Origin: Chloroflexaceae bacterium
GTDB lineage: Bacteria; Chloroflexota; Chloroflexia; Chloroflexales; Chloroflexaceae
Length of the DNA stretch: 64,000 nucleotides
NCBI GenBank assembly: GCA_025057155.1
Contig: JANWYD010000023.1
Span: 1 to 64,000, forward strand
Reading direction: 5' to 3'
The notes under the pieces are model-generated. The model had not been told where the DNA came from. It ran no database searches and saw only the letters and a program-made list of their open reading frames with translations. This document shows, piece by piece, positions 1 through 64,000 of the stretch; positions within the stretch are counted from its first letter, which is position 1; the number at the start of each line of letters is the position of its first letter. The position numbers and the translations under genes are program-made.

Positions 1-18
1 GGGCGCCCGCGCCGCTGG

Positions 19-1740
19 CTACTCCGGGCGCAGCCAGGCCGCCTGGTATGGGGCCAGCTCTATCCCGTCCGTGCCGGGGGGATAGCGGGTTCCGCTGATG
101 AGGTCGCGGGCGCCTCCCACAGCGGGCGCCGGCGCCCGCTGCGGCGCGCCAGAGACGTTGTGCAGGCACAGCACCGTCGCGTCACCCTCGGGCGTGCGGC
201 GTTCCAGCGCAAAGACCGACGGGTGCACGTCGAGCACCTGCTGTGGGCTATTGGGGTGAAAGGCTCGCTCATTACGCCGCGCGCGGATGAGCCTTGCCAT
301 GCGTTGCAGCACCGTCCCCTCGCGGCGCCGGGGGTCGGCCAGGCGCGCCTCCAGATCGGCCCGCGTCCACTTCTCGCGATTCAGGCTGCGGAAACGGCCG
401 GTGGCTTGCAGTCCCTGCTGATAATTAGGCGACCCCAATAGGCTGTGCACGTAGACCCCCGGCACGCCCTGCAGGGCCAGCATGATCGCCTGCGAGGCGA
501 GGAAGCGCCCGATTGCCAGTTCTGGCGCCTCGCCGCCGGCGGGGCCGGAGAGAGCGTCGAACCAGGTGCAGTTCAACTCGTAGGGACTTTGCGAGCCGTC
601 GGGGTTGGTCTTGTAGGAGACGCGCCCGCCGTGGCGCTCCACCTGCGCGCACAGGTCCTGCACTTCGGCCTGGCTCAGGATGCCGGTCGCAGGCACCACG
701 CCGATGCCGTCGTGGGAGGCCAGGAAGTTGAAGAACGCCGTCGTTGGCGAGGGCGGGGCCAGTTCGCGCGCCCAGCCGCTCAGGCGGGTGGCGTCGCCGG
801 TGGCGAAGGCGTGCAGCACCAGGGGCGCCAGCGGAAACTGATAGACCAGTTGGGCCTCGTTGCTCCCGTCGCCGAAGTAGCTGATGTTGTCGGCGTGGGG
901 CACGTTCGTTTCGGTGATCAGCAGCACGTCTGGAGCGACCACATCCAGCACAGCGCGCCAGAGTTGCACGATCCGGTGCGTGTTCGGCAAATGGATGCAG
1001 GTCGTACCCGGTTCTTTCCACAGGTAGCCAATGGCGTCCAGACGGATCAGGCTCGCGCCGTGCTCCACGTAGGCGAGCAGCACGTCGGTCATCTCCAGCA
1101 ACACTTCGGGATTGGCGAAGTTCAGGTCAATCTGGTCGGCGCTGAAGGTGGTCCAGACGTGGCGCACGCCAGCGGCGGTCTCGAAGGAGGTGAGCAGAGG
1201 GGTGGTGCGCGGGCGCGTCACTCCCCGCAAGTCGGTGGCGGGGTCAACAACGTGGAAGCGAGCCTCAGCGCCGGGCGCGCCGGCCAGAAACTCGCGGAAC
1301 CACGCACTGCTGGCCGAGATGTGGTTCACCACCGCGTCGAACATCAGGCGGTAGCGCCGGCTCAGACGTTCGATGTCGGCCCACGTTCCCAGAGCGGGAT
1401 CAACGGCGCGATAATCCACCACCGAGAAGCCGTCATCGGAGGTGTAGGGAAAGAATGGCAGGATATGGACGCCGCTGACAATGCCGCCGAAGGTCGTATC
1501 AAGGATCTCGCCGAGGGTCTGGAGGGGTGGGCGATCCGGCTCGCGGACCTGGTCGCCATAGGTGATCAGGATCACGTCATTCTCGGTGAGCCGTTCGGCG
1601 GGCGGGCGCGGCGGGCCTGGAGGATGGCGAGCCACGAAGTCATCGAGCATGGCCTGCAGGCGCGGAGTGATCGCCGCGCCTGCGGGCTGGCCGTAGATCG
1701 CCTCAAGCAGCGTGTGGATACGGGCGCGCGGGTCGCTCAT
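19..1740 (-). CDS. Glucosylglycerate phosphorylase-like GH13_18 enzyme
   Basis: The 573-residue protein is a GH13 subfamily 18 (sucrose phosphorylase-like) enzyme. The (beta/alpha)8 motifs are visible: FDAVVNHIS (region II), IRLDAIGYLWKE with the Asp nucleophile, ITETNV with the acid/base Glu, and FLASHDGIG with the His-Asp pair. At 573 residues it is longer than classical sucrose phosphorylase (about 490) and nearer the glucosylglycerate phosphorylases. It would reversibly phosphorolyse glucosylglycerate to glucose-1-phosphate and glycerate in the cytoplasm. The ATG overlaps the stop of the upstream synthase gene as ATGA (1737-1740), so the two are probably translationally coupled. Specificity within GH13_18 is inferred from this context; sucrose or glucosylglycerol cannot be excluded. 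Confidence 0.85.
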   Translation of the reverse strand: MSDPRARIHTLLEAIYGQPAGAAITPRLQAMLDDFVARHPPGPPRPPAERLTENDVILITYGDQVREPDRPPLQTLGEILDTTFGGIVSGVHILPFFPYTSDDGFSVVDYRAVDPALGTWADIERLSRRYRLMFDAVVNHISASSAWFREFLAGAPGAEARFHVVDPATDLRGVTRPRTTPLLTSFETAAGVRHVWTTFSADQIDLNFANPEVLLEMTDVLLAYVEHGASLIRLDAIGYLWKEPGTTCIHLPNTHRIVQLWRAVLDVVAPDVLLITETNVPHADNISYFGDGSNEAQLVYQFPLAPLVLHAFATGDATRLSGWARELAPPSPTTAFFNFLASHDGIGVVPATGILSQAEVQDLCAQVERHGGRVSYKTNPDGSQSPYELNCTWFDALSGPAGGEAPELAIGRFLASQAIMLALQGVPGVYVHSLLGSPNYQQGLQATGRFRSLNREKWTRADLEARLADPRRREGTVLQRMARLIRARRNERAFHPNSPQQVLDVHPSVFALERRTPEGDATVLCLHNVSGAPQRAPAPAVGGARDLISGTRYPPGTDGIELAPYQAAWLRPE

Positions 1741-3623
1741 CGCGGCGCCTCCTGCAGCGGCTGTCCGGCCACCTCCAGGGGCAGGCCGCGCAGGTGCCGG
1801 TATTCGGGGATCTGCAGCATCGGCGGGCGCTCGTGGTCGCGGATTTCACGCAGTTCCAGATGGAAGCTGCCGTCCTCGCGCTGGGTGATCAGTTTCATAG
1901 TCTGGTTGACCGGTTCGAGCAAGCTGGCGCGCTGTCGCTGTTCAAGCCGCTGGATGACCACCTGGGTGATGGCGAAGGCCATTTTAGAGAGAGGAACGAG
2001 TTCCTGGTTGCGATGGATGCGCTCGAGCAGATCAACCTGGGCCAGGGCGCTCAGCCCGTAGCGCTCGAGCAGATCAATCAGCAGGCCCGTCTCCACGCCA
2101 TAGCCGGTGAAGAAGGGCACAGACTCGAGGGCGAAGCGCCGCCCGGCATATTCGCCGGCGAGCGGCTGGAGCATACCTGAAAGTTCGGGATAAAACAGGT
2201 TGAGCAGGGGCCGGGCGGTCAGCTCGGTGACGCGGCCGCCGCCGCTGGCCTGCACCCGCTCGCCGAACTGGATGGGCCGCCGGTAGAAGCCCTTGCAGTA
2301 CACCAGCCGGCGTTCGCGCAGCAAGGGGCCGATCACGCCATAGACGAAGCGCGGATGGAAATTTTTGATGTCGGTGTCGCACCAGGCGATAATATCGCCG
2401 TTGAGCACATAGAGGCTCTTCCACAGGGCTTCGCCTTTGCCGTGGAAGGCGCCGTACTGCGGCAGGATCTCTTGATGAATGTAGACCGGGATGCCGTGGG
2501 CAAGGGCAATCTCACGGGTGCGGTCCTGCGAACCGCTATCAATCAGCGCCACCTCGTCGAGGAGGGGTGTTTTCTCCATCAGGTGCTCCTGCACCTGGCC
2601 GATGATATCGCCGATGGTCTGCTCCTCGTTGAGGGTCGGCAGGCCAAGGCTGATGCGCACCCCCTGCTGCTGTTTAAGGGCCAGGAGGCGTTGCAGGTCG
2701 TCATACTCGGTGGAACTGAAGGTGTTTTCGGCGAACCAGCGGTCAACAATAGCCGAGAGATCGCGCTGTTGCTGCCAGATCCGCTGGGCCTGCTCCTCGT
2801 CCTGGGCCATGCGATGGCGCACGAGGATGACCGTGGTCGCGGCCTTGCGCAGGATGCGGTCGGCGAGGGGGCCGATAGGCGCTTCGGGGTCGCCCTGACG
2901 GCCGGTGACGCCCAGCACAATTGCTTGATGGTCGGCGGCCTCGGCCAGAATGGCCTGCTCGACGGGGATGCTGCGCTCCAGCCAGCGGGTGACGCGAGGC
3001 ATGGCGCGCAGCGATTGCAGGCTCTCGCGCACGGCGCCATTGTCGGGCAGGCGCGGGTTGGCGGCGTAGAGCACGCTGATGCCGGCCTCGTGGCTTTCAG
3101 CCAGAGCGAGGGCCACTTCACAGGCCAGGGGGGTGTGGGGGCCGCCGCGCACGGGCAGGAGGATGCGCCGCCACTGGCCATCACCCATGAGGCGCACCAC
3201 CACCACATCACAGGGAGGATGGCGCAGCAGGCTGTCAATCGGCGGGCCGAAAAGCCGCTCCGAGGAAGACTGCTCGGCCTGCCAGCCAAGCAGGATGAGG
3301 TTGGCCCGCTGCTCCTGGGCGGCGGTGCGGATGCCCTCGGTCAGATCATGGGCCACGGTGATCACGGTGCGCACAGGGACCTGGATCGTATCCAGTTCGG
3401 CGATTGCGTCGTGGACGGCCCGCACCCGCCGCGTCTCCAGCATCCCGTCGCTCAGGGGTTGACCTTCGGGCACCACCACAATGCTGACGATCACCACCTG
3501 GCCGCCGTGATGGCGGGCAATATCCGCCGCCAGGGGCAGCAGCAGGCGGATCTTCTCCGGCGCCCGCGCGGGCAGAAGCACCGTATATTCTCCGGTATCG
3601 TTGCCGGTATATGCAGAAGTCAT
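1737..3623 (-). CDS. gpgS: Two universal-stress domains fused to glucosyl-3-phosphoglycerate synthase (GT81)
   Basis: The protein has 628 residues. Residues about 13-145 and 150-275 are two UspA-like alpha/beta domains (for example ILLGWQ and IVLGVTGRQG near their nucleotide-loop positions). A linker follows, and residues about 325-570 match the GpgS/GT81 fold: GLPTLNEEQTIG for nucleotide-sugar binding, IDSGSQDRT, and the metal-binding DTD in AWCDTDIKNF. The GT domain is predicted to join NDP-glucose and 3-phosphoglycerate to make glucosyl-3-phosphoglycerate. Stand-alone GpgS proteins are about 320 residues, so the stress domains are an added module. An AGGAAGG-type ribosome site precedes the ATG. 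No dedicated phosphatase (GpgP) is seen in the operon, so that step must be encoded elsewhere. Confidence 0.85.
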   Translation of the reverse strand: MTSAYTGNDTGEYTVLLPARAPEKIRLLLPLAADIARHHGGQVVIVSIVVVPEGQPLSDGMLETRRVRAVHDAIAELDTIQVPVRTVITVAHDLTEGIRTAAQEQRANLILLGWQAEQSSSERLFGPPIDSLLRHPPCDVVVVRLMGDGQWRRILLPVRGGPHTPLACEVALALAESHEAGISVLYAANPRLPDNGAVRESLQSLRAMPRVTRWLERSIPVEQAILAEAADHQAIVLGVTGRQGDPEAPIGPLADRILRKAATTVILVRHRMAQDEEQAQRIWQQQRDLSAIVDRWFAENTFSSTEYDDLQRLLALKQQQGVRISLGLPTLNEEQTIGDIIGQVQEHLMEKTPLLDEVALIDSGSQDRTREIALAHGIPVYIHQEILPQYGAFHGKGEALWKSLYVLNGDIIAWCDTDIKNFHPRFVYGVIGPLLRERRLVYCKGFYRRPIQFGERVQASGGGRVTELTARPLLNLFYPELSGMLQPLAGEYAGRRFALESVPFFTGYGVETGLLIDLLERYGLSALAQVDLLERIHRNQELVPLSKMAFAITQVVIQRLEQRQRASLLEPVNQTMKLITQREDGSFHLELREIRDHERPPMLQIPEYRHLRGLPLEVAGQPLQEAPR

Positions 3624-3665
3624 TACAAACGTTCCTTCCTCGCCGGTAGGGGATGCTGCAGGCGG

Positions 3666-4913
3666 TCAGGCCGACGTGCCTGCGAGCAATGGGACGATGT
3701 GCCGGCGCACGATCGCCTCCCACGTGTAGGTCGTGCGGACGCGTCGCCGCAGCGCGTAGCGCGGATCAGCGGCAAGCGCGGTCAGGATCCGTTCTGCGAT
3801 CTGATCGGGACGCTCTTCGAGCCCAAAGTACACTGCGGCGGAACCGGCCGAGTCCCGCAGGGGCGGAATGTCGCTGCAAAAGATCGGAATCCCGCTCAGC
3901 CCCGCTTCCAGCACCGGGATGCCAAAGCCTTCGTAGCGGCTGGGGAAGAGCAGGCCGTCGGCCAGGTGAAAGAAATCGGCCAGCATGGCGTCGGAGACGG
4001 GGCGCGGCTGGCCTTGCGGGTCGGTGAAGACCTCGTAGAGAAACACCATGGAGTCTCCGGCCCCGGTTTCACGGCGCAGGGCCAGCAACTCGGCCAGGTA
4101 GGCGGCGTTGGTCGGATTGTGCGGCCCTGGCGGCCCGGTGACCACCAGGCGCGGATCGGCGCCCTGGCGGCGCATGGCGCCTGCGATGGCGACAGCCAGT
4201 TCGATGTTCTTGCGCCGGGTAATGCGCGCCGGCAGGAGGAGCAACGGGGCGGCCTCCAGCAACCGTAGCCGCTCAACCAGGTCAACCGTCTCGGGTTCGA
4301 GCTTGAGCAAGGCCCGCACATCAACGCCGGGCGTCACTACGGCGATCTGCTCCGGCGCCAAGCCCAGCAACTCGGCCAGGATGCCTCGCCGGTCCTCCGA
4401 GACGACCACATAGCGCACCCCGGGCCACGCTTCGCGAAGCAGATCCCAGGGGTAGCCGGGGTGCAATTCAGGCAGATATAAAGGATCGCGCCAGGCGAAG
4501 TCGTGGCACCAGGCCAGCATACGGGGCAGACGGCCGGCGTCGTGGAGGCGCCGCAGGGCAGCGGTAAAGGCCAGGTTCTTGTGCAGGCTCAGCACATTAT
4601 GCACCATCAGCGCATCGCAACCGGCGATGGCGTCGTCAAGCCACGTGGCGAGGCGATCTCGCAGGGCCAGAAACTCGGCGCTGACACTTCCCGCGGCCAG
4701 TTCGCGGTTGATGCGTTCGACCATCTCGCCGCGAGAGCCGAGTTCGGGCAAGATGCGCACGTCTACACTCGGTCCAACATCCCCGCCCTTTCCGGCAAGG
4801 ATGCGCACCGACCACCCCAGCGCGGCGAGCGTTCGCCCGTGGGCGGCCATGGTGATCTCGACGCCGCCGACGTAGGGCGGCCCGGCGTAGTGCAGGATGG
4901 CAACCGCGCTCAT
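3666..4913 (-). CDS. GT4 glycosyltransferase, candidate mannosylglucosylglycerate synthase
   Basis: The 415-residue GT-B transferase shows the GT4 pattern: an N-terminal glycine-rich loop (HYAGPPYVGGVE), a central RITRRKN segment and the C-terminal EGFGIPVLEAG donor-binding E-x7-E motif. The start chosen (MSAVAILHYAG) overlaps the upstream GH63 stop as ATGA at 4910-4913; the frame opens 15 codons earlier. It sits between a glucosylglycerate hydrolase and a glucosyl-phosphoglycerate synthase. The most economical inference is therefore that it extends the glucosylglycerate, for example with mannose from GDP-mannose, as described for MggS in Petrotoga. That acceptor is not readable from sequence; a polysaccharide role is the alternative. 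Confidence 0.72.
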   Translation of the reverse strand: MSAVAILHYAGPPYVGGVEITMAAHGRTLAALGWSVRILAGKGGDVGPSVDVRILPELGSRGEMVERINRELAAGSVSAEFLALRDRLATWLDDAIAGCDALMVHNVLSLHKNLAFTAALRRLHDAGRLPRMLAWCHDFAWRDPLYLPELHPGYPWDLLREAWPGVRYVVVSEDRRGILAELLGLAPEQIAVVTPGVDVRALLKLEPETVDLVERLRLLEAAPLLLLPARITRRKNIELAVAIAGAMRRQGADPRLVVTGPPGPHNPTNAAYLAELLALRRETGAGDSMVFLYEVFTDPQGQPRPVSDAMLADFFHLADGLLFPSRYEGFGIPVLEAGLSGIPIFCSDIPPLRDSAGSAAVYFGLEERPDQIAERILTALAADPRYALRRRVRTTYTWEAIVRRHIVPLLAGTSA

Positions 4914-6694
4914 ACAATCTCTCCCCGGCTCATGCGGATGGCCAGATCGATGAAGCAAGCCGCCGACCAGCCGAACATGGGCGCGGCCTTGGGCGGCGCT
5001 TCACCGGTCAGAGGGTGATAGTACTCGTAAATGTCGCGCTGGCCCATTACCAGGCGCAGCGTCTGCTCGGCGAGTTCCCCGGCGAGAGCCTGAAAGCCGG
5101 TGCGCTGTAGAGCCTCGACGAAAATGTAGTTGATGTTGATCCACACCGGCCCGCGCCACATCTGCTGGGGATCGTGGCGGGGATCGCACAGGGCTACCGT
5201 GGGCAGCGGATATGTGGCCCAGAAGCTGCGCGGGTCGCGCAGGTGGGCGATCAGGCGTTCGGTAATTCGGGGCGGCATGCGTCCCGTCCAGAGGGGGTAG
5301 AGGCTGAAGGGGGTGAGCACCTTGATCGGGCGGTGCTCGCGCTGCGACCAGAACACGCCGGCATCCTCGTCATAGAAATGCTCAATGATGCGCCGCGCCA
5401 GGGCATCGGCGCGGTTCTTCCACAGCGTAGCCTCACGCGGGCGCCCCAGGATGCGGGCCATATTGGAGAGGGCCTCCATCTGCAGGCAGAGATAGGTGTT
5501 CAGGTCCACCGCCTCGACCGGCATCCCCTCGTCCCAGAGCGGGCTGTCGTCGAGCCCTGAAGAGAAGGGATGCGAGTACTGCGCGATCCCGTCGGCGTCA
5601 TCATCGTTCAGGCCGAACCACCACGAGTTCCAGCGCACCAGCGGCTCGTAGATCTCGCGGAGCATGGCAAAGTCGCCAGTCTGATTGTACACATGCATTG
5701 CGACCCAACCGATAATCGGCGGCTTGGTCACCGCGGCGGCCACCGGGGCCTCCAACTGGGTGATGGTGCCCTCGTCGTAGACGGCGTCGGGGATCATGCC
5801 ATCGGGCAACTGATGGTCGAGCATGAACTGGATCTGGTCGCTGGCCAGTTTCGGGTCGGTATAGCGGAAGGCCAGGGCGTGGAAGTAGTTGTCCCATTGC
5901 CAGGCCCCGATGTAGTGGGCCTTGCTGGGGGCCACGCTCTCGCGGCGGAAGTAGCCGTAGGGCGAGAGCATATTGTTGCCGAGCACCCACCAGGCATAGT
6001 AATACTGCTGGCGGTAGGGCTCGTGCACCGCGGGCACTCCGGCGAACCAGCGATGCCAGCGCTCTTCGGCGGCGCGCAGGGCGGCGCGAAAGGGCACGAC
6101 CCGCCGGTCAAGGTCGAGACCGGCCTGGATGTGCAGGGTGATCGCCGTATCGGCGTCGCCCTGGGCCACCAGCGTCACGTGGTAGCCGACGCCGTTATGC
6201 TCCACCTGGTTGAGGATCAGGGCGCCGTTGGTAGAGTAGGCGCAGTTGCGCACCGTTTTGAACTCGCCTCCCTGCGAGTCGGGGCGGGCCAGGTCGGGCA
6301 CGACGGTGAAGCTGATGCCGCTCGCCACGCCCGTAGGCAGACCGAAACTCAGCGTGTGCGCGTCTTGAAAGACGCAGCGAAACTCGCCGACGGGGGTCTG
6401 GAACATGACGGCGTGGGGATAGGTGGTCGCCTCGAAGGGGACAGGGCGGCCATTGCCATCCACCAGGCGCAGGCTGGGAATGTACGGCGGGCGATGACGG
6501 TAGGCCGACAGGCCGGGGGTGACCGAGGTCAATCGTTCGGCAAGCTTGAGATACAGGGTGTCAGGCTGCCGACGATCTTTGAAGAGCAACAGTCGCGAGC
6601 CGCGGTCGCTGAAGGGAATGCGTTCAAGCAGGATGCGGTTCTCGAGGGCAAGGAGAAAGGACGACTCAGGGACGTACACGTGTGACACCTCCAT
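4910..6694 (-). CDS. GH63-type glucosylglycerate/mannosylglycerate hydrolase
   Basis: The 594-residue protein has a beta-rich N-terminal half and a C-terminal (alpha/alpha)6 barrel. The barrel carries the WQWDNYFHALAF and EYYHPLTGE segments typical of GH63 glucosyl/mannosylglycerate hydrolases. It would hydrolyse glucosylglycerate to glucose and glycerate in the cytoplasm (no signal peptide). I start it at the ATG at 6694 (MEVSHVYVPESS) because homologous-looking sequence begins there. The frame is open for 86 more codons of low-complexity GC-rich sequence. A GGAG lies just before this ATG. It is the first gene of the operon and stops in an ATGA overlap with the GT4 gene. Confidence 0.8.
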   Translation of the reverse strand: MEVSHVYVPESSFLLALENRILLERIPFSDRGSRLLLFKDRRQPDTLYLKLAERLTSVTPGLSAYRHRPPYIPSLRLVDGNGRPVPFEATTYPHAVMFQTPVGEFRCVFQDAHTLSFGLPTGVASGISFTVVPDLARPDSQGGEFKTVRNCAYSTNGALILNQVEHNGVGYHVTLVAQGDADTAITLHIQAGLDLDRRVVPFRAALRAAEERWHRWFAGVPAVHEPYRQQYYYAWWVLGNNMLSPYGYFRRESVAPSKAHYIGAWQWDNYFHALAFRYTDPKLASDQIQFMLDHQLPDGMIPDAVYDEGTITQLEAPVAAAVTKPPIIGWVAMHVYNQTGDFAMLREIYEPLVRWNSWWFGLNDDDADGIAQYSHPFSSGLDDSPLWDEGMPVEAVDLNTYLCLQMEALSNMARILGRPREATLWKNRADALARRIIEHFYDEDAGVFWSQREHRPIKVLTPFSLYPLWTGRMPPRITERLIAHLRDPRSFWATYPLPTVALCDPRHDPQQMWRGPVWININYIFVEALQRTGFQALAGELAEQTLRLVMGQRDIYEYYHPLTGEAPPKAAPMFGWSAACFIDLAIRMSRGEIV

Positions 6695-6771
6695 GGCTCC
6701 GGCGCCCCTGGCGTCGGGCACAGGGGGATAGGGGGCGGCGGGGCTTTCCGGTCGGTCTACGCACCCGCTGT

Positions 6772-6777
6772 ATTGTA
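6772..6777 (-). promoter_or_regulatory. Possible -10 box of the solute operon
   Basis: On the minus strand this reads TACAAT, about 78 nt before the GH63 ATG. No convincing -35 hexamer is seen at the right distance, so this is a weak call. Confidence 0.3.
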
Positions 6778-6907
6778 GCATTTCCCGTTCGGAGGGCGGT
6801 GTAGAGCGGGCGGTTGCGCTGCATCGGTTCCTGAGAGGGCGTCTACCTCCCCGAACGACCCCGATCAGGCCCGGTGCGTCGCGTCCAGCGGCTCCTGGCG
6901 GCTCTAG

Positions 6908-6936
6908 TTGACATATGCGGTTCCGGGCCGTATCTT
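6908..6936 (+). promoter_or_regulatory. Sigma70-type promoter of the Kef antiporter gene
   Basis: TTGACA (6908-6913), a 17-nt spacer and TATCTT (6931-6936) form a good housekeeping promoter. The leader to the ATG at 6988 would be about 45 nt. It lies in the 293-bp divergent spacer with the glucosylglycerate operon. Confidence 0.75.
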
Positions 6937-6987
6937 TAAGCTGTAGAGACACACGCAGTCGTAACGCAGAGCAGCGAGGACACCCCC

Positions 6988-9006
6988 ATGGGCATTGCCG
7001 CCGACATTACCATCATTCTCGTCGCAGCGCTGCTAGGCGGCTTTGTGGCCCGGCGCCTGAACCAGCCGCTCATTCTGGGCTACATCGTCGCCGGCATTGT
7101 CGTCGGACCCTACACCGCCGGCCCGCGGGTAAGCGATATCCACGATATTGAACTCCTCGCCGAGATCGGGGTGGCCCTGTTGCTCTTCGCCCTGGGAGTA
7201 GAGTTTAACCTCAAAAAGCTCATCCGTTTCAAGTGGGTGGCGTTTGGCGGCACGCTGCTGCAAATGACTCTTACTGCCGCCGTCGGCTTCTTGCTGGGCC
7301 GCTTCCTGGGATGGGACCCGTATCCCGCCTTGTGGCTGGGCGCGCTGGTGTCGCTCTCTTCGACCATGGTCATCCTGAAGACGCTCATGGGTCAGGGCAA
7401 GCTTGGCACCCTGGCCAGCCGGGTCATGCTCGGCATGCTGATCGTTCAGGATCTGGCTGTGGTGCCGCTGATGATCATGCTCCCCGAACTGGCGAACCTG
7501 AGCGATGGCCTGGTGAATCTGGGGCTGGCGGCGCTCCGCGCCGGTCTGATCCTGGCGGCGATGGTCTTTGTCGGCACGCGGGTGATTCCGTTCCTGCTGA
7601 AACGGATTGCCACCTGGAACTCACGCGAGCTGTTCCTGGTGGCGATCATGGCCCTCGGCCTGGGGATCGGCTACGCGACCTATCTGGCCGGCCTGTCCTT
7701 CGCCTTTGGGGCCTTCGTGGCCGGCCTGGTGCTCAGCGAGTCGGATTATAGCCACCAGGCGCTGAGCGACATTATCCCCCTGCGCGATGTCTTTGGCATA
7801 CTGTTCTTCGTGTCGGTGGGGATGCTAATCGATCCGGCTTTCCTGCTGGCCAACTGGTGGTCCATCCTGATGCTGACCCTGGTGGTGAGCGGAGCCAAAG
7901 CGGCGATCTTCACCGCCGTGGTGCGCCTGTTCGGCTACCGCGGCGACGTGCCGCTTACCGTCGGATTCGGGTTGTTCCAGATCGGCGAATTCGCCTTTGT
8001 CCTGGCGCGAGCGGGTCTGGGCGTCGGCGCCCTGACCGCCGCGCAGTCGAACCTGGTGCTCGCCACAACGGTGGTGACGATGATCCTCACCCCGTTCGTC
8101 AGCCGGCTGGCGACGCCCACATACACCCTCTGGCGCCGCTGGCGCGGCAAAACGCCCAGTCCCATGCTGGCGCGTATTGAGGAACCTCTGCGCGGCCACA
8201 CGATTATCGCCGGTTACGGGCGGGTCGGTCGCTACACGGCCGACCTGATGCGCCGGCTGGGGCATCCCTTTGTGGTCATCGAGCGCGATCAGCATCGCAT
8301 TGACACGTTGAAGGCCAGCAGCATCCCGGTGATTTATGGCGATGCCAGCAGCCCGACAGTGCTGGAGGCGGCGGGCGTCCACGAGGCGCGGCTGTTGCTG
8401 GTGGCGGTGTCGGCGGCGATTGACGTCGAGACCATCGTGCGCCAGGCCCGCGCGCTGAACCCGCGCCTGCACATCGTTGCGCGGGCCACGCGCCTGGCCC
8501 AGCTTGAGGTGCTGCGCCAGCTGGGGATTCACGAGGTGGTGCAGCCCGAGTTCGAGGCCGGCCTGGAAATGGTGCGCCAGGCGCTTCTGCATTTCGACGT
8601 TCCCACCGCGGAGATCGAACGTTTAAGCGACGCCGTGCGGGCCGAATGTTACCAGCCGATGGAGGCTCTCAACACCGACGCGGCGACGCTGCGCCGCCTG
8701 CGCCGCGTGCGCCGCAGTCTGGATATTGTCTGGTACACGTTGTCGTCCGATTCGCCGCTGGCGGGGAAGAGCATCGGCGCCAGCGCCATCCGCAAACGCA
8801 CCGGCGTCTCCGTCGTTGCCGTCCTGCGCGGCGAACGGGTTATCGCCAATCCCGATCCCGAGACGGTACTGGAAGCCGGCGACCAGCTCGCCATTCTGGC
8901 GACGCCGCCACAGCGGGCGCTGTTCCAGCATTGGGTCGAAGGCGCCGGCGCAGAACCGGCCCCGGCGTCGGCAACAGCGGCGACCACCGTGGCTACCGGC
9001 ACGTAG
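6988..9006 (+). CDS. Kef/CPA2-type monovalent cation:proton antiporter with TrkA-N and TrkA-C domains
   Basis: The 672-residue membrane protein has about 12-13 hydrophobic segments in residues 1-390 (Na+/H+ exchanger fold). A TrkA-N Rossmann domain follows at about residues 400-520 ([15 protein letters not shown], then EIERDQ-type acidic end [11 protein letters not shown]). A TrkA-C/RCK domain is at about 570-645. It is predicted to export K+ or Na+ in exchange for H+, gated by NAD(H) or another ligand on the Rossmann domain. It is transcribed divergently from the compatible-solute operon, which fits a shared role in osmotic/ionic homeostasis. The ion is not determined by sequence. The start ATG is preceded by a purine-rich AGCGAGGA site. 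Confidence 0.9.
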
Positions 9007-9014
9007 CCACTTAT

Positions 9015-9080
9015 GCGGAGGTGTGGAGGTGCAATGGCAGTTTTTCATCTCCACAGCTCTACACCTCCACAGCTCTACAG
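9015..9080. repeat. Octameric short tandem repeats, inverted array A
   Basis: Left arm: GCGGAGGT GTGGAGGT (9015-9030). Right arm: four CTCCACAG/CTCTACAC units (9049-9080). The arms are complementary and can fold into a hairpin between the convergent ends of the antiporter and cyclase genes. Same family as arrays at 23435 and 35550. Confidence 0.8.
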
Positions 9081-9113
9081 ACCGGTTATATAATGGCCGA
9101 CCGTGAACCGGGC

Positions 9114-10298
9114 CTACGGCGCGGGTTCACCTGCGGCCCCCAGGACGCGCGCCACCGGCACTCCCTCCTGGTGCCCCTTGGTTGCCAGCAGGATCGGTTC
9201 GCTCGTCAGGTAGCGGCCCTGCACCTCGCTGCGCACGCGCCCTGAAACCAGGATCTCGCCGCTGTTGGCATGCTGCATCAGATGGGCCGCCAGGTTCATC
9301 TCATCGCCCTGAGCCGTATACACGCGCCGCTCTGCGCCGCCCACGGTGCCGAGATAGAGCAGCCCCTGGGTAATCCCGGCGTGGGTGATCAACCCCCGTT
9401 CGCGTAACTCCAGGCAGCATCCCACCGCCTGGCTCGCGTCCGCGCCGCGGCCCAGCGGCCCGCCAAAGAGCAGCACCAGCACGGCGCCTTTGTTGCCCAC
9501 CTCGATCTCGTTCAGCCAGCCGCCCCAACGCCAGGTTGTCTCCTGCACCTGGCTCACCAGCGTATGCAGGCCACGCGGATGAGCCGGCAAAGCAAAGCCT
9601 GCAAAGACGGGAATGCACGTTCGGTACTCGGCAGTGAGCGTCTGGCGGCGCAGGCGTTCGATAAGCGCGCGGGGGAGGAAATCGTCATCCCGCAGCGGCG
9701 GCCCGGGCTCACCCGGCTGAAAACGCGTTCGCTCGGCAGTCATGGCGGGCGGGCTGGCAACAACGACCTGGCCCGTACATGCGGCGCGTTCCGCAGTCGC
9801 CGCCGCCAGCAGCGCCGGCCCCAGCAGGGTCAGATGCACCCCGTAATGCGGCAGGCCGGCAAGGATGGCATGGATCATTCCCGCGCCGATCCCAATTCGC
9901 AGGTAGAAACGAAAGGGCCCCGACGGCGTAGCGAGGGGCGGCAAGGCGTTCACCGCCTCGAGCAAGGCCATCGCGCAGCGCTGCGCCAGGACTACGTCGG
10001 CCTGGTTGGGCCACCAGGCGGTCAAGGCGTCACCGGCAATCGCCGACACGTCGCCGCCGTATGCGGCTACGGTCTCGATCAACACGGTATAGCAGCGGTT
10101 CAGGGCGGTATGGAGGCGTTCGGCGCCGTCGGGCAGGGTGGCGAAGGCGGCAGTCAGGCGAGTGAAGCCGCGCAGGTCAGCATAGAGCACTGTCGCCTGG
10201 CAGGTAAAGACAGCCCCTGGCCGCAACTCGGCGCTCCCGATCCGCGCGCGCAACCAGTGTGAAAGGTAAGGCCGCAGGTGCGCCGGATCGGTGGACAT
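9114..10298 (-). CDS. Tandem class III adenylate/guanylate cyclase-domain protein
   Basis: The 394-residue soluble protein carries two cyclase homology domains. The first (about residues 20-190) has YADLRGFTRL with the metal-binding Asp and GDVSAIAGDALTAWW with the second Asp. The second (about 225-385) starts PVFAGF in place of the Asp motif and looks degenerate, although TAQGDEMNLAAHLM is kept. Such pairs usually precede an AAA ATPase and TPR region in larger regulators; here the protein ends after the cyclase pair. It could make cAMP/cGMP or act as a nucleotide-binding sensor. The start MSTDPAHL is chosen over an upstream in-frame ATG because the upstream gene's stop is only 5 nt away from it. 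Confidence 0.75.
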   Translation of the reverse strand: MSTDPAHLRPYLSHWLRARIGSAELRPGAVFTCQATVLYADLRGFTRLTAAFATLPDGAERLHTALNRCYTVLIETVAAYGGDVSAIAGDALTAWWPNQADVVLAQRCAMALLEAVNALPPLATPSGPFRFYLRIGIGAGMIHAILAGLPHYGVHLTLLGPALLAAATAERAACTGQVVVASPPAMTAERTRFQPGEPGPPLRDDDFLPRALIERLRRQTLTAEYRTCIPVFAGFALPAHPRGLHTLVSQVQETTWRWGGWLNEIEVGNKGAVLVLLFGGPLGRGADASQAVGCCLELRERGLITHAGITQGLLYLGTVGGAERRVYTAQGDEMNLAAHLMQHANSGEILVSGRVRSEVQGRYLTSEPILLATKGHQEGVPVARVLGAAGEPAP

Positions 10299-10303
10299 GG
10301 AAG

Positions 10304-10630
10304 TCAGGCGATGGAGGCAGGGGTGGAGTCGTCGCTCAGGGCGCTGCAAGCGGCGCAGACGCGAAAGGGAATGCCCGTGCCGCTGACGGTGCGGATGTTC
10401 TCGCGGCAGCCGCAGTACCGGCAGACCGAGAGATTTTCAATATCGTCGGCGCGCCAGAGTTGCGGGGCGAGCGTGATCTCCATTGGTTCATCTATCGAAA
10501 GAATACCCACCTTGACGCAAACAGCGGCGGGGAAGACGTCGGCGACGCGGGCAAAAATCTTGTGCGGATAGGAATACACCTCGTCGCCTACCATAATGCC
10601 CTGCATTCGTGGATGTTGTCGGATCTTCAT
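10304..10630 (-). CDS. Small zinc-ribbon-like protein of unknown function
   Basis: This 108-residue protein is not recognised. Its C-terminal third holds CRYCGC followed about 17 residues later by CAAC, a likely four-Cys zinc ribbon. The N-terminal part (MVGDEVYSYPHKIF) has no known motif. The ATG overlaps the stop of the upstream 83-residue gene (ATGA, 10627-10630). The downstream cyclase gene begins 5 nt after its stop, so all three are probably one operon. Function unknown; a metal-binding partner of the cyclase protein is a guess. Confidence 0.6.
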   Translation of the reverse strand: MKIRQHPRMQGIMVGDEVYSYPHKIFARVADVFPAAVCVKVGILSIDEPMEITLAPQLWRADDIENLSVCRYCGCRENIRTVSGTGIPFRVCAACSALSDDSTPASIA

Positions 10631-10878
10631 GGCTCTTGAAGCCGGGCGATCAGCCGACGCAGGTCGGTTTCGTCCAGCGCGAAGCGCGTGTCATCGGCGA
10701 ACAGCAACTCGTCGAGCACATCGGCGATAACATCAACATCTCCACTCTCAACGGCCAGCAGTCCCTGATCGAGTTCGTAGAATCTATCAAAAGCCCACTG
10801 CGCCAGCTCGGTAGCGTCAATCCGACCCTCTAGCCGTTCCTGGAGCTTTGCAATCAGGGCCTCACGCTCAAATATCAT
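10627..10878 (-). CDS. Small acidic helical protein, unknown
   Basis: The protein has 83 residues from the ATG at 10878, which has GGGAGA about 9 nt upstream. It starts MIFEREALIAKLQERLEG and is predicted all-helical and acidic (for example SGDVDVIADVLDELLFADD). No family is recognised with certainty; small helical immunity-type or adaptor proteins look similar. The frame is open 29 codons further upstream, but that sequence is GC-driven. It is the first gene of an apparent three-gene operon with the zinc-ribbon protein and the cyclase protein. Confidence 0.55.
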   Translation of the reverse strand: MIFEREALIAKLQERLEGRIDATELAQWAFDRFYELDQGLLAVESGDVDVIADVLDELLFADDTRFALDETDLRRLIARLQEP

Positions 10879-11055
10879 AGCACAGATTCTCCCGATAGAC
10901 ACCGGGGGCGCCCGGACCGGCAGGCTCCGCGCAAGGTTCTGAGGCCAGACCCGGCCTCTTTGCATTCCCAGAGGCGAGTGCCGGACCTGGGATTGATCCG
11001 CCGTCTTCGAGGCGCAGCCGGGAGTCCAGGTCTTCGTTGGCGTCAGGGTTGCTGC

Positions 11056-11565
11056 TCAGTCGGCCAGCGCGTCGTCGCACAGGGTGCGGAAGCCGCAACC
11101 GGCGCAGCGGCGCGGATCGTCGTGACTGCGGCTGACATCGTCGGCGTCGAGCAGGGCCTGCATCTCGTCGAGCAGGGCCACCAGGCGCCGGCGCACGGCG
11201 GGGGTATAGGCGAGACGAAAGGTGGCGTCGGCGTAACGCAGAAACCCCCATGGCGGCGCGCGGCCCGTCGTCTCTTCCACCAGCAGACAGTAGGCGGCCA
11301 GTTGCATGAGGTCGGAGTCGTAGGGCCGCGGCGCCCGCCGCCCCGGTTTCACCTCAACCGGGATGACGGCCCCGCCGCGTTCGATCAGATAATCAGGCTT
11401 GCCCGCCAACCTGTAGCGCATCGCGACCAGGGGGCGCTCCAGCGGGCGTCCTGCGCCGACATCCATAGCCGCCACGCGACCCCAGGGCAGCCCGGCCCGC
11501 TGGCGCAACACGAGGGCAAAAACCAGGAGCAGCAGGCCCAGGCAAAGAACAACCCCTCCGAGCAT
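11056..11565 (-). CDS. Membrane-anchored Cas4-like PD-(D/E)XK nuclease, C-terminal part
   Basis: The 169-residue protein begins with a hydrophobic helix (MLGGVVLCLGLLLLVFALVL). It then has a RecB/Cas4-type nuclease core: PDYLIE with the Asp, IPVEVK (the E-x-K), QLAAYCLL with the Gln-Tyr motif IV, and a C-terminal CAGCGFRTLC cysteine cluster. The first iron-sulfur Cys of Cas4 proteins is not in this frame but in the preceding gene (11574-11792), one frame away. The ATG at 11565 lies 9 nt after that gene's stop, with GGGAG about 12 nt upstream. It could be an independent chain that pairs with the N-terminal piece, or the product of a frameshift. Confidence 0.65.
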   Translation of the reverse strand: MLGGVVLCLGLLLLVFALVLRQRAGLPWGRVAAMDVGAGRPLERPLVAMRYRLAGKPDYLIERGGAVIPVEVKPGRRAPRPYDSDLMQLAAYCLLVEETTGRAPPWGFLRYADATFRLAYTPAVRRRLVALLDEMQALLDADDVSRSHDDPRRCAGCGFRTLCDDALAD

Positions 11566-11573
11566 CGCCGCGA

Positions 11574-11792
11574 TCAGACTCCCGCTGCCACCAGCAACAA
11601 CCCGCCGGCCAGCAGCGCCAGCCCGGCCCACAGGACCACGCCGCTCATAGCGACCAGGCGCCCGTGGGCTGCATGCCTGGCGCTGCCGAGGGCGCGACGG
11701 GCCTGGCCCTCCGGTTCCAGGCCGGCCACCCGTCGCAGCCACCAGGCCCGGGCGCAATACACATACTCGCCGACTTCACTGGCCCGGATCAT
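11574..11792 (-). CDS. N-terminal piece of the Cas4-like protein, with membrane helix
   Basis: The 72-residue protein starts MIRASEVGEYVYCARAWWLRRV. The YVYCARAWW segment matches the N-terminal Cys-containing motif of Cas4/DUF83 nucleases. The end is a hydrophobic helix (SGVVLWAGLALLAGGLLLVA) directly followed by a TGA. The nuclease core continues in another frame from 11565. The start overlaps the rseP stop by one base (TGATG, 11790-11794), so the gene follows rseP translationally. No cas genes or CRISPR repeats are near, so a CRISPR role is unlikely. See the matching finding for split versus frameshift. Confidence 0.6.
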   Translation of the reverse strand: MIRASEVGEYVYCARAWWLRRVAGLEPEGQARRALGSARHAAHGRLVAMSGVVLWAGLALLAGGLLLVAAGV

Positions 11793-12979
11793 CAATTCCC
11801 GCCCAGCACCGGCAGGCCGCGGATGGCGTTGAGCACATCATTGACCGTAATCACCACCATCAAGCCCATAAGTGCGGCAAAGCCGATTGCGTGCACCAGG
11901 GCTTCCTTTTCCGGAGGCACCTTCTTGCCCCCCCGCAGCCACTCGACCAGGGCGAAGATAATGTGGCTGCCATCAAGGGCAGGGATGGGCAAAAGGTTCA
12001 GCAAGAACAGATTCAGGCTCAGAACCGCGGCCAGGTTCCAGAAGGCCGCGAACCCGCCTGGCTGCTGGATCACCTCGCCCGTCGCCCGGGCAATGCCTAC
12101 CGGCCCGATCGGGCCGCCTTCGGGCGCCGGCGCCGGCGAGAAAAGGCCGAGGAGTGAAGCCGGCAGCGTTGCCAGGGCCTGGATCATCCGACCGGTCAAT
12201 TCCAGGCTGTAGGTGATGCCGTGCCAGATGCCTGCCAGCGGCCCGACCTGCACTTGCTCCATCCGTGGACCGTAGCTGAAGCCGAAGCCCGACTCAAAGC
12301 TCTTTCCCTCAGGCGAGGTCCAGGGGCCGGGGACGACCACCAGAGTTACTTCTGCGCCATCGCGCAGCACCGTGGCAGTCACCGGCTGACCGGCCCTGGC
12401 GCGGGCCACTTCGCCGATCACCCTGGGATCCTTGACGGAACGGCCGTCCAGGGCAAGCAGTTCATCGCCGGAACGGAACCCGGCCTGTTCGGCGGGGGTG
12501 CCGGCGAAGACCTGGCTGATGATCTGGCTGCCAGCGGGTGTGGGAACGCCGAGGGTGCTGAAGAGCACGGCAAAGATCGCCATGGCCAGCAGCAAGTTCA
12601 TCAATGGACCGGCCACCATCACAATAATCCGGCGCCAGGGGGGCGCCGCGGCCAGCGTGCCGCCGGCGCCGTAGAGGGGGTCGCTCGCGCCGTCGCCGTT
12701 CTGCGCAAAACGCACGAATCCTCCCAGAGGAAGCCAGTTCAACGTGTATTTAACGCCGTTCCGCTCAAAGAGCGTCAGCATGCGCGGCGGAAAACCGACT
12801 CCGAACTCATCAACCTTGATCCCCAGCCATACAGCGGTGAGAAAATGCCCGAGTTCGTGCATCACCACCAGCAACCCGAGCATTAACAAGAATGCGCCAA
12901 TGGCCACCAGCGGATTTCCTGCGCTTTGCTCGGCGGCCTGCTGTATCGGCGCGGCTGCGATGCCTGCGAGAGCGAGCAT
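11792..12979 (-). CDS. rseP: Site-2 zinc metalloprotease RseP/RasP (M50)
   Basis: The protein has 395 residues. It carries the zinc-binding HELGH in a first membrane helix (VVMHELGHFLTAVW), one periplasmic PDZ domain at about residues 160-240 (GTPAEQAGFRSGDELLALDG), and the C-terminal NLLPIPALDGSHIIF helix with the third zinc ligand Asp. It cleaves membrane-embedded anti-sigma factors or signal-peptide remnants within the membrane. The start MLALAGIAAA at 12979 has GGAG 7 nt upstream; 42 further codons upstream are non-homologous. It lies in the usual uppS-cdsA-rseP order. Confidence 0.92.
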   Translation of the reverse strand: MLALAGIAAAPIQQAAEQSAGNPLVAIGAFLLMLGLLVVMHELGHFLTAVWLGIKVDEFGVGFPPRMLTLFERNGVKYTLNWLPLGGFVRFAQNGDGASDPLYGAGGTLAAAPPWRRIIVMVAGPLMNLLLAMAIFAVLFSTLGVPTPAGSQIISQVFAGTPAEQAGFRSGDELLALDGRSVKDPRVIGEVARARAGQPVTATVLRDGAEVTLVVVPGPWTSPEGKSFESGFGFSYGPRMEQVQVGPLAGIWHGITYSLELTGRMIQALATLPASLLGLFSPAPAPEGGPIGPVGIARATGEVIQQPGGFAAFWNLAAVLSLNLFLLNLLPIPALDGSHIIFALVEWLRGGKKVPPEKEALVHAIGFAALMGLMVVITVNDVLNAIRGLPVLGGN

Positions 12980-13001
12980 ACTATCTCCAATGCAACAAAA
13001 C

Positions 13002-13077
13002 AGCGTCGGGCGCAGGAAGAGGCATTGGATGAGCCGTCCGCCTCTTCGTCTCTGACGCTCTCCACGAGCCCGACGCT
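13002..13077 (-). other. Nested stem-loops in the cdsA-rseP spacer
   Basis: An outer 10-bp inverted repeat (13002-13011 AGCGTCGGGC with 13068-13077) encloses an inner 7-bp one (AAGAGGC 13017-13023 with GCCTCTT 13040-13046). It could be a processing or attenuation structure in the intercistronic RNA. Confidence 0.45.
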
Positions 13078-13101
13078 CAAGACTGCTGGTAGTGTAGCGA
13101 A

Positions 13102-14070
13102 TCAAGGGGCCAGAGTCAAGAGAATCGTGAAATAGATAACCGGCGCGGTGAAGAGCAGGCTGTCCATACGGTCAAGAATACCGCCGTGGCCAGGGATGAG
13201 CGTTCCAGAGTCTTTGACGCCGACCTGGCGCTTGATAAGCGACTCGCCGAGATCGCCGAGTGGTCCGGCGATCCCGGCGGCCACGCCAATGAGCACGGCG
13301 CTCAACAGGCTGATGGGCAAGCCAAGGAGCGGCACCGCCGCGGCCGCGGTAAGGATAGAGGCAACCAGTCCGCCAGCGAAGCCCTCCCAGGTCTTCTTAG
13401 GGCTAAGGATAGGCGCCATGCGGGTGCGCCCGATTGAACGACCCACGAAATAGGCCGCGCTGTCCTGGAGCCAGGTGATCGCCAGCACCAGAAAGACCCA
13501 GGCGGCGCCGGGGGGAATGTTGAGCGGCGCGAGCAGGCCGGGGCGCAGGGGCGTATCAAGCTGGCGCAGCAGGATGAAGGCGCTCAGCAGCCAGCCGATG
13601 TAGGCGGCGCCGGTAAACGTGAGCGCCCAGTTCTGCAGGCTGGTGCTGCGATCAGGCTGGGTGAACTCGTACACCAGGGTGGCCATCAACCCGAGGGCCA
13701 GCGTCATCCCGGCGAGGCTGAGATCGGTGAAGGGTTGCAGAGCGGCCGCGCCGCAGAACGCTACTCCCAGGACGATGCCGGGAACACGGCGAGGAGCGAA
13801 GCCCCCCTGGCGCAACAGACCGAAAAGCTCAATGATCGCCAGCACCACGCAGAAGGCCACGAAGCCCGCCGTCGCCCAGGGCCACCAGGCTACGGCGACA
13901 ATCAGCGGGATCAGGATCACGACGCTGAACAGGCGCTGGACGAGGGAGCTTGAGCTACTCGGAGACGAGCCCGCCGAAGCGACGCTGACGCTGTCCGTAC
14001 TCGCTGATAGCCTGCTGGAGGTGTTCTGGCCGGAAGTCGGGCCAGAAGACGGGGGTGAACCAGAACTCAC
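13102..14070 (-). CDS. cdsA: Phosphatidate cytidylyltransferase (CDP-diglyceride synthase)
   Basis: The integral membrane enzyme makes CDP-diacylglycerol from CTP and phosphatidate. The frame encodes 322 residues. Conserved parts are SPKKTWEGFAGG and the C-terminal family signature GDLGESLIKRQVGVKDSG...PGHGGILDRMDS. CdsA proteins are normally about 265-280 residues and would begin near LVQRLFSVV. Here the only ATG lies upstream, giving a Ser/Thr-rich 42-residue extension encoded over the last 116 bp of uppS. A GTG at 13920 is the alternative but would cut into the first membrane helix. The start is therefore uncertain. Confidence 0.88.
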   Translation of the reverse strand: MSSGSPPSSGPTSGQNTSSRLSASTDSVSVASAGSSPSSSSSLVQRLFSVVILIPLIVAVAWWPWATAGFVAFCVVLAIIELFGLLRQGGFAPRRVPGIVLGVAFCGAAALQPFTDLSLAGMTLALGLMATLVYEFTQPDRSTSLQNWALTFTGAAYIGWLLSAFILLRQLDTPLRPGLLAPLNIPPGAAWVFLVLAITWLQDSAAYFVGRSIGRTRMAPILSPKKTWEGFAGGLVASILTAAAAVPLLGLPISLLSAVLIGVAAGIAGPLGDLGESLIKRQVGVKDSGTLIPGHGGILDRMDSLLFTAPVIYFTILLTLAP

Positions 14071-14677
14071 TGTAGGCTGCCTGCCAGATAAGAAAGTTCG
14101 AAATTCGCCGCTCGCCGCTGGTGCGGATGATCACGTCCGGGTCGGGCATCCCGGCAGTGTAGAGGTTGGCGCTGATCAACCGCTCGTCAATCTGATCCGG
14201 ACTGACCCCAGAGGCGACAATTTTACGCACGGCGTCGACAATATCCGCCCGGCCGCCATAGTTAAAGGCGATCGCCAGAGTCAGACCGGTGTTATGACGG
14301 GTCAGATCGATAGCGTAGCGCACCTTTTCGGCCAGGCGCGGGCTGAGACCCTCGAGCCGTCCGAGATGCCGCAGATGGACGTTCTGCTCGTGGAGCGCAT
14401 ACGTCTCGCGGTCAATAAAATCGCTCAGGATCTGCATCAGACCCTGCACCTCGGCAGACGGGCGAGTCCAGTTTTCGGTCGAGAAGGCGTAGAGGGTCAG
14501 GTAACGCACACCCAGGCGGTCGGCCTCGCTCACAATCGCCCGGATATTCTCAGTACCTGCCCGATGGCCCGCGAGTCGCGGCAACCCTCGCTGGCGCGCC
14601 CAGCGCCCGTTTCCGTCCATGATGACCGCGATGTGTTGAGGGGTCTTGCTCTCACGTTCGCCATCAGCCTTGCTCAT
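13955..14677 (-). CDS. uppS: Isoprenyl transferase (undecaprenyl diphosphate synthase)
   Basis: The 240-residue cis-prenyltransferase shows the IMDGNGRWARQRG motif with the catalytic Asp, GHRAG for diphosphate binding, and the C-terminal RTSGERRISNFLIWQ signature followed by the AYSEFWFTPVFWPDF segment. It condenses isopentenyl diphosphate units onto farnesyl diphosphate to make the C55 lipid carrier for cell envelope synthesis. It lies 24 nt downstream of frr, and its 3' end is overlapped by the long form of cdsA. Confidence 0.95.
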   Translation of the reverse strand: MSKADGERESKTPQHIAVIMDGNGRWARQRGLPRLAGHRAGTENIRAIVSEADRLGVRYLTLYAFSTENWTRPSAEVQGLMQILSDFIDRETYALHEQNVHLRHLGRLEGLSPRLAEKVRYAIDLTRHNTGLTLAIAFNYGGRADIVDAVRKIVASGVSPDQIDERLISANLYTAGMPDPDVIIRTSGERRISNFLIWQAAYSEFWFTPVFWPDFRPEHLQQAISEYGQRQRRFGGLVSE

Positions 14678-14701
14678 AGCCTGCTCTCCGCCCGTCGTGG
14701 C

Positions 14702-15259
14702 TCAGACCGCCATGACCTCGGCTTCTTTATCCTTGCCGATCGCGTCGAGGTCGGCGATGCACTTATCGGTCAGTTGCTGCACCCGTTCCTGGGCGCGCTT
14801 GAGTTCATCCTCGCTGATCAGCTTTTCGGCCTCAAGCTCCTTCAACTGGTCCATCGCATCGCGGCGCTGGTTCCGCACCGAGACCTTCACCTCTTCAACG
14901 CGATGGCGCACCACCTTCACCAGTTCACGCCGTCGCTCCTCGGTCAGCGGGGGGATGGCCAGACGGATCACGCGCCCATCGTTGGTGGGATTGATGCCGA
15001 TGTCGGATTGCTGAATGGCCTTCTCTATCGTTTTGATCAACCCTGCATCGTAGGGTTGGATGACGATGAGACGGGCCTCGGGCACCGAAATATTGGCGAG
15101 CTGGTTCAGCGGCATCGGCGCGCCATACGCCTCCACATGCAGATGCTCAACCAGGCCGGCCGAGGCGCGCCCGGTGCGGATCGTCGCCAGATGGTGCCGC
15201 AGGGCCTCGACGGCCTTCTTCAGATGAGCCTCATAGTCGCGCAAGACATCGTTGACCAT
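14702..15259 (-). CDS. frr: Ribosome recycling factor
   Basis: The 185-residue protein has the family length and sequence ([44 protein letters not shown]). With EF-G it splits post-termination ribosomes. The ATG at 15259 ([13 protein letters not shown]) is chosen because AGGAG lies 7 nt upstream; the in-frame extension to 15358 has no homologous character. It sits 135 nt after pyrH in the conserved rpsB-tsf-pyrH-frr order. Confidence 0.95.
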
Positions 15260-15394
15260 CACGCTCTCCTCACATAACTCGCCGCCCGGCGGTCGCCAGG
15301 GGTGGGGGCGTTCTGTCGCACCTGCACCGCTTCCTCGCCGCGCGAGGCGCGCGGTCATCAGGCCGGCGCTGCGGCGCCTCCAGCCTCTCGAGGC

Positions 15395-16144
15395 TTACAC
15401 TTCCGGCACAGCCATCCGTTCAGGGAGACTCTTACTGACCAGGGTGCCAACGTGATACCCGAGCACAATGCGCTCAATCGTGCCCGGTTCCAGCGCATTG
15501 AATACAATCAGCGGGATATCGTGATCCATGCAAAACGTGAGCGCGGTGCTATCCATCACCGTAAGACCGCGATTGAGGGCCTCCATGTAGGTCAGGTGAT
15601 CGAACTTAACGGCGCTGGGGTCGCGGCGTGGATCAGCGCTGTAGATCCCGTCCACGCCGTTTTTGGCCATCAAGATCACCTGGGCATGGATCTCGGCGGC
15701 GCGCAGCGCCGCCGCCGAGTCGGTAGTAAAGTATGGATTGCCGGTTCCTCCGGCGAGGATGATCACCCGGCCCTTTTCCAGGTGGCGGATGGCGCGGCGA
15801 CGGATGTAGGGTTCAGCGACCTCATTCATCTGGATGGCAGTCATAGCGCGGGTATGCAGCCCGTGCTGCTCGAGCACGTCCTGGAGGGCAAGCGAGTTGA
15901 TAATCGTGCCCAGCATCCCCATGTAGTGCGACTGCGCCGTATCCATTCCTCGCGCGATGGACTGGCTGCCGCGCCAGATGTTCCCGCCGCCGATCACGAC
16001 CGCGATATCGACGCCTCGACGATGCACAGCGGCGATTTCGCGGGCCAGATAGTCGAGCATATCGTAGCTCACCACTTCATCGGTGCCTTTGATCTGCTCG
16101 CCGCTCAACTTGATCAGAATACGCCGATACTTAGGCTCTTGCAT
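15395..16144 (-). CDS. pyrH: UMP kinase
   Basis: The 249-residue amino-acid-kinase-fold enzyme phosphorylates UMP to UDP with ATP. Visible motifs are ILIKLSGEQIKG near the N-terminus, VVIGGGNIWRG for phosphate binding, and AGGTGNPYFTTD at the UMP site. The 5' flank on the coding strand reads GGTACCTCCT directly before the ATG, so there is no Shine-Dalgarno at the usual spacing; initiation may depend on coupling or a leaderless-like mode. It is placed between tsf and frr as in most bacteria. Confidence 0.95.
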   Translation of the reverse strand: MQEPKYRRILIKLSGEQIKGTDEVVSYDMLDYLAREIAAVHRRGVDIAVVIGGGNIWRGSQSIARGMDTAQSHYMGMLGTIINSLALQDVLEQHGLHTRAMTAIQMNEVAEPYIRRRAIRHLEKGRVIILAGGTGNPYFTTDSAAALRAAEIHAQVILMAKNGVDGIYSADPRRDPSAVKFDHLTYMEALNRGLTVMDSTALTFCMDHDIPLIVFNALEPGTIERIVLGYHVGTLVSKSLPERMAVPEV

Positions 16145-16222
16145 AGGAGGTACCAGAAGCAGGGAGCAGTTTCCGACCGGCAGGCGCTCCCGCCAGGCGT
16201 CAACTGCTCCCGCCGTAGCAGG

Positions 16223-16750
16223 TCAGGCGCTAACCTCGTAGCGCACGAAGCGCCGGACGACGATGTTTTCGCCGAGTTTGGCGATAGTTTCTTTGATCAG
16301 TTCTTCGATCGTTTTTGATGGATCCTTGATAAATGGCTGTTGCAGCAGCACGCTCTCTTCGATAAACTTCTCACGGGGCAGCCCGCTCTCGACCACAGCC
16401 TCGTCGGTCACCTCGTCGGCGCTGATGTAGCGCGGATTCAGCGCGACAATATGCTGGGCGAGGTTATTCGCCAGGGTGACGAAGTCCTCAGTGCGAGCGA
16501 CAAAGTCGGTCTCGCAGTTCAATTCCACCAGACCGGCGACGCGAGCGCCGTAATGCACATAGACCCCGATGAGGCCCTCACGAGCTTCGCGAGCAGCCTT
16601 CTTCGCCGCCGCCTCGATCCCCCGTTCGCGCAGGATCTCAATGGCCTTCTTGAGATCACCGCCGGTCTGCTCCAGGATATCTTTACACTCCTTGATCCCG
16701 GCGCCGGTTCGCTCCCGCAGTTCTTTGACCAGTTCAATCGACACTGCCAC
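16223..16750 (-). CDS. tsf: Elongation factor Ts, short form
   Basis: The protein has 175 residues from a GTG start at 16750 (VAVSIELVKELRERTG), with GAGGAG 8 nt upstream. The upstream in-frame ATG at 16804 is rejected because it falls in a palindromic spacer. The N-terminal UBA-like domain and the TDFVARTEDF core that contacts EF-Tu are present. It ends after one dimerisation-type domain, so it is the short EF-Ts seen in several deep-branching bacteria rather than the 280-residue E. coli type. It catalyses GDP release from EF-Tu. Confidence 0.94.
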   Translation of the reverse strand: MAVSIELVKELRERTGAGIKECKDILEQTGGDLKKAIEILRERGIEAAAKKAAREAREGLIGVYVHYGARVAGLVELNCETDFVARTEDFVTLANNLAQHIVALNPRYISADEVTDEAVVESGLPREKFIEESVLLQQPFIKDPSKTIEELIKETIAKLGENIVVRRFVRYEVSA

Positions 16751-16775
16751 AGGCTTCGCTCCTCTTCTCGTGACG

Positions 16776-16870
16776 TGGAGGGGCATATGCCCCTCCAGAA
16801 CCACCTGATGGTACTATCTTGGGAGGGCATGGCCCTCCCAAAACCTGAGCGCAACCCGCTGCGTTGCGCT
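16776..16870. repeat. Cluster of three short palindromes between rpsB and tsf
   Basis: TGGAGGGGCAT/ATGCCCCTCCA is a perfect 22-bp palindrome (16776-16797). TTGGGAGGGC-atg-GCCCTCCCAA spans 16820-16842. GCGCAAC/GTTGCGC (16850-16870) is a third. The first two resemble the GGGAGGGC hairpins found at 24601, 39172 and 40891. They sit in the 191-nt transcribed spacer and could set the rpsB:tsf ratio. Confidence 0.7.
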
Positions 16871-16941
16871 GCCGTCTGGTATAAGACGGGCGGGAGCCCG
16901 GGGAAAACGGGCGTTCCCTGCGCTGCTCTCGCGGTGGTCTC

Positions 16942-17664
16942 TCAGCCCTCCTGGGCCGCCTCGCGGCGCGCGATGCCTTCGAGCGCCGCGTCGGCGATCT
17001 TGCCGGTAATGAGGCGAATGCCGCGGATGGCGTCGTCATTGCATGGAATGACGTAGCTGATCGGGTCGGGATCACAGTTCGTATCCACCATGGCCACGAC
17101 GGGCACGCCAACCTTGAGCGCCTCCTTGACGGCCAGTTCCTCTTTGTGCGGATCGATTACGAAGAGCGCTCCGGGCAGCCGATCCATAGTCTTGATGCCA
17201 GCGAAGACCCGGTTGAGCTTTTCTATTTCCTTTTCAAGCTGCAAACCCTCGGCCTTGGTAAGGCGGGCGAAATCGCCGCGATCACGCTGGGCCTCGAGAT
17301 CAGCGAGGCGCTTGAGGCGCCCCTTGATCGTCGCAAAGTTGGTCAATGTTCCGCCGAGCCAGCGTTGGGTGATATAGTACTGGCCGGCGCGGGTCGCTTC
17401 CTCAATCACCGCCTCCTGGGCTTGCTTCTTGGTGCCGACGAAGAGCACCTTCTCACCGCGCGCCGTCACATCGGCAATGAAATTATAGGCCGCCGTAAGG
17501 CCCAGGACGGTCTTCTGCAGGTCAATAATGTGGATTCCATTGCGCGCGGTGTAGATGTACGGGCGCATCTTCGGATTCCAGCGATTCGTCTGGTGCCCGA
17601 AGTGCGCGCCAGCCTCCAGCAGCGCCTTGATCGAAACTACGCGCGGCGTTGTCGTCTGGGTCAT
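16942..17664 (-). CDS. rpsB: Ribosomal protein S2
   Basis: The 240-residue protein has full S2 features: [43 protein letters not shown] and the C-terminal [14 protein letters not shown]. It is a component of the 30S head/body junction, needed for S1 binding. The start [10 protein letters not shown] at 17664 has GGAG 12 nt upstream; an upstream 17-codon extension is rejected. It is the first gene of the rpsB-tsf-pyrH-frr cluster, with a promoter at 17800-17828 and a leader of about 130 nt. Confidence 0.96.
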
Positions 17665-17799
17665 AACTGTCAGATGCTCCTTGCTATTCTGGATAATCCA
17701 GCCGCCACCTCCCACGTGAGCCGACCGAACCGGAGGTTCCGGCAGGAGCGATCGAGTGGAGGAGGTGTGTGTATTTGGCGCATTTCAACGCCGTCGAAC

Positions 17800-17828
17800 A
17801 GTATAGCACAAGCGTAGTGGCGGGGCAA
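17800..17828 (-). promoter_or_regulatory. rpsB operon promoter
   Basis: On the minus strand TTGCCC (17823-17828), 17 nt, TATACT (17800-17805). The long GC-rich leader to the ATG could hold an S2 autoregulatory element, but I do not recognise a specific fold. Confidence 0.7.
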
Positions 17829-17970
17829 ATAATCCTTCTCCTGGACGTGTTCTGGTGTACTGCAGAGCGCACAGAGGAACGGAGAGGACGAGCCTTTTGA
17901 AGCCATGTGCGCTTCTCCGCCCTCTCTGCGCTATGTAACGTGTTCGGTAGAGGTGACCACGATCCTCGCG

Positions 17971-18006
17971 CTTTCCGGCGCGACGCGGATCCGCCGCGCC
18001 GGAAAG
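17971..18006 (-). terminator. Hairpin downstream of the STAS gene
   Basis: CTTTCCGGCGCG (17971-17982) pairs with CGCGCCGGAAAG (17995-18006), a perfect 12-bp stem. The 12-nt loop contains the palindrome GCGGATCCGC. No T-run, so it may be a processing stem or a factor-assisted terminator. Confidence 0.5.
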
Positions 18007-18063
18007 GGGCTTTCGCAGGGTCAGAACCTCTCTCTGGCCATGCCGGAGCGTAGGGCGCGGTCC

Positions 18064-18594
18064 TTACTTGCCGGGTTCCGCTTCGACAGGCGCGATGTGC
18101 AGGCCGTTGAAGGCCAGGGCGGCCTCGATGCCATCGCGGAGGTTGGCGCAGGTGGTTACATTAGAGAAGTCAATGTCGAGATGCACCAGGGTCTGGGCGA
18201 TGCGAGCCCCGATGCCGCTAATCACTACCTGGGCGCCGAGGAGGCTGGCAGCGCGGATGGCCTGCCCCAGGGAATTGGCTACCTGAGTGTCAACGATCGG
18301 CACGCCGGAGATGTCAATGATCGCTACGTCGGCCTGGTGCTCGGCAATGCCGTTCAGCAGGCTCTCGATCACCTGCTGCGCCCGCCGGCTATCCAGATAA
18401 CCTATCAGGGGCAGCACAATGACGCCCTCGAGCAAGGGCACGACCGGCACCGCCAGTTCCGAGATGACGTCCTCGGATCGCCGCAGTTGTTCACGCAGGC
18501 GGCGCACCTCCTGCCGCAGGGCCTCGGGATCGTCAGGCAGATCATCATCGAATGCTTCACTCACAGTATCGCGCCTCCTGATGGTGGCTTCCAT
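18064..18594 (-). CDS. STAS-domain protein (RsbR/RsbS-like)
   Basis: The 176-residue protein has a short N-terminal coiled-coil (PEALRQEVRRLREQLRRSED) followed by a STAS domain at about residues 55-165. The domain contains the IIDISGVPIVDTQVANSL strand-helix with the Ser/Thr positions that are phosphorylated in RsbR/RsbS proteins. Such proteins form stressosome-like complexes that control sigma-factor or cyclase outputs through partner-switching kinases. No kinase or phosphatase gene is adjacent. The same kind of STAS domain ends the multi-PAS protein at 50514-52562. Confidence 0.85.
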   Translation of the reverse strand: MEATIRRRDTVSEAFDDDLPDDPEALRQEVRRLREQLRRSEDVISELAVPVVPLLEGVIVLPLIGYLDSRRAQQVIESLLNGIAEHQADVAIIDISGVPIVDTQVANSLGQAIRAASLLGAQVVISGIGARIAQTLVHLDIDFSNVTTCANLRDGIEAALAFNGLHIAPVEAEPGK

Positions 18595-18716
18595 CCGGCC
18601 CGCCGGGGCCGCGAGTCTTCGCTAACACCGGCTGAACAATGCCGAAACCAGACTGCTCCGCAGCAGAATGTACCATACGCGGCGAACCAGACCAGCACCA
18701 GAGGCGACGCCATTTC

Positions 18717-18737
18717 GGATTGTGGATTCTGGATTGC
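18717..18737. repeat. Heptameric short tandem repeat GGATTNT x3
   Basis: GGATTGT GGATTCT GGATTGC. The same seven-base family occurs at 27924, 49012 and 63277 (mostly as the complement AATCCAA). Confidence 0.7.
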
Positions 18738-18878
18738 CGTATGCGCCGTTCCGATGAGATTTGACGATGATGCACAGGCGCCGTCTTCACCAGGAACTGA
18801 TGTAAGGCGGGATTTCCGCCCCCGGCGCTTGTCTGGAGTCTAAAGGTTACATAACCATGGAGCAGCGTGAAGCAACAA

Positions 18879-18944
18879 CTCTCCCCGATCCTCCCCTTCC
18901 AGGCGCGCCTCTGCCGAGGCGCTTGCCGAGAAGATCGGGGAGAG
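18879..18944. other. Composite stem-loop (12-bp outer, 7-bp inner)
   Basis: CTCTCCCCGATC (18879-18890) pairs perfectly with 18933-18944. Inside, GCGCCTC (18905-18911) pairs with GAGGCGC (18916-18922). It lies between the thiol peroxidase 3' end and the STAS promoter side. It could be a terminator of the thiol peroxidase transcript or a small structured RNA. Confidence 0.45.
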
Positions 18945-18994
18945 CATAAGGTTCGCGGCGTGCAATCCGATAATCCGACGGTCCGAATTGCTTC

Positions 18995-19513
18995 TTATCC
19001 GCCGAGAGCGGCAAGGGCGGCGAGGGCGGCGTCGTAGTTGGGCTCGTTGCCGGCGACCGGCACATACTCGACATAACGTATAATGCCTTCGCCGTCAACC
19101 ACGAAGACCGCGCGGCTCTCGATGCGCAGTTCGTCCACCAGGGTGCCGTAGGCGGCGCCGAAGTTCATGTCGCGGTGATCGGAGAGCGTTTCGATCTGCT
19201 CGGCGCCGTTGCTGGTGCACCAGCGAGCCTGGGCGAATGGCAGGTCGGCGCTCACGGTGATGAAGTTCACCTGCCCGGCGCGGGCGGCGGCTTCGGCGTT
19301 AAAACGCTGAGTTTGCTTGCTGCACACGCCGGTATCAAGCGAGGGGACAACGCTGATAACCAGCGGTTTACCCGCGTAGGCTTCGCGGGTTACGGGCTGC
19401 AGCTTGCGGTTGATAAGCGTAAAGTCCGGAGCGCGATCGCCAGGGCGCAGTTCCGGTCCGATCAGGGTGCGGGGGCCGAGGAAGTCGAACGCATTTTCAC
19501 GTTTGACGGTCAT
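18995..19513 (-). CDS. tpx: Thiol peroxidase (atypical 2-Cys peroxiredoxin)
   Basis: The 172-residue protein has PSLDTGVCSKQTQRF with the peroxidatic Cys and DLPFAQARWC with the resolving Cys, the Tpx arrangement. It reduces peroxides in the cytoplasm using thioredoxin. The ATG at 19513 (MTVKRENAFDF) has GGAG 7 nt upstream; an 11-codon longer frame is rejected. It is single, with its own spacer on both sides. Confidence 0.93.
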   Translation of the reverse strand: MTVKRENAFDFLGPRTLIGPELRPGDRAPDFTLINRKLQPVTREAYAGKPLVISVVPSLDTGVCSKQTQRFNAEAAARAGQVNFITVSADLPFAQARWCTSNGAEQIETLSDHRDMNFGAAYGTLVDELRIESRAVFVVDGEGIIRYVEYVPVAGNEPNYDAALAALAALGG

Positions 19514-19600
19514 TGGTGACTCCGTGAGTAGGCATGTTGCAGACATTGGGGCTGTGATGGTCAGTATACCATTGAAACAGTTCCAATTCCTGCAGAAAGG

Positions 19601-20464
19601 TCAGGCCTGGCCCTTGCCCTGGTCGCCGGTATAGGTGTAGCGGCTTACCACGGCCCCGCTGGCATCGAGCAGCGTCCCCGTATCACCCGTGTTGTTCCAC
19701 ACAGCGACCCGCCGCCCCCAGTAGAGATTTGCGGCGTCATCCGTACCGGCGCGGGTCCACACCTTGACTTCGGCGCCGGGGGAGAGCACGAACTGCGGAA
19801 AGACGTAGGTGTGCCGCTGCGCGCTGTCGTGGAGTTTCCAGCCGGTCATGTTCATAGGTTGGCTGGAGGTGTTGCGAATCAGCACATACTCGCCCTCGAC
19901 GTCGGCGCCTGGCGGGTTGAACTCGATGTGGGCGATGACTACCCCTGTAGCGGCTGCGGCAGTGCTGGACGCAGCGCTGCTGATCCGGGTCACCGGCGCG
20001 GGAGCGGCAGCGGGCTTCGCCGCAGACGTCGGGGCGGCGGCGGGTCTGGCTTCAGCCGCAGGCGCTCCGGCGGGTTTCGTCTCGGCGGCGGGCTTTGCGC
20101 CGCCGGGCGCGGGCGCTCCGGCGGGTCTGGCTTCAGCCGCGGGCGCTCCGGCGGGTTTCGTCTCGGCGGCGGGCGCTGATGTCGAAGCAGGAGCGACGAG
20201 TGTGGCCTCTACGCCGCTGCGGACCGCCCAGCGCTTGATCTCACCTCCGGAGATTTCGGCAAAGTCACGAGGCAGACCGGCGAAGGCGTAGCTCAATTCA
20301 CGGACGCCATTGCGAGCATGGTGGCGGGTTTGCGGGGGCAGCAGGCCCAGAAGCAATTCGAACAGGCCATAACCAACGCGCGCAACCGGGATCACTACTC
20401 CTTCCACCGTCCCGAGAATCCTATCCTGCTGCGGATTGGGACGCGACGTTGTGTCCTCGCTCAT
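19601..20464 (-). CDS. Lamin-tail-domain protein with Ala/Pro repeat linker
   Basis: The protein has 287 residues. Residues about 1-90 are unrecognised (no signal peptide). Residues about 95-180 are a low-complexity linker rich in Ala-Pro-Gly-Lys-Glu, built from repeated AGAPAAEARPAGAP-like blocks. Residues about 185-285 form a lamin-tail (LTD) beta-sandwich: IAHIEFNPPGADVEGEYVLI, WKLHDSAQRHTYVFP, AVWNNTGDTGTLLD. LTD domains occur in bacterial surface or DNA-associated proteins; its role here is unknown. An AGGAG lies 8 nt before the ATG. The linker is encoded by 53-bp direct repeats, so its length may vary between strains. Confidence 0.75.
   Translation of the reverse strand: MSEDTTSRPNPQQDRILGTVEGVVIPVARVGYGLFELLLGLLPPQTRHHARNGVRELSYAFAGLPRDFAEISGGEIKRWAVRSGVEATLVAPASTSAPAAETKPAGAPAAEARPAGAPAPGGAKPAAETKPAGAPAAEARPAAAPTSAAKPAAAPAPVTRISSAASSTAAAATGVVIAHIEFNPPGADVEGEYVLIRNTSSQPMNMTGWKLHDSAQRHTYVFPQFVLSPGAEVKVWTRAGTDDAANLYWGRRVAVWNNTGDTGTLLDASGAVVSRYTYTGDQGKGQA
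20041..20174. repeat. Two 53-bp direct repeats inside the LTD gene linker
   Basis: 20041-20093 and 20122-20174 are identical except for one base. They encode the Ala/Pro-rich linker; recombination between them would remove 81 bp (27 codons) in frame. Confidence 0.85.
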
Positions 20465-20598
20465 CGGTGCGCTCCTTAATCAGACGCAGACGGCGGTTTA
20501 CCCATGAGGGCTCGCCCCTCCTCATCCCTCTCCTCGTTATCCTGGAGAAAAAACCACGCGCATGATACCACATGGAACTGCTTTCAGGGAACTGAGGT

Positions 20599-23097
20599 CT
20601 ACTGGAGACTGGTGACCAATCCTGAATATTTTTCGACCAGAATGCGAGCCTGCTCGTCGGTGGCGCCTTCAGCGATCACCTGGAAGAAGGGGCCATCAGG
20701 GTCGGGAAGGATTAGAACCCATTCATTGCCCAGCTCGATCTTGATCCCGTCAATGTGGTTAGTGAAGCGCTCAGCATATTGCTCGTTCAGCAGACGCATG
20801 ACTTTGCCTTTTGCCTCCCAGCGGCAGGGGGTGCGCGTCTGGAACATATAGTATGGGGGCAATTCGGCAATCACTTCACTGAGGCGGGTTTCGGTCACGG
20901 TGAGCAGTTCCATCAGCTTCATCAGGGCGAACATGCCGTCGGCTATAGGGAAGAAGCTGGGGAACATGTAAATGCCGGTGCCATCGCCGAGCAGCAGCAA
21001 ATCGGGATGCTGGGCGGCGGTCTGCATCAGGGCGCTCACCGCGGCTTTGGTGCGCACAATGCGCCCGCCGTAGCGCGCGGCGATCTCTTCGAACGCCCGC
21101 GGCGCCGTGACGGGAACGGCGACAGTTCCGCCGCCGTTGGCGCGCATCGCCAGCGCAGTGACGGCAGCCAGCGCCTTCAGCGGATGGAGCCGGGCGCCGG
21201 TGTCATCAACAATGTAGAGTCGCTCGCCGCCGGTGTCGAGCCGGGCGCCGAGGTGCGCGCCTACAACCGGCGTGATCTGGGCCAGGCGCTGCATGGCCGC
21301 CTCGAACTGCGCAGGAACCTGAAAGACCATGCGTTCGTCGAGGTTGACGTTCAGTTCCACCGCATCCACGTGATAGCGGCGCAGGATCGGCGAGAGGAAG
21401 GCGCTCGAGCTGGTATTGGCATAGTCAACCACCAGATGCATGCTGCGCCCGAAGGCCTCAAGGGCGTCGGAGCGCAGGGCCTTGATGAACGCGTCCATAT
21501 AGGTCCGATCGATATCCTCGCCGTAGGAAATGCGCCCGATCTCATCCAGGTAGGCGCGGCGGAAGTCCTCGCGAAAAAAGGTGTTTTCGATCTTGCGCTC
21601 GGTGGCCGGGGTGATGTCCAGCCCGCGCTCGTCGAAGAATTTGATTTCGATTACGCGATTATCAGAAGGCGAGAGCCGCACATGGATGCCCCCGGCGGCG
21701 TGGGTGGCATAGGTATAGTAGCGCGCGACGGGGATGGGGACGTTTTGCAGGTCGCAGACGTTCACGCCAGCGGAGGGCAGGCCGGCGACGATGGCCCGTT
21801 TCAGCATGCGCGGCGTGTAGTGAGCGTCGCGGTTAATCGTCACCGTGGAACTGCGCGGCAGGGTCGCGCCAAAGGCTGCTCCGAGCTTGGCGCAGAACTC
21901 AGGGGTGATCTCGATGTTCACCAGCCCGGTGACGCCGTGCCGTCCGAAGAGCACCCGGCGGCCCTGGCTTCCCCAGATGATGCTGCTGGAGACGGTGGCC
22001 CCCTCATCAACCTCTTTGCTGGGCCAGATCTTCACATTCGGCTGGATGACCGCGCCGGCGCCGATCTGCACTCCATCGCCGACTACGGCGCCCTCGAAGA
22101 GCATGGCCCGCTGGCGTATGGTGGATTGCCGCAGCACGATCGCCCCGCGCAGCTCGGCCCGCTCGCCGATGTAGGAGTTGCGCCAGATGATCGAGCGATC
22201 GATATTCGCCCGTGTGTCAACGATGGTATAGTCACGAATCACCGACGGCCCGTGGACGATCACCCCGCCTTTGATCTTCACCCCGTTGCCCAGGTAGATC
22301 GGCCCGTGGAGCTGAGCGTCAGGCGCGATCTCCACGTCGCCGTAGACCCAGATGTCGCCGCCGATGTTCTGGCCCAGGCGCGGCAGTTTCACCCGCCCGG
22401 AGAGGTAGTCGCTGCAGGCTTTCATGTACTCTTCAATCGTGCCCACATCGGTCCAGTAGCCATTGGCGACCACACCCTGGATCTTGTCGCCTTTGTGAAG
22501 CATGCGGGGGAAGACGTCCTTCGACCAGTCGGTATACTTGCCGCGTTCGATGTAGGCCAGCACCTCCGGGTTGAGCACATATATGCCCGTATTGACAGTA
22601 TCCGAGAAGACCTCGCTCCAACTGGGTTTTTCGAGGAACTGGCGCACGCTGCCGTCTTCGTCGGTGATCACGACGCCGTAATCGAGAGGATTGGCGACGC
22701 GCGTCAGGGTAATGGTCGCCATGGCTCTGGCGGCCAGGTGGCGCTCGATAATCTCGGTCAGATTGAAGTCGGTCAGCGCGTCGCCGGAGAGCACCAGGAA
22801 CGGCTCATCGAGCAGATGCTCGGCGTTCTTGACGCTCCCCGCGGTGCCAAGCGGCACCTCTTCAAGGGAATAGGTGATGTTCACGCCATACTGACTGCCA
22901 TCGCCGTAGTAGTCCTGAATGACATTCGCCAGGTACTGCACGGTAATGATAATGTCAGTAATGCCATGGAGCTTGAGGAGTTCAATAATATGCTGGATGA
23001 CCGGCCGGTCAACTATGGAAACCATCGGCTTCGGTCGGTTGATCGTGAGCGGTCGCAGGCGGGTTCCCTCGCCGCCAGCCATAACGACAGCCTTCAT
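20599..23097 (-). CDS. Mannose-1-phosphate guanylyltransferase / phosphomannomutase-like fusion
   Basis: The protein has 832 residues. Residues 1-235 form a nucleotidyltransferase domain beginning [15 protein letters not shown] (the pyrophosphorylase loop) with the PKPMV Lys. Residues about 250-365 form a left-handed beta-helix of hexapeptide repeats. Residues about 380-830 are related to phosphomannomutase. The usual TASHNP phosphoserine loop is not recognisable ([17 protein letters not shown] stands there), so mutase activity is doubtful. It probably supplies GDP-mannose or another NDP-sugar, a possible donor for the GT4 enzyme at 3666-4913 and for wall polysaccharides. A promoter (23160-23189) precedes it. 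Confidence 0.85.
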
Positions 23098-23159
23098 GGC
23101 TGCTCTCCGCTTCGGGGCGCAGGTCCCCGAAGCCTGTTAAAGAGGCTACTGCAACGGCA

Positions 23160-23189
23160 AGTATAGCACGTGGCCGGGATCGGTCGCAA
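23160..23189 (-). promoter_or_regulatory. Promoter of the guanylyltransferase fusion gene
   Basis: On the minus strand TTGCGA (23184-23189), 18 nt, TATACT (23160-23165), about 63 nt before the ATG. Confidence 0.65.
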
Positions 23190-23212
23190 GGAGGCGCATT
23201 CCGGCGCTGCTA

Positions 23213-23241
23213 TTGCAAACGCCTCTGGCCCATGCTATACT
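23213..23241 (+). promoter_or_regulatory. tRNA-Leu promoter
   Basis: TTGCAA (23213-23218), 17 nt, TATACT (23236-23241), 14 nt before the mature tRNA 5' end. Confidence 0.75.
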
Positions 23242-23255
23242 CGCGCCGAACACCC

Positions 23256-23339
23256 GGGGACGTGGCGGAATGGCAGACGCGCATGACTTAGGATCATGTG
23301 CCGCAAGGCGTGCGGGTTCAACTCCCGCCGTCCCCACCA
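23256..23339 (+). tRNA. tRNA-Leu (anticodon UAG)
   Basis: The acceptor arms GGGGACG (23256-23262) and CGTCCCC pair over 7 bp, followed by discriminator A and an encoded CCA. The anticodon loop CTTAGGA gives UAG. A long variable arm (class II) and the T-loop GTTCAAC are present. It decodes CUA/CUG-type Leu codons. Confidence 0.95.
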
Positions 23340-23434
23340 TTGAGCACTGACCGGAATGATCCGCTGAGGATGCCGAGCCGTGTGGCTCGCTGCGCCCGTG
23401 CCGCTGGCGGTGCAGGTCAATCGTTTCGAGAAAC

Positions 23435-23502
23435 GTGGAGCAGTGGAGTTATAGCAATGTTTTCCCACACCTCCACGCCTCCACACCTCCACGCCTCCAC
23501 GC
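23435..23502. repeat. Octameric short tandem repeats, inverted array B
   Basis: Left arm GTGGAGCA GTGGAGTT (23435-23450). Right arm four CTCCACGC/CTCCACAC units (23471-23502), followed by GACC. It lies between the tRNA-Leu 3' end and the convergent phnD-like gene. Confidence 0.8.
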
Positions 23503-23511
23503 GACCCCGGA

Positions 23512-24561
23512 CTACCGCGCCAGTTCCTTCAGATCCAGGTTCAGCACCCGCGCGATCTCGCGGAGCGAGTTATAGTAACTGTCCACGCTCGGCAGGTTCA
23601 GCGCGGGCGGCGGCAGGTCATACCAGTACCTTAGCCCCGCGACCAGATCGGGATGCTCCTTGACTTCGAGCAGCAGGCTCGTCATTGCCGCCTTGAATGA
23701 GGCGGGCAACCGGCTGTTGACGGCAAAGGGAGCATTGGGGATAGGGTCGGTGAAGCCGAGAATGGCCAGGCGCCCCTCAGGACAGCTCTCAAATACCGCG
23801 CGGATCTCCTTGGCGGTACGCACCACGCTGCTGAGTTGATCGGGGAAGCCGCAGAACTCGACCTGTCCCTCCCGTTGCAAGCGGTAGAGGTTGGCTTCGA
23901 ACGTGGCGGCCGCCTGGGTGCGCCCGTTCCACACCGAGAGCACCGCGGTGGGGTGGGAGCCGGCAAACACGGTGCGCATGTCGGTGTCGGGGTTGATCCC
24001 CGCCTTGATCAGCCCGGCGCGCGGCGCCAGGTGCCCTGAGGTTGAAGCCGGATCAACGAAGGCGAAACTGGCGCCGCGCAGATCCTCCAGGCGATTGATC
24101 CCCGAGCCTTTGCGCGTCACGTAGACGCTGTAGTAGAAACTGGGCGCCGCAGGGTCATAGACCGGGTTGGCCTCGTTCTGCGGATAAACCGCGACCGCCA
24201 GCGCCTCCGCCCCCGCCTCCTGCACCGCCAGCACGTAGGCGAAGGGGCCGATCTCCATCGCGTCCACCCGCCCGGCGCGCATGGCTTCAATCACCGCGCT
24301 GTAGCTGGCGCCGGTCTGGATCTCCACAGGGATGCCCAGGCGCGCCTCCAGCAGCGCGCGGAAGGGTTCGGCGTTGCGGAGCACCGCGTTGGGGTCATCG
24401 CCGCCGAAGAGGCCGATGCGGAAGCGCTCCGGCCAGCCGGCGCGATCCGCGACGATGGTGGGCGCCGGCGTGGGGGTCACCCGCGCGACCGGCGCCGCGC
24501 CGCAGGCCGCCAGCAGCGCCGCCAGCCATATGGGGATAAGGGTGGACATAAGCCGGGCCAT
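23512..24561 (-). CDS. phnD: Phosphonate-type ABC transporter substrate-binding lipoprotein
   Basis: The 349-residue protein has an N-terminal lipoprotein signal ending in a LAAC lipobox, then a periplasmic-binding fold of the PhnD/SsuA type (RIGLFGGDDP, GASYSAVIEAMRAGRVDAMEIGPFAY, FVDPASTSGHLAP). The STSGHL segment is the family's phosphonate-binding loop. It delivers phosphonate, phosphite or phosphate esters to the permease encoded just upstream. The gene is last in the phnC-phnE-phnD order, separated from phnE by 96 nt containing a small GGAGGGC hairpin. No C-P lyase genes are nearby, so the substrate stays open. Confidence 0.85.
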   Translation of the reverse strand: MARLMSTLIPIWLAALLAACGAAPVARVTPTPAPTIVADRAGWPERFRIGLFGGDDPNAVLRNAEPFRALLEARLGIPVEIQTGASYSAVIEAMRAGRVDAMEIGPFAYVLAVQEAGAEALAVAVYPQNEANPVYDPAAPSFYYSVYVTRKGSGINRLEDLRGASFAFVDPASTSGHLAPRAGLIKAGINPDTDMRTVFAGSHPTAVLSVWNGRTQAAATFEANLYRLQREGQVEFCGFPDQLSSVVRTAKEIRAVFESCPEGRLAILGFTDPIPNAPFAVNSRLPASFKAAMTSLLLEVKEHPDLVAGLRYWYDLPPPALNLPSVDSYYNSLREIARVLNLDLKELAR

Positions 24562-24600
24562 AGGGGCGAGTCTCCTTGTCTCCTCGTGATCGGGTTTGTA

Positions 24601-24617
24601 GGAGGGCTGCGCCCTCC
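24601..24617. repeat. GGAGGGC hairpin in the phnE-phnD spacer
   Basis: GGAGGGC-tgc-GCCCTCC. Member of the dispersed GGGAGGGC palindromes (compare 16820, 39172, 40891). Confidence 0.6.
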
Positions 24618-24657
24618 CACGTCTTCCCCCTCGTTCTAACTTGACATAATGAAACGA

Positions 24658-25533
24658 TCAAATGATCCGCCTGCGCACCTGGCCGCTCAACCAGTCGATC
24701 ACCGTCACCACCATGATAACCAGGATCAGCGCGCCAATCAGTTCGCGGTACTGGAAGAGGCTGATATAGGTGGTCAGGATGAAGCCTACCCCGCCCGCGC
24801 CGACCAGGCCGAGAATGGTCGCCGAGCGAACGTTATGCTCGAAGAGCAGCAGCGAATAGGAGGCCATGAGCGGCAGGGCCTGGGGCAAGACGCCGTAGAC
24901 GAAGGTCTGCAGCCGGGTGGCGCCGGTGGCGCGCACGGCCAGTGTTGGCCCCGGGTCAATCGCTTCGATGGCCTCGGCGTAGAGTTTGCCCAGCGCGCCG
25001 ATGGCCCCGACCCCCAGCGCGAGCACGCCGGCGAAGGGTCCCAACCCGACGGCCGCGACGAAGATCAGGGCGAAGAGAATGTCGGGAATGGCCCGGTTGA
25101 TGTTCAACAGCAGGCGCGTGCCATGGTAGACCAGGGGATGCGGGGCCAGGTTGCGAGCGGCCAGCAGGCCGAAGGGGAAGGAGAGCATGACCCCGAGGAG
25201 CGTGCCGATCACCGCCATGTGCAGCGTTTCGACGATGTACGGCGCGACCCGTGGCAGCGGAACGACAACCTGCGCGTCCGGCGCGCCGGGTACGGCCAGG
25301 GTTACCGGTTGCATGTCCCAGCGGGGCGGGAAGATGCGCCGCAGGAAGTCGAGCATCGTAGGCATGCCTTCGACCAGCGCGTCCAGGCTCACCCCGGCGC
25401 CTCGCAGTGACCAGAACAGCACGGCCAGGGCGACGACTGCAGCGAGCGTCTGGCGCAGGGTCGGGCGCGGCCAGGGATTGAGCAGTTGCTCGCGTTGGGC
25501 CGACGGGGAGCGCGGCGGGGTGTCAGCGGCCAT
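24658..25533 (-). CDS. phnE: Phosphonate-type ABC transporter permease
   Basis: The 291-residue inner-membrane protein has about six hydrophobic helices and the cytoplasmic coupling EAIEAIDPGPTLAVRATGATRLQ region (the EAA loop), typical of PhnE. The start MAADTPPRSP at 25533 overlaps the phnC 3' end by 11 bp; the frame extends 33 codons further over phnC but is not homologous there. It forms the channel for the PhnD-delivered substrate. Confidence 0.87.
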   Translation of the reverse strand: MAADTPPRSPSAQREQLLNPWPRPTLRQTLAAVVALAVLFWSLRGAGVSLDALVEGMPTMLDFLRRIFPPRWDMQPVTLAVPGAPDAQVVVPLPRVAPYIVETLHMAVIGTLLGVMLSFPFGLLAARNLAPHPLVYHGTRLLLNINRAIPDILFALIFVAAVGLGPFAGVLALGVGAIGALGKLYAEAIEAIDPGPTLAVRATGATRLQTFVYGVLPQALPLMASYSLLLFEHNVRSATILGLVGAGGVGFILTTYISLFQYRELIGALILVIMVVTVIDWLSGQVRRRII

Positions 25534-26317
25534 GTGATGTCTCTGCTTCAAGCTCCGCCGCCTCCGCCGCGGGGCGGTCGAAGCGGTAGATCCGCTCCAG
25601 GACCGGCGTATCCAGACCCTGCGGCGGACCATCGTAGACCACCTCGCCGCGGGCGATGCCCACCACGCGGTCGGCGAAGGCGCGGGCCAGAGCCACCTGG
25701 TGCAGGTTCATGATGGTCAGCACTCCGTCTTCGCGGGCGATCCGGCTCATATCGTCGAGCGCCTGGGCGGCCAGTTCCGGGTCGAGACTGGCGACCGGCT
25801 CATCGGCCAGGAGCACCACCGGCTCCTGAGCCAGGGCGCGGGCAATCGCGACGCGCTGCTTCTCGCCCCCCGAGAGGCGGTCGGCGCGCTGCCGGGCCTT
25901 CTCCAGCAATCCGACCCGTTCCAGTTGCCGCACCGCTATCGCCCGGTGATAGCGGTTGAAATACCCCAGCAGGCTGGCCGGGCCGGGGTTGTGCCCGAGC
26001 CGCCCGATAAGCACATTGGCAAAGGCCGAGAGCCGTCCGACCAGATGGTACTCCTGCCAGATGAACCCCACGCGGCGATGGATGGCCCGGAGGCGTTCGG
26101 ACCCGGCCGCGGCGATGTTCTCGCCCGCCAGCACGATCGCCCCGGCAGTGGGGCGTTGGAGCCCGGCGATACAGCGCAGCAAGGTAGACTTGCCCGCGCC
26201 GGAGCGCCCGATGACGGCGATGATCTCGCCCGGCTCGGCGCGCAGCGACACCGAACGCAGGGCTTCATGCCCATTGGGATAGACCACGCGCAGCCCATCA
26301 ATGTCGAGCAGACTCAC
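25523..26317 (-). CDS. phnC: Phosphonate-type ABC transporter ATPase
   Basis: The 264-residue ATPase has Walker A GRSGAGKST, the LSGGEKQRVAIARAL signature, Walker B VVLLADEP, and the switch His in MNLHQV. It powers the PhnE/PhnD importer. It is the first importer gene and begins only 17 nt after the stop of the tyrosine recombinase on the same strand, so the two may be cotranscribed. Confidence 0.9.
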   Translation of the reverse strand: MSLLDIDGLRVVYPNGHEALRSVSLRAEPGEIIAVIGRSGAGKSTLLRCIAGLQRPTAGAIVLAGENIAAAGSERLRAIHRRVGFIWQEYHLVGRLSAFANVLIGRLGHNPGPASLLGYFNRYHRAIAVRQLERVGLLEKARQRADRLSGGEKQRVAIARALAQEPVVLLADEPVASLDPELAAQALDDMSRIAREDGVLTIMNLHQVALARAFADRVVGIARGEVVYDGPPQGLDTPVLERIYRFDRPAAEAAELEAETSHGR

Positions 26318-26334
26318 CGGGGTTCCTGTCCAGG

Positions 26335-27420
26335 CTACAATTCATCGTCGAGGGAAATGCGGCTATTGGCCACCTCACTGGCCTGCACGTAACGGCTGGG
26401 CATCAGCAGGCTGCTCCAGCCGCCGGCGTCGCGCAGGGCGAAGGGGTCGCTCTTCGCCCGGGCGGCGCGGGTGGCCCAGGTATGGCGCAGGTCGTGGGGC
26501 GAGAGACCGGTGATGCCGATGCGTTCGCCCAGGATGGCCACCCGCTCGCGGATGGCCCGCGCCGACATCGCGCCCCACAGCTCACCGTTCTTGCGCGAGC
26601 CGCGCAGCAGGGGGCCTGAGGGGAGGGCGTCGGCGGCCAGGTAGGCCCGGGCGGCGGCCAGGGCGTCGCGGCTGAGGTGGTGGGTCTGGGTCGTGTGGAC
26701 CTTCTCCCGGTAGAAGGTCAAGGTGCCGCGGGCGGGGTCAAGGGCGCCAACCTCGAGGCCGGCGAGTTCGCCCACGCGCAGGCCGAGGTCGGCCAGGAGG
26801 CAGATGATCAGCGCGTCGCGCCGGCCCTGGGGGGTGTCGGGCTGCTGCTTGAGGGCGCGCACCTGCGCCGGGGTAAGCACGAGCGGCGCAGGCTTCTTGG
26901 CGCCGACGCGGGTAGGCGTGGCGGCGCGGCGGCGCTGGGCGTCAATCGCGCGCGCCTGGCGCCCGCTGTAGCCGCGCACAGTGCGGATGAGCGCCAGGGC
27001 GTCGGCGGAGAGCACCCCGGCGGCGTGGGCCAGGGCGCAGTGGCGCCGCACGGTGGCCAGGCGCACATTGATCGAGCCGATGGCGTAGCCTTCCTGAAGC
27101 TGCCAGCGGAGGAAGGCGCTCACCAGGCCGTGGGTGACATTGGCCCAGGCGTGAGGATCGTAGGCCAGACGCGCCCCAAAGGCAGGGGCCTGGGCGGGGG
27201 GAATGGCCTGCACCTGGCCGAGAAAAAAGGCGAAGAGAGCCAGATCGGCCTCCTGCCGGCGCAGCGTATCCGGGTCCAGCCGGCTGCGATAATCATCGAA
27301 GACCGTCGCTACACTGGCGGCATCGGCAGCAGCGGCGGCGCGGGGATCAATGGCGAGAGGGCAGGCTAGCGGCCCTGGCCTGCCCCCGGGCGCCTCGTCG
27401 GGTTCATACGCTGCTGGCAT
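26335..27420 (-). CDS. Tyrosine recombinase / phage-type integrase
   Basis: The protein has 361 residues. Residues about 40-150 are a SAM-like core-binding domain. Residues about 175-350 are the catalytic domain with the Arg in GLRVGEL, HDLRHTWATRAA (His-x-x-Arg-His), the GGWSS position (Trp in place of the second His, as in many XerC-like enzymes) and the nucleophile Tyr in SRYVQA. All catalytic residues seem intact. An Arg/Lys-rich insert (RRRAATPTRVGAKKP) separates the domains. No att sites or phage genes are seen beside it; it abuts phnC downstream and an eroded accessory patch upstream. Confidence 0.85.
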   Translation of the reverse strand: MPAAYEPDEAPGGRPGPLACPLAIDPRAAAAADAASVATVFDDYRSRLDPDTLRRQEADLALFAFFLGQVQAIPPAQAPAFGARLAYDPHAWANVTHGLVSAFLRWQLQEGYAIGSINVRLATVRRHCALAHAAGVLSADALALIRTVRGYSGRQARAIDAQRRRAATPTRVGAKKPAPLVLTPAQVRALKQQPDTPQGRRDALIICLLADLGLRVGELAGLEVGALDPARGTLTFYREKVHTTQTHHLSRDALAAARAYLAADALPSGPLLRGSRKNGELWGAMSARAIRERVAILGERIGITGLSPHDLRHTWATRAARAKSDPFALRDAGGWSSLLMPSRYVQASEVANSRISLDDEL

Positions 27421-27844
27421 CGCGGGTTCTCCACTTGCACAACGGGGACGCCAGGCTTCCCCGCACCCCTGCCCGCGGGAGCGCGTGGGAACGCAACCAT
27501 CAGGAACATCCCTTGTCTACGGGAAGTATACCAGATCCGGCCCGGCGGTTCTTCGTTATCAGGGCCATACCTTACCCACAACCTGCCGCTGGCGATTGAT
27601 GAGGAGTAACGATTACGCTCGGCATACTCTGGCTGGCGGTTGAAACCGCGCCTTGGGGCGCGTGCGCGCCGGGCGCCGGCCTGCGCCGACGCTTCCCCGC
27701 CCGCAAAGGCGGGTAGCCGGCCGGAGGCCCACAGGCGCAAATGATGACGATTACGCATTACATCCGGTATAGCCCGCGCAGGCGGGCTTCGTATCGGTAG
27801 CCCGCGGCTTCAGCCGCCGGGTTGCACCCCGATGGCAGCGCACG

Positions 27845-27885
27845 CCATTAACTTCCGATTAGTATGATTAATCGGAAGTTAATGG
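27845..27885. repeat. Perfect 17-bp inverted repeat with 7-nt loop
   Basis: CCATTAACTTCCGATTA (27845-27861), GTATGAT, TAATCGGAAGTTAATGG (27869-27885). It is much more AT-rich than its surroundings. Possible operator, element end or structured RNA. Confidence 0.75.
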
Positions 27886-27923
27886 AATCCGGACTCATGG
27901 GAGTCGCCTATGCCAGATACCGC

Positions 27924-27944
27924 AATCCAAAATCCAAAATCGCC
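27924..27944. repeat. Heptameric short tandem repeat AATCCAA
   Basis: AATCCAA AATCCAA AATCGCC, ending against the stop codon of the WD40 remnant on the minus strand. The same arrangement occurs at 63277-63304 beside recJ. Confidence 0.7.
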
Positions 27945-28615
27945 TCACCCCTCGACCGTCCAGATCTGCACCTGGCTCAGACCGATGTCCGCCAGCCAGC
28001 GGCCGTCCGGGCTGATGGCGACGACCATGCCCCGGTGGCGGCTCAGGTCGCCATCAGGGTCCGGGATAATGGTGCGCGACTCTTTGAACGTTTGTTCGTG
28101 AACGAGGCGCCACGCGCCAGCGGCGCAGGTGCGGATGGTCGCGCCGCCGACGGTCAGCAGTCCGCCATCGGGGCTAAAGGCCAGGCTCTCTGACGGCCCG
28201 CGCTGGAGGGCCTGGACCACCTCCTGGCGTTCCGCGTCCAGCAACCAGACCCCGAGCGGCGCGGCGGTCACGGCCAGGTAGCGCCCATCAGGGCTGAAGG
28301 CCAGCGTTCCGGCAACCAGCGCGTCCGGATCATCAACGCGGATCACTCCACCCGGCGTCGGCTCGCCACATTCCAGAGCTGGACCTCCGGCCCGTTGGGG
28401 AAGCGTTGCTCCGTCACGGCCAGAATGCGCCCATCGGGGGAAAAGGCGATGCCTATCGGAGCGATGGAGGCCTCTGCGGGCCAGCACGTCAGGGTTCCCT
28501 GCGGCAGACCCGCTTCGATCGCATAGAGCCGGACGGCGCCCCGGCTGCCGACGGCCAGCGTCGCGCCGTCGGGACTCACGGCCAGATAGCCGCCGTCGGG
28601 AATATTGCAGATTGC
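27945..28615 (-). pseudogene. Frameshifted, 5'-truncated WD40-repeat gene
   Basis: Two minus-strand frames carry successive WD40/beta-propeller blades. The upstream frame (to the stop at 28343) has GYLAVSPDGATLAVGSRG and GIAFSPDGRILAVTEQ, ending LWNVASRRRVE. After a one-base shift near 28345-28352 the repeat pattern continues as GTLAFSPDGRYLAVTAAPLG, ESLAFSPDGGLLTVGGA and VVAISPDGRWLADIG, ending IWTVEG at 27945. No signal or start is recognisable upstream, where the plus-strand MNT/HEPN remnant begins. I read it as the 3' remnant of a larger repeat protein such as a WD40-fused regulatory ATPase or kinase. Confidence 0.75.
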
Positions 28616-28673
28616 AGGAAGTCTGGTATGCTCGGAAGACGGCGCTCCACCATCCGAAATGCAAGTTTGAACC

Positions 28674-29072
28674 TTGCTCCCCGCCACCGTCGCCAGCCTG
28701 CTCGCCGCTGAGGAACGCATCACGTTCGCCCTGCTGTTGGGCTCCTTCGCCAGAGGGCAGGCCGGCCCGTTGAGCGACGTGGATATCGGCATCTACGTGT
28801 CGCGCCCGCTCGACCTGCCGGAGCCTGGGCGGTTGACAGTTGCCAGCCGGCACAATCTGGACGCGCCGGCCAGCTACGCTGAATGCGTCGATCTGCTGAG
28901 CTGCGCCGAGTACCTGGACGAGGAGCTTGCCGGCGCGGTTGCAAGCATGGTTGGCCTGCGCAACCTCCTGGTGCGCGAGTATGTCCGGGTCGATCCCGAG
29001 CGTTTGTATGCCCTGTTGAGCCGGCTTGACGACTTCCGGCGGTTTATCGCGCAGATCCAACCTTATGTCTAA
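28674..29072 (+). pseudogene. Chimeric MNT nucleotidyltransferase / HEPN (DUF86) remnant
   Basis: The 132-codon frame starts at a TTG. Residues about 15-45 are the N-terminal part of a minimal nucleotidyltransferase (ALLLGSFARG and SDVDIGIY, the G-S and D-x-D motifs of MntA antitoxins). After about residue 60 it switches to the C-terminal half of a DUF86/HEPN toxin: MVGLRNLLVREYVRVDPERLY. In intact HEPN toxins the motif is R-x4-H (RNLLVHEY); here the His is Arg. The rest of both partners is missing. The simplest reading is an in-frame deletion fusing an antitoxin and a toxin gene, followed by decay; a small functional chimera is less likely. Confidence 0.7.
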
Positions 29073-29078
29073 TCAAGG

Positions 29079-29115
29079 CGAGGGGCAGGGAGGGCGAAAC
29101 CCTCCCTGCCCCTCG
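29079..29115. terminator. 16-bp perfect hairpin at a convergent junction
   Basis: CGAGGGGCAGGGAGGG (29079-29094), CGAAA loop, then the exact complement (29100-29115). It starts 7 nt after the MNT/HEPN frame. It precedes repeat copy 1, as the 19-bp hairpin at 50236 precedes copy 2. Confidence 0.55.
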
Positions 29116-29154
29116 CCGTTCATGCAGGGGCGCGGGGAACCCCTTGCAGGTGCA

Positions 29155-29321
29155 GGGTTTTCCGGCGCATCCTCGCGTCACATTCGCCATCCGGGGCATT
29201 GCGACGACCAACTCCCCCCTCTCCCGCTCAGGGAGAGGGGGGCAGGGGGGGTGAGGACCGTACGCGCATTGGAATGCCGGAAGCCCATTCTCCCTCGAAA
29301 ACCCCTACAACCTGTGAGGCG
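29155..29321. repeat. Dispersed ~165-bp repeat, copy 1
   Basis: Begins GGGTTTTCCGGCGCATCC and shares most positions with 50291-50460, including CGCCATCCGGGGCATTG and AACTCCCCCCTCTCCCGC. Internal inverted segments suggest folding. It lies between convergent gene ends (29072 and 29354). Confidence 0.8.
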
Positions 29322-29353
29322 GGAAACCCCAGGGTTCCCCGCGCCCTCACGCC

Positions 29354-31711
29354 TTACGCCTCCCAGCCGACGCCGGGAACCCAGCGGGCCGCGCCGGTCC
29401 CTTCGGGGTCCAGGGCGAAGAGCCGGAGCCAGCCGTTCTCCACCAGGTCGCGCACGACGGCGTGCTGCTGCATCACCGCCTCAATGCGCTCGCGCGGAGC
29501 CTCGACCAGCACCTGCAGGCGCAGCGGCTCGTGGTACCAGCGCCCGTCCGGGCCCTGCACCGACTGCAGCGCCAGGCCCGTCCGCAGGTCGCCGCCGTTG
29601 CCCAGCACCACGCCCAGGGTCCCGACGCGGTTGTGGATGGTCTTGGTGCCGCAGCCGAAGTGGGCGTTGTCCACAGTGGAGCCGAAGTACTGGAGGTTGA
29701 TCCACGAGGCCACCACCACCGGCGCGGTGAGGATCAGGGTCAGGATGGAGTTGTCGGGGTCGGTGGTCCAGTCGTACTCGTGGAGGAAGGCGCGCCCCTC
29801 CAGACACACGCCACGGGTGCGGGCGCGCCGCGCGGCGATGAAGGCGGCGTTGCGGGCCAGCGCCCACTCGGGGCGGACCTCCGACCAGTCGCGGGCGCGG
29901 CGGCGGATCTGGCGGCTGACCAGCTCCGGGTCGCCCTGGGCGATGCCGAGGGCCCGGGCGCGCTCCAGGCGGGTGGCGACCGCCGCCTCGCTAAGCCAGG
30001 CGCGCAACTGCTGCAGATCGGACTGGTGGCTGGCGGGGAGCCGGTCGGTGTCGAGCAGGCGCACCTCATCGGTGCTGGTGTCGTGGACGCCAGCGACGAA
30101 GTACGTATCCTCCGGCACGGCGAAGCCGCGCTCCGGCAGCCGCGCGCGCACCTGGGGATCGTTGAGCACCGCAGCGGCGATGCGGGCGTTGAGCGCCCCG
30201 CCGTGCCCGCCGCAGGCCCCGCAGTCCAGACCGGCCTGGTGGGGGTTGTTCTCGCTGCATCCCTCGTGGCCGGCCAGGAGGACGAGGCGGCCGTAGCGCT
30301 GGCGCAGGCCCATGTTCTTGAGGATCAGCGCCGCCATGTCGCAACGTTGCTCCACAGTGAGGCCGCTCACCCCGTCGGAGTCGAGAATGAAGGGAACCTG
30401 CCCCTCGTCCTCGCGTGGCGCGGTCAGCCGGGTGAGGGCGTCGCCGATGAGGCCCACGGCGTAGCCCAGGCCCAGCGTCTCGACAAAGGCGAAGGCCGAC
30501 GACGGAGCAGTGGTCAGCTTCTTCAGCGCGCTGCGGCCCTCCCAGACCGGCGCGGGCGCCTGGGCGCGAATGTGCACGGCCGGCTTGAGCAACACCGGGC
30601 AGCGGGCGCTCGACCCGGCGGGCGTCTGCCAGTCGAGGAAGACGGCGAAGAAGCCGGCGAAGCCGAGGGTTTCGATGGCGGACGAGCGCGCCTCCAGGTG
30701 GCGGCGCAAGATCTCCGAGCGCACGTCAATGCAGAAGACCGCCTGCACCGCCGGGCGCGTTTCGGGCGGCGCCGGCGGAGGCTGCAGGGCGCCCAGCAGG
30801 CGCCGGGTATAACCGTTCTCCAGGGCCTCCTGGAAGATCACCCGCACCGACTCGTCCTCGATGCTCGGAGCGTCGGTGGGAGCGATGGCGTGATCGGCCG
30901 TGCGCGGCTCCATGCGGGCCAGGGCCGCGTCGGTGCAGACGCGGATCGCCAGCAGGTCGAGCACCGGCCCGGCCTCATTATCGCCCGCGGCCCAGACCTC
31001 GCGGCGCAGGTAGGAGGCCCAGCCGAAGATGCCGCCCAGGAGCCGGTAGAGGTAAGCCTGGCGCTCCTCGGGGCTGACCTGGAGATCGGCCAGCACGCTC
31101 TCGATGGCCGCCAGCGGATCGGCGGGCAACTGCGCCACCCAGGCGCGCCAGCCCCGCAGGCCGCGGATCTCCAGCGAGCGATCCACCTGCGCCGCCTCGC
31201 GCCAGGAGGCGTACAGCCCTGCCGGCTGCGGGGCGCGCCCCCAGGCCGGCCCGTCGGCGGGGATCTGCGCCGCGCACCAGGCGGCGGCGTAGCGGATGGC
31301 GCGCTCATTCCAGTGCGTGCCATGCACCCGGTCATACCGCTCGGCGAAGGTCAGTACCACGCCCGCCCGACGCAACGGCGGGGGCGCCGCACCGTCGAGG
31401 ATCGCCGCAAGCAGCGCGGGGTCCTGGTCGGCCCGTTGCGCGGCCAGTTCCAGATCGGCCATGGTGAAGGCCCCGGCGCGCCAGCGCTCGCGGTAATAGG
31501 CGATGTCCGGCAGCACCCGCGCTCCCAACCCGTCGCGGATCTGGCGGGCGGCTTCGTCAATCGGCTGGCCAGCGAAACCCAGGAAGGGGTTCACGGCCAC
31601 GTAGTTCTCCAGATCCCACAGCGGCGGAATGCGTCGGCACACGGCCAGAACATCCTCCAGCACCGACGGCGCGACGTAATCAATCTGCGCGGTATCAACC
31701 AGCTTTAGCAC
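29354..31711 (-). CDS. dabA: Inorganic carbon transporter subunit DabA (DUF2309)
   Basis: The 785-residue cytoplasmic-side subunit has the beta-carbonic-anhydrase-like zinc site: C327 and D329 in FCIDVRSEI, H482 in LAGHEGCSENNPHQAG and C497 in LDCGACGGHGG. The 15-residue His-Cys spacing is that of characterised DabA. With the membrane subunit DabB it hydrates CO2 vectorially and accumulates bicarbonate, energised by the cation gradient. It starts at a GTG (31711) with AGGAG 6 nt upstream, 144 nt after dabB. In a phototrophic Chloroflexales it would feed the bicarbonate-using carboxylases of carbon fixation (inference). Confidence 0.93.
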   Translation of the reverse strand: MLKLVDTAQIDYVAPSVLEDVLAVCRRIPPLWDLENYVAVNPFLGFAGQPIDEAARQIRDGLGARVLPDIAYYRERWRAGAFTMADLELAAQRADQDPALLAAILDGAAPPPLRRAGVVLTFAERYDRVHGTHWNERAIRYAAAWCAAQIPADGPAWGRAPQPAGLYASWREAAQVDRSLEIRGLRGWRAWVAQLPADPLAAIESVLADLQVSPEERQAYLYRLLGGIFGWASYLRREVWAAGDNEAGPVLDLLAIRVCTDAALARMEPRTADHAIAPTDAPSIEDESVRVIFQEALENGYTRRLLGALQPPPAPPETRPAVQAVFCIDVRSEILRRHLEARSSAIETLGFAGFFAVFLDWQTPAGSSARCPVLLKPAVHIRAQAPAPVWEGRSALKKLTTAPSSAFAFVETLGLGYAVGLIGDALTRLTAPREDEGQVPFILDSDGVSGLTVEQRCDMAALILKNMGLRQRYGRLVLLAGHEGCSENNPHQAGLDCGACGGHGGALNARIAAAVLNDPQVRARLPERGFAVPEDTYFVAGVHDTSTDEVRLLDTDRLPASHQSDLQQLRAWLSEAAVATRLERARALGIAQGDPELVSRQIRRRARDWSEVRPEWALARNAAFIAARRARTRGVCLEGRAFLHEYDWTTDPDNSILTLILTAPVVVASWINLQYFGSTVDNAHFGCGTKTIHNRVGTLGVVLGNGGDLRTGLALQSVQGPDGRWYHEPLRLQVLVEAPRERIEAVMQQHAVVRDLVENGWLRLFALDPEGTGAARWVPGVGWEA

Positions 31712-31727
31712 ACGCGGCTCCTTTCAA

Positions 31728-31762
31728 GTGACAAGTGATGCGTGACGAGTGATGCGTGAGAG
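31728..31762. repeat. Heptameric short tandem repeat GTGAYGN x5
   Basis: GTGACAA GTGATGC GTGACGA GTGATGC GTGAGAG, exact period 7, in the dabB-dabA spacer directly upstream of the dabA ribosome site. Confidence 0.7.
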
Positions 31763-31847
31763 CCTGTCCGGACACCTGCGGCGCGGGGAACGCGGGGTTT
31801 CCCACATCCCCGGGCTGCGCCCTCCCGGAATGCCAGTGACAGGCTCT
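31759..31847 (-). other. 10-bp inverted repeat closing the dabB-dabA spacer
   Basis: AGAGCCTGTC (31759-31768) is complementary to GACAGGCTCT (31838-31847). The enclosed stretch has further short GC palindromes. It could form an intercistronic stem adjusting dabA expression. Confidence 0.45.
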
Positions 31848-31855
31848 ACGCGGCA

Positions 31856-33358
31856 TTACAGGCGCCGGGCGTCAGGCAACGCGGGAGCGCCCCAGACCCG
31901 CTCGACCAGGCGATCAGCGATAGCGCCGAAGTAGAAGCCGTGCAGGGCGTGGACGTAGAAGGCCCGTCCGGCGGCCGTCCGGCCCAGAGCCGGCAGCAGG
32001 CCGTAGACGATCCCCAGGATGAGGAAGACTACCACCGGGATGACCGCCGCGATCCAGGCCAGGGGGCCGGCAGGCGCGGGCTGGTCGCCAAACACCGGGG
32101 CGAAGAACTGCGCCGCCCCTTCGTAGAGGCCGAAGGCAAGCATAGCTGCCGCCAGCGTTCCGGCCAGGGCTACCAGGGCCGGCGCGAGAGCGCCGGCAGC
32201 GGGAGAGCGCGGGGCCTGGAAGCAGGCCACCCAGAGCTGCCCGATCGCCAGGGCCAGGATGGCCGAGAGCGCCAGCTTGCCGGGCGACTGGAAGGGGCCA
32301 AAGCCGGTGATGATGCTGGCCAGGGCCAGGGCGGGAATGGCCGCCAGCGTGCCGATCACCGCCAGCAGCACGGTCTGGCCGGGGGCCAGTTTGGGGGCGG
32401 GCGCCGTGCGCCGGGGCAAATCGCCGGTGCGGAGGAACGCCCAGGCCTTGTAGCAGCCGTGCCCCACCAGGTGCAGGATGGCCGCGGGGAAGGCCGCCAG
32501 CCCGATCTGCACCATCATGAAACCCATCTGACCAACGGTGGACCAGGCCAGGACGCGCTTCACATTGGTCTGGGCCCACATCGCCAGCATACCCAGGGCC
32601 GCGGTGAGCGTTCCTACCACCACCAGGTTGAGAAGGGCCAGCGGCGACTGGACGATCAGCGGCGCGAAGTGAAGCAGCAGCACACCGCCGCCGTTGATGA
32701 TCCCCGCGTGCATCAGCGCCGACACGGGCGTAGGGGCCTCCATCGTCTCAGGGAGCCAGCTATGGAAGGGAAACTGGGCCGACTTGGTGAGCGCGCCGGT
32801 CACTACGAGCACGGCGACCACATCAAGAGCCATAGGCCATGGCGCCGGGTCGTTAAGGCGCGCCAGGAACACGTTCAGGTCGAGGGTGCCCCACTGCCAG
32901 AAAATGATGGCGATAGCGGCGATAAGGGCCACATCGCCGAGCCGGCTGATCAGGAACTTCTTCCGCGCGGGAGGGAAGGCCTCGTACCGGTCACGGTAGT
33001 AGGTCAGGAGTTGATGCAGGCCAAGGCTGGTAAGCAGCCAGGCGACGAAAAGCACTACCAGGTGCGTGGCGAAGACGAACGTGTAGGCCGCCAGCACCGT
33101 GAAGGCCAGCCAGCGGAGGAAGCTCCGCTGCCGCGGTTCGCCGTCGAGGTAGCGCAGGGCGAAGCGGTAGACCACGACACCCACCAGAGCCACGAGCAAG
33201 CTGATGGTGGCGCTCAGGCGGTCGAGGGTAAGTCCGGCGAAGGTCTGCGGCTGCGGATTGAACGCCTGGGCGACGAACATCGCCGCGGAGAGAGCGGCGA
33301 GCGCGGTGAGCAGCGGCAGGAGCGCGCGTTCCTGCCATCCGGCCTGTCGATCGTGCAT
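31856..33358 (-). CDS. dabB: Inorganic carbon transporter membrane subunit DabB (NuoL-like)
   Basis: The 500-residue polytopic protein is related to the proton-pumping Complex I/Mrp antiporter subunits: TYYRDRYEAFPPARKKFLISRLGDVALI, SAQFPFHSWLPETMEAPTPVSALMHAG and VKRVLAWSTVGQMGFMM. It is shorter than NuoL (about 610), as DabB proteins are. It provides the ion pathway for DabA. AGGAG lies 6 nt before the ATG. The 5' flank has a nested dyad (33389-33440), a likely operator. No other nuo or mrp genes are near, which supports the Dab assignment. Confidence 0.92.
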   Translation of the reverse strand: MHDRQAGWQERALLPLLTALAALSAAMFVAQAFNPQPQTFAGLTLDRLSATISLLVALVGVVVYRFALRYLDGEPRQRSFLRWLAFTVLAAYTFVFATHLVVLFVAWLLTSLGLHQLLTYYRDRYEAFPPARKKFLISRLGDVALIAAIAIIFWQWGTLDLNVFLARLNDPAPWPMALDVVAVLVVTGALTKSAQFPFHSWLPETMEAPTPVSALMHAGIINGGGVLLLHFAPLIVQSPLALLNLVVVGTLTAALGMLAMWAQTNVKRVLAWSTVGQMGFMMVQIGLAAFPAAILHLVGHGCYKAWAFLRTGDLPRRTAPAPKLAPGQTVLLAVIGTLAAIPALALASIITGFGPFQSPGKLALSAILALAIGQLWVACFQAPRSPAAGALAPALVALAGTLAAAMLAFGLYEGAAQFFAPVFGDQPAPAGPLAWIAAVIPVVVFLILGIVYGLLPALGRTAAGRAFYVHALHGFYFGAIADRLVERVWGAPALPDARRL

Positions 33359-33388
33359 ACAGATCTCCTTGGTGAACGGTAGCGGTTC

Positions 33389-33440
33389 GTTCCAGATACG
33401 TTAAATATATCACGAAATCTATTTCGTATATCTCTGGAAC
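33389..33440 (-). promoter_or_regulatory. Operator-like nested dyad upstream of dabB
   Basis: The inner dyad is ACGAAAT-ct-ATTTCGT (33412-33427) in an AT-rich stretch. The outer arms are GTTCCAGA (33389-33396) and TCTGGAAC (33433-33440). It lies 30-80 nt upstream of the dabB ATG, where a repressor or activator could act. The regulator is unknown. Confidence 0.55.
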
Positions 33441-33493
33441 AGGTAGTCCTGGAGACCCCAGATGGACGGGGGGCCTACCCGTCTGGGTAGAGG

Positions 33494-33530
33494 AGGGCCA
33501 AAGCAGCGGCAGCGCCGCTGCTTTGGCCCT
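33494..33530. repeat. 17-bp perfect hairpin
   Basis: AGGGCCAAAGCAGCGGC (33494-33510), AGC, and its exact complement (33514-33530). Confidence 0.7.
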
Positions 33531-33550
33531 GCCGATCCCCAGACTCCAAT

Positions 33551-33597
33551 ATGTTTCGTTGGTTTTGGTGGTTACGCCGCCAAAACCAACGAAACAT
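33551..33597. repeat. 18-bp perfect hairpin with 11-nt loop
   Basis: ATGTTTCGTTGGTTTTGG (33551-33568) pairs with 33580-33597. The stem continues by about 3 bp with a wobble. The loop is GTTACGCC-like. Confidence 0.7.
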
Positions 33598-33700
33598 GAT
33601 CTCTCAGGCGGCGTAGCCGCCCTAACCTCCCCGCCGGAGCCGGATGTCGCATCGGCCCTGACCCTCCCCGGAAATCCGCTTCACCGATACATGCAGATGC

Positions 33701-33706
33701 TATAAT
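33701..33706 (+). promoter_or_regulatory. -10 box of the ABC-2 exporter operon
   Basis: TATAAT, 28 nt before the ATG at 33735, so the leader would be very short. The -35 region is poor. Confidence 0.5.
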
Positions 33707-33734
33707 CTGAACCGGAGACGCAGCGCAAAACGTT

Positions 33735-34643
33735 ATGTCTACCGAAAGCGCCATCGAGACCGAGAACCTCACCAAGCGCTACGGCGCACGCCTGGCCGTG
33801 GACGGGTTGAGCCTGCGCGTGGCGCGGGGGGAGATCTTCGGCCTGCTGGGGCCGAACGGAGCGGGCAAGACGACCACCATCGCCATGCTGCTAGGCCTGG
33901 TGCGTCCCAGCGCCGGGCGCGCCCTGGTGCTGGGGCATGACGTGCAGGCCGACCCGGTGTCCGCTCTGCGCCGGGTGGGAGCGATGATCGAGACCCCGGC
34001 GTTTTACCCCTACCTCAGCGGGTATGACAACCTGCGGGTGCTGGCGCATACGGGCGGGCTGCCTGCGGAGCGCATTGGCGCCGCCTTGCAGGCGGTGGAA
34101 CTGACCGACCGCGCGCGCGACCGGGTGCGGGTCTACTCCCAGGGCATGCGCCAGCGACTGGCCATCGCCGCAGCGCTGTTGCCCGATCCCGAACTGATCA
34201 TCCTCGACGAGCCGACCAACGGCCTCGACCCCGCCGGCACCGCCGAAATCCGCGCCCTGATCCGCCGTCTGGCCGCGGGAGGGCGCACCATCGTCCTGTG
34301 CTCGCATATCCTCTCAGAGGTGGAGCAACTCTGCGGGCGGGTGGCCATTCTGAAGGCGGGCCGGCTGGCGGCCGAGGGCGCAGTGGCCGACTTGCTGCGC
34401 CGCGAGCGCGGCCTGCGCCTGCGGGTGGAGGGCGACCCGGATCGGGCCGCCGCGCTGCTGGCGGCGCTTCCCTGGGTGCGCGCCGTGGAGCGCGAAAACG
34501 GAGCCTTGCTGGTGGACGCGCCCGTGGAGCGCGCGGCCGAACTCAACACCTACCTGACCCGCGCCGGGGTGCTGGTGGCCGAGATCGGCGTGCATACGAG
34601 CAACCTGGAGCAGTTCTTCCTTGAGGTTACTAGCGATACATAG
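33735..34643 (+). CDS. ABC-2 type exporter ATPase
   Basis: The 302-residue protein has Walker A GPNGAGKTTT, signature VYSQGMRQRLAIAAAL, Walker B LIILDEPTNGLDP and the switch His in LCSHILSEV. The C-terminal 80 residues form the small regulatory domain of CcmA/NatA/drug-exporter ATPases. The permease gene follows after 3 nt, so the two form one exporter. The substrate is unknown; antibiotic, Na+ or lipid export are all possible for this family. Confidence 0.9.
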   Translation: MSTESAIETENLTKRYGARLAVDGLSLRVARGEIFGLLGPNGAGKTTTIAMLLGLVRPSAGRALVLGHDVQADPVSALRRVGAMIETPAFYPYLSGYDNLRVLAHTGGLPAERIGAALQAVELTDRARDRVRVYSQGMRQRLAIAAALLPDPELIILDEPTNGLDPAGTAEIRALIRRLAAGGRTIVLCSHILSEVEQLCGRVAILKAGRLAAEGAVADLLRRERGLRLRVEGDPDRAAALLAALPWVRAVERENGALLVDAPVERAAELNTYLTRAGVLVAEIGVHTSNLEQFFLEVTSDT

Positions 34644-34646
34644 GCA

Positions 34647-35549
34647 ATGTTACGCAACCTGTTTGCCGCTGAGTGGTTGAAGCTGCGGAAGCGCCCGCTC
34701 GCCTGGGTGCTGCTGGCTGCCTTTCTGGCGCTGCTCACGTTGAACCTGGGACTCTGGGCGCTGGTGATTGCCCTGCAGGAAGGCGCGTTGAGCGGCGGCC
34801 GCGTGCGGGTTGAGGTGTTAAACCCCGCGCAGACGGCGCAGATCGAGCGCCAGTTGAGCTTTCCAGGGGTCTTCGGGGCGGTGCTGGGTCAGATGAACAG
34901 CGTCGGCGGCATTCTGGCGGTGATTCTGGCAGCCGGCGCGCTGGGGAGCGACTTCGGCTGGGGCACGCTGCGCGCGCAACTCATCCGCTCACCGGCGCGG
35001 GGCCTGTATCTGCTGGCGAAACTGCTCGCGCTCTTGCTGGCTCTGGTGTGCGGCATCCTGGCGGGGCTGGCCGTAGGATGCCTCATCGCCGCCGCCGCCA
35101 GCGCGGCCCTGGGTCTGTCCTCAAGCCTCGGCGGGCGCGATCTGCTGGCCCTGGGCGTGGGGATTCCACGCAGCCTGTACGTGATCCTGCCCTATGTTCT
35201 GGCAACCTTTGTCTGTGCGGCGCTGGGGCGCTCGGCACTGGCCGGCGCGGGGGGCGGGCTGGTCTTCCTGGCCCTCGACGTGGGCGCCGGTTCACTCAGT
35301 TCCCTGGGCCTGGTCAGCGACGCAGTGCGGTTCGTCGTGAACCTGATGCTCCAGCCGAACATCAACCGCCTGGTGGTGGAGAATGCGGCGCTGTTCGGGC
35401 TGGATCCCACGGTGCTGGCGAGCGGGCTGGACCTGGCGACGCTGCCCTCGCTCACCCAGGCCACGCTGGTAGTGGCGGCCTACTGCGCCCTTTTCGGCTA
35501 TGGCGCCTGGCGCCTGCTGGCTCGCCGGGATATCACCGGGGCGGGATGA
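34647..35549 (+). CDS. ABC-2 type permease
   Basis: The 300-residue membrane protein has six hydrophobic segments and a large extracellular loop after the first (residues about 40-80). It starts MLRNLFAAEWLKLRKRPLAW, the typical N-terminal amphipathic start of ABC-2 permeases of the bacitracin/Nat export kind. It partners the ATPase just upstream. Its 3' end is followed directly by the octamer array C. Confidence 0.85.
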   Translation: MLRNLFAAEWLKLRKRPLAWVLLAAFLALLTLNLGLWALVIALQEGALSGGRVRVEVLNPAQTAQIERQLSFPGVFGAVLGQMNSVGGILAVILAAGALGSDFGWGTLRAQLIRSPARGLYLLAKLLALLLALVCGILAGLAVGCLIAAAASAALGLSSSLGGRDLLALGVGIPRSLYVILPYVLATFVCAALGRSALAGAGGGLVFLALDVGAGSLSSLGLVSDAVRFVVNLMLQPNINRLVVENAALFGLDPTVLASGLDLATLPSLTQATLVVAAYCALFGYGAWRLLARRDITGAG

Positions 35550-35646
35550 GTGGACGGTGGAGATGTGGAGGTGTAGAGGTGTGGAGGTGAGAAGACAGCT
35601 CCACACCTCCACACCTCCACACCTCTACACCTCCACACCCCCACAC
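35550..35646. repeat. Octameric short tandem repeats, inverted array C
   Basis: Left arm GTGGAGAT GTGGAGGT GTAGAGGT GTGGAGGT (35557-35588). Right arm six CTCCACAC-type units (35599-35646), then GACC as in array B. It is the largest array of the family, and its right arm runs 22 bp into the hspR coding sequence. Confidence 0.85.
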
Positions 35647-35924
35647 GACCTCTGGAGGCGCTCGAGCTCCTGGCGCAACTCGATCACCTGGCGGCGCATC
35701 TGGAGGATGACCTCGACGCCGGCCAGATTCACCCCCAGGTCATCAACCAGGCGCTTGATGAAACGGATCTGTTCAACATCGGCGTCACTATACCGGCGGA
35801 TGTTCCCCTTGCTGCGAGCAGGGCGCACCAACCCCCGGCGTTCGTACATTCGCAGGCTCTGTTCGTGCATACCGGTGAGTCGCGCCGCCACTTTAATCGT
35901 GTAGGTGCGCTCAGGGTTGCTCAT
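35625..35924 (-). CDS. hspR: HspR-like MerR-family heat-shock repressor
   Basis: The 99-residue protein has a MerR winged helix-turn-helix ([29 protein letters not shown] then [13 protein letters not shown]) and a short C-terminal coiled coil. This is the size and sequence of HspR, which represses dnaK/clpB/dnaJ operons through HAIR elements. Its ATG overlaps the dnaJ stop (ATGA, 35921-35924). A HAIR-type dyad lies over the operon promoter at 36866-36886, so autoregulation is expected. The last residues CGGVEV and the stop codon are encoded by octamer repeat array C. Confidence 0.88.
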
Positions 35925-36790
35925 ACCAGTTGGCCCTCCGTGATACGCCGCAGTTCCTCAAAGAGCGCGCGTTCGCGCGGGGTCAGGCGGGTCGGCAGCA
36001 CGGCGTTGACGGTCACATACAGATCGCCGCGCTGATGGGCATGATGCATGCGGGGCATGCCCTGGCCGCTGAGGCGGAAGGTGCGCCCATTCTGGGTCTG
36101 TTCGGGGATGTTGAGGTTGATCGTCTTGCCCGCGAGGGTGGGCACGGCCACCTGGCCGCCAAGCAGCAGGGTGTAGAGCGGCGCCTCGACGCGGGTATAC
36201 AGATCGGCGCCCTTGCGTTCAAAGCGCGGATGCGGTTGTACCCGGACGACCAGGTAGAGGTCGCCGCGTTTGCCGCCATGCAACCCCGGGGCGCCCTCAC
36301 CGGGCACGCGCACGCGGTTGCCGCTGTCAATACCGGCGGGGATCTTCACCGTGATGGTGCGGGGCGTACCGTTAGGGTTCGAGAACTGCAGGGTGCGCTG
36401 GGTGCCGGTGAAGGCCTCATCGAGGGTGATCTCGACCGGCTGCTCGATATCCTGACCGTCTATACGCATATTAAAGCCGCCCGCGCGCCCCGCGCGCCCG
36501 CCAAACAGGGTTTCAAACAGGTCGGCAAAGTCGGCGCTGCTGAAATCAATGCCGGGGCCAGCCTGTTCATAGCGTCGCCAGTCGCTGCCGAAGCGATCGT
36601 ACTTCTCGCGCTTCTCCTTGTCGGAGAGCACCTCATAGGCTTCGTTGATCTCTTTGAAGCGGGCTTCGGCCTTCTTGTCGCCAGGGTTGATATCGGGGTG
36701 GTACATGCGCGCAAGCCTGCGGTAGGCCTGCTTGATCTCCTGTTCGCTGGCATTGCGACTCACCCCGAGCACCTGGTAGTAGTCTTTCAT
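35921..36790 (-). CDS. DnaJ-family cochaperone (CbpA type)
   Basis: The 289-residue protein has an N-terminal J domain with HPD ([28 protein letters not shown]). A short Gly/Phe-poor linker follows, and then two C-terminal client-binding beta domains (IKIPAG-like [19 protein letters not shown], and [23 protein letters not shown]). The zinc-finger domain of DnaJ is absent, so it is CbpA-like (type II). It would stimulate DnaK. The ATG at 36790 (MKDYYQVLG) is chosen over one 13 codons upstream. It is the first gene of the dnaJ-hspR operon. Confidence 0.92.
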
Positions 36791-36855
36791 CGCTTTCTCA
36801 CGGCCTGAAATAGATACCAACATGCCCATGCCGCGGCACGCGGCTGCTTCTCCCG

Positions 36856-36886
36856 ATTGTAGAGACTTGACAGGACAATTGTCAAG
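36856..36886 (-). promoter_or_regulatory. dnaJ-hspR promoter with HAIR operator
   Basis: Minus-strand promoter TTGACA (36880-36885), 18 nt, TACAAT (36856-36861). The dyad CTTGACA-N7-TGTCAAG (36866-36886) covers the -35 box and spacer. It matches the HspR-binding inverted repeat CTTGAGT-N7-ACTCAAG in spacing and most positions. Confidence 0.85.
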
Positions 36887-36935
36887 GTTGTAGCGTTAGA
36901 GGAGTGTTAGATGCCTCGGAAGCAGCCTGTGGCGC

Positions 36936-36966
36936 AAAAAACCCCGTGTCTGCACCAGACACGGGG
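36936..36966 (-). terminator. Intrinsic terminator of the winged-helix gene
   Basis: CCCCGTGTCT (36942-36951), loop GCACC, AGACACGGGG (36957-36966). On the minus strand it is followed by a six-T run (36936-36941). It ends 24 nt after the stop codon at 36990. Confidence 0.92.
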
Positions 36967-36989
36967 CAAGGTAGAGCAGAAAACCAGCT

Positions 36990-37373
36990 TCAAGCCACCT
37001 GTGCATCCCACTGCGGCGAGCGGCGGTAGGGCGCGTAGCTGGCAAGCTGGCGAATGAACTGTTGCAACTGTTCACGATCCAGAGGATCGTCATAGTTGCG
37101 CACCAGGCGCCGAATCACTTCGACCAGCTCCTCGCGCGGGGCATAGCGATAGACCGGCTCGCCGTGGGCCGTGGCGGCCCGCAGCAAGATGCCGTCGTCA
37201 TAGAGTTCGTGCAGAGCCTGCGAAACGCTCCAGATATCACGACACAGTCGGTCGGTGATAGCCCCGGGCGTGGCTTCCATCCGCGGGTTCTCATGAAACA
37301 ACAAGAGCAGATGAAGCTTCACGGGCGTGTCGATTGCCTGCTCCAACAGCCGTTGAACCTCTGGGTCTATCAT
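36990..37373 (-). CDS. Small winged-helix protein, possible transcription regulator
   Basis: The 127-residue protein begins MIDPEVQRLLEQAIDTPVK, with GGAGG 8 nt upstream of the ATG. Residues about 35-85 look like a winged helix-turn-helix (AITDRLCRDIWSVSQALHELYDDGILLR, then EPVYRYAP as the wing). The C-terminal 40 residues are helical and charged. No family name is certain. It is a single gene with its own intrinsic terminator, upstream of (and codirectional with) dnaJ-hspR but separated from it. Confidence 0.7.
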   Translation of the reverse strand: MIDPEVQRLLEQAIDTPVKLHLLLLFHENPRMEATPGAITDRLCRDIWSVSQALHELYDDGILLRAATAHGEPVYRYAPREELVEVIRRLVRNYDDPLDREQLQQFIRQLASYAPYRRSPQWDAQVA

Positions 37374-37728
37374 CGACCTGCCTCCTTCCACGTCCGGATC
37401 GGCGTTGATCACCGCTGGGCGACGGAATTACACCTTTCGCACGCGCAGGCGTTATGCCGTCTGCTCCGGCGGAACCTGCGCCGTGGGAGAACCTAACCGG
37501 GAGGATAGGTAACGTGCAAGACCATTGCAGAGTGGTGACAACTTGGTGAAGATTATACCCGATCAGTCTGCGCCTTGCCAGGGGGGTTTTACTTAATGTT
37601 TCATACACCGTGGTTATTTGTTATCCACAGTTTAAGTGCGGATTCATCCAGCCCGGGCCGAGAGGCCGGATTGATGCGATGCCGGCCTGGTGGCGCGCGG
37701 CTGCCGTTTCGTCGCCGCGCGCATCACG

Positions 37729-37734
37729 TATAAT
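37729..37734 (+). promoter_or_regulatory. Possible asd promoter -10 box
   Basis: TATAAT with TTTCGT 16 nt upstream. It would give a leader of about 250 nt containing the large inverted repeat at 37834-37915. Confidence 0.4.
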
Positions 37735-37833
37735 GAAAAATAAGGACGTAACAGGATTGTGGGGGATGCGAAGAGCGCTTGCTTCGGCGAGTTCGGGCTA
37801 CGCCTCTTTCTGCCTCTGGTAATGGCGATCGTT

Positions 37834-37915
37834 CTCACCCTCCCCCAGGCCGCCCCCCGCCTGCGTTGGAGCGGGAGGAGGCGCCGAGCATAGCGAGGCG
37901 GGAGAGGGTGAAGAC
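37834..37915. repeat. CTCACCCTCC...GGAGAGGGTGAAGAC inverted-repeat element
   Basis: The ends are complementary (CTCACCCTCC with GGAGAGGGTGAAG) and the inner part is GC-rich. The same ends occur at 63191-63235, and half-motifs near 50221 and 50480. Confidence 0.6.
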
Positions 37916-37989
37916 CCAATCAGAGGGCGCAACGCTCCCGGACCCTCCCGCATATGGCCTGTGTTCACTTCAGGAAGGAGAAGCAGACG

Positions 37990-39036
37990 ATGAAGGTTCG
38001 CGTCGCGGTGCTGGGCGCCACGGGAACGGTCGGCCAGCGATTCATTCAGTTGCTCGACGGACACCCCTGGTTCGAGGTGACGGCCCTTACCGGCAGCGAG
38101 CGGAGCGCTGGACGCCCCTACGCCGAAGTCACGCGCTGGATGCTCGATACGCCGATTCCCGAGCGGCTGCGGGACATGCCCGTGTTGAGCGAAGACGCGG
38201 CGCTGGACACCCCGCTGGTCTTCTCCGCGCTGCCCGGCAAAACCGCTCGCCCGATCGAGGAGCGCCTGGCCGCTGCCGGCCACGTGGTCTGCACCAATGC
38301 CTCCGACCTGCGCATGGATCCCGACGTGCCGCTGCTGATCCCCGAAGTCAATCCCGACCATCTGGAACTGATCAGCGTGCAGCGGCGGCGCCGGGGGTGG
38401 GCGGGGGCGATCATTGCCAATCCGAACTGCACCGCGACCGGCCCGACCATGACCCTGCGCCCGCTCCTCGATGCCTTCGGGGTGACGAAGGTGCTGCTGG
38501 TGAGCATGCAGGCGCTCTCCGGCGCAGGCTACCCGGGGGTGCCCTCCTACGACCTGATGGAGAACATCATCCCCTACATCAGCGGCGAGGAGCCAAAAGT
38601 CGAGACCGAGCCGCAGAAAATGCTTGGCACGCTCCGCGACGGGGCGGTAGAGATGGCGCCGATAACCTTCTCAGCCCACTGTAACCGGGTGCCGGTGCTG
38701 GAGGGGCACCTCGAGTGTCTCTCCATCGCGTTTGCCCGCCGCCCCCCTCTCGATGAGATCATTGCCGCGCTGCGCGATTTCCGGGCGCTGCCGCAGGAAC
38801 TCAACCTGCCCTCGGCCCCGCCGCAGCCAATCATTGTGCGCGATGAACCCGACCGGCCCCAGCCGCGCCGCGACCGCGACGCCGGGCGGGGTATGAGCAC
38901 AGTCGTCGGACGCATCCGCGAGTGCCCGGTGCTGGACTACAAGTTGCTCTGTCTGAGCCACAACACCATCCGCGGCGCCGCGGGCGGCTCCGTGCTGAAT
39001 GCGGAGTTGATGTACGCCCAGGGTCTTCTAGGATAA
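37990..39036 (+). CDS. asd: Aspartate-semialdehyde dehydrogenase, archaeal/fungal-like type
   Basis: The 348-residue NADP enzyme converts aspartyl phosphate to aspartate semialdehyde for Lys, Met and Thr synthesis. It has the N-terminal nucleotide loop VLGATGTVGQRF, the active-site Cys in ANPNCTATGPTMTL, the GAGYPGVPSYD segment and the catalytic His in SAHCNRVPVLEGH. The sequence style (PGVPSYDLMENIIPYISGEE) is that of the archaeal/fungal branch rather than the E. coli type. The ATG at 37990 has GGAG about 10 nt upstream; 12 further codons upstream are rejected. Confidence 0.93.
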   Translation: MKVRVAVLGATGTVGQRFIQLLDGHPWFEVTALTGSERSAGRPYAEVTRWMLDTPIPERLRDMPVLSEDAALDTPLVFSALPGKTARPIEERLAAAGHVVCTNASDLRMDPDVPLLIPEVNPDHLELISVQRRRRGWAGAIIANPNCTATGPTMTLRPLLDAFGVTKVLLVSMQALSGAGYPGVPSYDLMENIIPYISGEEPKVETEPQKMLGTLRDGAVEMAPITFSAHCNRVPVLEGHLECLSIAFARRPPLDEIIAALRDFRALPQELNLPSAPPQPIIVRDEPDRPQPRRDRDAGRGMSTVVGRIRECPVLDYKLLCLSHNTIRGAAGGSVLNAELMYAQGLLG

Positions 39037-39171
39037 GGCGCGGTTCGCAGGAGCCTTGCCGGTTCCTGCGTTCGCCTCCTCCCAGCTTCCCTCCGCTGGG
39101 TGGAGACGCCCGCTTTCCTCCCTGGGCGGGGAAGGGTCATGAGGGACGAATCCGCGTATCTTAATACGGTC

Positions 39172-39194
39172 CTGGGAGGGCTGCGCCCTCCCAG
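39172..39194. repeat. GGGAGGGC hairpin just upstream of the HAD-like gene
   Basis: CTGGGAGGGC (39172-39181), TGC, GCCCTCCCAG (39185-39194), 15 nt before the next start codon. Nearly identical to the element at 40891-40913. Confidence 0.75.
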
Positions 39195-39208
39195 ACCCTG
39201 CCGAACCT

Positions 39209-40255
39209 ATGTACGCCACCATTGCCGACCTGACCGGGGACGCCGTCATCTACCGCGACCTGCAGCCGTGCGACCCCTCATTGCCGCGTCTCGACGAGCT
39301 GCGTGCGCGTCTGGGCCTGGCCGCTGGCCCGCCGCCTCGCAAGCGCGACGCCGCCTATGCCCGCATCGTGCGGGCGCTCGCCGATACGCTGCAGGCGGCG
39401 CGCGGCAGCGGGCCGCTTGCGGCCCTGGCGGTCATCGGCGACACCGACAATGACCGCTTGCTTGCCGAGCATCTCCGCCAAACCAGCCCGCTTCCCGCGT
39501 ATGCCTTCATTGGTGAGGACCGGCCTGTCGCCCCGGAGAGCCTGGTCTGGTACGGTGACACCGCTACCGCCACCCGCTGGAGCCTCATCCACACCTGGGC
39601 CGCCGAGCTGGACTGGCGCGGGGTGGACTGGGCGCGCACCGCCGTGCTGATTGACATTGACAAGACGCTGCTCGGCCCGCGGGGGCGCTCGGACGGAGCT
39701 ATTGACGAGGCGCGCGCCGAAGGCGCCCTGGCCGTCGCCACGCGTCTGGTTCCTGATCTCGACGTGGCGCTGTTCCGGCGCGCCTACGCCGAATTGTGCC
39801 GGCGCGCGTGGCATCCGTTCACCCTTGACAACCAGGACTACGTCGTGGCCACGGCCCTGTTGATCACGACAGGCGCCATGTCCCTGGACGAGGTGCGCGC
39901 CCGCTTCGAGGAGGGCAGCCTGGGAGACTTCGCCGCCTTCCTCGCCCTTGTCGAGCCGACCGTGCATCCCGCTCTGGCCTCCCTGCACGCCGAACTCCGC
40001 GCCCTGGCGGCCCGGGGCGATCCAACGCCCTTCAAAGCCTTTCGCCGGGCCGAACTGACGGCTACGCTCGCGCGCATGGCCGATGGGCGATTGACCCTCT
40101 GCGGCGACGTCTATCACCTCTGCTGGAACCTGGCGCAGCGGGGCGCCCTGCTGCTGGCCGCTTCCGACAAGCCTTCCGAGTCAGCCATGCCCACGGATGA
40201 GCAACTGGCCGCGGGCCTGCGGCCTCTCCACCGCACCCCGGCCCGGGTGGACTGA
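39209..40255 (+). CDS. HAD-like protein of unknown substrate
   Basis: The protein has 348 residues. A DxDxT-type haloacid-dehalogenase motif is visible at about residue 150 (VLIDIDKTLLGPRG), where the first Asp would be the nucleophile. Following helices (IDEARAEGALAVATRLV) could form the cap. The N-terminal 145 residues (with TIADLTGDAVIYRDL and LAALAVIGDTDNDRLL) are unassigned. The later HAD motifs are not clear by eye, so this may be a distant or non-catalytic member. The start codon follows a hairpin at 39172-39194, without an obvious ribosome site. Confidence 0.65.
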   Translation: MYATIADLTGDAVIYRDLQPCDPSLPRLDELRARLGLAAGPPPRKRDAAYARIVRALADTLQAARGSGPLAALAVIGDTDNDRLLAEHLRQTSPLPAYAFIGEDRPVAPESLVWYGDTATATRWSLIHTWAAELDWRGVDWARTAVLIDIDKTLLGPRGRSDGAIDEARAEGALAVATRLVPDLDVALFRRAYAELCRRAWHPFTLDNQDYVVATALLITTGAMSLDEVRARFEEGSLGDFAAFLALVEPTVHPALASLHAELRALAARGDPTPFKAFRRAELTATLARMADGRLTLCGDVYHLCWNLAQRGALLLAASDKPSESAMPTDEQLAAGLRPLHRTPARVD

Positions 40256-40288
40256 GTGCGCCGCGCCTTCGCGCACACGATTCCGTGC

Positions 40289-40294
40289 TATAAT
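40289..40294 (+). promoter_or_regulatory. -10 box of the secreted-protein gene
   Basis: TATAAT 45 nt before the ATG at 40339. The -35 region is weak (TTCGCG at short spacing). Confidence 0.5.
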
Positions 40295-40338
40295 CAAATC
40301 CAGAGCCGATATCCGCATTGAGCTTAGGAAGGGACCGT

Positions 40339-40806
40339 ATGCCGCGTTACCGGCGCCTCAGTGCGCTGCTGCTGCTTCTGCTGCCCATGGCCTTCATCGC
40401 TCCTGCCCGTTCCCAGGGCAACTCAACGCCGGTCTACCTGCCGTTCCTCGGTCGCCCGCCCGTCGTCAGCGTAACCTTTGCCGCCAATTTTAACCGGGAC
40501 ACCGGTGAACTGATTGACCCCGGAACCGAATTTGCCAGCGGGATTGATCTGCTCTATGTGTTGGTGCAGTTGCAGGGGTACGCCGGGCGCCTGGCGCGGC
40601 TCGACTTCACCTTCCCTGACGGCCAGACGCTCACGGGCAGCAGCCGGACCGTCACGGGCAACGACTTCCGCTTCACCACCGCCTATTGCCTCACGACCGC
40701 TTTTACATGCGATAGCGGACGGGTCGCCTTGCCCACCGGCAATTATACGGCGCGGGTGTTTGTTGACGGGCGACAGGTGTTCGAGGCCGTGGCGACCATC
40801 CGTTGA
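40339..40806 (+). CDS. Secreted protein of unknown function
   Basis: The 155-residue protein has a clear Sec signal peptide: MPRYRRLSALLLLLLPMAFI followed by APARSQ, cleavage near residue 26. The mature part is a small beta-rich domain (VSVTFAANFNRDTG, LLYVLVQLQGYAGRLARLDFTF, GNYTARVFVDGRQVFEA) with two Cys (YCLTTAFTC) that could form a disulfide. It resembles an Ig-like extracellular fold but I cannot name a family. The ATG has GGAAGGG upstream and its own -10 box. Confidence 0.7.
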   Translation: MPRYRRLSALLLLLLPMAFIAPARSQGNSTPVYLPFLGRPPVVSVTFAANFNRDTGELIDPGTEFASGIDLLYVLVQLQGYAGRLARLDFTFPDGQTLTGSSRTVTGNDFRFTTAYCLTTAFTCDSGRVALPTGNYTARVFVDGRQVFEAVATIR

Positions 40807-40890
40807 TGCGCGCGGGCCAGGCCGGTTGCGCTCTGGTCATGCCGCTTCTCGCGCAGCTTTCCCACACAACACGGGAACACATCAATCTTC

Positions 40891-40913
40891 CTGGGAGGGC
40901 GGCGCCCTCCCAG
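40891..40913. terminator. GGGAGGGC hairpin between convergent genes
   Basis: CTGGGAGGGC (40891-40900), GGC, GCCCTCCCAG (40904-40913). It sits between the secreted-protein and DUF3054 3' ends and could end both transcripts. Confidence 0.5.
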
Positions 40914-40979
40914 ATGTATCTCTCCGGCGGGCCAGCGCAAAGGGGAGATACAGTGTCGCCGCCCTTTCCTCGCCGGTCC

Positions 40980-41402
40980 TTACGTCGCCCGGCGCTGCTC
41001 AACAACAGCAAAGACGCCGCGCCAGCCGCCCAGGATCGCCAGCGCTACGAGAAACGTAATGACGTAAAATGACATGGGGCTGAAGCGCCCGATCATCAGC
41101 GCGCGGAAGACCGCGCCGAGGAGCAACCCGCCCGTCCAGCCAATCAGCGTGGCGAGCGCCATGGCGCCCGGCCCTCGCGTGCGAGCCGGAGTGTAGGCCC
41201 CGGCCAGGGTCGCGGCGATCAGCCAGCCGAGGATGAAAGGCGCGGCCGTGCGCGCCACCTCCAGGATGGCCCCTGGACCCGCCGCTTCGCCGTGGCTGCG
41301 CCGCCCAATCGCTGCGAAAAGCAGCAGGGCGAGGACATCGCCCGCTACAAGGATCGCGGTGCGTCTGGCTAAGGCGCGCACCTCAGGTGAATGTGTCGCC
41401 AT
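40980..41402 (-). CDS. DUF3054 membrane protein
   Basis: The 140-residue protein has four hydrophobic helices. The family signature GDVLALLLFAAIGRRSHGE lies near the N-terminus. The biochemical role of DUF3054 is not established. It is monocistronic, divergent from photolyase. Confidence 0.8.
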   Translation of the reverse strand: MATHSPEVRALARRTAILVAGDVLALLLFAAIGRRSHGEAAGPGAILEVARTAAPFILGWLIAATLAGAYTPARTRGPGAMALATLIGWTGGLLLGAVFRALMIGRFSPMSFYVITFLVALAILGGWRGVFAVVEQRRAT

Positions 41403-41459
41403 GCTGCGGCTCCCTTCTGTGGCAGGACGCCTCCTATTATACGCCGTGGCGCAACCCGT

Positions 41460-41482
41460 AGCGCAACCCTGAGGGTTGCGCT
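41460..41482. repeat. GCGCAACCC hairpin upstream of photolyase
   Basis: AGCGCAACCC (41460-41469), TGA, GGGTTGCGCT (41473-41482), 33 nt before the photolyase ATG. Related half-motifs occur at 16850 and 44130. Confidence 0.6.
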
Positions 41483-41514
41483 AACAGGTCGCGGGCGCCG
41501 CACGGGAACAGAGT

Positions 41515-42969
41515 ATGCCTCGCATCATCCACTGGTTTCGCCGCGATCTGCGCCTCGGCGACAACGCCGCCCTGACGGCCGCGGCCCGCGCCAGCGGCGG
41601 CGCGGTGCTCCCGGTCTTTATCCTCGACGAGGCCATCCTCTTCGGGCGCTTCGCCAGCCCCGGGCGCACCGCCTGGCTGCTCGAGAACCTGCGCACCCTC
41701 GACGCCGCGTTGCGCGCCCGGGGCCTGCGCCTCATCGTGCGCCGCGGCGATCCGCTGCGGGAGCTGCTCGCGCTGGCCCGCGAGAGCGGCGCCGCCGGGG
41801 TGTACTGGAACCGCGACTACACCCCTTATGCCATCCGGCGCGACACTGCCGTCAAACAGGCCCTCCGAGCGAGCGGCCTGGCCGCGCACAGCTTCAAAGA
41901 CGCCGTAATCTTCGAGATGGACGAGGTGCAGACGGACGCGGGGACGCCCTACAGCGTCTACACGCCCTACGCGCGCCGCTGGCGCCAGCGCCTGGCGGCC
42001 GAGGGCTGCCGCACCTATCCTCCGCCAGACCTGATCCCCGGCGAGCCATGGCCCGCCAGTCTCCCCATTCCCGCCCTGGCGGACCTGGGGCTGCGCTATG
42101 ACCTGCCGCTGCCTCCCGCGGGCGAAGCGGCGGCCCTGGAACGTCTGGCCGCGTTCGCGGACCTCCGGCGCCAGCCGGGCATCACTTCCTACGCCGAACA
42201 ACGCAACTATCCGGGCATTGACGGCACCTCCCGCCTGTCGCCGTATCTGCGCCTGGGGGTCCTCGGCATCCGCACCGCCCTGCGCGCGGCGCTCGACCTT
42301 GAGGGGGCGGCGGCGCTCACGCCTGCGGCCCGCGACTCGCTCGAAAGCTGGATCGGCGAACTGGCGTGGCGCGATTTCTACGTGCAGGTGCTGTACCACT
42401 TTCCGCATGCGCTGCGCGGCGCCTTCAAGCGCGAGTACGACGCCCTGGAGTGGGAGAACGACCCGGCCCTGCTCGCCGCCTGGCAGGAGGGCCGCACCGG
42501 CTACCCCATCGTGGACGCGGCCATGCGTCAGTTGCGCCAGGAGGGCTGGATGCACAACCGCGCGCGCATGATCGTCGCCTCCTTTCTCACCAAGGACCTG
42601 CTGGTAGACTGGCGCGAGGGCGAGCGCCACTTTATGCGCCTGTTGCTCGACGGCGACCCGGCGGCCAACAACGGGGGCTGGCAGTGGGCCGCGGGCACCG
42701 GCACCGATGCCCAGCCCTACTTCCGCATCTTCAACCCGGTCAGCCAGGGGCAGAAGTTCGACCCCGAGGGGGCCTACGTGCGCCGCTACGTGCCCGAACT
42801 GGCCGCCGTGCCCGTCAGGTACATTCACACGCCCCACCTGCTGCCCCCCGCGGAGCAGATCCGCGCCGGCGTACGCCTCGGACGCGACTACCCGCTGCCG
42901 ATTGTTGATCACCAGACGCGCCGGGCCATGGCCTTGAACCTGTATAGAAAGGTGAAAGGCAAAGAGTAA
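41515..42969 (+). CDS. phrB: Deoxyribodipyrimidine photolyase (class I cryptochrome/photolyase)
   Basis: The protein has 484 residues. An N-terminal antenna-binding Rossmann domain (IIHWFRRDLRLGDNAAL) is followed by a C-terminal FAD-binding helical domain with RLSPYLRLGVLGIR, WIGELAWRDFY, MHNRARMIVASFLTKDLLVDW and NNGGWQWAAGTGTDAQPYFRIFNP. The Trp-rich electron path and FAD contacts are kept, so it should repair cyclobutane pyrimidine dimers with blue/near-UV light. The gene directly downstream encodes a cobalamin-binding, possibly light-sensing, protein. Confidence 0.93.
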   Translation: MPRIIHWFRRDLRLGDNAALTAAARASGGAVLPVFILDEAILFGRFASPGRTAWLLENLRTLDAALRARGLRLIVRRGDPLRELLALARESGAAGVYWNRDYTPYAIRRDTAVKQALRASGLAAHSFKDAVIFEMDEVQTDAGTPYSVYTPYARRWRQRLAAEGCRTYPPPDLIPGEPWPASLPIPALADLGLRYDLPLPPAGEAAALERLAAFADLRRQPGITSYAEQRNYPGIDGTSRLSPYLRLGVLGIRTALRAALDLEGAAALTPAARDSLESWIGELAWRDFYVQVLYHFPHALRGAFKREYDALEWENDPALLAAWQEGRTGYPIVDAAMRQLRQEGWMHNRARMIVASFLTKDLLVDWREGERHFMRLLLDGDPAANNGGWQWAAGTGTDAQPYFRIFNPVSQGQKFDPEGAYVRRYVPELAAVPVRYIHTPHLLPPAEQIRAGVRLGRDYPLPIVDHQTRRAMALNLYRKVKGKE

Positions 42970-43024
42970 ACCTCCCTTCCGCCAGAATTGCAACTCCACG
43001 ACGCGCGAAGCGCCGATGATCGGC

Positions 43025-43030
43025 TATACT
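43025..43030 (+). promoter_or_regulatory. Possible -10 box of the B12-binding gene
   Basis: TATACT 40 nt before the ATG at 43070. No matching -35 box. Confidence 0.35.
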
Positions 43031-43069
43031 GTGGCGAGGCGCCAGGCGGCTGAACGGAAAAGGCAAGCT

Positions 43070-44119
43070 ATGAGCAGCGCAGCATCCACCGAGGAACTGC
43101 AGCGTGACTATCTCAACGCGCTGCTGGCGGGGAGTGGTCGCGCCGCCGACAGGGTAGTTCAACGCGCCCTCGACGCTGGCTTTACGCCGCAGCGCGTTTA
43201 CCTCGACCTCTTCCAGCCCACGGCCTACGCCATCGGGCGGCTCTGGCAGCGCAACCGCGTGAGCGTCGCCCAGGAGCACCTGGCCACGGCGATCATCGAG
43301 CGGCAGATGGGCGAGCTGCATCCCCTCTTTCGCCCCCGGCAGCAACGCGGGCGCACCGTAGTCATTGGCTGCGTGCCCGACGAGTGGCACCGCGTCGGCG
43401 CGCGCATGGTCGCCGATTTCTTTGAAGCCGAGGGCTGGACGGTTCACTACCTCGGGGCTGCCGTACCTGTGCGCGACCTGGTGGCGATGGTCCGCGACAG
43501 CCAGGCCGACCTGGTAGGCGTCTCCGCGCAGATGCTCTTCAACCTGCCGCGGGTGCAGGAACTGGTGCGCGCCCTCGACGCCGCCGGTCTGGCCGGGATT
43601 CCGGTGATTGCCGGCGGCATGCCCTTCACCGAGCAGCCCGAACTGGCCCCGGCGCTCAACGTGCGCGGCAGCGGCGCCGATGCGGCGGCGGCCCTGCGGG
43701 TGGCCGAGGAGGTGCTGACCAGCGCCTCGCCTCCACCCGCGCCTCTGTCGCCCGACACCACGGCGCTTACCCTCGAACGGCTGCGCGAACGCATCGTGGC
43801 TGCGGCCACGGCGCGTTGCCTGGCCGATGGCGACAGCGATGAAGATGTCATCCGCGCCGGTTTCCACATCACCACCCGTATGCTCGCCGCAGCTATCGCC
43901 GCTGGCACTCCCGCGCCCCTTGACGCTCAGGTGGCCTGGGTCAACGAACGGCAACCCCACGATGGCGTCGCGCCCACGCAGATCCTCGCCCGCCTTTCTC
44001 GGTACGCGGCCACCCTGCGCGACCTCCTCCCCGGCCCCGAAGGCGCAACCGCCGGGCGCTACGCCGATTATCTCATCACCCTCCAGCGGCGCGCGCTGAT
44101 CCCCGTCAGCGGCGCTTAG
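43070..44119 (+). CDS. Cobalamin-binding photoreceptor-like protein lacking a DNA-binding domain
   Basis: The protein has 349 residues. Residues about 5-90 form a four-helix cap containing W59 and E69-H70 (LWQRNRVSVAQEH). This W-x9-EH pattern is the adenosylcobalamin-cap signature of the CarH/LitR photoreceptors. Residues about 93-225 form a B12-binding Rossmann domain; H107 in PDEWHRVGARMV is the likely lower cobalt ligand. Residues 235-349 are an unrecognised helical domain. The N-terminal MerR helix-turn-helix of CarH is missing, so it cannot act as CarH does. The gene follows photolyase by 100 nt on the same strand. The alternative is a corrinoid carrier for a methyltransferase, but no such enzyme is nearby. 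Confidence 0.8.
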   Translation: MSSAASTEELQRDYLNALLAGSGRAADRVVQRALDAGFTPQRVYLDLFQPTAYAIGRLWQRNRVSVAQEHLATAIIERQMGELHPLFRPRQQRGRTVVIGCVPDEWHRVGARMVADFFEAEGWTVHYLGAAVPVRDLVAMVRDSQADLVGVSAQMLFNLPRVQELVRALDAAGLAGIPVIAGGMPFTEQPELAPALNVRGSGADAAAALRVAEEVLTSASPPPAPLSPDTTALTLERLRERIVAAATARCLADGDSDEDVIRAGFHITTRMLAAAIAAGTPAPLDAQVAWVNERQPHDGVAPTQILARLSRYAATLRDLLPGPEGATAGRYADYLITLQRRALIPVSGA

Positions 44120-44159
44120 CGCCCGTGGGTGCAACTCTCCGGGTTGCGCCGCAATACGG

Positions 44160-44188
44160 TTGCCGAACCATCTGACTCGTGCTACCAT
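44160..44188 (+). promoter_or_regulatory. tyrS promoter
   Basis: TTGCCG (44160-44165), 17 nt, TACCAT (44183-44188), about 62 nt before the tyrS ATG. Confidence 0.55.
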
Positions 44189-44220
44189 ACGCCAAAGAAG
44201 CGCAAGCAGCCAGCTCGGAA

Positions 44221-44243
44221 AGCGTGGACCCCGCGTCCACGCT
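44221..44243 (+). other. Leader hairpin of tyrS
   Basis: AGCGTGGAC (44221-44229), five-nt loop, GTCCACGCT (44235-44243), 13 nt before the ATG. There is no Shine-Dalgarno between the hairpin and the start. No T-box sequence is present. Confidence 0.55.
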
Positions 44244-44256
44244 CTCTTCATACCGT

Positions 44257-45429
44257 ATGAACATTGATGAACTGCTGACCCGCGGGGTCGCCGAGGTCAT
44301 CGTTGAGTCGGAACTGCGTCAGCGCCTCGCCGAAGGCGTGCCCTTGCGCCTCAAGCAGGGCTTTGATCCGACAAAGCCCGACATGCACATCGGCCATGCC
44401 GTTGGCTTGCGCAAGCTCCGGCAGTTCCAGGAACTTGGGCATCAGGTGGTGCTCATCATCGGCGACTGGACCGCACAGATCGGTGATCCGTCAGGCCGTG
44501 ATGAGACCCGCCCGCGTCTCAGCGCCGCCGAGGTGCGCGCTAATGCCGAGACCTACATGGAGCAGTTCTTCCGTGTGGTTGATCGGCAGCGCACCGAGGT
44601 GCGCTGGCAGAGCGAGTGGTTCGGGAGCTTCACCCTGGAGCACGCCCTCGACCTGGCCGGGCGCTTCACCCTGGCGCAGATGCTCGCCCACGAGACCTTC
44701 CGCCGCCGCTATGAGTCCGGGGCGGGTCTGACCATCCTGGAGTTGATGTACCCGATGCTTCAGGGCTACGACTCGGTGGCGATCCGCGCCGATGTGGAGT
44801 TTGGCGGCACTGATCAGAAGTTTAATATTCTGGCCGGGCGCGAGTTGATGGCCCAGCTCGGCATGCGTCCGCAGCAGGTGGTTCTCGTTCCGCTCATCCC
44901 CGGCACCGACGGGCGCAAGATGAGCAAGACCTTCCTCAACACGATTGACATTCGCACGCCGCCCGCCGAGATGTACGGCCGGGTCATGTCAATGTCCGAT
45001 GCGGTGCTCCCTCTGTACTTTGAGGTCTTCACCGATGTGCCGCTAACGGAACTGGCCGAGATGCGCCAGGCCCTGGCGGAAGGCCTGGCCAATCCGCGCG
45101 ATCTGAAGGCGCGCATCGCGTATGAGATCGTCGCCCAGTTCCATGGCCCCGCCGCGGCCCAGGAGGCCGAGGCGGCCTTCGTCCGGCAGTTCGTGCAGCG
45201 CGAAGCACCCGCGGAGATGCCTGAGCACCCGCTGCTCGCCCCGACCCCGCTTGTTGATCTGATGGTCGCCGCCGGGCTGGCAGCCTCGAAGAGCGAGGCG
45301 CGACGTCTGATTGACGGTGGCGGCGTCAGGGTGAATGGCGAGCGCATTGAGGGCTATGACCGGGTGCTCCAGCCCGGCGCCAATGCGGTCGTGCAGGTTG
45401 GCCGGCGCAAGTTTGTACGCGTGGTGTAA
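44257..45429 (+). CDS. tyrS: Tyrosyl-tRNA synthetase
   Basis: The 390-residue class I synthetase has HIGH (DMHIGHAVGLRKL), GDWTAQIGDPSGRDE, the KMSKS loop as GRKMSKTF, and a C-terminal S4 RNA-binding domain (VAAGLAASKSEARRLIDGGGVRVNG). It is of the TyrRS type with the large-gap insertion found in many non-enteric bacteria. The start is the ATG at 44257 (MNIDELLTRG); a GTG 26 codons upstream is rejected because it would include the leader hairpin. Confidence 0.95.
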   Translation: MNIDELLTRGVAEVIVESELRQRLAEGVPLRLKQGFDPTKPDMHIGHAVGLRKLRQFQELGHQVVLIIGDWTAQIGDPSGRDETRPRLSAAEVRANAETYMEQFFRVVDRQRTEVRWQSEWFGSFTLEHALDLAGRFTLAQMLAHETFRRRYESGAGLTILELMYPMLQGYDSVAIRADVEFGGTDQKFNILAGRELMAQLGMRPQQVVLVPLIPGTDGRKMSKTFLNTIDIRTPPAEMYGRVMSMSDAVLPLYFEVFTDVPLTELAEMRQALAEGLANPRDLKARIAYEIVAQFHGPAAAQEAEAAFVRQFVQREAPAEMPEHPLLAPTPLVDLMVAAGLAASKSEARRLIDGGGVRVNGERIEGYDRVLQPGANAVVQVGRRKFVRVV

Positions 45430-45448
45430 TGCTGATCCGGTAGGCTAG

Positions 45449-45471
45449 AAGAGGAAACCGGGTTTCCTCTT
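45449..45471. terminator. Hairpin after tyrS
   Basis: AAGAGGAAACC (45449-45459) is complementary to GGTTTCCTCTT (45461-45471), followed by TCC. Related GAAACC/GGTTTC palindromes recur at 45505, 45573 and 50175. Confidence 0.6.
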
Positions 45472-45629
45472 TCCTCCTTACAACCGGTCTCAGGATACGA
45501 GGCAACCTGGTTTCCCAGGTGGGCGCGTTCTTGCCGATTGCGTCCACCCGCCAGCAAGAGGCTGGGGAAGTCCGGTTTCCCCCATGTTCGCACCGGTTCT
45601 GTGTGGCGCAGCCGCGTGTTAAGAGAGAA

Positions 45630-46118
45630 ATGATCATGAATACGCCCGAGGACGTGCACCTCGCGCCGCTGGACCCGGCCGATATTCCGCACCTGACGCG
45701 GTTGATGGCCGCGACCTTCGATGCGGACGTGCCATCCTTTGACGAGGTGAGCCCCGAGTTGCTCCAGTGTTACTATACCGACGACCTGTTCCAGAAGTGG
45801 CCGCCTGGCTGCATTGACGCGGAGCGCTTCAGCGTGGCAGTGGGGAATACTCTGGTCGGGGCGGCGGTGATCTGGCACTACCCCGACCGTACCAGCGTGC
45901 TGGGGTTGCTGTTCGTTACACCCGAATACCAGGGGTATGGCATCGGCGCCTACGTCTGGCGCTTCCTGGAGGAGCGCTGCGAGGACACTGCCCGCTGGCT
46001 CGTCGCGGCCCCGGGGTGGTCGAGCAATACGCAGCGCTTCTACCGCTACACCTGCGGGTTTACCCCGGTGCGCTCCGAGGGCGCGTACATGATCCTGGAG
46101 AAAACGATCCGGCGCTAA
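45630..46118 (+). CDS. GNAT-family N-acetyltransferase
   Basis: The 162-residue protein has a GNAT fold with the acetyl-CoA loop LFVTPEYQGYGIGAYVWRFLEE and a C-terminal FYRYTCGFTPVRSEGAYMIL strand set. The substrate is unknown. Two in-frame ATGs (45630 and 45636) follow AAGAGAG; either may be used. It ends 7 nt before the convergent gene at 46126. Confidence 0.8.
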   Translation: MIMNTPEDVHLAPLDPADIPHLTRLMAATFDADVPSFDEVSPELLQCYYTDDLFQKWPPGCIDAERFSVAVGNTLVGAAVIWHYPDRTSVLGLLFVTPEYQGYGIGAYVWRFLEERCEDTARWLVAAPGWSSNTQRFYRYTCGFTPVRSEGAYMILEKTIRR

Positions 46119-46125
46119 ACCGGCC

Positions 46126-46713
46126 TCAATCGCCCTTGATCTGCCGGGAAAGGTCGCGGACATTACTGGCCCATCCGTCAAGCATGTTGCTCAACCCGGC
46201 AAACAACCCCGGCATCTGGCGCCGTTCCGCCCGCGCATGGGGCATCGTGTACACCGGCGGGCGTCGGGTGTCGGCAGACGGCGCGCTGGCGCGCTGGTCA
46301 GCCGGCCGGGCTTCCTCAGAGAGCGGCGGCAGGCCGGGCATGGCCAGGTCAATCACCGGCGGCAGCCCGCGCGACGAACGCAGGTAATCGAGGGCCTCGA
46401 CCTCGTTGCCAAATAGCCCGATTCCACTGACCAGCTTCACCAGCGGCGCGAAGAGCAACAGGTGGTGCTCGCTCACGACGAAGGCCAGGTGCCCCAGCCG
46501 GGGATGGTGCGCGACTTGCTCCATTCGCCGACGCGCCGAGGGGCTGGCCCCGCTGATCCGCCGGCCATCAACCAGCAGATCGGTCGGCTGCGTGCACGTG
46601 TCGAACAGCGTCCACAACTCGTTGAAGTAGGCGTTCGCCTGATCCGCGGCCATATGGCCTTCGACGACGACCCAGATGAGGTCCTCGCTATGACGGGTGA
46701 TCCGGTAGGGCAT
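46126..46713 (-). CDS. Unknown protein with a SpoIIAA/STAS-like N-terminal domain
   Basis: The protein has 195 residues. Residues 1-115 (YRITRHSEDLIWVVVEGHMAADQANAYFN, TDLLVDGRRISGASPSARRRM, HLAFVVSEHHLLLF) have the strand-helix pattern of SpoIIAA-like/STAS-related domains found in two-gene signalling systems. The C-terminal 80 residues are Pro/Arg-rich and probably unstructured, ending in an amphipathic stretch (FAGLSNMLDGWASNVRDL). The ATG at 46713 has GGAGGAG at 7 nt; a GTG two codons upstream is too close to that site. Confidence 0.6.
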   Translation of the reverse strand: MPYRITRHSEDLIWVVVEGHMAADQANAYFNELWTLFDTCTQPTDLLVDGRRISGASPSARRRMEQVAHHPRLGHLAFVVSEHHLLLFAPLVKLVSGIGLFGNEVEALDYLRSSRGLPPVIDLAMPGLPPLSEEARPADQRASAPSADTRRPPVYTMPHARAERRQMPGLFAGLSNMLDGWASNVRDLSRQIKGD

Positions 46714-46858
46714 CAGCACACTCCTCCCCAGCTAATCGCCCCGCCTGCGCGAGACGAATGGGCCTGGACCAGGTGTGCCCATTATACAGACTCATTCTCT
46801 ATATGTCCATACATATATGCAAGAAACGACAGAGGAAATATGCTATACTGGCGCCGGT

Positions 46859-46969
46859 GCGCCAGGCCGGGAGCGCTCCGCCCTTTCTGTTGGAACCACG
46901 TCCGGGGTGGCGTTCCGAGCGTGACATCCGGCGCCAGGCCGGGAGCGCTCCGCCCTTTCTGTTGGAACC
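46859..46969. repeat. 39-bp direct repeat, two copies 72 bp apart
   Basis: GCGCCAGGCCGGGAGCGCTC begins each copy (46859-46897 and 46931-46969); the copies look identical. They lie downstream of the TATACT, so within the likely leader of the reductase gene. Confidence 0.85.
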
Positions 46970-47015
46970 CTGCCCGGATGCATCCCCTGGTCCTGCGAAG
47001 GACGCCATAAACGAA

Positions 47016-47086
47016 AATCCAACATCCGACATCCACCATCCCCCGGTAGCAGGCTATTGGCTATCGACTATCGGCTATCGGCTACT
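47016..47086. repeat. Two heptameric short tandem repeat arrays
   Basis: First CATCCNA-type units (AATCCAA CATCCGA CATCCAC, 47016-47043). Then GGCTATT GGCTATC GACTATC GGCTATC GGCTACT (47052-47086). Both have exact period 7. Confidence 0.75.
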
Positions 47087-47108
47087 GTTTTCATCAGAGG
47101 AGGCCGTC

Positions 47109-48026
47109 ATGATCTTCATCGTCGGCGGAACAGGAACCCTGGGGCAAACGCTGGTGCGCATGCTGCGCGAGCAGGGGCGTCCGGTGCGGGTGCTGGTGCG
47201 GCCCGGCTCGGTCGCCAAGGCCGAGCCGCTGCGCGCCCTCGGCGCCGAGCTGATCGGCGGCGACATCCGTGACCCCGGCAGCCTGGAGATCGGCTGCCGC
47301 GGCGCGACCCATGTGATCTGCGCCACCAGCGCCGGCGCCGACCGGCGCGATGAGTCGCGCCGGATGGCCGAATATCAGGGGCCGATCAATCTGCTGCGGG
47401 CCGCCGAACGCGCCGGGACGGTGCGGCAGTTTCTTTTTACCAGCACGCTCTTTCCACGCAACCCTGTCGGCTATAAGTTTGTCTGGGCCAAGCTGATGGC
47501 TGAAGAGGAGATCCAGCGCAGCGGCGTTCCCTATACCATCTTTCGCCCCTGCGGGCTGTTCTATGAGATCGTGCAGCGCGGCGAGCCAATCGTGAAGCGT
47601 TTCGGCTTCTTCCCCGTAATCGGCGCGCCCGGCAAGCGCACCCAGATGCTGGCGATGGTGGACGTGGCCCGCGCCTTCGTGAACGCGCTGGATAACCCTG
47701 AGGCGATCAACCGCATCTTTGAACTCGGCGGCCCGGAACATGCCACCTTTGAGGACATCGTCGCCACCTGGTCGCGGGTGTGGGGGCGCCCTATTCGCGT
47801 GATCCACGTGCCCGTCTGGATGATTAAAACCCTTGGCTTCGTCCTCAAGCCCTTCAATCCCTCGGCGCCGGGGATCATGGAGCTCCTCGAGTTCAGCTAC
47901 GATGAGATGAGTTGCGATATGCGCGAGACCAGCCGCATCCTGCGTCTGGGCCAGATGCAGACCCTTGAGGAGTATTGCCGCGAGTACTACGCCAGCCAGG
48001 GCCGGGCCGTTCCTGTCTCCGCCTGA
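47109..48026 (+). CDS. NmrA/Ycf39-like atypical short-chain reductase
   Basis: The 305-residue protein has an N-terminal NAD(P) loop (MIFIVGGTGTLGQTLVRML) and the extended-SDR fold. There is no YxxxK catalytic pair, as in the NmrA/Ycf39/NDUFA9-like group. These proteins act as redox-sensing or assembly factors, and Ycf39-like proteins assist pigment-protein assembly in oxygenic phototrophs. The role here is not determined. The ATG has AGAGGAGG at 7 nt. The last residues are hydrophilic; no membrane helix is seen. Confidence 0.75.
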   Translation: MIFIVGGTGTLGQTLVRMLREQGRPVRVLVRPGSVAKAEPLRALGAELIGGDIRDPGSLEIGCRGATHVICATSAGADRRDESRRMAEYQGPINLLRAAERAGTVRQFLFTSTLFPRNPVGYKFVWAKLMAEEEIQRSGVPYTIFRPCGLFYEIVQRGEPIVKRFGFFPVIGAPGKRTQMLAMVDVARAFVNALDNPEAINRIFELGGPEHATFEDIVATWSRVWGRPIRVIHVPVWMIKTLGFVLKPFNPSAPGIMELLEFSYDEMSCDMRETSRILRLGQMQTLEEYCREYYASQGRAVPVSA

Positions 48027-48036
48027 GACGCTGATT

Positions 48037-49008
48037 TCACCTCCCACGGGCGCGCCGCCGCTGCGCCAATCCCGCTGGATAGCCCGCCATCTTCGCCAGG
48101 TCGCCGACCAGACGAATGACGGGCACGAGCGCCAGCGCCGCGGCCCGTTCCCGCAGCGGCCTTCCGGCCAGATGCGGCCAGAGCCGGCGATAGGGTCCGC
48201 GCGTATAGGCTGCCGCCCCCAGGCCGATGAGCGTGGTCACGGGGAGGCGGGCCGCGGGCCAGCGCGCCGCGGCCGCCAGGAGCGCCAGCAATGCCGCGTA
48301 GGCGCTATAGCGCGTCACGTGGCGACGCGCCCACAGCCCGCCTACCCCGTCGCCGCGCGCGTAGAGGTAGTACTGCCGCGCAAAGGCCCGCAGTGAGGAA
48401 CGGGGCCGGAAATGCACGACTGCCGCGGGCGCAAATGCGCGCCGAAAGCCGCGCCGTTCCGCCTCCAGGTCGAAGTAGAGATCCTCGCTATGGCTCAGCC
48501 ATTCCGGGAAGCCGCCAATCGCCTCCCACACCTCCCGCCGAAACGCCATGCAGTTGCCGAAGGGCAAAAAGCGCGCCGGATCGATCTCCTCCAGGGTGCG
48601 ATAGTTGGTCCACGCTAGCGCCAGTTCGAACAGCGAGCGCGGGTCCGGCGCGTAGAAGCCCCCCGTCAGGTCGGCCTCGCCTGCCTCGATTGGCGCGACC
48701 AGGGCCGCGAGCCAGTCACGATCCAGGGTCAGCCCGGCGTCGGTACAGGCGATGATTCTGCCTCGCGCGGCGCGAATGGCATGGTTGCGCCCCGAGGGGA
48801 TGTTATGCCCGCCCGCCACCAGCCGGATGCGCGGCTCGCGGGCAGCGTAGGCTTGCACGATCGCCGGCGTCGCGTCCCGGCTCAGACAGTCGTTCACCAC
48901 GATTTCATCGGGCAGGCGCGTCTGCGCCAGCATAGACTCGAGCAGCGCGCCAACGCTCTCGGCTTCATCGCGCACCGTGCAGATCAGCGAGAGATGAACT
49001 GGAGTCAT
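48037..49008 (-). CDS. Family 2 glycosyltransferase with C-terminal membrane segments
   Basis: The 323-residue protein has a GT-A domain: LSLICTVRDEAESVGALLESML, DEIVVNDCLSRDAT, IIACTDAG (the D-x-D-like site) and SEDLYFDLEAERRGFR with the ED motif. Two or three hydrophobic segments lie in the C-terminal 90 residues (YSAYAALLALLAAAARW). It probably adds a sugar to a lipid-linked or surface acceptor. The ATG at 49008 is placed by homology-like sequence. The bases just upstream are heptamer repeat units (49012-49025) and carry no Shine-Dalgarno. Confidence 0.82.
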   Translation of the reverse strand: MTPVHLSLICTVRDEAESVGALLESMLAQTRLPDEIVVNDCLSRDATPAIVQAYAAREPRIRLVAGGHNIPSGRNHAIRAARGRIIACTDAGLTLDRDWLAALVAPIEAGEADLTGGFYAPDPRSLFELALAWTNYRTLEEIDPARFLPFGNCMAFRREVWEAIGGFPEWLSHSEDLYFDLEAERRGFRRAFAPAAVVHFRPRSSLRAFARQYYLYARGDGVGGLWARRHVTRYSAYAALLALLAAAARWPAARLPVTTLIGLGAAAYTRGPYRRLWPHLAGRPLRERAAALALVPVIRLVGDLAKMAGYPAGLAQRRRARGR

Positions 49009-49011
49009 TTC

Positions 49012-49025
49012 GGATTTTGGATTGG
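49012..49025. repeat. GGATTTT/GGATTGG heptamers at the GT2 start
   Basis: Two units of the GGATTNT family 4 nt upstream of the GT2 ATG (minus strand). Confidence 0.5.
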
Positions 49026-49267
49026 TGTATATGGGCGCTAATGAGAACCGCGGACAAGGAGTGAGCGTCATTTCGGGCTTCTGCTTCAGGCGGGGGCGCG
49101 GGGAGGCGTGGTTTCCCCTCCCTCCTCCGCCCGGGCGCAGCGCGCCAGACGCTCTCCCCGCGCCGGCAGGGAGACGGAATGGCCGCATCTGGTACGAGCG
49201 ACATGGTACAATCTTCGCCGTCGCGCCGTGATTCGGTTCATCTCCATTCTCCATCAGTGAGGTTCGT

Positions 49268-50170
49268 ATGGCGAAGCCCGCGGAGAAGCAGCGCAAGCCC
49301 GGCCGCAACGACCCCTGCCCCTGCGGAAGTGGCCGAAAGTATAAGGACTGCCATCTCCCCCTCGAACAGGCCGCCCGCTCCGAGCAACTGCTGTTGCGCG
49401 AGGCTCAGGACACCCTGCTGCCAAAGATCATCGAGGCCGCCCGGAGCGTTCCTGAGTCCTTTCCCGCCGCATTCGCGCGCTTCTGGCAGGGCAAGTATGC
49501 TGTGGAACAGATGCCCGAGCTGGACCAGTTGGAGGATCGCGGCGCGGAACGCTTCCTCACGTGGTTCGCCTTCGACGCGCGCGACGAAGATGGGCAAACC
49601 CTGGTGGAGCGTCTGGCCGGGCAGGAAGATTTTACCTCCAATCCGTATGAGCGGCGGTTGCTGGATGCGTGGCGCGCGGTGCGGCTGGGCGCCTATGTGG
49701 TGGAGGAGGTGAAGAAGGGCCAGGGTCTGACCCTGCGCGACCTGCTCACCGGCGAGCGGCGCGCTCTCGCCGACTACCATGCCTCAAAGCGCCTGGCGAC
49801 GGGGGAGGTGATCGTCGGCCACCTCGTGCCGGCGGATACCGCCCCGGGGGCGGCCGCGCCCACGTACTATCTCGCCGGGGCCGCCGCCCAGCTTACCGAG
49901 GACACCGCCGCGAAATTGCTCGAATTCGCTGAACTGCACCTCGCCGATCTGCGCCGCGCCAACCCCCAGGCCACCTGGGCCGATCTGCTCGCCGAGCGCA
50001 GCGAGGCGCTCAATCACTTCGTGATGGCCCTGCCCACCGAAGAACGCGACCCGACGATCCTGGATCGGCTGATCAGCGATGGGCGCATCGCCCTGCAACT
50101 CACCGCCGAGAGCGTCGCCGCCCTCCTTGGTCGCCCCGTCGCCGAAGCTTCCGATGAGGAGCGGCGCTGA
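49268..50170 (+). CDS. SEC-C motif protein of unknown function
   Basis: The 300-residue protein starts with a SEC-C zinc-binding motif (GRNDPCPCGSGRKYKDCH, residues about 12-30), as found at the end of SecA and in many uncharacterised proteins. The rest (helical, acidic; for example RFLTWFAFDARDEDGQTLVERL) matches the group of about 300-residue SEC-C proteins with no known function. A GAGG site precedes the ATG. Zinc binding is likely through the C-x-C...C/H set; a role in protein export or translation quality control is a guess. Confidence 0.75.
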   Translation: MAKPAEKQRKPGRNDPCPCGSGRKYKDCHLPLEQAARSEQLLLREAQDTLLPKIIEAARSVPESFPAAFARFWQGKYAVEQMPELDQLEDRGAERFLTWFAFDARDEDGQTLVERLAGQEDFTSNPYERRLLDAWRAVRLGAYVVEEVKKGQGLTLRDLLTGERRALADYHASKRLATGEVIVGHLVPADTAPGAAAPTYYLAGAAAQLTEDTAAKLLEFAELHLADLRRANPQATWADLLAERSEALNHFVMALPTEERDPTILDRLISDGRIALQLTAESVAALLGRPVAEASDEERR

Positions 50171-50235
50171 ATCGGGAAACCTGGTTTCCCCGTCCCCCTC
50201 TACCCGCCAGGCGTGCTGGTCCTCACCCTCCCCCC

Positions 50236-50278
50236 GCCCCCCCTCCCTCTCCACCTGCAGTGGAGAGGGAGGGGGGGC
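50236..50278. terminator. 19-bp perfect hairpin after the SEC-C gene
   Basis: GCCCCCCCTCCCTCTCCAC (50236-50254), CTGCA, and the exact complement (50260-50278). Very stable. No T-run, so termination would rely on the stem or on Rho. Confidence 0.55.
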
Positions 50279-50290
50279 CTTCTCAGGTGG

Positions 50291-50460
50291 AGGGTTTTCC
50301 GGCGCATCCTTGCGTCGCATGCGCCATCCGGGGCATTGGAACGCCCAACTCCCCCCTCTCCCGCGCGCGGGACAGGGGGGCGGGGGGGTGAGGGTCGTAA
50401 GCGCGCCGGAATGCCGAAAACCCTTTCTCGCTCCAAAAACCCTACCCCTGAGAGGAGGGG
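50291..50460. repeat. Dispersed ~165-bp repeat, copy 2
   Basis: Homologous to 29155-29321. Starts GGGTTTTCCGGCGCATCC and contains GCCGAAAACCC near its end, which is complementary to its start, so it may fold back on itself. Confidence 0.8.
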
Positions 50461-50513
50461 GCGCCGGGCACGGCGAGGCGGGGGAGGGTGAGCACCATGG
50501 CCCGCTCCACGCA

Positions 50514-52562
50514 CTACCCTCCCGCCTGCGCGAAAGCAAAGGCAATCCCGTCCTGGAGTGTGCCGCGGGTCAGAATGCCCCCCAGATCCACACCCAGTTG
50601 CACCAGGGTCTGCGCGACTTCGGGACGTATCCCCGTAAGCACCACCCGCGCGCCGAGCAGATGCACCGCACGCGCCGCCTGGATCAGCGTGTTCGCCACC
50701 TGGGTGTCTACTATGTGTACACCAGTTATGTCAATCAGCGCGATGTCGGCGCGATGCCTGGCGACGCCCTCAAGCAAGGTCTCAATCAGTTGAAGCGCTC
50801 GCTCCGTATCCACTGAACCGATGATCGGCAACAGCACCACGCGCTTTGAGAGCGGCAGCAGCGGTGTGGACAACTCGCGCAGCGCCTGCTGCTGGGCCTC
50901 GATGATCTGCTCCTGGAGGACCAGTCGCTCCTGCTCGGCCCGTCGGCGCTCGGTCAGATCGTCGCAGATTACCAGCAGGTAGGTCGGCTTGCCCCGCTCG
51001 TCGTAGAGCGGGATCTTGGTCGTCCGCACGATGCGCCGGCCAAGATGCGGGCTGTCCACCGGTTCTTCGGGGATCACCTCGGTGACCCCGCGGGCAAGCA
51101 CTTCGCGATCCTTGGCCCGGAAGGCGTCGGCCTGCTCGCGCGGGAAGAAGTCGTAGTCAGTCTTCCCGATCACCTCCTCGGCGCGCAAGCCGAAGAGCAG
51201 TTCGCTGGCCGCGTTCCAGAGGACGAAGCGGCCGTCCGCTGCCGCCTTCAACAACACTGCTACCGGCAGATGCGCGAACAGCGTCTGGAGCAATTGCTGG
51301 CTTTCCCGCAGCGCCTCTTCGGTGCGCTTCAGATCGGTAATGTCCTCGTAGGTGCCAAGAATGCCGATAACCCTGCCACGACCATCGCGCAGCGGGATCT
51401 TGTTCGTGCTGGCCCACGCCACCCGGCCGTCAGCCTGGGTCTGGGTTTCGATGATGTGCAGCGCCGCCTCGCCCGACTCCATCACCTGCCGGTCGAAGGC
51501 GCGGTATGAGTCGGACTCCTCTCTTGTCCAGGGCAGATCGTAGTCGCTCTTGCCCACGATCTCATCGGGCGAGGACAGTCCGGCGAAGCGGGCGAAGGTC
51601 TTGTTGCAGCCCTGGTAGATCGAGTTGCGGTCCTTCCAGAACACCGCCGCCGGCAGGCTGTCAATGATCAACTGAAGCCGCTCGCGGGCCTGGCGCAGTT
51701 CCTCTTCGACCCGGACCCGGTCAGTGATATCGGTTGAGAACCCGCTGATGGCGAAGACGTTGCCATGCTCGTCGTACATTGGCGCACGAATGGAAAGAAA
51801 GGTGTGTATGCCATCGGGCATCGGGGCCGTTTCTTCCTGGACCACGACCTGGCCCGTCCGCGCGACTTCCTGCTCGGCGGCGCGCCACCGGGCGACATAC
51901 GCTTCGGGAAAGAACTCGCTGTCGGCATGCCCGATCAACTCGTCCGTTGCCCGGCCGGCTATCTGGGCCGCGTACCGGTTGATCAAGAGGAACCGCCCTT
52001 CGAGGTCCTTAATGTAGATCGCTGCTGGCGAGGTTTCGAGCACATGATGCAGAAACCGCTCGCTACGTTCCAGGGCGGCGGTGCGTTCGGCCACCCGCTG
52101 CTCCAGTTCGGCATTCAGCCGTCGCAACTCCTGTTCTACCTGTTTGCGCGCCGTAATATTGTCGAACATCACGGCCAGTTCATCGTTCGGCAAGGGAACC
52201 GCGCGCACCGCGAAGGCGCTGGTGATCACCCGCTCGTCGCCATAGGTCACCTCGAACGCGAGAGGTTGTCCGCTGCGCACAACTCCGGCGTAGGCCTGCG
52301 GCACGCCCTGTTCGCGCAGTCCAGGGAAGTTCTCGTCGAGGGTCTTGCCGACAATATTCGCCGGACTCACGCCGGTCAGCTCCTCGACAATCGGGTTCGC
52401 CGCCACCATGCGCAACGTCCGGTCATCCTCAGGATCTTCCAGCCTGTAGACATGGATCCCCACGCCAAGCTGTTCGAAAATCGCCCGGTAGCGCGCCAGT
52501 TCGGCCCGTAATGCAGCGTTTTCCTTGCTGAGCGCCTCAGGGGTGGTGAAAATAGCGGACAT
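50514..52562 (-). CDS. Multi-PAS sensor with C-terminal STAS domain (RsbR-like)
   Basis: The protein has 682 residues. An N-terminal short coiled coil is followed by four PAS/PAC units (starting about residues 20, 165, 290 and 410; for example FLLINRYAAQIAGRATDELIG and FVLWNAASELLFGLRAEEVIG), with helical linkers between them. A C-terminal STAS domain (about 565-680) contains ALIDITGVHIVDTQVANTL, with the Thr residues phosphorylated in RsbR. There is no kinase, cyclase or GGDEF output, so signalling would run through a stressosome-like partner switch. The PAS pockets could bind haem, flavin or small ligands. The start MSAIFTTPEAL at 52562 is chosen over one 31 codons upstream. Divergent from bchH. 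Confidence 0.88.
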   Translation of the reverse strand: MSAIFTTPEALSKENAALRAELARYRAIFEQLGVGIHVYRLEDPEDDRTLRMVAANPIVEELTGVSPANIVGKTLDENFPGLREQGVPQAYAGVVRSGQPLAFEVTYGDERVITSAFAVRAVPLPNDELAVMFDNITARKQVEQELRRLNAELEQRVAERTAALERSERFLHHVLETSPAAIYIKDLEGRFLLINRYAAQIAGRATDELIGHADSEFFPEAYVARWRAAEQEVARTGQVVVQEETAPMPDGIHTFLSIRAPMYDEHGNVFAISGFSTDITDRVRVEEELRQARERLQLIIDSLPAAVFWKDRNSIYQGCNKTFARFAGLSSPDEIVGKSDYDLPWTREESDSYRAFDRQVMESGEAALHIIETQTQADGRVAWASTNKIPLRDGRGRVIGILGTYEDITDLKRTEEALRESQQLLQTLFAHLPVAVLLKAAADGRFVLWNAASELLFGLRAEEVIGKTDYDFFPREQADAFRAKDREVLARGVTEVIPEEPVDSPHLGRRIVRTTKIPLYDERGKPTYLLVICDDLTERRRAEQERLVLQEQIIEAQQQALRELSTPLLPLSKRVVLLPIIGSVDTERALQLIETLLEGVARHRADIALIDITGVHIVDTQVANTLIQAARAVHLLGARVVLTGIRPEVAQTLVQLGVDLGGILTRGTLQDGIAFAFAQAGG

Positions 52563-52805
52563 ATGCCACCGCTTTCTCTTGCCCGTCCCGATGCAACCGG
52601 CGCGTCTGATTGCAGACCGCGCATCAGTCGCATCGCAGCACGGGCGGTCCGGCATCGCGTTAAACCAATTCTAGCTCGCGCCTGTAACCACAGACCACAC
52701 GCAATCGAATAACGTATTGCACAGCCTTTTTTTCGTAATTGCAAAACTTGAATAATTCCCGACTTGAAGGATAATAAGAGCAGCCGAACGATGAGGAGGA
52801 CAGCA
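52563..52805. other. Divergent control region between the PAS-STAS gene and bchH
   Basis: No gene. The bchH side is AT-rich and carries a promoter (52748-52775) overlapped by two ACTTGAA direct repeats at 52746-52752 and 52762-52768. Confidence 0.6.
52748..52775 (+). promoter_or_regulatory. bchH promoter with direct-repeat motif
   Basis: TTGAAT (52748-52753), 16 nt, GATAAT (52770-52775). ACTTGAA occurs twice with a 16-bp step over the -35 box and spacer, a possible activator or repressor site. Ribosome site AGGAGG lies just before the ATG at 52806. Confidence 0.55.
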
Positions 52806-55800
52806 ATGGCGCGCCCAATCGAGTTTGTGCTGATCCTTGGTATGCAACGTTACAGCCACGACCTGTTCCGCCAGGCCGAGGCCCAGGTACGTGCCGAGGC
52901 GCCGGAGTTCAAGGTGCACGTGTTCGAGGATAGCGACGTGCAACGCCGCCCGCAGGAGGTGGAAGCCGCGCTTGCACGCTGCGCCTGCCTGATCACCTCG
53001 ATCATCACCCTCCATGAGACCGCCGAGTGGCTCGTGCCGACCGTCGAACGTCTCGACCCGCCGGTGGTGTTCTGCTTCGAGGGCGTCCCCGAGGTGATGC
53101 GGCTGACTAAAGTGGGCAACTACTCTATGCGCGGCAAGGGCGGCGGTATGCCCAAACCGGTGCAGAACGTGGCCCGCCTTCTGGTCGGCAATCGCGAGGA
53201 AGACGCCTACTATGGTTATGTCAAGCTCCAGAAGATCACCTCGAAGCTGGTCAATTTCCTGCCTGGGAGACGGCTTACCGACTTCCGCAACTGGACCAAC
53301 GTCACCACCTACTGGAACAACCGCGATGTCGCCAATACGGCGAACATGTTCAAGTTGATCCTGCGCGAGTACTGCGGTCTCTCCAAGCTCCACGTGGCCC
53401 CTCCGGTGGAACTGCCGGGCATGGGCTTCGCCCATCCCGATGCACCGCGCTACTTCGGCAAGCCCGAGGAGTATCTGCGCTGGGAGAAGGAGCGCGCTCG
53501 CGCCCGCGCCAGGAGCACAGGCGCTTCGGCGAAGCCCCTGGGTACGGCGGCGGTGCTCTCCTTCCGCGCTCATATCCTCGGCGGCACCCGCTACCACGCC
53601 GACCTGGTGCGCGCGCTTGAGGCCGCCGGTCTGCGCGTGCTGCCGATCTTCGTGCAGGGCATCGAGAGCCACATTGTCGTTCGCGAGTGGCTCTCCAGGC
53701 TCAATGTGGACGTGTTGATCAACACCATGGGCTTCCCGCTGGTGGGCGGGCCGGCCGGATCGTCGAAGGCCGGCCTGACTGTCGCCGTAGCCCGCGAACT
53801 GCTCAGCAAGCTCGACGTCCCCTATATCGTGGCTTCGCCCCTCTTCGTGCAGGATGAGGACCACTGGCGCGAACACGGCGTCGGCCCCCTCCAGTCCGCT
53901 ATCCTCTACTCCCTGCCTGAGATGGACGGCGCCGTGGCGCCCGTGGTCCTTGGCGGCATGCGCGGCAATGAGATCGGCACCGTGCCCGACCGCCTTGAAC
54001 GGCTGGCCACCCTGGCCCGCGGGTTCGTGCGTCTGCGCCATACGCCCAACCGCGAGAAGAAACTGGCCCTGGTGGTCTATAACTATCCGCCCGGTCAGGG
54101 TAACACTGCCACTGCGGCATTGCTCGATGTGCCCGCCACGCTGATTGCCCTCCTCGACCGTCTCAAGGCCGCCGGCTATCGTGTCGGCGAATACCCGCGC
54201 GACCCGGCGCAACTGGCCCGCTGCCTGGAGGCCTCCATCCGCGCTGACGTGCCTGAATTGCCCCCCGGTCACCCCCCGGTGTCGCGCCCCACCGTCGGTC
54301 GCGAGCATTTTCACGCCTGGCTGCGCCCGAAGGATCAGGAACGCATCAACGCCCGCTGGGGGCCCTTCCCCGGCGATATCGCCCCCGCCGGGCGAGACGC
54401 CGTGCGCCTCGGCGGCATGACCCTGGGCAATATCTACATCGGCGTCCAGCCGATGATCGGCATGCCCGGCGACCCCATGCGCCTGCTCTTCGACCGGGAG
54501 AATACGCCGCACCACCAGTACGCGCTGTTTTACAAATATCTGACGGAGCAGTTCGGCGCCCATGCAATCGTCCACGTGGGCATGCACGGCACCGCCGAGT
54601 GGATGCCCGGCGTGCAACTCGGCGTCACCGAGCGCTGCTGGCCCGATGTGCTCCTGGGCGCCGTGCCCAACTTCTACGTCTATCCGATCAACAACCCGGC
54701 CGAAGCCAACATCGCCAAGCGCCGCGGGTTCTCAGTGATCGTCGGGCACGCCATTCCGCCCTACGGCCGCGCCGGGCTGTACAAAGAGCTGCAAGCCCTC
54801 AAGGACGTTCTCGAGGAGTACCGCGAACGCCCGAATGCGGATCTCGAAGCGGCCATCGCGCAGAAGATCGAACTCCTCAACCTTGACGCCGACCTGGCGC
54901 GCTACCAGGACGAGCCGTTCGCCGACTTCGCCTCGCGGGTCTACGCCTACCTGCGCGATCTGGAGACCACGCTGATCACTGATCGGCTCCACGTCCTCGG
55001 CAGCGCCCCGCCCGCCGAGGATCAATTGACCCTGGTGGTCGAGGCGCTCAAGATCTCCCGCGATGGCAACCCCGGCCTGGGCGACCTGGTGATGAGCGCA
55101 GTGACCGGGCGCGCCGCCGGCGAAGGGCAGGCCCAGGACGGCTACGCCGCCCTCCTCGCCCGGGCGCGCCGGGGCGATCTCGCTGCGTTGGAGCTGCGCG
55201 ACCGCGTCGAGACAGTCTGCAACGAGTTTGTGCGGCGGGCCGTCTTCGACGGCGAAGCCCCGGAACGGGCCTGGCAGGCCGTTCTGGGCATCAGCGAGGC
55301 CGGCGCCGCGGCCTGGAACATCTTCCTTCTGCCCCTCACCGAGCTGGGACGGGCCATGCTCGCCGCCCTGCGCGATAACACCCAGGAGCTGGACTTCCTG
55401 CTCCGCGGCCTCGAGGGGCGCTACATCCCCGCCGCCCCCGGCGGCGACCTGATCCGCGACGGTCTGGCCGTCCTGCCCACCGGGCGCAACATCCATAGCC
55501 TTGACCCCTTCCGCGTGCCCTCCGACAGCGCCTACCAGCGCGGCGTGCGCATCGCCGAGGCGCTTATCGCCGCCCATCGCGCCGAACACAACGGCGAATA
55601 CCCCGAAACCATCGCCCAGGTCCTCTGGGGCCTCGATTCGATCAAGACCAAGGGCGAGGCCATCGGTATCGTCCTCGGCCTGATCGGCGCCCGCCCGGTC
55701 AAGGACGGCCAGGGCAAGGTGGGGCGCTACGCCCTCATACCCCTCCAGGAACTGGGCCGCCCGCGCATTGACGTGCTCATGACCGCCTCGGGCATCTTCC

Positions 55801-56660
55801 GCGACACCTTCGCCGGCACGATCGATCTGCTCGACCGGCTGGTCTGCGACGCCGCCCGCGCCGAAGAACCGGAGGATATGAACTTCATCCGCAAGCATGT
55901 GCAGGCCATGCTCGCCGAGGGCAAGAGCTGGGAGGCGGCAACGGCCCGGATCTTCACCCAGGCCGAGGGCACCTATGGCACCGATGTGGACGAGGCCATC
56001 GAGGGCAGCGCCTGGGAGGACCGCCGCGAGCTGGAGGAACTGTTCATCAAGCGCAACGCCTACGCCTTTGGCGGACAGAAAGGCGGCGCGGCTCAGCCTG
56101 AAGTGTTGCGCTCCCTCCTCAAAACAGTGGACCGCGTGGCCCAGGAGATCGACTCGGTCGAATACGGTTTGACCGATATGCAGCACTACTACGGCTACTC
56201 CGGTGCCCTCAAGGCCGCCGCCGAACGCGCCACCGGCAAGGCGGTGCCCCTCAGTTATGTCGAAAGCTTCACCGCCGAGACGCGCGTGCAGAACCTGGAA
56301 CAGGTGCTGCGGGTCGAGTACCGCACCCGTCTGCTCAACCCCAGGTGGTATGAAGGCATGCTCAAGCACGGCCACAACGGCGCCGCCGAGATCTCCCACC
56401 GGTTCACCTACATGCTCGGCTGGAGCGCCACCACCGGGGCGGTGGACAACTGGGTCTATGACCAGGCTGCGGCCACTTTCATCCTCGACGATGCCATGCG
56501 CCAGCGTCTGGAGGCCGCCAACCCTGAGGCTGCCCGCAACGCCGTCGGGCGGCTGCTCGAGGCCCACAGTCGCGGCATCTGGCAGACTGATGAGGAGACC
56601 CTCGAGCGCCTGCGCGCGCTCCACGCCGACCTCGAGGATCGCCTGGAAGGGGTGCGCTAA
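52806..56660 (+). CDS. bchH: Magnesium chelatase subunit H
   Basis: The 1284-residue CobN/BchH-family protein binds protoporphyrin IX. With BchI and BchD it inserts Mg2+, the first committed step of bacteriochlorophyll synthesis. Typical segments are LNVDVLINTMGFPLVGGPAG, VVYNYPPGQGNTATAALLDVP, HVGMHGTAEWMPGVQLG and RVFGGQKGGAAQPE-like YAFGGQKGGAAQPE near the C-terminus. The length is normal for BchH rather than the longer CobN. The start MARPIEFVLI is chosen because AGGAGG lies at about 6 nt. No bchI, bchD or bchM is nearby. Phototrophic Chloroflexota often carry several BchH paralogues (BchH/S/T), and which one this is cannot be told here. Confidence 0.93.
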   Translation: MARPIEFVLILGMQRYSHDLFRQAEAQVRAEAPEFKVHVFEDSDVQRRPQEVEAALARCACLITSIITLHETAEWLVPTVERLDPPVVFCFEGVPEVMRLTKVGNYSMRGKGGGMPKPVQNVARLLVGNREEDAYYGYVKLQKITSKLVNFLPGRRLTDFRNWTNVTTYWNNRDVANTANMFKLILREYCGLSKLHVAPPVELPGMGFAHPDAPRYFGKPEEYLRWEKERARARARSTGASAKPLGTAAVLSFRAHILGGTRYHADLVRALEAAGLRVLPIFVQGIESHIVVREWLSRLNVDVLINTMGFPLVGGPAGSSKAGLTVAVARELLSKLDVPYIVASPLFVQDEDHWREHGVGPLQSAILYSLPEMDGAVAPVVLGGMRGNEIGTVPDRLERLATLARGFVRLRHTPNREKKLALVVYNYPPGQGNTATAALLDVPATLIALLDRLKAAGYRVGEYPRDPAQLARCLEASIRADVPELPPGHPPVSRPTVGREHFHAWLRPKDQERINARWGPFPGDIAPAGRDAVRLGGMTLGNIYIGVQPMIGMPGDPMRLLFDRENTPHHQYALFYKYLTEQFGAHAIVHVGMHGTAEWMPGVQLGVTERCWPDVLLGAVPNFYVYPINNPAEANIAKRRGFSVIVGHAIPPYGRAGLYKELQALKDVLEEYRERPNADLEAAIAQKIELLNLDADLARYQDEPFADFASRVYAYLRDLETTLITDRLHVLGSAPPAEDQLTLVVEALKISRDGNPGLGDLVMSAVTGRAAGEGQAQDGYAALLARARRGDLAALELRDRVETVCNEFVRRAVFDGEAPERAWQAVLGISEAGAAAWNIFLLPLTELGRAMLAALRDNTQELDFLLRGLEGRYIPAAPGGDLIRDGLAVLPTGRNIHSLDPFRVPSDSAYQRGVRIAEALIAAHRAEHNGEYPETIAQVLWGLDSIKTKGEAIGIVLGLIGARPVKDGQGKVGRYALIPLQELGRPRIDVLMTASGIFRDTFAGTIDLLDRLVCDAARAEEPEDMNFIRKHVQAMLAEGKSWEAATARIFTQAEGTYGTDVDEAIEGSAWEDRRELEELFIKRNAYAFGGQKGGAAQPEVLRSLLKTVDRVAQEIDSVEYGLTDMQHYYGYSGALKAAAERATGKAVPLSYVESFTAETRVQNLEQVLRVEYRTRLLNPRWYEGMLKHGHNGAAEISHRFTYMLGWSATTGAVDNWVYDQAAATFILDDAMRQRLEAANPEAARNAVGRLLEAHSRGIWQTDEETLERLRALHADLEDRLEGVR

Positions 56661-56884
56661 CGTATCTTCCGCCGGCGCCGGCGCACGTGCCACCGCCACA
56701 CGGTGTGGCGGTGTGACTGGCGCGGTGGCGAGGGCGCTGGCGGCGGGGCCTCGGCAGTCGGGTCTTCCGCCGGTTCGAGTGCGGCGGCGTCCGTCGCGTC
56801 CGCCTGCTCATCCTCTTTCCGGCTCCCGTGCCGTTCTTGCTCCTCAGGCATACCCGTTCCCTCGCGCGCTCGCTCCAACGCCAT
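56657..56884 (-). CDS. Possible small charged protein overlapping the bchH 3' end
   Basis: The 75-residue frame starts MALERAREGTGMPEEQERHG. It has an acidic Ala/Pro-rich middle and ends in a very basic WHVRRRRRKIR. The stop overlaps the bchH stop by 4 bp on the opposite strand. TACAAT lies a few bases before the ATG, but there is no Shine-Dalgarno, and a 10-bp hairpin (56691-56713) lies within the frame. Low-complexity composition means it could easily be chance. Confidence 0.3.
   Translation of the reverse strand: MALERAREGTGMPEEQERHGSRKEDEQADATDAAALEPAEDPTAEAPPPAPSPPRQSHRHTVWRWHVRRRRRKIR
56691..56713 (+). terminator. Hairpin downstream of bchH
   Basis: CACCGCCACA (56691-56700), CGG, TGTGGCGGTG (56704-56713), preceded by GCCGGCGCCGGC. 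No T-run. Confidence 0.5.
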
Positions 56885-57119
56885 GTTCGATTGTACAAAC
56901 GCGCGGGGGATCGGGCCTGTTGCGTCGTTGACAAAAGTGTTATCTACTACATTGCCATATCAAACCCTTGTTTTGAAAACCATCTTTTGCTTAAAGAAGC
57001 ATGGAGCAAAGCGGCTTTCTTCGTTCCTCTCAGCCGGCGCCGGAGCAGCGTGCGCTCCCACGACTCACTCCTGGAAGCGGATGTTGCGCAGGCTTTGCTT
57101 TAAAACTCTTCCAATCCCG

Positions 57120-57160
57120 TTGATTTTCGCGCCTTTGTGGCATACTTATTGATCAGGAGG
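57120..57160 (+). promoter_or_regulatory. Promoter and ribosome site of the SDR gene
   Basis: TTGATT (57120-57125), 17 nt, TACTTA (57143-57148). AGGAGG at 57155-57160, 8 nt before the ATG. Confidence 0.55.
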
Positions 57161-57168
57161 TTTTCTAT

Positions 57169-57927
57169 ATGTGGCCGGAGTTTAGAGGAAAAGTCGCCCT
57201 GGTTACCGGGGCCGCGTCGGGCATCGGGCGCGCCTCGGCCCTCGCCTTCGCTCGGGCTGGCGCGAAGGTGGTGGTGGCCGATGTTCAGATCGAGGCGGGA
57301 GAGGAGACAGCCGCGCTCGCCCGCGCTGAAAACACCGATGCGATCTTCGTGCGCGCCGACGTCTCCCGGCGCCCCGATGTCGAGGCGATGATTGGCACGG
57401 CTCTGGAGATGTATGGCCGACTCGATATTGCCCACAATAATGCCGGCATTTCCGGCCCCCAGGCCCTGCTGGCCGACTATCCCGAAGAAGCCTGGGATCG
57501 GGTCATTGGCATCAATCTCAAGGGCGTCTGGCTGTGTATGAAGTACGAATTGCAGCAGATGCTCCGGCAGGGCGGCGGGGTGATCGTCAACACCTCTTCA
57601 ACCGCCGGGCTGGCCGGTTCCCGCGGCGTGTCGGCCTACGTAGCGAGCAAGCACGGCATTGTTGGGCTCACGAAGGCCGCCGCTCTCGAATACGCGCGCA
57701 ACAACATCCGCATCAACGCGGTGTTGCCGGGCACGATCCACACCCACTTGATTGATGAGTTTACCGGAGGCGATGAGCGCCTCCTCCAGCAGTTCGCTGA
57801 AAGCGAGCCGGTGGGTCGCCTCGGCACTCCCGAGGAAGTGGCCTCGGCGGTCCTCTGGCTATGCTCCGATGGCGCCTCGTTCGTCACCGGCGCGACCCTC
57901 GCCGTGGACGGTGGACGCCTGGCCTGA
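57169..57927 (+). CDS. Classical short-chain dehydrogenase/reductase
   Basis: The 252-residue enzyme has the complete classical SDR set: TGAASGIGRASALAFARAGA (NAD(P) loop), NNAGISG, the catalytic Ser in NTSSTAG, YVASKHG (Tyr-x3-Lys) and the C-terminal SFVTGATLAVDGG. An Asp after the second strand (VVVADVQIE) suggests NAD(H) preference. The substrate is unknown; glucose, 3-oxoacyl or alcohol substrates are all compatible. It is followed after 7 nt by an alkyltransferase-like gene on the same strand. Confidence 0.88.
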   Translation: MWPEFRGKVALVTGAASGIGRASALAFARAGAKVVVADVQIEAGEETAALARAENTDAIFVRADVSRRPDVEAMIGTALEMYGRLDIAHNNAGISGPQALLADYPEEAWDRVIGINLKGVWLCMKYELQQMLRQGGGVIVNTSSTAGLAGSRGVSAYVASKHGIVGLTKAAALEYARNNIRINAVLPGTIHTHLIDEFTGGDERLLQQFAESEPVGRLGTPEEVASAVLWLCSDGASFVTGATLAVDGGRLA

Positions 57928-57934
57928 ACCATCA

Positions 57935-58246
57935 ATGACAAGTTACGCGGCAATCTATGCGGTGGTCCGGCAGATCCCCTATGGACGGGTGTGCAGCTAT
58001 GGACGGGTGGCAGTCCTGGCGGGGTATCCCGGTCATGCCCGGCTGGTGGGTTATGCCCTCCACGCCCTGCGCACCTCCGGCGGCGATGAAACGCCGTGGT
58101 GGCGCGTCGTCAACCGTAACGGCTTCATCAGCAACGCCTATGAGCCAGCCATGCAACGGGCGCGCCTGGAAGCCGAAGGCGTCCAGGTAGACGAGAGTGA
58201 CCACGTTGATCTGGAGCGATACTTGTGGGATGGCGCCGGCCAGTAA
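57935..58246 (+). CDS. Alkyltransferase-like protein (ATL), Cys replaced by Trp
   Basis: The 103-residue protein matches the C-terminal DNA-binding domain of O6-alkylguanine-DNA alkyltransferase: VVRQIPYGRVCSYGRVAVLAG (helix-turn-helix entry), ARLVGYAL with the Arg finger region, and TPWWRVVNRNG in place of PCHRV. The reactive Cys is Trp, as in ATL proteins. ATLs bind O6-alkylguanine lesions without removing the alkyl group and hand them to nucleotide excision repair. The frame is open upstream within the SDR gene; the ATG at 57935 is chosen by family length. Confidence 0.85.
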   Translation: MTSYAAIYAVVRQIPYGRVCSYGRVAVLAGYPGHARLVGYALHALRTSGGDETPWWRVVNRNGFISNAYEPAMQRARLEAEGVQVDESDHVDLERYLWDGAGQ

Positions 58247-58286
58247 GAAGGCGGCGGCTGTTGCGCCTTCTGTGAATGGGCTGTAT

Positions 58287-59246
58287 TTACCGCAGCTCTC
58301 CTCGCTCGATCAGGTGCTCAAGGAGCGCCACGGCGGTTCGCGGGTCGGCGCCTGCCCGCAGGAGATAGGCCCGCTCGCTGATCAGCCCGGCGAGCGGCCC
58401 GATCACCGAGGGGTCAGGCTCCAGCGCGCGCGCCAGGCGATCTAACCCCTCATCGCGGGCCAGCCCCTGCAAGTGGCTGGCCTGCCCCGTAACCGCTTCA
58501 ACCAGGCAGAGGACGGCCCGCACAGCGTGGGTCGCCAGCCGATCCGCGCCGAGCGAGGCCGCGTCCAGTTCGATCAGCGTTGGTTCCGCGCTCACAGCCC
58601 GCCATGGCAGATCGGGGAAGTGCCGGGCGGCCTCAAGCGGCAGGCGCACGATTCCCGGATGCCCCCAGAGCGCCGGCGCATGTCCCGCGCTCAGAAAGAC
58701 CACCCCGGCGGCCAGCAGCGCGGCGCCGGCGCCTGCACAGCCGACGGCGAGCGTTGCGCTGAGCGACGCTTCATTCCCGATGAAGAGGATGCCGCGCCCG
58801 CGCCAGACGACCGCCCCGGCCCGCAGGGGCGATCGTCCGCGGGCGCCGGCCAGGGCAAGGGTCAGGCGCTCGAGCACCTCGTGGCGCAGCCAGGCTTCAT
58901 CAGCCGCTACCTCCGGGGCGATGAACGCCAGCGCGTGCCCGCCGGCCGGTAGCGCGCTAAGCAGGCGCCCCCTCCCCGCGGCGATCAGTGCGCCCGCGTG
59001 GCTGCGCGTCACCAGCGTTCCGCCCGGCGCCAGTTCGTCGGGAGCAAAAGCCTGCACGATGACTTCTACCTGCCCGGGCGGCCCCGTCTCGACCAGGTTC
59101 GCCGGCAGGCTGCGCCAGAGTCCGAAGGCCCGCTCAGTGGCGGCGATGACCTCTGCGCTGTTGCTGCGAAACTCAAACGGCACGCCGAGCACCGGGGCCG
59201 CAAAATGTTCCGGTAGCGCCCCGCTCGTTTTTGCCGGGTCGCTCAT
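58287..59246 (-). CDS. HPr-kinase-like protein with degenerate P-loop
   Basis: The protein has 319 residues. The middle (about 140-270) resembles the HPr kinase/PqqD-linked serine-kinase fold: RAGAVVWRGRGILFIGNEASLSATLAVGC, where a GxxxxGKS/T loop would be expected but GNEASLSAT stands. ATP binding is therefore doubtful. Residues 1-120 (PVLGVPFEFRSNSAEVIAATERAF) match the N-terminal part of that group. Function unknown. The ATG at 59246 (MSDPAKTSG) is preferred over one 12 codons upstream. Confidence 0.6.
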   Translation of the reverse strand: MSDPAKTSGALPEHFAAPVLGVPFEFRSNSAEVIAATERAFGLWRSLPANLVETGPPGQVEVIVQAFAPDELAPGGTLVTRSHAGALIAAGRGRLLSALPAGGHALAFIAPEVAADEAWLRHEVLERLTLALAGARGRSPLRAGAVVWRGRGILFIGNEASLSATLAVGCAGAGAALLAAGVVFLSAGHAPALWGHPGIVRLPLEAARHFPDLPWRAVSAEPTLIELDAASLGADRLATHAVRAVLCLVEAVTGQASHLQGLARDEGLDRLARALEPDPSVIGPLAGLISERAYLLRAGADPRTAVALLEHLIERGELR

Positions 59247-59554
59247 TGGCGTAGTCTTTGCCTCTGGTGTTTCTTCGCGCAATCCGGTTCATCCAAAATG
59301 GTAAAACTCTGTGAGCCTCTCGGAACGGGTATGTTTTCGGGAGCGTTGCCCTGCCCCTCCCTCGCAGGACTTATGTTCACCTCATGGCATAAGCCTTCGT
59401 GAGCGCTTCCACCTTTCGTGAATAATTGTACACCTCGCATTCATCAGCCCGACAGGCTGACGATGGTATAATATAGCCTCGAACCGGTACAGGAAATGCC
59501 CTGTTACCGTCAACCTCTATCATCCAGAGGCCGATCTGCCAGGCGCCAGCAACC
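59247..59554. other. Divergent spacer upstream of the DUF512 gene
   Basis: No gene seen. TATAAT at 59467-59472 is a likely -10 box for the plus-strand gene. No further structure recognised. Confidence 0.5.
59467..59472 (+). promoter_or_regulatory. -10 box of the DUF512 gene
   Basis: TATAAT about 83 nt before the GTG start. The -35 region is not recognisable. Confidence 0.45.
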
Positions 59555-61084
59555 GTGGAATACCAACCCGATGTTAAACGGATCACCGGCGCAGGCGGCG
59601 TGATCATCGCCGTCGCTCCCGGCAGCATCGCTGCCGAGGTCGGGCTGAAGCCCGGCGATGTGCTCGTTGCCGTGGGCGGGCAGCGGCTGCGCGATGTGAT
59701 TGACTATCGCTTCGCCATTGCGGAAGAGCGCCTGGAACTGCTTGTGCATTCGGGCGATGCGGAACGGGTCATCGAAGTTGAAAAGCACCCCGACGAGGAT
59801 CTTGGCATCGAGTTCAGCGAGCCGCTGTTCGACCGGTTACGCACCTGTAACAACAAGTGTCCCTTCTGCTTCCTGACCCAGATGCCCAAAGGCTTCCGCA
59901 GGACGCTCTACCTGAAGGACGATGATTACCGGCTTTCGTTCCTGTATGGCAATTTTGTCACCTTCACCAATCTGAGCGAGGCCGACTGGCAGCGGATTGA
60001 ACAGCAGCGCCTCTCACCACTGCACATCAGTGTGCATGCCACCGACCCCTTCTGGCGCGCGGTGATGCTCGGCAAGCGGGACGCGCCCGATGTCCGCGCG
60101 CAGATCCGGCGCCTGGGGTCCATAGGAATCGAGGTGCATACCCAGATTGTGGCCTGCCCTGGCGTCAATGACGGCGAGGTGCTGCGGCAGAGCATCGCCG
60201 ACCTGATCGCGCTCCACCCTACGGTGCAGTCCGTCGCGGTCGTTCCGGTCGGTCTGACGAAATACCGCTTTGACGGCAAACGCCCGAACAGTCTCAAGGC
60301 CGCCATTCAGGTCCATGAAAGCCCGGAGTGGATTGACGCCAACTGGGAGCGCCAGCCGCTGTGGGAACAGACCGCCGGCCAGCCTATGGCGGCGCCAGAC
60401 GGCGGCCCACCGTTCCATGACCCCGCTCTGGGTTTCTGCTCGCGGCTGGCAGCGGCCAGTGACATGCCTCTGCGCTGTTATACCCCCGACGAGGCCGCCG
60501 CCGTCATTGATCTGGTTGAGTCGTTCGGTGCCCGCTGCCGCGAAGAACTGGGGATGACCTTCGTCTATCCAGGCGACGAGTTTTATCTGCTGGCCGGTCG
60601 CTCCGTGCCTCCCGCCGATCATTACGATGGGATGCCGCAGTATTCCAACGGCGTTGGCATGGTGCGCGACTTCCTCGACCTCTGGGCAAGGGCCCGTCGC
60701 CGTCTGCCCGCCCGCCTGCCCCGTCCCGCCAGCCTGGCGATCGTCTGCGGCACGCTCGTCGCCGGGTTAATGAACCACGTCTCTGCGCGGCTCAACCGGA
60801 TCGAGGGTTTGACGGCACGGATCGTGCCCGTGACCAATGCCTTTTTTGGCCCGACGGTGACCGTAAGCGGCCTGCTTACCGCCGAAGACGTCGTGCCGGC
60901 CCTGCGGGAGAGCGGCTGCGCCCGCGCCCTGCTGCCGCGGGTGATGTTCGATTATCGTGGTGAACGCACCATTGACGATTGGAGCCCGGAACGGATCGCC
61001 GAGGCCGCCGGCATGCCGGTCGCTCTCGCCACCGATCCTGAGGAACTGGTGCGTTATGTTCGCGCCCTGGCGCATAGCGCATAA
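59555..61084 (+). CDS. PDZ-radical SAM protein of the DUF512 family
   Basis: The protein has 509 residues. Residues about 10-80 form a PDZ domain (AVAPGSIAAEVGLKPGDVLVAVGG). A radical-SAM-like core has the cluster C98-x3-C102-x2-C105 (RTCNNKCPFCFL). The DUF512 region (about 300-450) and a C-terminal domain (VTVSGLLTAEDVVPALR) follow. These proteins are widespread in Gram-positive-like and Chloroflexota genomes; their reaction is unknown. The GTG at 59555 starts just before the PDZ domain; a clear Shine-Dalgarno is lacking. Confidence 0.88.
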   Translation: MEYQPDVKRITGAGGVIIAVAPGSIAAEVGLKPGDVLVAVGGQRLRDVIDYRFAIAEERLELLVHSGDAERVIEVEKHPDEDLGIEFSEPLFDRLRTCNNKCPFCFLTQMPKGFRRTLYLKDDDYRLSFLYGNFVTFTNLSEADWQRIEQQRLSPLHISVHATDPFWRAVMLGKRDAPDVRAQIRRLGSIGIEVHTQIVACPGVNDGEVLRQSIADLIALHPTVQSVAVVPVGLTKYRFDGKRPNSLKAAIQVHESPEWIDANWERQPLWEQTAGQPMAAPDGGPPFHDPALGFCSRLAAASDMPLRCYTPDEAAAVIDLVESFGARCREELGMTFVYPGDEFYLLAGRSVPPADHYDGMPQYSNGVGMVRDFLDLWARARRRLPARLPRPASLAIVCGTLVAGLMNHVSARLNRIEGLTARIVPVTNAFFGPTVTVSGLLTAEDVVPALRESGCARALLPRVMFDYRGERTIDDWSPERIAEAAGMPVALATDPEELVRYVRALAHSA

Positions 61085-61436
61085 CGTGGTGGACGGGGAC
61101 TTCCGCAATTACCGAGAAACGTCTTCTCCATCACAGGCGGTTAAACTGGAGCTCTCGTTCTACCATTCGTCGTTCCAGACGAAAACCAGGCTACAACCCA
61201 CGGCCCGCGCTACTGGCGGCGCTTCTTCCCCCGACTGTGCGCCGCCGTCACGCTCCTTGTAACTTAGCCCGTGGCCGCCGTTCGCAGCGACCGCGGCCAT
61301 ACCTTATCGTCTGCGACGATGATCTGCCAGCAGTGTTGCTGCCAGCCCCGGGGCGCCTGGTTTGTTGTCGTGCTGTCTGTCACCCGTTGCTGTGAGCCTC
61401 GTGGTGACGCCGCCACGAGGCCCGTGGAGGTCCAGC
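61085..61436. other. Spacer upstream of the HD-GYP gene
   Basis: No gene. A 9-bp hairpin GCCTCGTGG/CCACGAGGC (61396-61421) ends 5 nt before the GGAGG ribosome site and could mask or position it. The rest shows no recognisable feature. Confidence 0.5.
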
Positions 61437-63176
61437 ATGCTCCTGCGTGAGACACGCTTCCAGCGCTTCGTTCAGGCAATGCAGCGCGCTGATCAACTGG
61501 CAATTGCCAGCGTCCTGGAGGATCTGTATGGTCAGATGCTCGAACTGATGGTTCTCGCGACCGAGGCCGAAGCCGGCGTGCTCTCACTCTATGACGAGCA
61601 CACCCAGACTCTCACGATCCAGGCAGTCACCGGGCTTCCAGGGGCGCAGCGTCTCCTTGCCGCGCGCGGCGCGGCGAGCCAGGGCCTGGCGGGGGCTGTC
61701 CTGCGCCAGGGAAAGGCGCTGTTCGTCGCCGACGCAACCCGGCGCGACACGCTCAGAGACTGGATATGCAATGCGGCAGCTTCCCTGCCGCTGCGCACGA
61801 TCCATTGCCAGCCGCTCATGAGCCAGGGGCGGCCCCTTGGCTGTATTCATGTGTTTAATCTGCCCGACACCCTCAGCGAAGAGAGTGAAGAACTGGCCCT
61901 GATCAACCTGCTGGGATCACGCCTGGTGAACGAGATCGAGAAACAGCGCATCCTGGCTCAGGCCCAACGCCGCGAACGCCGCCAGCAGGCTCTGCTGGAG
62001 ATCGTTTCACATCTGACCACCACCCTTGATCGTGACGAACTGCTCAACCGGATCATGAGCCGCGCCTGCGAGTTACTGGACGTTGAGGCCACGTCAATCT
62101 GGCTGCGCGACCCGAACCGGGACGACCTGGTTCTGCATATTGCCGCCGGGACCACCCGAGAGCGCATAGTGGCCCAACGGGTGCCCGCGGGACAGGGGAT
62201 CATCGGCCATGTGGTGGCGACCGGGGAGACGGTGGCGGTCAATGATGTGAGTCGCGATCCGCGCTTCTACCGGCAAGTTGACGCCAGTAGCGGCTTCGTT
62301 ACGCGCTCGATTCTCTGCGTGCCGCTCAAAGCGCCGCGCATTCAACTCGGCGACGCCCGCGGGATCGTTGAGGAGCGCATCATCGGCGGGGCTCAGGCGC
62401 TGAACCCTCGCGATGGGATGGGCTTCGCCCTGGAAGATATCGCGCTCTTTGAAACTCTCGCCAGCCAGGCGGCCACGGTCATTCGTCTGGCTGAGTTGTA
62501 TACCGAGGTGTCGGCCCTCTCCACCCGGATCATTGATGCCATTACCGGGGCAATCGATCTGAAAGATCCCTACACGCGCGGTCATAGCCAGCGGGTAAGC
62601 GATTTCTCGGTGGCGATTGCCCAGGAACTTGGCCTGAGTCCCGATGAGGTGTATCGGGTGCGGATTGCCAGCAAGCTGCACGATGTAGGCAAGATCCGCG
62701 TGCCCGACCGCATCCTTAAGAAGCGTCGCCGGCTCAGTGACTCTGAGTTCGCGGAGATGCGCCAGCATCCGGTGTACGGGCTGGAATTTCTGCGCGAAAA
62801 TGGCCTGCTCGAACTGGAGGTGCTGCGAGATAGCTGGACGGCCCTCTCCCAGCATCACGAGCGCCTGGATGGGCGTGGGTATCCGAATGGTCTGAGCGGC
62901 GACCAGATCTCACTGGTGGGCCGCATCGTCGCCGTGGCCGATGTGTTCGACGCCATTACCAGTCACCGCCCCTACCAGCCGGCCCGCTCCGCCGAAGAGG
63001 CAATCGCCATTTTACGCGGTCTGGCCGGCGTTGAGTTCGATGGGGAATGTGTGGAGGCGCTGGTGCGCGCCCGCGCCAGAGGTCTGATCCACACGCAGGA
63101 GGAGCGCGGCGAGCGCCAGCCGCCATCAAAACGACGACGCGCCACTCGCTGCGGCAGCGCCGCGATGGCTGGTTAA
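61437..63176 (+). CDS. GAF-GAF-HD-GYP cyclic-di-GMP phosphodiesterase
   Basis: The protein has 579 residues. Two GAF domains (about 20-175 and 195-370) are followed by an HD-GYP domain (about 375-545) with GHSQRVSDFSVAIA, KLHDVGKIRVPDRIL, QHPVYGLEFL, HHERLDGRGYPNGLSG and VADVFDAITSHRPY. The metal ligands and GYP triad are intact, so it should hydrolyse c-di-GMP, controlled by ligands of the GAF domains. Soluble. The start MLLRETRFQRF at 61437 has GGAGG at 7 nt; a start 25 codons upstream is rejected. Confidence 0.92.
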   Translation: MLLRETRFQRFVQAMQRADQLAIASVLEDLYGQMLELMVLATEAEAGVLSLYDEHTQTLTIQAVTGLPGAQRLLAARGAASQGLAGAVLRQGKALFVADATRRDTLRDWICNAAASLPLRTIHCQPLMSQGRPLGCIHVFNLPDTLSEESEELALINLLGSRLVNEIEKQRILAQAQRRERRQQALLEIVSHLTTTLDRDELLNRIMSRACELLDVEATSIWLRDPNRDDLVLHIAAGTTRERIVAQRVPAGQGIIGHVVATGETVAVNDVSRDPRFYRQVDASSGFVTRSILCVPLKAPRIQLGDARGIVEERIIGGAQALNPRDGMGFALEDIALFETLASQAATVIRLAELYTEVSALSTRIIDAITGAIDLKDPYTRGHSQRVSDFSVAIAQELGLSPDEVYRVRIASKLHDVGKIRVPDRILKKRRRLSDSEFAEMRQHPVYGLEFLRENGLLELEVLRDSWTALSQHHERLDGRGYPNGLSGDQISLVGRIVAVADVFDAITSHRPYQPARSAEEAIAILRGLAGVEFDGECVEALVRARARGLIHTQEERGERQPPSKRRRATRCGSAAMAG

Positions 63177-63190
63177 GCGGCGCAGGGCTC

Positions 63191-63235
63191 CTCACCCTCC
63201 CCCGCCTCGCTACGCTCGGCGGGGGAGGGTGAAGA
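63191..63235. terminator. Bidirectional hairpin between HD-GYP and recJ genes
   Basis: TCACCCTCCCCCGCC (63192-63206) pairs with GGCGGGGGAGGGTGA (63218-63232), 15 bp with an 11-nt loop, at a convergent junction. Same family as 37834-37915. Confidence 0.6.
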
Positions 63236-63276
63236 CCCGGCACGCCAGCAGATCTCAGTGGAACCCCACATACGGG

Positions 63277-63304
63277 AATCCAAAATCCAAAATCCAAAAT
63301 CGCA
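63277..63304. repeat. Heptameric short tandem repeat AATCCAA x3-4
   Basis: AATCCAA x3 followed by AATCGCA, ending directly against the recJ stop codon (63305). Near-copy of 27924-27944. Confidence 0.8.
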
Positions 63305-64000
63305 TCACCCCCTGGCGCGGCGAAAATCCTTGATGTTCAACCGCAAGCGCGCTTCGCCGTTCCACTGATTGGCTTCAAGGTGGTAGGCCACGTCAATGAG
63401 GGGATGCCGACGCACGGCCTCGGCCAGATGGCCGAGGCGGAAGGCGATGCCCTCGCAGGTGAGGCCGTCGCGTCGCAGGAGCAGATGCAGGTGCTGACCA
63501 TCGCCGCCGCGGGGACGGGCATCAACCACCTGCACGGCCGGGCTCATCAGCGTGGGAATGGGGTTGGCCTGACCGAAGGGTTCGAGGCGACGCAACTCGG
63601 CGAGCAGGTCATGGCTGATTCCATTGAAGTCGAGGATGGCATCAATAGTCAGCGAAGGCTGGAGCATGGCGTCGGTAAGGCGCTCTTCGGCCAGAGCGAG
63701 CAGGTGTTCTTCCAGGCGCGGCAGGTTCGCGTTCGGAATGGTAAAGCCAGCCGCAGCCGAATGACCGCCGAAACGCACAAAGAGGTCGCTGCAACTGGCC
63801 AAGGCCTCAACTATGTTGAAGCCGGGGATCGAGCGAGCCGAGCCGCGCGAATGCTCTGCGCCACGCTCGATCAGCAGCACCGGGCGTCCCCATTCCTCGA
63901 CCAGTTTTCCTGCCACCAGCCCTACCACACCCGCTGGAAACTCCTCGCCGGCAATCACTATGATCCGCTGGCGGTGCTTGCCGCTCGCCTCGGCCCGGGC
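63305..64000 (-). CDS. recJ: Single-stranded-DNA exonuclease RecJ, C-terminal part (cut by window edge)
   Basis: The frame is open to the end of the window (about 231 residues visible). The DHHA1 domain has RFGGHSAAAGFTI, preceded by AGEEFPAGVVGLVAGKLVEEW. The C-terminal OB-fold-like RecJ domain follows (LEPFGQANPIPTLMS, then the final LNIKDFRRARG). RecJ degrades 5'-ended single strands in recombination and mismatch/base-excision repair. The N-terminal DHH catalytic half lies beyond 64000. Confidence 0.9.
   Translation of the reverse strand, partial: ARAEASGKHRQRIIVIAGEEFPAGVVGLVAGKLVEEWGRPVLLIERGAEHSRGSARSIPGFNIVEALASCSDLFVRFGGHSAAAGFTIPNANLPRLEEHLLALAEERLTDAMLQPSLTIDAILDFNGISHDLLAELRRLEPFGQANPIPTLMSPAVQVVDARPRGGDGQHLHLLLRRDGLTCEGIAFRLGHLAEAVRRHPLIDVAYHLEANQWNGEARLRLNIKDFRRARG

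Follow-up and report, generated by a model that had tools for sequence, protein, structure and literature searches.

Four uninterrupted genes on the minus strand at a contig edge of a Chloroflexaceae phototroph encode, in order, a GH63 protein, a GT4 glycosyltransferase, a GT81 protein and a GH13_18 protein. The GT81 gene proved to encode a predicted glucosyl-3-phosphoglycerate synthase (GpgS) preceded by two UspA domains, and the GH13_18 gene a predicted 2-O-glucosylglycerate phosphorylase (GGaP); together these very probably form the core of a pathway that would both make and recycle 2-O-alpha-glucosylglycerate. The operon as a whole is probably such a loop, with synthesis regulated by the Usp pair and with GT4 and GH63 handling an outer sugar, although this last assignment, in which the substrates of both proteins are predicted, is tentative and is given somewhat less than an even chance. 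What the sequences themselves establish is the protein families, the GGaP motifs and the domain fusion with its wide conservation. Coordinates refer to the window, that is, the whole stretch of 64 000 nucleotides analysed.

Table 1. Features of the glucosylglycerate operon and its divergent neighbour
Feature	Position	Strand	Details
GH63 protein	4910..6694	-	594 aa; first gene of operon
GT4 glycosyltransferase	3666..4913	-	415 aa; start ATG 4913; PF00534, PF13439
Usp-Usp-GpgS fusion ('GT81' gene)	1737..3623	-	628 aa; PF00582 in two stretches and NF010496
GT81 catalytic half of fusion	1740..2765	-	residues ~291-606
Tandem UspA domains of fusion	2766..3623	-	residues ~1-285; PF00582
GH13_18 2-O-glucosylglycerate phosphorylase (GGaP), predicted	19..1740	-	573 aa; signature motifs
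Divergent intergenic region, operon/Kef-type antiporter	6695..6987	.	293 bp
CPA2 (Kef/YbaL-type) antiporter	6988..9006	+	TrkA_N and TrkA_C domains; divergent neighbour

A preliminary description of the region as one operon was borne out by the uninterrupted run of genes and by ATGA overlaps at 4910-4913 (GH63/GT4) and 1737-1740 (GT81 fusion/GH13_18). The GT4 and synthase genes are separated by 42 bp, with the sequence GGAAGGA upstream of the synthase start. The contig begins at base 1 of the window, 18 bp from the end of the GH13_18 gene; in genomes of the same genus the operon ends after this gene, with a convergent gene opposite. The four-gene order was also found in other Chloroflexaceae and the arrangement is therefore not due to chance. 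Long open reading frames on the plus strand opposite the operon (for example, 445-2061 and 2355-4268) were regarded as probable shadow frames, a by-product of coding sequence rich in GC. Consensus matching in the divergent intergenic region returned one sigma-70-like site on the plus strand (6908-6936) and none on the minus strand. The Kef-type antiporter, which had been thought to fit osmotic control, is a genuine divergent gene, but it adjoins the operon only in the closest relatives; its position is thus weak evidence for such control and was rejected as an argument. A class III cyclase gene adjoins the antiporter, and the genome encodes a protein with a diadenylate-cyclase domain.

The fusion protein scored 369 bits against the NCBIfam model for GpgS (NF010496; cut-off 262), supporting the proposed assignment of the GT81 protein to the synthase family. 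The GT81 half contains the motifs GKGEALW (residue 395), DTD (416-418), GGGRVTEL (461) and RIHRN (535), among which the DxD metal site (DTD) and the 3-phosphoglycerate-binding GGGRVTEL loop are near-invariant in the family. The initial reading of the gene as a plain synthase had overlooked the fusion: with two UspA domains joined N-terminally to GpgS, the gene reaches double its normal length. The N-terminus matched PF00582 with 85.7 bits over two stretches, and an AlphaFold2 model of the fusion (pLDDT 87.5) gave fold matches to tandem Usp proteins, namely Rv2623 and TTHA0350, and to GpgS/MpgS. The fusion was present in 78 of 80 Chloroflexota loci (46 of 48 when scored by Pfam), and its conservation suggests that stress signals may act directly on the synthase. 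The ATP motif G-2x-G-9x-G-[S/T] is lost from the first Usp domain and reads G-2x-G-9x-G-P in the second; a classical ATP-binding Usp was accordingly rejected, the motif being degenerate in both domains. Searches of the open-access literature found no account of a Usp-GpgS fusion or of glucosylglycerate in Chloroflexota.

The identification of the GH13_18 protein as a glucosylglycerate phosphorylase was upheld by both elements of the published GGaP signature, the (T/S)ETN motif and a loop-A Glu (PMC7178133). The former is found in beta-strand 5 as TETN at residue 276, and the latter in PYELN at 386, where Glu replaces the Gln of the aligned YQ of sucrose and glucosylglycerol phosphorylases. Most GGaP homologs also carry the TETN and PYE motifs, and the closest solved enzymes are GH13_18 phosphorylases. 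Identity as a sucrose phosphorylase was not supported by the TIGR03852 score of 199.5 bits (cut-off 334.4) or by loop A, which reads SPYE rather than N(L/V)D(I/L/V)YQ. With GpgS and GGaP in one operon, the view that synthesis and breakdown lie side by side is supported.

The GH63 protein matched PF22422 (MGH1-like_GH; 242 bits) and PF03200 (63 bits) and is predicted to be an alpha-glycosidase resembling YgjK and glucosidase I, with an N-terminal beta domain and an (alpha/alpha)6 barrel. It had been put forward as a second route of glucosylglycerate degradation, running in parallel with the phosphorylase on the same solute, with GT4 as the mannosylglucosylglycerate synthase (MggS). Consistent with this, the catalytic residues D382 and E557, equivalent to Asp182 and Glu419 of the glucosylglycerate hydrolase GgH, are kept together with the -1 subsite (Y261/W265/W267/D268/W513), and the barrel superposes on those of MgH and GgH (Z 33-35). 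Against it, the GgH model (NF047898) gave only 93.4 bits for a cut-off of 550, which no protein of this genome exceeded, and YgjK, which shares the extra N-terminal domain, was matched over the whole length whereas MgH/GgH were matched over the barrel only. Glycerate is held in MhGgH by Gln115, Arg216 and Tyr375 (PMC6608630); in our alignment, Gln115 is replaced by Lys324 and Tyr375 by Met512, and no Arg occurs between positions 386 and 403 as an equivalent of Arg216. Canonical GgH identity was rejected on score, glycerate-side residues and YgjK-like two-domain architecture, leaving the 'two degradation routes' unproven. Relatives of the GH63 protein also occur in sugar-import operons (L190-L192), and the function of a general alpha-glucosidase is accordingly conceivable. 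For GT4, which has the E-x7-E motif EGFGIPVLE at residue 328, all orthologs matched the MggS model (NF041101) weakly, that in the window with 47.6 bits (cut-off 640) and over the N-terminal half only. An MggS role for it was not supported: a gene elsewhere in the genome matched MggS over its full length (218-228 bits), other operons contain a second, separate MggS-like GT4, and these genes appear to be the better candidates for mannosylglucosylglycerate synthesis. We thus consider it improbable that GH63 is a glucosylglycerate hydrolase and GT4 an MggS.

It is slightly less probable still that the GT81 half makes mannosyl-3-phosphoglycerate, the solute then being mannosylglycerate rather than glucosylglycerate. 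Its best solved relative is indeed Rubrobacter MpgS (263 bits, above the 207 bits of mycobacterial GpgS; phmmer E-values 7e-77 for the MpgS structure 3f1y and ~1e-59 for mycobacterial GpgS), an enzyme of dual sugar specificity. Passage of the GpgS model and the absence of the classical MpgS family (PF09488) from this genome speak against mannose, as does the glucosylglycerate-specific motif set of the phosphorylase, a partner in the operon that favours glucose as donor sugar. GpgS may also start a longer chain, as in mycobacterial methylglucose lipopolysaccharide, and an oligo- or polysaccharide extended by GT4 and trimmed by GH63 would agree with the finding that some operons (L112, L113) have as many as three GT4 genes and that in other lineages the place of GH63 is taken by GDE-type hydrolases resembling debranching enzymes. 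However, GGaP of the same operon is predicted to degrade the free glucoside, and the conserved neighbours included no recognisable gene for a methyltransferase, an acyltransferase or a GH57 enzyme, and we regard an end product other than a free solute as unlikely.

In the favoured make-and-recycle loop, the GT81 half would join the glucose of an NDP-glucose to 3-phosphoglycerate, and a phosphatase encoded elsewhere would remove the phosphate. Once stress is over, the GH13_18 enzyme would convert glucosylglycerate and phosphate into glucose-1-phosphate and glycerate, the latter entering glycolysis via a glycerate kinase encoded elsewhere. The Usp pair is probably a regulatory module that would make synthesis responsive to stress or to a nucleotide signal. 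GT4 may extend glucosylglycerate by a second sugar to a disaccharyl-glycerate, from which GH63 may take that sugar off again. No open-access literature on 'glucosylglucosylglycerate' was found.

Across 301 Chloroflexota genomes the genes tend to occur together, the synthase being present in 63 of the 65 with GT4 and in 34 of the 36 with GGaP, counts that ignore kinship; 12 of 19 genomes of the same family searched were without a synthase. GT4 is the most constant neighbour of the synthase, lying immediately upstream of it in 56/65 loci. A GH63 or GDE-type hydrolase was found only where GT4 was present (20/44 versus 0/8, P=0.017, kinship being ignored), and at one locus (L185) GH63 and GT4 occur together beside a GT20/trehalose-phosphatase pair. 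The gene-order comparison proposed for Roseiflexus and Chloroflexus yielded no such record among the best 80 named matches. No GpgP or other phosphatase gene is located within the four-gene operon. In 19 of 69 loci a histidine phosphatase, belonging to the superfamily of mycobacterial GpgP (4pz9 match), lies directly downstream of the fusion. In some relatives the whole pathway is encoded in a single run, as at locus L194, which has GGaP-GH63-MggS-like GT4-histidine phosphatase-GT4-Usp-GpgS and, close by, a glycerate kinase. The genome analysed here encodes a glycerate kinase and several histidine phosphatases; the latter branch outside those linked to operons, and for want of clustering with them none was assigned to the pathway. 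Among the Chloroflexaceae carriers, several originate from saline or alkaline waters (record names; PMC6346205, PMC6180586).

These data suggest that many Chloroflexota, among them uncultured lineages of saline habitats and of soil, use glucosylglycerate-type solutes, and they provide a gene set for testing: GpgS, histidine phosphatase, GGaP, GT4, GH63 and glycerate kinase. The function of Usp domains is largely unsettled. Across much of one phylum, a tandem Usp here shares one polypeptide with an enzyme for which an established and simple assay exists, and the effect of the Usp pair or its ligand on activity is therefore directly measurable. We think it rather unlikely, though less so than the alternatives above, that a fuller combination holds, in which the Usp pair senses a ligand or a partner and directly switches GpgS on or off, so that osmolyte synthesis in Chloroflexota would be gated by a stress domain of the synthase itself, possibly via a cyclic nucleotide in view of the two cyclase-type genes mentioned above, and in which GT4 and GH63 make and break an undescribed disaccharyl-glycerate solute.

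The genomic link of GGaP to gpgS, gpgP and glycerate kinase has been described previously (PMC7178133), and the phosphorylase shares TETN and the loop-A Glu with the GGaP of Meiothermus silvanus, Spirochaeta thermophila and E. coli, a likeness known here from sequence. The GH63 protein resembles the GH63 glucosylglycerate/mannosylglycerate hydrolases MhGgH and TTHA0978 in its catalytic Asp/Glu, -1 subsite and barrel fold, but differs from MhGgH in the glycerate-contacting residues and in falling far below the GgH model; its two-domain build is that of E. coli YgjK, also of GH63. With MggS of Petrotoga and Rhodopirellula, GT4 shares the family and a weak N-terminal match, but it lies below the model cut-off and distinct MggS-like GT4 genes exist in related operons and in the same genome. 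The catalytic half of the synthase is ~40% identical to mycobacterial GpgS and Rubrobacter MpgS, with the main motifs kept. Only the C-terminal half of the fusion protein is matched by solved structures of GT81 enzymes and by the three actinobacterial GpgS genes that were checked, all three lacking the Usp fusion. The tandem Usp fold is shared with Rv2623 and TTHA0350, and Usp-bearing transporters appeared among the sequence matches as haloarchaeal genes on plasmids with the annotation of amino acid permeases; in contrast to both, the Usp pair described here is placed N-terminally on a biosynthetic glycosyltransferase.

The window covers the opening 64 kb of contig JANWYD010000023.1, part of a 5.1-Mb draft genome. 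The four genes assigned to one operon in the preliminary description are indeed consecutive on the minus strand, and the two ATGA overlaps it named are exact; the GT4 and GT81 genes are separated by 42 bp. The contig starts 18 bp past GH13_18, and in genomes of the same genus the operon ends after this gene and is followed by a convergent gene. Close named relatives among the synthase hits were uncultured Chloroflexales, Ca. Viridilinea, Ca. Chloroploca and Oscillochloris, and the genome contains ORFs assigned by visual inspection to the reaction-centre proteins L and M; a filamentous anoxygenic phototroph of the Chloroflexaceae is therefore the most likely host.

Genes of the operon and related features in the window and at loci (L) of other genomes
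Feature	Location	Strand
GH63, operon gene	4910-6694	-
GT4, operon gene	3666-4913	-
GT81 protein, operon gene	1737-3623	-
GH13_18, operon gene, last	19-1740	-
Cyclase-like protein (PF00211)	9117-10349	-
MggS-like GT4, own genome (G000; = L178)	C2:193642-194853	
MggS-like GT4, same entry	L180:7625-8884	
Mannosylglycerate-synthase-like gene (PF21969)	L077:11351-12826	
GGaP gene	L201:6278-9232	
GGaP gene	L202:8051-9793	
GH63 - GT20 - GT4 - trehalose-phosphatase	L185:7203-12588	

Residues 1–285 of the 628-amino-acid GT81 protein, overlooked in the preliminary description, are two UspA domains. The protein was modelled with AlphaFold2 using 48 homologs (mean pLDDT 87.5, pTM 0.63); the model has a tandem Usp followed by the fold of glucosyl- and mannosyl-3-phosphoglycerate synthases (GpgS/MpgS). 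The fusion occurs in 78 of 80 named loci, almost all labelled Chloroflexota; the exceptions are truncated at a contig end (L161) or encode the Usp pair in a separate overlapping frame (L104). Similarity to three actinobacterial GpgS genes from plasmid-collection records is confined to the GpgS half. The classical ATP-binding Usp motif is degenerate in both domains, as in most homologs. Binding of cAMP (PMC11107214) or c-di-AMP (PMC4686210) by Usp domains is reported in other work. A DAC-domain protein is encoded in the genome. A class III adenylate/guanylate cyclase-like protein adjoins the divergent Kef antiporter, as does its homolog in the same-genus locus L032; a cyclic-nucleotide link to the Usp-fused synthase is conceivable.

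The catalytic half keeps the known GT81 motifs and scores above the cut-off of the curated GpgS model (369 vs 262 bits). Glucosylglycerate-specific GH13_18 enzymes are marked by (T/S)ETN together with a Glu in loop A (PMC7178133); in the window enzyme TETN lies at 276 and PYELN at 386, and (T/S)ETN was present in all 22 GH13_18 homologs of related loci, with the PYE motif as well in 19. The core reading of glucosylglycerate synthesis plus phosphorolysis is thus well supported at the sequence level. The closest solved structure to the GT81 half is Rubrobacter MpgS (263 bits), with mycobacterial GpgS lower (207 bits), so similarity does not fix the donor sugar as glucose or mannose.

The operon contains no phosphatase gene. 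A histidine phosphatase of ~190 amino acids, in the superfamily of the mycobacterial pathway phosphatase GpgP (4pz9 among the matches), lies directly downstream of the fusion in 19 of 69 loci with enough sequence. Six homologous stretches occur in the host genome, all away from the operon; in a quick tree of the four that were readable none grouped with the operon-linked enzymes, and the missing step therefore gets no gene. A DUF4147/MOFRL glycerate kinase is encoded in the genome, and a glycerate kinase adjoins the cluster in L038/L112 and L194. Some genomes that lack the synthase have genes for 2-O-glucosylglycerate phosphorylase (GGaP) in LacI/ABC-importer operons (L201 and L202, one with an MggS-like GT4), possibly for glucosylglycerate uptake as food.

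In 56 of 65 loci the gene immediately preceding the fusion is an ortholog of this GT4, and the synthase is present in 63 of 65 genomes with this GT4 (Fisher p ~1e-42, kinship ignored); this adjacency and co-occurrence make a functional tie very likely. The GT4 had been proposed as a possible source of the mannosylated form. It is not a recognised mannosylglucosylglycerate synthase (MggS), matching that model at 47.6 vs 640 bits over the N-terminal half only, and all 30 orthologs tested matched weakly. A second, clearly MggS-like GT4 (229–263 bits, whole length, below cut-off) occurs in 21 of 80 loci. Copies away from the operon, including one in the host genome, scored 218–228 bits over the full length, also below 640; nearby are a gene for a single-domain Usp and, identified by eye, genes of the reaction centre. 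If the mannosylated form is made, the MggS-like gene is the better candidate. In lineages that lack this GT4, several loci (L077 and similar ones) have a mannosylglycerate-synthase-like gene (492 amino acids) in its position upstream of Usp-GpgS.

The GH63 protein keeps the catalytic D382 and E557 and the glucose-binding subsite of glucosylglycerate and mannosylglycerate hydrolases (GgH/MgH). Among MhGgH residues of described role (PMC6608630), alignment and spacing map Gln115 to Lys324 and Tyr375 to Met512, with no Arg216 equivalent seen. Structural alignment with E. coli YgjK, which shares the N-terminal domain, covers the whole length (Z 33, 540 residues), whereas that with GgH/MgH covers the barrel only (Z 33–35, ~330 residues); the active-site loops of the model have low confidence. 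GH63 homologs adjoin GT4 in some loci, and a GH63 or debranching-type hydrolase occurs in 20 of 44 loci with GT4 vs 0 of 8 without. GT4 is inferred to make, and GH63 to break, an outer glycosidic bond, with a general intracellular alpha-glucosidase as a possible alternative for GH63. GDE_N_bis/MGH1-like hydrolases (~705 amino acids) fill the GH63 slot upstream of GT4 in L153, L156, L157, L159 and L171; their carriers are Ca. Dormiibacter and other lineages. Homologs ~50% identical to GH63 in LacI/ABC-importer/GH13/ROK operons (L190, L191, L192; LacI and ABC genes identified by eye) suggest import and breakdown of an alpha-glucoside. In L185, after ABC permeases, the GH63/GT4 pair is joined to a different glucoside core with an OtsA-like GT20; Usp-GpgS was not found in that Chloroflexota genome.

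The synthase occurs in 86 of the 301 Chloroflexota genomes searched and is patchy in its own family (7 of 19, including the host). A gene-order comparison with Roseiflexus and Chloroflexus had been suggested; neither genus has a record among the best 80 named synthase hits. Some carriers come from a saline spring (Ca. Viridilinea halotolerans; PMC6346205) and alkaline waters (Ca. Chloroploca asiatica and Ca. Viridilinea mediisalina; PMC6180586), which fits an osmolyte role. OHK40 and Ca. Dormiibacter also carry the synthase, so salinity probably explains its distribution only in part.

Genes for gpgS, gpgP or glycerate kinase often adjoin GGaP-type phosphorylases (PMC7178133); since GGaP beside gpgS has been described, the phosphorylase–synthase arrangement is already known. 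No paper on the Usp-GpgS fusion was found in the literature searched, and it is the Usp-Usp-GpgS fusion with its constant GT4 partner that deserves attention.
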